This document shows positions 1 to 21,848 of a DNA stretch of 21,848 nt, piece by piece; position 1 is the stretch's first letter; each line of letters opens with the position of its first letter. The stretch lies in the IMG/VR virus record IMGVR_UViG_3300035070_000490, positions 1 through 21,848 of that record, one strand, 5' to 3'. Both the position numbers and the translations under genes were made by a program. The notes beneath the pieces were generated by a model. That model did not search any database, was not told the DNA's origin, and saw only the letters and a list, made by a program, of their open reading frames with translations. The stretch is from a virus.

Positions 1-368
1 TCCATTGTGCCATCCCACTCACGGATGTCAGGGATATGCCATGCAGCGCCCCAGCAAATAGGCACACCAACGTCGATAGCTGCTAAGCGAACAGCATCAG
101 CAATGTCGTCATACAGATTTAATTCCCACGATCCACGCGAACCGATGTAGGCCATCAGGTCTATAGCATTACCTTCGATGTGCTTGGACTTCATGGTCTT
201 GCTGGCACCCTTGGCCACCAGCTTGCGCTGCTCTTCGATGGTGCGCAGTCCGCAGATCACCCCGAAGTCTGTCTTGGTATGACAGATAGCTGCTTTGGCA
301 ACGGCAACTAGACGCTCGTCTACACCTTTGAGTTTATCAAGGCTGCGTTGTGATAGTTTGAAAGTCAT
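1..368 (-). CDS. Endolysin, M15-family peptidoglycan peptidase (3' end cut by window)
   Basis: This is the N-terminal 122 residues of a predicted zinc peptidase of the M15 (VanY / L-alanyl-D-glutamate peptidase) type, which cuts the peptide crosslinks of peptidoglycan at lysis. The sequence shows the family pattern: an FGVICGLRT strand with EEQ near residues 35-47, the SKHIEGNAIDLMAY motif giving zinc ligands H63 and D70, and a late WGAAWHIPD segment giving the third ligand, H111. There is no signal peptide or membrane segment, so export should depend on a holin. The ATG overlaps the stop of the upstream holin-like gene as ATGA, which suggests translational coupling. The frame is open to position 1, so the last residues lie outside the window; since all three ligands are present, little is probably missing. 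The family call is firm; the exact bond cleaved is not known. Confidence 0.9.
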   Translation of the reverse strand, partial: MTFKLSQRSLDKLKGVDERLVAVAKAAICHTKTDFGVICGLRTIEEQRKLVAKGASKTMKSKHIEGNAIDLMAYIGSRGSWELNLYDDIADAVRLAAIDVGVPICWGAAWHIPDIREWDGTM

Positions 369-733
369 TTCTTCTTCCTTTCCATGAAGCCTTCAGCCGC
401 ACCAGCACCAAAGTAAAAGCCAAGAATAACAATCATGGCCCAGCCGATCTGAAAGTCTTCGAGCACACGCTGCACTTTGTCGGCGTCAGCCACGCGGTCC
501 ATCAGGGTAAAGCCTAAGACCATGGCGAAGCAGCTAAGATATACTCCTGTAAATGAGAACGCGATGACACGCTGCGCCAGCTTGAACGGCGCGTAGGCAT
601 TCATAACGTCAACCTTGGCCTTCGTCTTAGCCGCAATCTCTTCTTCAGTTGAGGTGTGGAAGCTGTCAATCAAATCAATGCCTGATTTAATCACGTCTCC
701 AGAACCGAATAGCTTTCCAATTAATCCTGCCAC
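365..733 (-). CDS. Holin-like membrane protein (GTA-holin/3TM-like)
   Basis: This small membrane protein is the best holin candidate, because it lies directly upstream of the peptidase and overlaps it as ATGA. Two clear hydrophobic segments are visible, at about residues 58-80 and 98-116 counting from the possible ATG, followed by a basic tail ending MERKKK. The N-terminal part (GLIGKLFGSGD, then an acidic/basic helix with HTSTEEEIAAKTKAK) looks like the GTA-type three-TM holin family as I recall it; only two segments are strong here. The start is ambiguous. AGGAG at 742-746 is only 2 nt from an ATG at 739, but 8 nt from a GTG at 733 that overlaps the upstream TAG as TAGTG. I chose GTG (122 codons). 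A holin would form the membrane lesions that release the cytoplasmic peptidase. The function is inferred from context and topology. Confidence 0.72.
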   Translation of the reverse strand: MAGLIGKLFGSGDVIKSGIDLIDSFHTSTEEEIAAKTKAKVDVMNAYAPFKLAQRVIAFSFTGVYLSCFAMVLGFTLMDRVADADKVQRVLEDFQIGWAMIVILGFYFGAGAAEGFMERKKK

Positions 734-1209
734 TACCATTTCTCCTGTTGCTTGCCGATGAAATAAAGGCCCACGCCGAGCAGACCAATGCCTGATACCA
801 AAACCAAGATACCCACAGTCCACTCCAGAATCGTCTGCTTAATCTCCGCTTTGCGATACATAGTTTTCTGACGATCCTTGCGCACTTGGGCTTCGATGCG
901 GAGAAGTTCTTCCCATGCTGATTGCCCATACCCGAACTGGATGTACTGTTTAATCTCCGCACGAAGAGCCTCCGCTTGTTTCTTCTTAGCGAAGATGTCC
1001 ATTGCGCTCGGCCCATTGCCGCCAAACAGAACGGCATACCAAGGAGGATTTTCAGAAGACTTATGCGCCCAGTCTAAATCAGACACAGCCCCAGCAAACT
1101 TTGCTAGATCGTTAGATATACCGCCGATATCTTTACCAAGCTGGATGCCTTTCTTAATTGCCGACACGGCTGCCTGAGCGGCGGCAAATGCTGTAATCGG
1201 ATCAATCAT
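733..1209 (-). CDS. C-terminally anchored membrane protein of the lysis block, unknown function
   Basis: I do not recognise a named family with certainty. The 158-residue product starts MIDPITAFAAAQAAV, an alanine-rich helical N-terminus, and continues with a charged helical stretch (about residues 72-125, rich in K, E, R and Q). It ends with one strong hydrophobic segment at about residues 129-150, followed by GKQQEKW. The topology therefore suggests a long soluble domain tethered by a C-terminal tail anchor. Similar proteins occur next to holin genes in marine T7-like phages, as far as I recall, annotated as hypothetical. It lies 1 nt after an XhlA-like gene and just before the holin-like gene, so a role in lysis timing or membrane disruption is plausible. 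It does not look like Rz, whose membrane segment is N-terminal. The start is ATG, with only a weak purine-rich ribosome site inside the upstream gene. Confidence 0.7.
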   Translation of the reverse strand: MIDPITAFAAAQAAVSAIKKGIQLGKDIGGISNDLAKFAGAVSDLDWAHKSSENPPWYAVLFGGNGPSAMDIFAKKKQAEALRAEIKQYIQFGYGQSAWEELLRIEAQVRKDRQKTMYRKAEIKQTILEWTVGILVLVSGIGLLGVGLYFIGKQQEKW

Positions 1210-1210
1210 G

Positions 1211-1402
1211 TTACATCTTCATCAAGACAGCAACCAAGAGTGCAATGATGGAAGCTGTGGCTCCAATCATGATGCCCTCCATGCGCTTAACGCGGCTGAA
1301 CAAGTCTTTGAACTGGATTCTTACCTCAGTCTTTATAGCGATGACCTCTTTCTCAAGGCCATCAATACGTTCATGAGCGGATGTTACTGTGCGACGATCC
1401 AT
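1211..1402 (-). CDS. Small XhlA-like membrane protein (lysis accessory)
   Basis: The product has 63 residues. A charged, heptad-like helix (about residues 8-42, with L, I, V and F spaced as in a coiled coil) is followed by one transmembrane segment at about residues 44-61 and a short MKM tail. This is the layout of XhlA-type and other small phage lysis accessory proteins, which sit at the inner membrane beside a holin. The gene begins 2 nt after the stop of the upstream small gene. A GAAGG ribosome site overlaps the end of that gene, about 9 nt before the ATG. It is followed after 1 nt by the next membrane-protein gene, so three consecutive membrane proteins precede the peptidase. The XhlA assignment rests on topology and context rather than a diagnostic motif; an antiholin or holin regulator is an alternative. 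Confidence 0.65.
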   Translation of the reverse strand: MDRRTVTSAHERIDGLEKEVIAIKTEVRIQFKDLFSRVKRMEGIMIGATASIIALLVAVLMKM

Positions 1403-1404
1403 TC

Positions 1405-1662
1405 TCAGACACCTTCAGCCTGAGCCGCAGCATATGCAGCCTTAGCTGTGGCAGTAAACACAGCAGCACAGATGTCTGCTACATCAGCATCCTCTGCTGA
1501 GAGGTCAGCATCAGGTGTCAGCACATGGCGGTGGAAGGTACGAGAAATCTCTACGTCATCCTCTGCAATGATGGTTGCTGTGCGTACCTGCACAATGGGA
1601 TAACCCGAAGCCATTTGCAGAACCTCGATCTTGTCGTTTGCAGTTGTTTTAGTAAGAGCCAT
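1405..1662 (-). CDS. Small conserved phage protein, unknown function
   Basis: The product has 85 residues and no recognised family. It starts MALTKTTANDKIEV, has a beta-rich middle (LQMASGYPIVQVRTATIIAED) and an acidic, alanine-rich C-terminus. There is no membrane segment or signal peptide. I place the start at ATG 1662 and not the longer frame, because AAGGAG at 1669-1674 lies 6 nt upstream of it. Its first five residues, MALTK, match those of the adjacent beta-helix spike (1702-3180). It lies between the fibre cluster and the lysis genes, so it could be a small structural or fibre-associated protein as easily as a lysis factor. A degenerate copy of the recurrent TTGTGCGTTG motif lies in the gap just upstream. 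That it is a real gene is well supported by the ribosome site and tight packing; its role is not. Confidence 0.75.
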   Translation of the reverse strand: MALTKTTANDKIEVLQMASGYPIVQVRTATIIAEDDVEISRTFHRHVLTPDADLSAEDADVADICAAVFTATAKAAYAAAQAEGV

Positions 1663-1685
1663 TTTTATCTCCTTAGCTGGACTGT

Positions 1686-1695
1686 CCACGCACGA
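1686..1695 (-). promoter_or_regulatory. Degenerate copy (8/10) of the recurrent TTGTGCGTTG motif
   Basis: On the minus strand this reads TCGTGCGTGG, matching the three exact motif copies at 8 of 10 positions. It lies in the 39-nt gap between the spike stop and the first gene of the lysis block, 23 nt before the ATG at 1662. Taken alone it would not be notable; its position in the only sizeable gap of this region is what suggests it belongs to the set. A promoter role is inference. Confidence 0.25.
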
Positions 1696-1701
1696 AGCGC
1701 A

Positions 1702-3180
1702 TTAAACTCCAAACACAGTGGATTGGATTAGAGCGGTAATGTTACTTGAGCCTTTTCTAGCTTCAATGTAAATTTTACCATCTGCGGAATTAGCCGAAAC
1801 TGTAACTTTAAGATTGTTGCCAGTTGTTCCTGTTAGCGCACCTGTAGTCACCTCAAGATCTCCACCACCAGATAGCAAAGCAGTTAATGGAGTGTCTGTT
1901 CGATACGAGACTGTTCCAAAGGTAGATGGCTCATCATCATTTATAATAGTGACTACACCCATTGTGGATGGAGGAGTGAAGCTAGTAGCAGTGTCGTCAG
2001 TCAATGCAGCGTGGACAAAATTCCATTGAGTGCCGTTGTGAGTGGGTGTGAAATCGGTTGGCAGGTCAGTTACATTACCTACAATTTCGGTTGTTACCCC
2101 AGCTGCTGTAGTTACATCAGCTACGTTAGTCCGACTAACGATACCCGTTACATACTTAATTGGATTGACGCCGCTAGTGTAAACAATGTCGGCAGTTGCA
2201 GCTTGATAATCTACATGAATCTCATTGCTAATACCTCCATCAAACTCAACTAATCTAGCAGAGGTGGCTGTTGGATTAACGATGCGAGGATACAGAAGTC
2301 TGCCATAACGACTGTTAGCAAATTTAACTAATGTTGACAGAGTGGCTAAAGCAGAAAAGTTTGCTGAGATATTAACAATGTTTGTTCCCACAAATGGACT
2401 AGCACCGTCAATTACAATCCCATAATCACCAGCACCTCTAGGGTCTTCCATGACGCAACCATCAATAGTCGGACCTTGCGCCTCACCCGCATAGTTGTAG
2501 GCGTGGATAGGAATACCGTTTGGTCCTGAACCGTATTGACCACCAGTTACACGAACACCTTCTTTAGAAATAAGTAAGCCTGTAGTTGAGGCAAGAGTCG
2601 AGCTTACATGACACTGGTCGAAGTGCCAAAGAGAGCCAGTGGAGTTTATACGAATGCCCGTGTTCGTAAATGCCCACACTCGACAGTGCCGCATCGTGCC
2701 TAGATAGGCACCTTTAGCTGCACTAGGTGTCACTTCATCGCCAAACAAAACACCAGCATAACCAGTATCTGCACATTCAATACGAACATTCTGAAGATAA
2801 GCAAAAGGAGCATTACCAATTATAACAGCATATTTGGTTGCCGCTTCATGATTGATCCGTAAGTTTTCAATAACACAACGATCTGCATAACGAGATGCAC
2901 TATCAATAGTAATTGCTACAACATCATTTGTTGTATTGCTAATAATAGAACCTTCAGTTGTTTCACCAAATAGTCGAACAGTATTACCAATGACTAAGCC
3001 AGCAGTAATTTTATAGGTTCCAACAGGGAAGTAGACAGCACCATTAACTAAACCAGCAGCATTGATAGCAGCTTGGATTGCTGTGGTGTCGTCGTTAGAA
3101 TTGTCACCGACAGCACCAAAGTCTAAGACATTAGATACTGCACCTTCAACCATTCGGTTATGTGCTTTAGTTAGTGCCAT
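1702..3180 (-). CDS. Tail spike with right-handed beta-helix (Pectate_lyase_3-type)
   Basis: This is a 492-residue receptor-binding or glycan-degrading spike. Near the N-terminus, NVLDFGAVGD followed by NDDTTAIQAAI (residues about 18-39) and VYFPVGTYKI is the classic opening of the Pectate_lyase_3 / GH28-like right-handed beta-helix family. Repetitive short strands with N, G and T turns run to about residue 330, and the remaining beta-rich part looks like a trimerisation or receptor domain. It lacks a T7 gp17-type anchoring domain, unlike the larger spike gene at 3902-6097, so it must attach through its short N-terminus or through another tail protein. AGGAG overlapping the upstream stop gives a 7-nt spacing to the ATG. 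Whether it is an active lyase or hydrolase cannot be read from the sequence; many members only bind glycans. Confidence 0.85.
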   Translation of the reverse strand: MALTKAHNRMVEGAVSNVLDFGAVGDNSNDDTTAIQAAINAAGLVNGAVYFPVGTYKITAGLVIGNTVRLFGETTEGSIISNTTNDVVAITIDSASRYADRCVIENLRINHEAATKYAVIIGNAPFAYLQNVRIECADTGYAGVLFGDEVTPSAAKGAYLGTMRHCRVWAFTNTGIRINSTGSLWHFDQCHVSSTLASTTGLLISKEGVRVTGGQYGSGPNGIPIHAYNYAGEAQGPTIDGCVMEDPRGAGDYGIVIDGASPFVGTNIVNISANFSALATLSTLVKFANSRYGRLLYPRIVNPTATSARLVEFDGGISNEIHVDYQAATADIVYTSGVNPIKYVTGIVSRTNVADVTTAAGVTTEIVGNVTDLPTDFTPTHNGTQWNFVHAALTDDTATSFTPPSTMGVVTIINDDEPSTFGTVSYRTDTPLTALLSGGGDLEVTTGALTGTTGNNLKVTVSANSADGKIYIEARKGSSNITALIQSTVFGV

Positions 3181-3190
3181 TTATTTTCTC

Positions 3191-3892
3191 CTAGGCTGCT
3201 CTGTAAGAAACGACAAAGGTAAGCAATGCACTTACACCTATAGTGTTAAAACTTAACTGAGTTCCTGAGCTATTTCTAAGTTCAAGGCGGCTTGAGCTAT
3301 CAATGTTCACAATAACATCTGCTACGCCACCAGAGTTGTAGGTAAGGTATGCGCCACCAATATAAGGTGAGGCCACCGTAAAGGGTAAGTCACTAAATCT
3401 TACAACAGATGCGTCGGATGTCCCGTCAAGTTGAACAGAACCTTCTAGTGTGACTTGCTGGCCAATCTTTGTGTAGTATCCAGAAGTTGTTGGTGTTCCA
3501 CTATAAGCATTAACTACGGGCGACCAGCTACCTTCTTCATAGTCATCGAACAGTTCACTTGTGCCAGTGCCATCAGTGGCAGAGAAGTCGATGCCTTTGC
3601 CTGATGTGCCGATGACAAGGTTGCCATCATTAACAGTAAAATTTCCTGTGTCCATCTCAAGGGTAACACGAGGCACTACATTACTGTTTGCATCATCAAC
3701 TTGGGAAAATCTTAAAAGATCACCAGTAACTTCAATTCGAGCATTGTTATCTGTTCGATCTATTTCATGTAGAAAGATTTGTGGGCGGTTGGACTTAATA
3801 TTTACTTGGCCATTGACCGTTGCCTGTTCTGCCTCAAGATCATTGAAGCTAGGGTTGCGACCAAAGATGCCGCCTTGTTGTTTGATAGTCAT
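3191..3892 (-). CDS. Small tail-fibre-type structural protein
   Basis: The product has 233 residues. It starts MTIKQQGGIFGRNPSFNDLE, a beginning I associate with fibre proteins of marine T7-like phages. A beta-strand-rich middle contains GNLVIGTSGKGIDFSA, then the acidic motif FDDYEEGSWSPVV (residues about 115-127), which occurs in many marine phage fibre and appendage proteins. The C-terminal part is serine- and glycine-rich and beta-stranded, ending VSYRAA. It probably forms part of a trimeric appendage with the two beta-helix spikes on either side. An AGGGG overlapping the upstream stop lies 6 nt from the ATG; the upstream gap is 9 nt. No catalytic motif is visible. The structural role is well supported by composition and context; the exact place on the virion is not known. 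Confidence 0.8.
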   Translation of the reverse strand: MTIKQQGGIFGRNPSFNDLEAEQATVNGQVNIKSNRPQIFLHEIDRTDNNARIEVTGDLLRFSQVDDANSNVVPRVTLEMDTGNFTVNDGNLVIGTSGKGIDFSATDGTGTSELFDDYEEGSWSPVVNAYSGTPTTSGYYTKIGQQVTLEGSVQLDGTSDASVVRFSDLPFTVASPYIGGAYLTYNSGGVADVIVNIDSSSRLELRNSSGTQLSFNTIGVSALLTFVVSYRAA

Positions 3893-3901
3893 ATCCTACC
3901 C

Positions 3902-6097
3902 CTATGTTTGGTTGTCAGAACGACTTATTTCAAGCCAGTGGCTGCCGTTGTAAATTAAAGTGAGAGTGTCATTCTGATGATCTAATGAGAAGTCACCGTT
4001 TAGACGAAGGTTGCCAGTGCTATCTTTTGCGACAACAGTTCTTGCACTGTTTGCCGCAACGATAGTCAAAGTCATACCATTCTCGCCGCCATTAATTGTA
4101 TCTAAATCATCTGAAGCCGCATCGCCTTGAGTGTCAATCTCATGGAATGATCCAGTTGCAGTAACCTCACCTGCTGCAATTGTTCGTTCTGAACGGTCTC
4201 CAATAACAAGTTTTTGTGGATTGATGTACGGCGTTAAGATGCCAGCAGACTTGTCAATAATTGTTGCATAACGATTATCGTAATCATCGAATGTTACATT
4301 TTGATAACCTTGAACAAGCACACGGTTACTGCTTGATCCATTAAGATTTACTTTAAACCCATCACCAGCAATACGAGAGCCAATACGTTCCATGTAAATT
4401 TGAGAGCTTAGACAATCAATGTCGTAAACGCCAGTGTTTAGTGTGCCGCCATTACGTTGCACATAGGTAGCATAACCACCTTCACTTTCAGTTCCACCAG
4501 CACCATCTCGGAATATAATTAGTGAGGAATCAATAGTTGGATTAGCTACATCCATGTCATAAAAAACTACATTCTCTACGCCTGAGTTTGAACAACCACG
4601 CAAAGACAGAAATCCATTGTTGGATTTTTCAACGCCAGCATCTTTTAGCTTAATTTGATTATAGCTTGCGCCTGATGCAGATGTGCTATGAAATTTAGCA
4701 AATCGACCAGAACCAAGAGGGCGTATGTCAGTTATTTCAAAAGTATTTACTGAACATGTATTTATACTGCTACACCAATCAATAAGATTGTCAGCAGTAT
4801 TAGAAGCAGAACATGACCATTGGCCTCCTTTGATGTCAGTAAAGAAAAGTCCAGAGTTATCGTTCTCAATGTTAGCACCCACAACAGTGCCACCAACTTC
4901 ATTGGTAAGAATTTTATATCCAACAGTGTTTTGTTGAAGCTCAGTGATGTCAATAGTGCAGCCTGATAACCCACCATTCTCAATGCTGAAGACATGACCA
5001 GCAGTTCCTTTGTTTGTTACTTGACCAAAAATAACTTTTGAACGCCTAAAGTTTATACCATCACGAACAACAAATGTATGCTTGGCTCCATCTAAGTTAT
5101 TTGTGATTGAAGCCATTGGCCCATAAAGAACAAAGTCACCCTTGTTCAAAGGTATTTCAGCAGCTTTGTAATTACCTTGTGGAAAATAAACTCCATAGGT
5201 TGCAGCACTAATAGCAGCCTGAATAGCAGCACTGTCATCCGTCACGCCATCACCGACAGCACCGAAATCTTTGACTGAGACAAACTCTTGCAGCTTGGCT
5301 TCTACTGTACGATCTACAGCACCAGTGCCGCCCTGATTGTAATCAATAGCAGAAGAGTTTCCAGTGGTACCCTCAGCAATAGAGTCACCAGACACAACCT
5401 CGATAGCAGCGTTTAACGGTGGAGCTTCGCTGAATGTAAGCACAGCGCCACTCAAGCTGTAGCCAGCTTTGTTCTGGTACACCCCATCTACATGCACTTG
5501 AGTATTGTTTTTTGAGTTTGCTGCAACGCTTAGAGTAAAAGCAACAGTTGAGCCATCACCTGTAAACGCATCAGTAATAAAGTTTGCGCCGACAATGATG
5601 TTGCCTATTGCTGCTTCGCTTGCGACCTCAACATTACCAACCTCATCAAAGATAACCAATCGACCTGCGCGATCCGCGGCTTTTGGTAGTACCATGTTAT
5701 AAGATTCAGCATCAGGCACAGTGATGGATTGATTCTGACCATCCCGCTGGTCAGCAGAGATTGCAATAAAGCGATCAAGCTCAGTATTTAGTGAGGAAAT
5801 ATTAAACGGACCTGACAGTGGGAAGTCAGTCGTGCGATCCAAGGGAATGTTGCGCAGTATAACAACGGTAGACCCAGTACCAGACGCTCCAGTGACAGAC
5901 ATAGTAAGTGTGCCTGTTGATCCGCTGCCGCCAGAAACCGTGTAGTCTGCTGTGATAACTTTTAGAACGTCATCTATATACACGTTCACATCTGAGTCAC
6001 TGTAGAAATCAAATGGAATAGTAAAACTGGTTTGCGTGACGCCCGAAGCCACAGAGTAGCTTATGCGTGGATCGTTATTCTGGATGCTGATTGTCAT
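3902..6097 (-). CDS. Tail fibre/spike: T7 gp17-like anchor plus beta-helix domain
   Basis: This 731-residue protein has a layered design. Residues about 1-160 match the T7 tail-fibre N-terminal domain (SYSVASGVTQTSFTIPF, VYIDDV, SSLNTELDRF), which docks a trimer onto the tail. Residues about 173-240 (GDGSTVAFTLS, VHVDGV, LTFSEAPP) look like a second, diverged copy of the first beta-sandwich. From about residue 271, VKDFGAVGDGVTDDSAAIQAA and VYFPQGNYK start a Pectate_lyase_3-type right-handed beta-helix, continuing to about residue 600. The last 100 residues (TVVAKDSTGNLRLNGDF, YNGSHWLEIS) form a beta-rich tip. It probably is the main receptor-binding, perhaps polysaccharide-depolymerising, spike. 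T7 gp17 has 553 residues and no such beta-helix. AGAGG lies 6 nt before the ATG, and a TTGTGCGTTG motif 45 nt before it. Confidence 0.9.
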   Translation of the reverse strand: MTISIQNNDPRISYSVASGVTQTSFTIPFDFYSDSDVNVYIDDVLKVITADYTVSGGSGSTGTLTMSVTGASGTGSTVVILRNIPLDRTTDFPLSGPFNISSLNTELDRFIAISADQRDGQNQSITVPDAESYNMVLPKAADRAGRLVIFDEVGNVEVASEAAIGNIIVGANFITDAFTGDGSTVAFTLSVAANSKNNTQVHVDGVYQNKAGYSLSGAVLTFSEAPPLNAAIEVVSGDSIAEGTTGNSSAIDYNQGGTGAVDRTVEAKLQEFVSVKDFGAVGDGVTDDSAAIQAAISAATYGVYFPQGNYKAAEIPLNKGDFVLYGPMASITNNLDGAKHTFVVRDGINFRRSKVIFGQVTNKGTAGHVFSIENGGLSGCTIDITELQQNTVGYKILTNEVGGTVVGANIENDNSGLFFTDIKGGQWSCSASNTADNLIDWCSSINTCSVNTFEITDIRPLGSGRFAKFHSTSASGASYNQIKLKDAGVEKSNNGFLSLRGCSNSGVENVVFYDMDVANPTIDSSLIIFRDGAGGTESEGGYATYVQRNGGTLNTGVYDIDCLSSQIYMERIGSRIAGDGFKVNLNGSSSNRVLVQGYQNVTFDDYDNRYATIIDKSAGILTPYINPQKLVIGDRSERTIAAGEVTATGSFHEIDTQGDAASDDLDTINGGENGMTLTIVAANSARTVVAKDSTGNLRLNGDFSLDHQNDTLTLIYNGSHWLEISRSDNQT

Positions 6098-6123
6098 AAG
6101 AAACCTCTTTTGTATTTACTAGG

Positions 6124-6140
6124 CGAATACCCATTCGACC
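6124..6140 (-). other. Weak stem-loop in the gap before the spike gene
   Basis: CGAAT and ATTCG pair around a 4-base loop at 6124-6137, and two further G-C pairs are possible beyond a one-base bulge. It lies between the gp16-like stop and the fibre gene. There is no U-run after it on the minus strand, so an intrinsic terminator is unlikely; mRNA processing or end protection is possible. Confidence 0.25.
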
Positions 6141-6142
6141 CA

Positions 6143-6152
6143 CAACGCACAA
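6143..6152 (-). promoter_or_regulatory. TTGTGCGTTG motif upstream of the fibre gene (candidate promoter element)
   Basis: This 10-base sequence directly follows the TAA of the gp16-like gene and ends 45 nt before the spike ATG. Exact copies occur at 20212-20221, in nearly the same position relative to the next ATG (49 nt), and at 16921-16930. Recurrence in two of the longest gaps suggests a regulatory role, most simply a promoter for the host-recognition block. No clear sigma-70 -10 box accompanies it, so a phage-specific element is inferred. Confidence 0.4.
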
Positions 6153-9100
6153 TTAGTACCGCCCGAAACCAGATGGATCGTCTAGTTCTGTTTCAAGCAT
6201 ACGTGTCATTTCATTCATCTTGCCCTTTAGAAACCACAGTCGGGCAAAGGGAAGGTTGCGAATAACTTCCTTACTTCCTTCACCTACATTGCCCGTTGTT
6301 ATCTCGTACATTCCTCGCGCAATATCAGTAGAGATACTAGGGCCAGCACCGAGAACACCAGTAGCAGCATCAATAGCGTCTGGCTCTTGCGGGAATCGTG
6401 GCTGCAATCCACCGCCAGTAATGTTGGGGCCACCCAGAGCAAGACTTGTAGTCATCGCAGTGTAGAACATGTCAGAGTACAATGCCGCTACACCTGAGTA
6501 ATCAAAGGATCGAGCGAACTGATCTTGAGGAGACATCTCGATGTAGTCAGGCGTCTTAACTTGTAGCAACATATAGCCTAACCCCATAGAGATTGCTGTT
6601 CCAATGTACTGGCTCTTGAGTTGGCCGTGGCCGTAAGCTGCCGTTGTTTTGTTTACCGCAGCGAGAGCGTAGCTATAGAACTGGAAGGGCAGTCCCAGCA
6701 ATCCATTTTCAATGCGAGCGTAACCTTTGTAAGCCGCGTCTTCTTTCATACCAAACTGACCAGCAACGCGCATTGGGATGTAGACGATACCATCTGTAAT
6801 GATTGGCTTATCCGCAGGCGTACCCATGAGGATCGTATTCATAACGCCAGATGCAAGAGCACTGCGGAATGTCTTAACTGTCTCTGGGTCTATCCGCGCT
6901 TGCTTCTTAATCTCAGCAGTAGCTAGATCGTTAATGGCGTTTTCGTAATCAGCCTTGCCTGTCTTGGTGCGCTTATCAAAGCCAAGAGACTTCGCCGAGT
7001 GGATTGTGTGCATGATTTCGTGCATCTTAATGAATGTCACGTAGTCATCAGGGCTGTTGATAATCCCCTTCTCGATAGGATTTACGCCTTCAACGCGTGG
7101 GTTTTCCCAACCGCGCTCATGCCACATCACATCTTTGATGTACTCTTCGTCAATAAATATTTTATTCTCAGACTCTCGATAGAACGCAGGTTTGTAGCGG
7201 CCACCAGCAGCGTATGATTCAGTCGGTCCACTTACCACCTCAGCAGTAGTGCTGGGGAACTCAATGGTATTAGTCCAAGCGTCGGTGTTGGCCATGTAGA
7301 AGCCAGACTTAGATTTCTGCCAAGGTGCATTGGCAATCCTTTGCGCGTCATTAGCGTCGATGTTGTATCGAGCAAGATACTCCTGCTCCATCTTCGTTGC
7401 TTTACCTTGGGTAAGACGCACAGAATAATCAATGAGAGTATGACTGCGCATCATCCCATCAAAGTCTTTCATAATCCGAGTAATCGGACCAAGACCATTC
7501 AGTGTGTAAAATGCGTCTTTAGCTTTGTCCATAAAGCTAGCCCGAAGTGGGTTGTTGTTTAGATCATCAACCAATCGAAGGTGGGCGCTACCATTTAATT
7601 TCTCAAGCGCTTCACCAGCTTTTCGTAACTCACCAGCGCCCATCTTCAACTGACCGTCAGACAAAATAGTAAAGAGGCCGCGAAGACTCCTACCTAATCC
7701 ATGCTCCATAATGATCCGAGCAGGTTCTGTAATAGTGGCGTAGCCAGCAGCGCCGAGATAGTTTAGCTGCGCCAAGTCACGCATCCCGCTACCTAATTTT
7801 TGGTCAAACGAATCTGGAGACCTGAGCACAGAACCAGCCACTCTGTCATACAGGTGACGCATATCTTTCATAGTAGCATAGGCTTTTTCTGGTGTAGAAC
7901 CTGTTTCCATCATCTCAACAAACGTATCGTCAAGAATATCGTCGATAGATGCACCGCTAAACTTCTTAGAGAACTCATAGCGAGAACCTGTACGCTGAAC
8001 GTATGCCTTCATAATACTGATCGGATTGCGAACCATGTAGTCCAAGACCAACTCATTGGGAATATCCAAGACGCGGTGCTTAAAGTGCTTTGACTTACCC
8101 ATGCCATAATAGGTTGCGTCTGGATTGAGCGGGTCTGACTCGCCCATAAGATTGTCGATCATATCATCGACGCGCTTAGAGATAGCCTCTGGGTTTGTAG
8201 ACAGATCAATGCGCTCATACTTACCGCTTTTGGCATTGCGAGCGTATGTGCTTGGGTTTGCAGTAAACCAGTTGTTTAGAATCTTAGCAAACCCTTCACG
8301 ATCAGCAGAGATTGCATCGCGATCCCAGTAACGAGGGCGGAAAACCTCTTCATTGGGTGGAGTAATTGGCCCCTGACCTTTTAGGTCCTCAATTGTTTGG
8401 CGAGCCTCATCAATCTCATCGCTATAACGGTTCACTTGAGCCTCTAAACGTGCGCGGTACTCAGCGTTTCTTGCTGTTTCCAGCTTCTTTTGTGCGGTTT
8501 GTAAGCGGCGCTCGCGGTCAACTAATACTTTTTCGTAGTGGGACTGGCTTCCAATTAGCCCCTCATCGCGTAGACGAACTTCCCAATTTGCATAGAAAGT
8601 GTTCAACCGCTCCATAGCCTGAGCTTCAAAATCGTTTGCTGGCTCAGCTTTGCGCATAGCCTTAGCATCAACAGCAGTAATCCAGTCTTCAAAGGACGCT
8701 CTATTGTATGTGTAATCTAGTGGGCTGAGTACACCCTCACCAGTAGACTGGCCCCACACGTCCATTAACTCGTCATAGACACCAACCCACTCACCCTCAT
8801 GCAGCTTTGCATTTTGGAAAACAGAGTTGCCAATCTTCTGGCCTTTCTTGTTTGCAGCCAGCAAGATGCCAGAGTCATTTGCAATCTCAAGGGTTCTTAG
8901 CTTTACCGAGTTTGGTATTTCAGAATCAGTAAGCACACGCTTCATTGGCGTAGTCACAGCAGTATAAAGCCAAGAATCAGTGAAGAGACTTGGCGCAATG
9001 TTTGGATCAATTTCCGCGCCCTCAATGGGCTCGATGGCCTCACGCAGTCTGTTGATTTCTGCTGCGCCACTTTCCTGTGCTGCAATGCGGCGACGTGCAG

Positions 9101-9662
9101 GAATAGTTACCAAGCCATTCAGCGCACCACCAAGAATGAAGGAAGAGCCAAGCGTAAATCCAACCTCCTCTGGTGTAGCCAAAGGATCAAGCGGATAGCG
9201 AATAGCCTCTTGCCCAGCAACAACAGCGGTAGTGGACACGCCACCGCGGATAGCAGCACCAGCTAGTGTCTTGCCGCCAGAGAAAGGCAGAGCAATCCAG
9301 TTGACTGGATCAAAAACCTCGGCACCAAACTGAGCCAACACACCAGACTCAGCCAATGTTTCGCGAGTTTGTAAGCTATTGCGCAAATTAGTGGAGAGAA
9401 AATCCATGTGCTTCTGGCTTGTTGCTCGCAGTAGTGACGTGCCGTATGCCTTTAGGTCTTCTGGAATATGTTGACGGGCTACATAGTTTTCTTCTGGCAG
9501 TGGTGCAAAGCCAAACTCAGAACCCCCTCGAATTTCATTAATGATAGGGCTGTACTTAAATGACAGTGAAGCCCCAACAGTTTCACCAAATGTTGGTTTC
9601 TGTGTGGGAGTAAGTAACGGGGCTGACTCAATATCACGAACAAGATCAAAGGCGTTCTTCAT
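6153..9662 (-). CDS. gp16-like internal virion (ejection) protein with HExxH segment
   Basis: This 1169-residue protein occupies the T7 gp16 position, last of three internal proteins before the fibres, and is close to gp16 in length (1318). Such proteins leave the capsid first and build the channel across the envelope. Its C-terminal part (ARIENGLLGLPFQFYSYALAA, DQFARSFDYSGVAALYSDMFY, then GPNITGG) is typical of marine T7-like gp16 homologues. Residues about 395-440 look like a coiled coil. I do not see the N-terminal transglycosylase motif of T7 gp16. Instead, residues 881-885 are HEIMH, followed by E907 in YENAINDLA, the ligand pattern of a gluzincin-type zinc protease. The ATG lies 1 nt after the gp15-like stop, so translation is probably coupled. 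The ejection role is well supported; protease activity is a hypothesis. Confidence 0.85.
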   Translation of the reverse strand: MKNAFDLVRDIESAPLLTPTQKPTFGETVGASLSFKYSPIINEIRGGSEFGFAPLPEENYVARQHIPEDLKAYGTSLLRATSQKHMDFLSTNLRNSLQTRETLAESGVLAQFGAEVFDPVNWIALPFSGGKTLAGAAIRGGVSTTAVVAGQEAIRYPLDPLATPEEVGFTLGSSFILGGALNGLVTIPARRRIAAQESGAAEINRLREAIEPIEGAEIDPNIAPSLFTDSWLYTAVTTPMKRVLTDSEIPNSVKLRTLEIANDSGILLAANKKGQKIGNSVFQNAKLHEGEWVGVYDELMDVWGQSTGEGVLSPLDYTYNRASFEDWITAVDAKAMRKAEPANDFEAQAMERLNTFYANWEVRLRDEGLIGSQSHYEKVLVDRERRLQTAQKKLETARNAEYRARLEAQVNRYSDEIDEARQTIEDLKGQGPITPPNEEVFRPRYWDRDAISADREGFAKILNNWFTANPSTYARNAKSGKYERIDLSTNPEAISKRVDDMIDNLMGESDPLNPDATYYGMGKSKHFKHRVLDIPNELVLDYMVRNPISIMKAYVQRTGSRYEFSKKFSGASIDDILDDTFVEMMETGSTPEKAYATMKDMRHLYDRVAGSVLRSPDSFDQKLGSGMRDLAQLNYLGAAGYATITEPARIIMEHGLGRSLRGLFTILSDGQLKMGAGELRKAGEALEKLNGSAHLRLVDDLNNNPLRASFMDKAKDAFYTLNGLGPITRIMKDFDGMMRSHTLIDYSVRLTQGKATKMEQEYLARYNIDANDAQRIANAPWQKSKSGFYMANTDAWTNTIEFPSTTAEVVSGPTESYAAGGRYKPAFYRESENKIFIDEEYIKDVMWHERGWENPRVEGVNPIEKGIINSPDDYVTFIKMHEIMHTIHSAKSLGFDKRTKTGKADYENAINDLATAEIKKQARIDPETVKTFRSALASGVMNTILMGTPADKPIITDGIVYIPMRVAGQFGMKEDAAYKGYARIENGLLGLPFQFYSYALAAVNKTTAAYGHGQLKSQYIGTAISMGLGYMLLQVKTPDYIEMSPQDQFARSFDYSGVAALYSDMFYTAMTTSLALGGPNITGGGLQPRFPQEPDAIDAATGVLGAGPSISTDIARGMYEITTGNVGEGSKEVIRNLPFARLWFLKGKMNEMTRMLETELDDPSGFGRY

Positions 9663-9663
9663 A

Positions 9664-12600
9664 TTAGCGTCCCATCAATTGTCTGTTGGCGTCTTCAAGC
9701 GAGCGAAAGCCCGGTCTGCGCCTTACTGCTTTAAGCATTTTCTCACGAACATCCATACTTTCTTCAAGTTCAGCAGCACGATCAGCAGCGGCTTGGATGC
9801 GATACTGTTCAGTCTCAGATTTGTCAAAGGCAGGGAAGGTGCGAACACCATTCTTGTCATAGATAAGAGGCTGTAGCTCTTTGTTCTCATCTACAAAGTA
9901 AGCATAGTAAGTTACGCCAGCCGAAGATTCATCAGGCACAAGGTAAACTTGCCTTGTATCTGTTGATAGCAAGCCTTCGTCGATTTCTTCTTGGGACATA
10001 ACAACAGAAGCATAAGCACTAGCATTAGTGCGATTAATCTGATTACCATAGAGGGAATAACCAACAGGAAGCTGGCTCTCTATGGCTTTGGTAAACGCTT
10101 CCCGCTCACCCTCATCAGGGAAGACAGCAGCAAAGCTATAGCGTGACCGCTTGATAGAGCCTACTGGGAACCTCGGATCGGCAATGAACTCAGACTTAGG
10201 ATACCTCTGGTCGATAAGAGTATCTAGTCTGCTGTTGATTTGAGACTGGCTTTTACCTGTTCTAGCTAGGTACTCAACGGCAGGTGCTAACTCAGTAGCA
10301 ACTATTGGGTCTGACGAAGCGTAATCCATGACGTATTCAGTCGGAGTCATTTTCTCTAGCTGAGTATCTAAGTTAATCTTTGACTTGGGATCACTGCGCA
10401 TGTCTCTCAGCTTCTGGGCAATTTCACCTGCGTTGCCACCGATAGTCATGCGGATTTGATTTACATCTCTAAGAAACTCTACAGTGCCTACACCTAGAGA
10501 ATTTCCAAAGCGGTTTATTGAACCGCCTGTAGAAGTAATATCGCTTTCCATTCTGGCAAATAGATTTAACCAAGCCTCTGAGCTTGGAACCTCAACGCCA
10601 GATGCAATGTCATTAAGGTTATTAAGCAAGCTGGTAGGTGGCACGGTCCTAATTAGTGAGTAGACTTGTGACTTCTGATTATCTGAGAATGATTCGAACT
10701 GAGTCAAATCAATACCCTTTTCATCAAGCATTTCTTGAATCATGTTCTGATCTTTAGTGCTATTCGGGCGACCACCGCCACCAAGGATGCGAGTTACATT
10801 TTGCTCTAGCTCTAGGACCTTTTGATCGGCAACTTCTTGATTGGCAATCGTTACTCTTAGTCCTCCAATCTTGTTAGTCAAAGCGTTAACATCATCGGCG
10901 TTCGTCATGGATAGTATCTTATTGCCAGCCTCAATAACTGACGGAGACATGCCAGCAGTGCGCTTACCTTGCGAGTCAATGTAAGTTGCAAGGTTATTCA
11001 AGTCAGAAGAGTTTACACCAGCGGAGAATATCTCTATCACACCAAAGGCTCTCTGACGGTTCAGACGCGCTAGTTCTGACGTAGCTTTAGTAGGGGTTAT
11101 GAAAACGCCTACTGCGTCTTTAATGCGCTTCTCCATGGCTGTGTACGCATCGTCAGTCATAGCGCCAAACTGAGCAGACTCGCCAAGAGCAGTTACCTTG
11201 TTAGTTAGCTCAAATTCAAGCTTCTGTTTCTCCCTAGATTCACGAATGGAGTTTGTAGAGCGAGACAGTTCTGTAGTAACAAAACCCATATCCTCAAGCG
11301 GATTAAAAATTGGGACGTTATCTAAAGCTGAAACAAGTGCTTTCTGCTTTGGAGTCAGGTTCTCCATATCTTTTGGATTGCGCGTTTGGATAGCAACAGC
11401 AAGCTCAGAGGCGTTACCCTCAGCAGCAGCTTCAATTAAGAACGGACGCAGAAATGATTGCCGAACCTCTTTAAGATCAGAATCTCTTTGCGCTTCTGTG
11501 TAAGATGTATCGCCCAAGAACCTAGAGTTTATATCGGTATTGAATTGTCCAAACGCTTGAACTGCAAGGCCAACGCCAGAACCAATGTCATACGGGTTGT
11601 CTGAATCGAAAGCCCGAGTGGCAACATCAGAAGAGTATGTACCAGCATCAGGAATACTATTGCCAAGTTGAATTTCTAAACGGCGAGCATTTACTTCAGC
11701 TTCAGCTTTGCTGGCTGCGATCATATCGCGCTCAACAGCATTGTAGTCTGCACTAACTACGTTTGAGTGACGCAGTACACCCTCAATGTTCTTTGGGCTA
11801 ATATGATTAATAACCCTCTTAACATCATCGCGAAGCTCCGCTGGAACGCCAGCCATGTTATTGCCACGCGTTCGGATAGCTAAGTCTACAGCGTTGCGAT
11901 CAGCAGAGGTTTGAGTCTTGCTAATAATATACTCAACGCCACCTTTAGCAATTCCTTCATCAAGCTGGGCCGCTGCCTTGACGGCTGCGTTTGATTTAAG
12001 AAGGCCAGCGCGAGTGCCATTGGTTACATTGCCAATCTCACGCTCACCAAGAAGAGCAGCGCCTTCAAAGTTACCCGTCAAAGCTAGAGAGTAAGCAGAG
12101 CTAACACCCTTTTCCAATGACGATGCAATAGCGTTAGCATTAGCAGCACGCGCACGCGATCTCGCCTTCTCTTGCAAGTTAGCTTTAGTAGCCGCAAGGT
12201 ATCTAGTGCCGTTCTCAACAACAAATTGCTTGTACTTGCCAACAGCGTTATCGCTCATTGACTCAATGTACTGGCTCATTGCTGTGCCATAAGCCTCTGG
12301 GCTGAAGCTATGCTTTGCTGCCAATTCTTTAGCCTTGAGACGAAGCTCGCCATCCATCGAGTCTTCAAAACGGCGATCTACTACACTGCGATAGGCATCA
12401 GCCGCAATCGTCCCAAAACCCTCTGGGATTTTAAGAGCTTCTGGCTTACCAGACTCGGGATCAATTGTAATCAGGCGCTCAGTCTCAACAGCCTTTGCTA
12501 CATCAACCCCTTTGATCTCTGCTTTTCTCGCTGCATCCTCAACGACAATGCCGCGAATGGTATCTGCTGTTTGAGCAACCTGCTGCCACAGTTGTGACTC

Positions 12601-12669
12601 GCCCGTATCAATACGAGCTACACCGACTGGGGAGTTTACTACACTTTGTTTCTGACGAATTACTGGCAT
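9664..12669 (-). CDS. gp15-like internal virion (ejection) protein
   Basis: The product has 1001 residues, longer than T7 gp15 (747), and sits at the gp15 position between gp14-like and gp16-like genes. It is soluble, almost entirely helical in composition, with many alanine- and charge-rich stretches (for example near residues 70-180 and 300-345). No signal peptide, membrane segment or catalytic motif is visible. T7 gp15 is ejected into the host and forms, with gp16, the periplasmic tube and DNA-translocation machine, so the same role is expected here. The C-terminus (VFPDEGEREAFTKAIESQ, later RRPGFRSLEDANRQLMGR) is presumably where it meets its partners. AGGGGG lies 4 nt before the ATG. The assignment rests on gene order, size and composition more than on a diagnostic motif. 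Confidence 0.8.
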   Translation of the reverse strand: MPVIRQKQSVVNSPVGVARIDTGESQLWQQVAQTADTIRGIVVEDAARKAEIKGVDVAKAVETERLITIDPESGKPEALKIPEGFGTIAADAYRSVVDRRFEDSMDGELRLKAKELAAKHSFSPEAYGTAMSQYIESMSDNAVGKYKQFVVENGTRYLAATKANLQEKARSRARAANANAIASSLEKGVSSAYSLALTGNFEGAALLGEREIGNVTNGTRAGLLKSNAAVKAAAQLDEGIAKGGVEYIISKTQTSADRNAVDLAIRTRGNNMAGVPAELRDDVKRVINHISPKNIEGVLRHSNVVSADYNAVERDMIAASKAEAEVNARRLEIQLGNSIPDAGTYSSDVATRAFDSDNPYDIGSGVGLAVQAFGQFNTDINSRFLGDTSYTEAQRDSDLKEVRQSFLRPFLIEAAAEGNASELAVAIQTRNPKDMENLTPKQKALVSALDNVPIFNPLEDMGFVTTELSRSTNSIRESREKQKLEFELTNKVTALGESAQFGAMTDDAYTAMEKRIKDAVGVFITPTKATSELARLNRQRAFGVIEIFSAGVNSSDLNNLATYIDSQGKRTAGMSPSVIEAGNKILSMTNADDVNALTNKIGGLRVTIANQEVADQKVLELEQNVTRILGGGGRPNSTKDQNMIQEMLDEKGIDLTQFESFSDNQKSQVYSLIRTVPPTSLLNNLNDIASGVEVPSSEAWLNLFARMESDITSTGGSINRFGNSLGVGTVEFLRDVNQIRMTIGGNAGEIAQKLRDMRSDPKSKINLDTQLEKMTPTEYVMDYASSDPIVATELAPAVEYLARTGKSQSQINSRLDTLIDQRYPKSEFIADPRFPVGSIKRSRYSFAAVFPDEGEREAFTKAIESQLPVGYSLYGNQINRTNASAYASVVMSQEEIDEGLLSTDTRQVYLVPDESSAGVTYYAYFVDENKELQPLIYDKNGVRTFPAFDKSETEQYRIQAAADRAAELEESMDVREKMLKAVRRRPGFRSLEDANRQLMGR

Positions 12670-12677
12670 GTTGCCCC

Positions 12678-13109
12678 CTAGCTTGCTGTCTTTACGGCAT
12701 CGGAAATGCCTTCAATCGTTGTACTCACAGCCTGTAGAAGTCCTGCTTTCATTGCAGCCTTACCTCTGGCGCGTTCAGCAGCCGCCTGCATTAGTGTACG
12801 ACCCTGCTCCATCTCAGACTGGGCAAAGCCACGAGTAATATCTTTCTGAACAGTCTTAGCCTCAGCACGTTGAAACGCCTTAATGCTGCGATCCGATACA
12901 TCTCGGCCAGCCATTGCGAAGATAGCATCGTTCATAGACATGTCTGCTTCGTACTGCTCAACGCGAGCAAGGGATTGCTGTTGCGCTTGGACCGCTTGCA
13001 TTTGGCGGTCAATCTCCATCTGCTCAGCTTGTTGCTCAGCAGAGCCAGCCGCTGCACGACCAGCTTGAATAGAAGAGTATGCACTGATTGCCATAGCTAC
13101 TAAAGACAT
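12678..13109 (-). CDS. gp14-like internal virion protein
   Basis: The product has 143 residues (T7 gp14 has 196) and lies immediately after the gp12-like gene, the usual gp14 position. The N-terminus (MSLVAMAISAYSSIQAG) is a short hydrophobic/alanine helix. It is followed by a long glutamine- and alanine-rich helix (residues about 22-60, with QQAEQMEIDRQMQAVQAQQQ), a short GRD turn and another helix. T7 gp14 is ejected into the outer membrane to begin channel formation; the same is inferred here. The start ATG overlaps the gp12-like stop by one base (TAATG), indicating translational coupling. The composition matches gp14-like proteins of marine T7-like phages. Confidence 0.8.
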   Translation of the reverse strand: MSLVAMAISAYSSIQAGRAAAGSAEQQAEQMEIDRQMQAVQAQQQSLARVEQYEADMSMNDAIFAMAGRDVSDRSIKAFQRAEAKTVQKDITRGFAQSEMEQGRTLMQAAAERARGKAAMKAGLLQAVSTTIEGISDAVKTAS

Positions 13110-15343
13110 TAGAAACTAACCTCCGCGATAAGACCGTTAACCTGTAGCGACAAAGGTTCTGGCTGAGTGATTATTACTTGTGGGTCGCGATTGTACCCAA
13201 GAAGTCGGAACTCTTTCTTTCCACTAACCGCAGTACGTTCAGCACTAAGGTCACTGGTTGTCGTTCGTATAATTAGTCGAGTGCCATTAACATCCATAGA
13301 AAGAGTATCAACCACATCTGCAATTACACTTCCAAGTGTGCGTGGCAAACCTGTTAATGGGCCAGCACTAAGCCGAACGTCGATTGGATTGGTGGTCAGG
13401 TTTACACCAAACTTTATGCCAATCTCTGCGCTGGTAAGTGTTGCATCAATTCCAGATACATCGACCTCACCGCTTGCGACAACAACATCACCATAGTAAT
13501 TTGTTCCGCTTACAACACTAAGAGTAATGCCATCCTCAAAGTCTGCGCTCACATCAAAGACGCCAGCAGTACCTGAGTATGTCTTGGATACATCCAAGTT
13601 GGAGTCAGCAGTTAGCTCAACCAAAACGTAAGAATTTGCACCACCACCATCAACAAAGGTGCCAGTTGCAAACACTCTATCATCCACGACAGCAAGTGAC
13701 TTGAAAGATATAGGAGATGTGAACTCAGTCCACGCTGCTCTTTGCTCACCCCTGTTCGAGTTAAACACAGAGATAGTGCCATCATCATTGATCGTGAATA
13801 TGTATGATTCACTCTGATTGATTGCGCCTTGCAGCACACCAATGTCATGTGGCCGCTTAATCAGGTGCGGTGCCAAGCTAGAGATGGCTTGTGATGTGTA
13901 GGCAGCTTCACTGTCTGAGTATAGGAACTCACGCGCAATAACGCCGTTGTGCTGAATAAACACAGTCCCGCCATCAAGCTGAGACGGAGAAGCATAGTTA
14001 CATCCAAACGGAGTTTGCTTAGCAATCTTTACATTGGTCGGTGTAAGTGGACCGCTTTGCAATGTGCTTACCAGAAGCTCACCAGTAGCCGCAAATACTT
14101 GCAGGTCACGGTTGGAAAGAAGGTGGCGGATTTGGTTTACCTCACCAGTAGCAGAGGTAAGCTGCACTGAGTCAGAAGCGTCTGCATCACCCTCATCAAA
14201 CTTAAAGTATTGAGCGGAGTTGCTCATCCATATGGTGTCAGGCTGAGAAGGAGTGCCAGCGAGAACGAAGCGGTTTTCATGAAAAGTAACCGCCGCAGGG
14301 TATCCTCGATACGGTGAGATAGATTGCTCAGCCCAAGATAAGGTTGCAGCGCCAGTTACAATTCTAACGTAACCGCCACCATCAACACCATCTGTTGCAG
14401 TATGACCTATATCAACGGTGTAGGTGTTCTCGTCAATAATATCCTCAATGGAATAAGTATCATTGATTTGAGCAGAGCTAAGCCCGCCAAATGCAGAAGC
14501 ATTCTCAATCGTTATGCTGTCACCAGCCAAGAAGCCATGGTCGATATGAGTGACGGTAACGATATCACTTCCATCAGCAGAGCGCAGCGCATTAAAGATT
14601 AAATTCTGCACAAGCGTCTTAACAATATTGCCAGTAGCAGATGTAGCATTTGCCACAGCGGTAATTAGAATCTCTGAGTTGTGGTAGCGAAGGCGCGTAC
14701 CAACATGAGCGGCAACAAAGAAGTTATTGCTGGTTGTAAGCGTTGATCCATTACCTGTGGTAAGAGATGAGGATAGCGTAGTCCCTGCCGCTTGAAACGT
14801 GTAGTACGGCTGGAATGTGTAGCTATCATCGGCACGTTGTAGGAATGCAAACGTCTCTACTTGGAACGTGGTCCCTCCAGTGCGTCTAATCATGCGGGGC
14901 ATAAACAGCGGGTGACAGATAAACATCACATCACCAGATTGAGCGTAGGTGTATTCGTGCAGGTAGTCCTCATCGAACGGAAGTGCGGCGGAGTCTACAT
15001 CCTGAGTAAGTGTTGTTGCTAGGGATACAGCGCCAGTAGTAGGGCTAATCTGGTAAATAGCCACGCGAGCATTTTGAAGTACAATGATATACTCTTCGTC
15101 ATCAGAGAAGATGAAGGGCAGTGCTCTAGCTTGCACAGTCTTGCTTGCATCGTAAGTAATGTTAGATAGGGCACCGACGTTCTGAAAGCCGCCACGTTTT
15201 TTTACACCACCCTCTGAGCGAATGAGAAAGTTCTCCACACGCTGACCAGAGTTTGTGTAAACCGCGCTGTCCGTCCGAGAAAGCAAAGACGGATTCACCT
15301 CCCCAAACTGGAAGCTACTGATTGGAACCCGAACCTTTTGCAT
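13109..15343 (-). CDS. Tail tubular protein B / nozzle (T7 gp12-like)
   Basis: The 744-residue product is close in length to T7 gp12 (794) and lies between the gp11-like and gp14-like genes. It forms the nozzle at the tip of the short tail, to which fibres attach and through which DNA passes. The N-terminus (ISSFQFGEVNPSLLSRTD, then NFLIRSEGGVKKRGGFQNVG) is characteristic of the family: a short segment in which the tail protein binds its assembly partner, followed by the R-rich GG motif. Further family features are PLFMPRMIRRTG near residue 156, RGYPAAVTFHENRFVLAGT near residue 346 with PDTIWMSNS, and the beta-propeller-like middle. Overlaps of one base (TAATG) on both sides couple it to its neighbours. 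I am confident in this call. Confidence 0.93.
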   Translation of the reverse strand: MQKVRVPISSFQFGEVNPSLLSRTDSAVYTNSGQRVENFLIRSEGGVKKRGGFQNVGALSNITYDASKTVQARALPFIFSDDEEYIIVLQNARVAIYQISPTTGAVSLATTLTQDVDSAALPFDEDYLHEYTYAQSGDVMFICHPLFMPRMIRRTGGTTFQVETFAFLQRADDSYTFQPYYTFQAAGTTLSSSLTTGNGSTLTTSNNFFVAAHVGTRLRYHNSEILITAVANATSATGNIVKTLVQNLIFNALRSADGSDIVTVTHIDHGFLAGDSITIENASAFGGLSSAQINDTYSIEDIIDENTYTVDIGHTATDGVDGGGYVRIVTGAATLSWAEQSISPYRGYPAAVTFHENRFVLAGTPSQPDTIWMSNSAQYFKFDEGDADASDSVQLTSATGEVNQIRHLLSNRDLQVFAATGELLVSTLQSGPLTPTNVKIAKQTPFGCNYASPSQLDGGTVFIQHNGVIAREFLYSDSEAAYTSQAISSLAPHLIKRPHDIGVLQGAINQSESYIFTINDDGTISVFNSNRGEQRAAWTEFTSPISFKSLAVVDDRVFATGTFVDGGGANSYVLVELTADSNLDVSKTYSGTAGVFDVSADFEDGITLSVVSGTNYYGDVVVASGEVDVSGIDATLTSAEIGIKFGVNLTTNPIDVRLSAGPLTGLPRTLGSVIADVVDTLSMDVNGTRLIIRTTTSDLSAERTAVSGKKEFRLLGYNRDPQVIITQPEPLSLQVNGLIAEVSF

Positions 15344-15933
15344 TAGTAACTCCGACGTTCAGCAATAAACCTAGATGTGTTGAGCTTGCGCGTTGTCTGC
15401 TGCTGCGAATCAAGAGTGCGAGCCTTGGTCATCTGATTGCGAGAACGCTCTTCAAACAAATTTGCTAGAGAAGCATCACGGGCAATAGATGTTGCAAATA
15501 TTGAGGCCATAGAAAACTGAACGGCCAGAGCAAAGTACGCTGGCCAGTCAACCTCAAGGACACGGAAAGTATAATCGCATATCAGTACAGACGGTTCACT
15601 AGCATTGCAGTAAATCTTATCGCCGTACTTTTGATATTCAATCGGGTAATCATTTTCCGTAACCGCGTGAACCATAAGCGTAGCGGAGGGAATCTGATAA
15701 GCTGCATCGTATCGACCAGTCGGAGCAGCGGATAAGCGGTTAAGAACGGCTTGGTCTGTAGCAAAGCGCCAACGTGTATTAAGCAAAGATGAGCGAGCAA
15801 CATCCTCATACATGTTAGCAGCAACGAGTGCTTCCGTTGTCTGGTCTTCAAACGAAGTTAAGGGTTCGGCTCCAATAAGAACCAAAGCCCTAGCGCAAAT
15901 GTCGAGTGGTGAGTTGGTTGCAGTTGATGCCAT
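15343..15933 (-). CDS. Tail tubular protein A / adaptor (T7 gp11-like)
   Basis: At 196 residues it has the same length as T7 gp11, the ring that joins portal to nozzle. The family signature is visible: PLDICARALVLIGAEPLTSFED at the N-terminus, EALVAANMYEDVARSSLLNTRWRFA near residues 35-60, then YQIPSATLMVHAV and a helical C-terminal part. The ATG at 15933 is the only reasonable start, since the next methionine is near residue 42. Yet the 15 bases just before it hold no Shine-Dalgarno sequence, only the C-rich arm of a hairpin. An AAAGGA lies beyond that hairpin and would be 7 nt away if the hairpin folds. The stop overlaps the gp12-like start by one base. Confidence 0.93.
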   Translation of the reverse strand: MASTATNSPLDICARALVLIGAEPLTSFEDQTTEALVAANMYEDVARSSLLNTRWRFATDQAVLNRLSAAPTGRYDAAYQIPSATLMVHAVTENDYPIEYQKYGDKIYCNASEPSVLICDYTFRVLEVDWPAYFALAVQFSMASIFATSIARDASLANLFEERSRNQMTKARTLDSQQQTTRKLNTSRFIAERRSY

Positions 15934-15968
15934 AATAGTTAGGGGGGGCTTAGACCCCCCCTTCCTTT
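15934..15968 (-). promoter_or_regulatory. Stem-loop between capsid and gp11 genes that may position a distant ribosome site
   Basis: On the minus strand, just after the capsid TAA, there is AAAGGA (15963-15968). A perfect 8-bp stem follows: A plus seven G at 15955-15962, paired with seven C plus T at 15941-15948, around a 6-base loop TCTAAG. Then come AACTATT and the gp11 ATG. When folded, the AAAGGA comes to lie 7 nt from the ATG, an ideal spacing, as described for T4 gene 25. The place is also that of T7 terminator Tphi, but no U-run follows on this strand. On the plus strand TTCCTTTTT follows, so it could stop antisense transcripts. The hairpin itself is certain; its role is inferred. Confidence 0.7.
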
Positions 15969-16778
15969 TTAGTTGTTGTCGAGGACTTCGTACACGCCGT
16001 TACTATCAATAACGATTGCGCCCATAGACATCATGGATGTCGCAAGGTGCGATACTTTTTGTGGTACGTAGTTGATCTCAGTTTGAACATCAGAGTTGAT
16101 GCCGAGGCCAACAGCGCGTGTGTGGTAAGCAAAGTTCTTACCGCCAGCTACAGCAGACGTTGAGAAGAACTTGAAGCCCAAGAACTCTTTCATTGTCATA
16201 CCGCCAGCAAACGGAAGGTTCTGCGGACCAACATAGTCAGACGATGCAAACTCGTCGATGTTGAACAAGTCTGCAAAGCCAGCAGGTGACATAGCAACAT
16301 AACGCTGGCCATCTTCTGGAACATCCGCTGCACCAAATGTCTCAAACAATGTAAGCAGGTCAGCTTTGTCGATAGCGCCGCCTGTATCACCGATCTGAGT
16401 AGCGTTAGCACCAGCATCAAGAGCAACTGTCAGAATCTCATCAGTCTTGCGACCAAGGGCCGAAGCAGCAGATTCAGCAATAGCTTGACGCTCGTTGATG
16501 TTGATCTTCAACTCGTCGAGTTTGTCGATGTATTCCGCAGCATAGAAGTCTGCCATGGTTGCTTCGACGTTGGTGTGTACCAGCTCCATTGCAGTTACAT
16601 CGCCGTTGCGAGATTTAGTGGAGGCAGCGCCAGCACCAATCTTTTGGAAGCGAGTAGTTGTACCAGTCACGTTTGCCGTGCGGACAGTGTTACGCAGCTT
16701 CGAACCCATGCGCTGATATGCCATGTGCACATCGGATTCGAACTGCTTGATGAAGGCTTGGTCAATTGTATTAGCCAT
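15969..16778 (-). CDS. Major capsid protein (Phage_capsid_2-like)
   Basis: The product has 269 residues and is expected to form the icosahedral shell with the HK97 fold. I chose ATG 16778, because AGGAA at 16787-16791 lies 8 nt upstream; the frame could extend to a TTG at 16784, but that would leave only 2 nt. The N-terminus (FIKQFESDVHMAYQRMGSKL, then VTGTTTRFQKIGAG) resembles the Phage_capsid_2-type capsid family of other podoviruses more than T7 gp10A (345 residues). The middle (ESAASALGRKTDEILTVALDAG, RYVAMSPAGFADLF, TMKEFLGFKFFST) fits the usual A-domain and P-domain order. No slippery site with a second long frame, as in T7 gp10B, is visible. It is followed by the strong hairpin. The capsid role is well supported by content and by scaffold and tail neighbours. 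Confidence 0.9.
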   Translation of the reverse strand: MANTIDQAFIKQFESDVHMAYQRMGSKLRNTVRTANVTGTTTRFQKIGAGAASTKSRNGDVTAMELVHTNVEATMADFYAAEYIDKLDELKININERQAIAESAASALGRKTDEILTVALDAGANATQIGDTGGAIDKADLLTLFETFGAADVPEDGQRYVAMSPAGFADLFNIDEFASSDYVGPQNLPFAGGMTMKEFLGFKFFSTSAVAGGKNFAYHTRAVGLGINSDVQTEINYVPQKVSHLATSMMSMGAIVIDSNGVYEVLDNN

Positions 16779-16819
16779 TTTCAAGGTTCCTAAAAGTTAA
16801 AATTGCGTCAGGGTATCGT

Positions 16820-16853
16820 GGGTGTCCGCGTTGCGGCATCATCGAGGGTGTCC
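16820..16853 (-). repeat. Direct repeat GGACACCC with a small stem between, upstream of capsid
   Basis: On the minus strand GGACACCC occurs twice (16846-16853 and 16820-16827), 26 nt start to start, in the 87-nt gap before the capsid gene, the largest in the window. CCGC and GCGG between and into the second copy can form a 4-bp stem with a 3-base loop. It may be an operator, promoter or mRNA-processing element for the most highly expressed gene; nothing recognisable decides this. Confidence 0.3.
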
Positions 16854-16865
16854 AAAAAGGGCCTC

Positions 16866-17384
16866 TCAGTGCAGTACGGGCCGTGATGACAGATTGTAAA
16901 CATTCTTAGTGTCTGAATTACAACGCACAAAATGCACAAACTTATTACTGTTAATATCTTCAGTGATAAACTGAGACTCAAAACCAAGCCAGCTTAGCCA
17001 TTGGCAAATTTTATCGTTACCAATCCAAGTATCTACAGATATTTTTGGATAGTGATTGTGAAGGAAGTTAATCAATCCGCGTGAGGCGCGTATGAATGAC
17101 ACCCAGTTATCCTTCATGCCCTCGGCGAATAAACACCAGAACAATCCTTCGGTATTTGAAATGTACTCCAATCCCAATATGGCAAGTGGCTGGCCATTTT
17201 TTTCCACAACAAAAACATCAGCATCACCAACCAAAGCGTTTAGCTGCTCAAGGAGATCAGCATCATATATCTCGCTCATCTCATGTCGCGTTTCCTCACT
17301 GGCCGTAAGGAAAAACGGTAGGACATGCCGCTCGTCAAACAAGACAAGCGACAAATCTCTACTGTTTAGTATGGCATTAGCCAT
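16866..17384 (-). CDS. GNAT-fold, DUF2833/T7 gp13-like virion-assembly protein
   Basis: The product has 172 residues. Its plan resembles the DUF2833 family of T7 gp13, a factor needed for virion assembly: a beta-stranded core (DVFVVEKNGQPLAILGLEYI, residues about 56-75), a WCLFAEGM segment, a helix (WVSFIRASRGLINFLHN), then VDTWIGNDKICQWLSWLGFES (residues about 117-137), which is the last strand-helix pair of GNAT acyltransferases. Whether it binds acetyl-CoA is doubtful: I see no clear Q/RxxGxG/A pyrophosphate loop. In T7, gene 13 lies after gene 12; here it lies between scaffold and capsid. The start overlaps the scaffold stop by 8 nt. A TTGTGCGTTG motif falls inside it near the 3' end, before the capsid gene. 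Confidence 0.7.
   Translation of the reverse strand: MANAILNSRDLSLVLFDERHVLPFFLTASEETRHEMSEIYDADLLEQLNALVGDADVFVVEKNGQPLAILGLEYISNTEGLFWCLFAEGMKDNWVSFIRASRGLINFLHNHYPKISVDTWIGNDKICQWLSWLGFESQFITEDINSNKFVHFVRCNSDTKNVYNLSSRPVLH
16921..16930 (-). promoter_or_regulatory. TTGTGCGTTG motif within the gp13-like gene, upstream of capsid
   Basis: This exact copy of the 10-base motif shared with 6143-6152 and 20212-20221 lies inside coding sequence, 142 nt before the capsid ATG. With TTGTGC as a -35-like element, AAGAAT falls 17 nt downstream as a fair -10-like box, but the other copies have no comparable box. Because it is in a reading frame, it may be coincidence; as part of a set it is a candidate promoter for the capsid block. 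Confidence 0.3.
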
Positions 17385-18117
17385 ATAGTTTCTTAAACCC
17401 GTCTTCTACCATCTTGATATAGGCAGGATCACGGTGCGCTGGGCTGTGATAGCGGTCATCCAGCATCATAGTGCGGAGACTATCAGTAGTAATTTGCGTT
17501 GGACGATCACCCATTTCCGCAACAGATGGCTCCTGAGACTGTGCCATGATGTGCTCTAGGGCGATGATGCCATCAGCACTTTCACATAGGCGTTCTATTG
17601 CACCCATAGTCTCTTCTGGAAAAAACTTACTAGCAAACAAAGAAGCAGATTCAATGCGAGCATTTGCATTGTCACCAAGCTTTTGCGTCTCTGCCTCTAG
17701 GTCTGGCATGCCTGAGTTCATTGCTTCGGCATACATCTCAAGACCTTTTGCAAACTGATCCTGAGTAAAGCCTTGCTCATGGGAGTATTCAGCCCACTCT
17801 CTTAGCTCTTCATTGTCAGTGGCAGTCTCATCATCAATAAAATCTGGAAGCTGATAATCACCCGACGTATCTGGTACGCCCTCTTTTGGCGCTTCCATCT
17901 CCGCCTTTAGCTTCTCACGGATGTCATCTTCTTTAGCGCCCAGCTTCTGAGACAATTCACTGTATGACTTTGCTAAGTCTTCTGGCGATTTAAACTTTTC
18001 TGGCAACCACTCTGGTCGATCTCCAGAAGTACTTGTTGCTGTCTGTGTATCTGCGGGCGCATCTACTGGAGCATCTGCTCCTTCTGCTACGTTATCCTGA
18101 GTCAGACTTTCGCTCAT
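17377..18117 (-). CDS. Scaffolding / capsid assembly protein (T7 gp9-like)
   Basis: The product has 246 residues (T7 gp9 has 307) and is highly acidic, as the family is. It has a disordered D/A/T-rich N-terminus (residues 1-33). The family motif RPEWLPEKFKSPEDLAKSYSEL follows at about residues 34-55, then an acidic linker, helices, and a basic-ended C-terminus (DPAYIKMVEDGFKKLYG) that should bind the capsid protein. It directs procapsid assembly inside the shell and leaves before or during packaging. It lies between a small gene and the gp13-like gene and overlaps both (ATGA at the start, 8 nt at the end). AGGAA lies 7-8 nt before the ATG. Confidence 0.92.
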   Translation of the reverse strand: MSESLTQDNVAEGADAPVDAPADTQTATSTSGDRPEWLPEKFKSPEDLAKSYSELSQKLGAKEDDIREKLKAEMEAPKEGVPDTSGDYQLPDFIDDETATDNEELREWAEYSHEQGFTQDQFAKGLEMYAEAMNSGMPDLEAETQKLGDNANARIESASLFASKFFPEETMGAIERLCESADGIIALEHIMAQSQEPSVAEMGDRPTQITTDSLRTMMLDDRYHSPAHRDPAYIKMVEDGFKKLYG

Positions 18118-18371
18118 GCTTTTTTCCTATGTGCACTTTGGATTCTACGCTCGATCAGGCCAACCAAGTATCGCTGGCCCTCCATGTGTCGTAGTTCCTC
18201 GTTGGTTACGTTGGGGCCATTCACCATCTCGATAGTAATTGACCGCAAGTAACGCAGCACCTCTTTACCCGTAGCAGATTCAAACACCTGAGCGACGTTT
18301 GCGCTGATTTCTCTGTCGGTTTGTACTGGCCGACCGTACCCATCAACGCCAATTGGTAGTGGATTACTCAA
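18114..18371 (-). CDS. Small Bbp19-like phage protein (TTG start)
   Basis: The product has 85 residues. FESATGKEVLRYLRSIT (about residues 30-46) and EGQRYLVGLIERRIQSA (about residues 64-80) resemble the small Bbp19-like family found between portal and scaffold genes in many podoviruses. Its molecular role is not known; the position suggests head or portal assembly. The start is TTG at 18371, as the first in-frame ATG comes at about residue 49 and would remove half the protein. AGGAG at 18379-18383 lies 7 nt before the TTG, an ideal distance, inside the end of the portal gene, which it overlaps by 8 nt. The stop overlaps the scaffold ATG as ATGA. The gene is well supported; the family name is less certain. 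Confidence 0.75.
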   Translation of the reverse strand: MSNPLPIGVDGYGRPVQTDREISANVAQVFESATGKEVLRYLRSITIEMVNGPNVTNEELRHMEGQRYLVGLIERRIQSAHRKKA

Positions 18372-19926
18372 TCATTTGCTCCTGTTGGGGCATAGCTTGT
18401 TGTTGCTGTGCAAGTTGCTGCGCCATTGCAGCTATTTGCTTACGTTGTTCTGCGTCACGAATCAAGCTATCAGGTACACCAAACTTTTTGGCTAGGTGAA
18501 CGGCAGTCTCCTCACTGTCCACCAAAAGGTTAAGCATCTCTGGTCCGAACGTACCTTGAACAAGCTCCAAGAATCGAGCAACAGAGCTAATATCTTGGTT
18601 AGATTGCGCCTGAGCTAGTGGAGAAACAGAGCGCACCTTAACCTCACGACCATTAAGCGTAGGCAATTCAATACGACCCTGCTTCCGCAAGATGTAAACC
18701 ACGCGCTGAAGCACAGGTTGCACCAGTTCGGCTTGGAGTCGGCCAAAAGCAGAACCCATACGGCGAGAAAGATCAGCCATACGCTCTGCAACTTCGGTTG
18801 CGGAGGCTGGTGTGCGGTTAGGATCGCCAAGCATATCGTTATACAGCGCACGTTTAATGTTGAGGCGCATGTCATTCAGTACAAGTTGCGCGACATCGAA
18901 GCGACCAGCCGCTTGGATAGGCTGCAAACCTGCGGAACCCATAGCTTTAGGAATGATAGTCCCTGGCACAAGCTGAATTGTATCCACGTTTACAACGCCA
19001 TCATCTTCCATCTGGTAAATACCAGAGATAGCCATCTGCGCGTTCTCAAGGATTAGCTCGATGGTAAGATTGGTAGTCTTGATAGCAGACAATGCGTTAA
19101 GTAGTGGCCCACGCCCGTAGACCTCACCCGCACACTTAGACCAGCGGAAGCAGATAAACGGATTAGAACCAGTGCCAATCATTTGACGCTTATATATCAC
19201 ACACTTAGTTGTCGTGCAGATAGCATAGCTGTAGTATGCCTCTTCGTTGCGGCGATCATAGTCACGGCACACAACCTCTAGGATTGTAGTTGTCTGACCA
19301 CCACCACGGGACACACGATCCACAATCTTGCTAGGCAATGTGGCCTTTGGGTACAGAATTGCGATCTGATCGAAGCGAATGTTCTTACGCTCGCGGAAAA
19401 CGTGGTCGATGTTATCGTCTGGACCTGTATCCAGCACCACATGTGGCAAAGGAATCGCAGAAAAACGTATAGGTTGTAGTGCATCACCCTCTTCGCAGGC
19501 CAATATGCCTGTACCTACAGCCAAATCCATAAAGGATTCGTGCACTTCCTGAGAGAAGTTAGAGTTTTGCAAAACCTCGAACACATACTCGGTGACATCA
19601 TCGAGGTCATTGTTGATTGCGTCACGCTCTTCCTTTGGAATCTCAGAACCAGCGGTCAGGTCAGCCCATCGAGCATAGTTAGGTACAATGCCAGACTGCA
19701 ATCGGGACGCAAACTCTTGCACACCCACAACAGCAGTCTCGTCAAAGATTTTATCATCTCTGCGCTGGCCTACTGTTTCATAATAGAAGGACTCACGCTG
19801 TGGAAGCGCATACTCATAGCACTCTTCGAACAAGGGAACGAAGTTTTCACGCAATGCTTTAGCTTTTTCGTACCGCTCCATGTACTTCTGAGCAGTAGGA
19901 TCGTCACCGTAAGAACCATTATCCAT
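18364..19926 (-). CDS. Portal / head-tail connector protein (T7 gp8-like)
   Basis: The 520-residue product is close to T7 gp8 (536), the dodecameric ring through which DNA is packaged and ejected. Family features seen: an N-terminal helix (MERYEKAKALRENFVPLFEE) with YALPQRE, DETAVVGVQEFASRLQSGI (about residues 62-80), GTGILACEEGD near residue 138, GEVYGRGPLLNALSAIKTTN (about residues 268-287), which is highly conserved in this family, and PNRTPASATEVAERMADLSRRMGS (about residues 369-392). The C-terminus is glutamine-rich (AQQLAQQQQAMPQQEQMIE). The start overlaps the preceding stop by one base (TAATG), with CAGG as a modest ribosome site. Confidence 0.95.
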   Translation of the reverse strand: MDNGSYGDDPTAQKYMERYEKAKALRENFVPLFEECYEYALPQRESFYYETVGQRRDDKIFDETAVVGVQEFASRLQSGIVPNYARWADLTAGSEIPKEERDAINNDLDDVTEYVFEVLQNSNFSQEVHESFMDLAVGTGILACEEGDALQPIRFSAIPLPHVVLDTGPDDNIDHVFRERKNIRFDQIAILYPKATLPSKIVDRVSRGGGQTTTILEVVCRDYDRRNEEAYYSYAICTTTKCVIYKRQMIGTGSNPFICFRWSKCAGEVYGRGPLLNALSAIKTTNLTIELILENAQMAISGIYQMEDDGVVNVDTIQLVPGTIIPKAMGSAGLQPIQAAGRFDVAQLVLNDMRLNIKRALYNDMLGDPNRTPASATEVAERMADLSRRMGSAFGRLQAELVQPVLQRVVYILRKQGRIELPTLNGREVKVRSVSPLAQAQSNQDISSVARFLELVQGTFGPEMLNLLVDSEETAVHLAKKFGVPDSLIRDAEQRKQIAAMAQQLAQQQQAMPQQEQMIE

Positions 19927-20162
19927 TATTTGTACCTGCTATAGAAACCAATGCCGCCGAGGGAGGATGATATTAAAGAACGGCGACCACGCGATGCACG
20001 ACCACCCGACAATCCAGCTTGAGCTTCTATCCCAGCTTGAATATCGCTTTCCTTCTGGGCCGCAGTCTCTTTGGCTGCTACTTCTTTCTGCTCTTCTGCT
20101 CTAGTAGCCTGCGCTGCAAGCTGAGCATCTACTGCTGGATCACGTTTTGGCTTCATGCACAT
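19926..20162 (-). CDS. Small hypothetical protein between terminase and portal
   Basis: The product has 78 residues, starting MCMKPKRDP. A charged alanine-, glutamate- and lysine-rich helix (residues about 10-50) is followed by a glycine-, serine- and arginine-rich tail (GGRASRGRRSLISSSLGGIG). No membrane segment or known motif is present. Similar small proteins are common before portal genes in T7-like marine phages, annotated as hypothetical or structural; that is recollection, not a search. The start is firm: AGGAG at 20170-20174 lies 7 nt before the ATG. The stop overlaps the portal ATG by one base, so it is co-translated with the portal and may help in portal assembly or serve as a head component. 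A TTGTGCGTTG motif lies 49 nt upstream. Confidence 0.75.
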   Translation of the reverse strand: MCMKPKRDPAVDAQLAAQATRAEEQKEVAAKETAAQKESDIQAGIEAQAGLSGGRASRGRRSLISSSLGGIGFYSRYK

Positions 20163-20211
20163 AGTAAATCTCCTATTAATTCATTCGTATGCACAGATGG
20201 GTGGTGTGGTT

Positions 20212-20221
20212 CAACGCACAA
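20212..20221 (-). promoter_or_regulatory. TTGTGCGTTG motif upstream of the portal block (candidate promoter element)
   Basis: This exact copy of the 10-base motif lies 1 nt after the terminase stop and 49 nt before the next ATG, matching the layout at 6143-6152. The rest of the 60-nt gap has only poor sigma-70-like boxes (TTGAAC, then CATACG at 17 nt). A phage-specific promoter driving the portal-scaffold-capsid block is the most economical reading, but it is inference. Confidence 0.4.
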
Positions 20222-20222
20222 C

Positions 20223-21746
20223 TTACATGCGTGACCACAGACCTTGGCGTCTTTGAGTATTGCTGCGCTTAGAAAACACATCAAAGTCTCGCTTGGCCAC
20301 CACAGTCTGCGCAGGTTTCTGGCTGTTCATTAGAGCACGACCCTCACCTGCACCTAAGAATAAATACTGTGCGGCATCGTGGACGTGAGAAAACATGTTC
20401 TTATCAGGCTTATCTGCGTAGCGTTCGCCCGAAACTTCCATGCGTTTGTAGGCATATCCGCTTTCAAAACCCTTAATCAGAGTAGGGCAGCGTCGATCAA
20501 TCAAAAGTGCTGGCTTGCCTTCGACCATCTTCGTTAGCTGGGAGGAAACAGCCTCAAGTCGAAGGTCAACAGAGTTAGAATGCGTGGGGAACGCTCTCAA
20601 ACCAGCACCGCGAAGGATGTGAAAGGGAGTGGATTCATCAGTCTGCGCTCTAAAGTCACCAGCGGGATCACCATAGATGATAACCTCGCCAGCAGCAGCG
20701 AAACGGGTAGCTAGTTCATTGCGCATCACCTCCGCAAAGCGAACAATACCCATATCAATAGCTACAATCTCAGAGTGTAGCATCCATCTACCGCGAACCT
20801 TCTGCCCAAATACAGCAGCGGGGGTGAGCCCGAAGTCAACGCCCACATATAGTGGAACGCCAGCGGCGACAGGGATTTCTTCCTTGGCAACGTGAACATC
20901 TGGAGCAAACATAGGGTATACAGGCTTTCCATCTTGGATATGGCCGAGCCTATTCATTACATACACATCAATCCAGCTCTTAGTCTTACCTTGAATCAAG
21001 TTAGGGTAGTAACTCTTCATCATGTTCGCTTGATTCTCAGCGGATTTGTTGGGAACGTAGTCCTCTAGCTCGCCTTCTTCGTTGCGTACTTCTTCCATTC
21101 CAGCAGGTTGGGTATAGAAACGCCAGTTTTCTGGAGTGACCAGCATCTTAGCTTGCTCACGCGGTATATGATCTGGGATTGGAACCTCACCAGCCATAAT
21201 CGGCCACCAATGATCCTCTTCGGGAGCGTTGGTATCGGCAATAACGCCAGTCCAAGTAGGACCGCCATCACGCATAGAAGGGAAACGACCCACGCGCATC
21301 GTACAGGCATCAATAATACTCTTCGGAAGCTCGCGAGCCTCGTTGATCCAGATGCCCGTAAGCTCCAGAGAGAGTAATTTCTTAACATCTTCGGGTCGAT
21401 CAAGCGCAAGGAAGATAATCTCAAGGTCAATGTCGCCCTTCTTAATGTGGTGAGTGTACGGAACAGACCAAGTAAACTTTCCCCAGTCCTCTTCGGGGAA
21501 CCAGTCTAACCAAGTCTTGATTGTGGTGGTGCGAAGCTGTGGATTGGTGTTACGAATGATAGCCCAGCGGCTTTTTCGTATGCCATCTGGCCCTTTGTTC
21601 TGGCCAAGAGCGCGGCGAAACACCTCGATGCAGCAACCAACAGACTTACCAGACCCAACAGGACCGCGAATCCCACGAAAGAAAGTGTCGTCCTTCATGA
21701 AATTCTTTAGCACGTCCCCGTCAGGTTTGTATTTAAAGTCTACCAA
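20223..21746 (-). CDS. terL: Terminase large subunit (DNA-packaging ATPase/nuclease)
   Basis: This 507-residue motor pumps DNA into the procapsid and cuts the concatemer. The Walker A loop GPVGSGKS is at residues 28-35. The Walker B and catalytic glutamate are in GIWINEAREL (residues 131-140, E136). The C-terminal RNase H-like nuclease has acidic residues D304 (YVGVDFGLTP), D360 (YGDPAGDF) and D457 (HVHDAAQYL). T7 gp19 has 586 residues. The start is a TTG at 21746, because an in-frame stop lies just upstream and the first ATG (residue 17) would remove conserved sequence; a GGGG lies about 7 nt before it. It overlaps the preceding gene by 7 nt. In T7 the terminase gene lies after the fibres; here it heads the structural block. 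Confidence 0.97.
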   Translation of the reverse strand: MVDFKYKPDGDVLKNFMKDDTFFRGIRGPVGSGKSVGCCIEVFRRALGQNKGPDGIRKSRWAIIRNTNPQLRTTTIKTWLDWFPEEDWGKFTWSVPYTHHIKKGDIDLEIIFLALDRPEDVKKLLSLELTGIWINEARELPKSIIDACTMRVGRFPSMRDGGPTWTGVIADTNAPEEDHWWPIMAGEVPIPDHIPREQAKMLVTPENWRFYTQPAGMEEVRNEEGELEDYVPNKSAENQANMMKSYYPNLIQGKTKSWIDVYVMNRLGHIQDGKPVYPMFAPDVHVAKEEIPVAAGVPLYVGVDFGLTPAAVFGQKVRGRWMLHSEIVAIDMGIVRFAEVMRNELATRFAAAGEVIIYGDPAGDFRAQTDESTPFHILRGAGLRAFPTHSNSVDLRLEAVSSQLTKMVEGKPALLIDRRCPTLIKGFESGYAYKRMEVSGERYADKPDKNMFSHVHDAAQYLFLGAGEGRALMNSQKPAQTVVAKRDFDVFSKRSNTQRRQGLWSRM

Positions 21747-21847
21747 TCCCTGACCCCGCGATCAATGCCGGCCTTAATCATCACCTCCACCGATTCTGGA
21801 GCAAGTGCCTCGATGATCTTGTCAGCTTCGTATTCTGTCACAAAGTC
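21740..21847 (-). CDS. C-terminal fragment of an unidentified gene before terminase
   Basis: The frame is open from the window edge to a TAG at 21740-21742, giving 35 residues that start DFVTEYEADKII and end AGIDRGVRDW. It is helical and charged, with no diagnostic motif. It overlaps the terminase TTG by 7 nt, like the other tight junctions here, which argues it is a real gene. By position it could be a small terminase subunit, but the fragment is too short to say. Confidence 0.55.
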   Translation of the reverse strand, partial: DFVTEYEADKIIEALAPESVEVMIKAGIDRGVRDW

Positions 21848-21848
21848 T

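Follow-up and report, generated by a model that had tools for sequence, protein, structure and literature searches.

In bacteriophage T4, mRNA structure is known to bring a distant Shine-Dalgarno (SD) sequence closer to its start codon. At gene 25 it cuts the spacing between SD and AUG from 27 to 11 nt, as demonstrated by mutations, DMS probing and reporters, and at gene 38 it lowers this spacing from 22 to 5 nt (PMC3014915). In the split ribosome binding site of Escherichia coli thrS the ribosome touches the mRNA before and after a structured element (PMC3936740). That site differs from the locus described here in that its upstream single-stranded region is a standby site set apart by structure, and the gap between SD and AUG is not bridged (PMC3936740). 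The closest counterpart in gene order is the junction of gene 10, the terminator Tphi and gene 11 in bacteriophage T7, which likewise places a strong hairpin between the capsid gene and gp11. In T7, by contrast, a U6 tract follows the stem and the gp11 AUG has an adjacent AAGGAGG of its own, a proximal SD combined with a true terminator. Our search of the open-access literature, with subscription papers mostly outside its reach, found no description of the capsid/gp11 junction considered below.

The window, by which we mean the whole stretch of 21,848 nt analysed from IMG/VR virus record IMGVR_UViG_3300035070_000490, has a 35-nt intergenic gap between its capsid and gp11 genes (15934-15968, minus strand). 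From the upstream to the downstream gene, the order along the minus strand is as follows.

15969 to 16778, minus strand: major capsid gene, with ATG at 16778 and the stop codon UAA at 15971-15969 (PHROG 3437, E=4e-60; Pfam PF19821, E=5.5e-65)
15963 to 15968, minus strand: AAAGGA, the putative distal SD, read from the sequence and directly abutting the 3' side of the capsid UAA
15955 to 15962, minus strand: 5' arm of the stem, AGGGGGGG, from sequence and folding
15949 to 15954, minus strand: loop UCUAAG, from sequence and folding
15941 to 15948, minus strand: 3' arm of the stem, CCCCCCCU, from sequence, folding and covariation in relatives
15934 to 15940, minus strand: AACUAUU, the 7-nt spacer from hairpin to AUG, read from the sequence and without a U-tract
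15343 to 15933, minus strand: gene for a gp11-like tail tubular protein A, with ATG at 15933-15931 (PHROG 394, tail protein, E=9e-35)

The sequence-only reading of this stretch had proposed that the gp11 ATG has no ribosome site nearby and that folding of the stem leaves 7 nt between AAAGGA and ATG. Both statements are borne out: no SD occurs at a linear spacing of 3-12 from the gp11 start, and excision of the stem yields AAAGGA, 7 nt and AUG. By the same metric 12 of the 14 gene starts in the window have an SD at normal spacing, the only two without one being gp11 and the gene whose start is at 17384. The duplex of AAGGA with the anti-SD is moderate (-3.6 kcal/mol), with an aligned spacing to AUG of 5 nt once the hairpin is excised. 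Weak pairing is predicted between the two G of this SD and the CU in the spacer. The stem does have the 8 bp first ascribed to it, but is not made of G and C throughout, comprising 7 G-C pairs and one outer A-U pair. Every stem pair has a predicted probability of 0.99-1.0, the stability of the hairpin is about -18.5 kcal/mol, and an inner U-G pair could tighten the loop to 4 nt. A search of the window against Rfam at the curated score matched no family.

The likeness to T4 gene 25, also part of the sequence-only reading, holds as well: the gene 26-25 junction has the same succession of SD, stem-loop, short spacer and AUG, and by our metric its leader has no near SD either. There are, however, several differences. 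In T4 the two genes, 26 and 25, overlap and the hairpin is part of the upstream coding sequence, whereas that of the window is intergenic and immediately follows the stop codon; the T4 structure is weak, its 40-nt leader folding at about -8 kcal/mol; and the window layout precedes an unrelated gene in an unrelated phage group, where it alternates with a proximal-SD layout. Gene 38 resembles it in its structure-shortened SD-AUG spacing (PMC3014915), although gene and phage differ.

Folding energy alone sets the locus only modestly apart from chance, the surrounding 100-nt stretch having a z of -1.9 with 4 of 200 shuffles folding equally well. The decisive evidence beyond chance is comparative, namely the same layout, with predicted stems that covary, in more than 120 distinct relatives. 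Six scans of viral contigs gave at least 405 gp11 starts and at least 210 distinct leaders, of which 206 were analysed under a strict core-stem rule. Classes were set only by the sequence after the hairpin and blind to the upstream side: class P leaders have an SD there, while class D leaders have none and reach the AUG within 13 nt. By these definitions 128 leaders fell into class D (distal), 76 into class P (proximal) and 2 into neither. As the leaders are related to one another, tree-based pairs and shuffles were used to allow for kinship.

All 206 leaders carry a hairpin, and in none was the stem lost while gp11 still lacked a near ribosome site. An SD upstream of the hairpin is found in 119 of the 128 class D leaders as against 17 of the 76 in class P. 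When compared with shuffles of their own bases, 62 of 67 class D representatives have this upstream SD (mean in shuffles 41, maximum 49), and class P has no clear excess (6 of 29 vs 3.7). The hairpin-to-AUG distance in class D is most commonly exactly 7 nt (77/128) and falls within 5-9 nt in 122 of 128, even though the hairpins themselves span 16-43 nt and some are of wholly different sequence. The linear SD-AUG distance accordingly varies from 22 to 53 nt; with the hairpin removed, spacing peaks at 5-6. Capsid starts of the same phages, measured in the same way, have an SD in 101 of 103 cases at a spacing of 4-7, with a peak at 6. Median SD accessibility is alike in the two classes (0.41 in D, 0.40 in P), so that weak pairing of the SD is common to proximal sites too. 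In class D the distance between the putative SD and the AUG is therefore normal only when the hairpin is left out of the count as a looped-out segment, and across the leaders an SD stands either before or after the hairpin, which matches what a hairpin-bridged ribosome site would require.

The comparison of this junction among relatives, suggested at the outset as a check, thus came out in favour of a hairpin that moves a distant SD close to the start of gp11: the upstream SD recurs, the distance after excision is nearly constant and the stem ends covary. In an alignment of 31 class D leaders over a nine-pair stem, 31 cells were changed on both sides compared with 10.5 in shuffles. The covariation score was 0.275 against 0.082 when shuffled (0/500), was best at slide 0 and dropped when the partners were slid. 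An independent count of the outer pair found it paired in 56 of 57 cases, compared with 30 after shuffling. Five central G-C pairs are invariant, and the ends of the stem, with its closing pair, account for the signal; the weakest hairpin in class D has -11.9 kcal/mol. The predicted stem is, on this evidence, kept by compensatory change in the relatives.

Both layouts occur 3' of the capsid gene and also 3' of an inserted small gene; the layout is therefore not a by-product of the gene upstream. On an unrooted gp11 tree of 96 representatives, itself only a proxy since junctions recombine, layout changes about nine times, with four of the nine changes forced by supported branches. Among nine path-disjoint pairs of one D and one P leader, the upstream SD was lost where a downstream SD appears in mostly eight, with the reverse in none in most draws; supported branches alone leave four pairs, with which a sign test cannot reach 0.05, given the weak support of the tree. 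Two contigs (L270, distal; L271, proximal) encode an identical gp11 protein behind opposite layouts. Comparison of the leaders shows that a putative distal SD with a short spacer and a proximal SD with a longer spacer replace each other. In the L270/L271 pair the upstream gene end and the leader differ, and the start of gp11 marks a recombination junction.

Taken together, we give a probability of roughly 0.82 to the reading that the 35-nt gap serves gp11 as a ribosome binding site of the hairpin-bridged kind ('split' or 'accommodated'). The anti-SD of 16S rRNA would pair with AAAGGA directly after the capsid stop codon, while the very stable hairpin would remain folded and looped out, leaving an effective AAAGGA-AUG distance of about 5-7 nt, as is normal for these phages; 30S subunits would thus use the site with the hairpin folded. 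During termination at the UAA of the capsid gene a ribosome would occupy the SD together with some of the 5' arm, so that the site may fire only once this ribosome has left and the stem has refolded. Such delayed firing would hold the yield of gp11 below that of capsid, and we infer a regulatory effect on the capsid:gp11 ratio in the form of lowered gp11 yield.

The foremost alternative is that the hairpin is a transcription terminator or a 3'-end stabiliser of the capsid mRNA, analogous to Tphi, and that the purine stretch upstream is incidental. The element does sit at the position of Tphi, between the capsid gene and gp11, as the sequence-only reading had pointed out; a stem followed by U6 is present at this junction in the outgroups Vibrio phage 1.257 and MT838907; and the hairpin is kept in both layouts. 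The terminator part of the earlier proposal is not supported in the window, however. There is no U-tract 3' of the stem on the coding (minus) strand, where the tail reads UAACUAUUAU, and a terminator scan calls the element only on the plus strand. UUUU follows the stem within 9 nt in just 4 of 128 class D and 12 of 76 class P leaders, and termination would leave the upstream SD, the 7-nt spacer and the swap in SD position unexplained. We consider it unlikely as the principal function, though partial termination or protection of the mRNA 3' end may take place at the hairpin. Shared ancestry of the window hairpin with Tphi-like terminators is plausible, because the position is that of Tphi and the outgroups have a classical terminator there, and the hairpin probably descends from an end-of-capsid terminator or 3'-end hairpin such as those of the T7 and outgroup junctions. 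The path would lead from a terminator hairpin with a proximal SD, through loss of the U-tract and of that SD, to initiation from an SD located at the stop codon of the capsid gene. Such a path is plausible because T7 combines the U6 of Tphi with a proximal SD and two outgroups have the stem with U6, its direction being unproven on an unrooted tree.

Improbable to a greater degree is termination-reinitiation, whereby ribosomes that have finished the capsid gene at its UAA would remain bound to the mRNA with its AGGA and move on to the AUG, with the hairpin only shortening the path or stopping the scanning. Translational coupling is common in phage operons, and the class D SD overlaps the stop codon or begins within 4 nt of it in nearly all cases. 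An SD hugging the stop codon is, however, also usual where there is no hairpin (L035, L040, L044), and pure coupling needs neither a stem of about -12 kcal/mol or better nor a fixed 7 nt after it. Reinitiation and the bridged site are in any case compatible and do not exclude one another. We give very little credence to SD-independent initiation at an open AUG, with the hairpin keeping the region clear of other structure: the spacer and AUG are predicted to be fairly unpaired, and two pelagiphages, Hodr (L093, 2286-2344) and Baldr (L099, 2532-2604), have a hairpin ahead of gp11 that no clear SD precedes or follows, but the upstream SD of class D exceeds own-base shuffles and nearly all of the capsid starts measured above rely on an SD. 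A frameshift between capsid and gp11 in the style of T7 10A/10B was rejected, as the stop-to-AUG length modulo 3 varies (38/17/12) and the gp11 frame is open in only 13 of 67.

By protein similarity, the nearest isolate among the matches listed is Pelagibacter phage Hodr (capsid 50%, gp11 42% identity). A nucleotide search of the isolate collection returned only a short match to the scaffolding gene, in five roseophages, and no isolate there had the junction at the DNA level. In MW202742, MW202572, MW202631 and MW202645, the stretches that match gp11 carry the feature annotation 'major capsid protein', probably in error.

Some leaders carry further conserved sequence. Five of class D (L203, L223, L258, L353, L387) have longer hairpins with the common interior GUCAAGGYAUYAACUUAC, whose outer stems differ and still pair; the interior suggests a conserved binding or folding motif. 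In others (L018:3852, L085:3853, L213/L216/L218/L232/L233:1439, L230:869) a second conserved element, CCCCC-UUGGUUAGGGUUCGCACUGCGAUA-GGGGG, lies between the hairpin and the proximal gp11 SD. It is promoter-like or a hairpin and has one copy per locus; we rejected the post-hairpin motif of L018 and L085 as a general phage promoter, since in the loci examined it is single-copy and stands only before gp11.

The bridged layout also stands before other genes. A scan of viral contigs for the pattern SD, G5-N6-C5, 5-9 nt and AUG gave at least 120 matches; among the matches listed, 60 lie in front of gp11 homologues and a further group in front of the gene for an unrelated helix-turn-helix protein of 92 aa. 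An equivalent scan of genome contigs was little informative, its loci (at least 119) being mostly G+C-rich chance matches with one gp11 homologue among those listed. Among relatives of the helix-turn-helix gene, 15 distinct leaders have an SD, a hairpin with a UUCG or UUUG loop, 5 nt and AUG; others have an SD, then a larger conserved structured element, then AUG, and many family members have neither. The occurrence of the layout before this unrelated family indicates that it recurs independently.

Bridged sites, known from two T4 genes, are to judge from these leaders apparently widespread and exchangeable in a large group of marine phages, which adds comparative depth to the mechanism. More tentatively, and with slightly less than even confidence, we suggest that they would form a common, exchangeable class of phage start, arising from gene-end hairpins, placed before unrelated genes and sometimes holding a large, switch-capable RNA between SD and AUG. 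Gene finders and translation models use the linear SD-AUG distance and would score such starts as lacking an SD. The natural swaps of layout before gp11, moreover, provide matched pairs for measuring the effect of a hairpin in the gap on 30S initiation and on the capsid:tail ratio.

Several further leaders came to light around these genes. The larger element of the helix-turn-helix relatives, AAGGAGUUUCGGGGGGAAAGCGGAUGC...GCAGCGAGUACCCCCACCCAAACAAC with a variable middle, lies between the SD and AUG of the 92-aa gene (at about 1370-1503 in most of L654, L662, L664, L713, L715, L718, L722, L725, L663, L666, L726, L673, L682, L670, L656 and L729); nothing in Rfam matched it up to an E-value of 5, and it is possibly an undescribed regulatory RNA. 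A third type of leader in this family (L659, about 600-715; L728; L724) is marked by a long hairpin with imperfect pairing (about 105 nt, -46 to -48 kcal/mol) ahead of the AUG; in L659 and L728 an SD immediately precedes the hairpin. Before a small phage gene family (MEKRIFSEDKD...; L433, L440, L442, L529), AAGGAGAGGGGGGAGAAAUCCCCCCUUUUUUACAUG forms a full intrinsic terminator, U6 included, between SD and AUG. Finally, three different genes (L490:5723, L506:3552, L527) share a single leader, GACAACCTGTAAAGGAGGCGGGGGC..., as if this putative bridged leader formed a module with interchangeable genes downstream.
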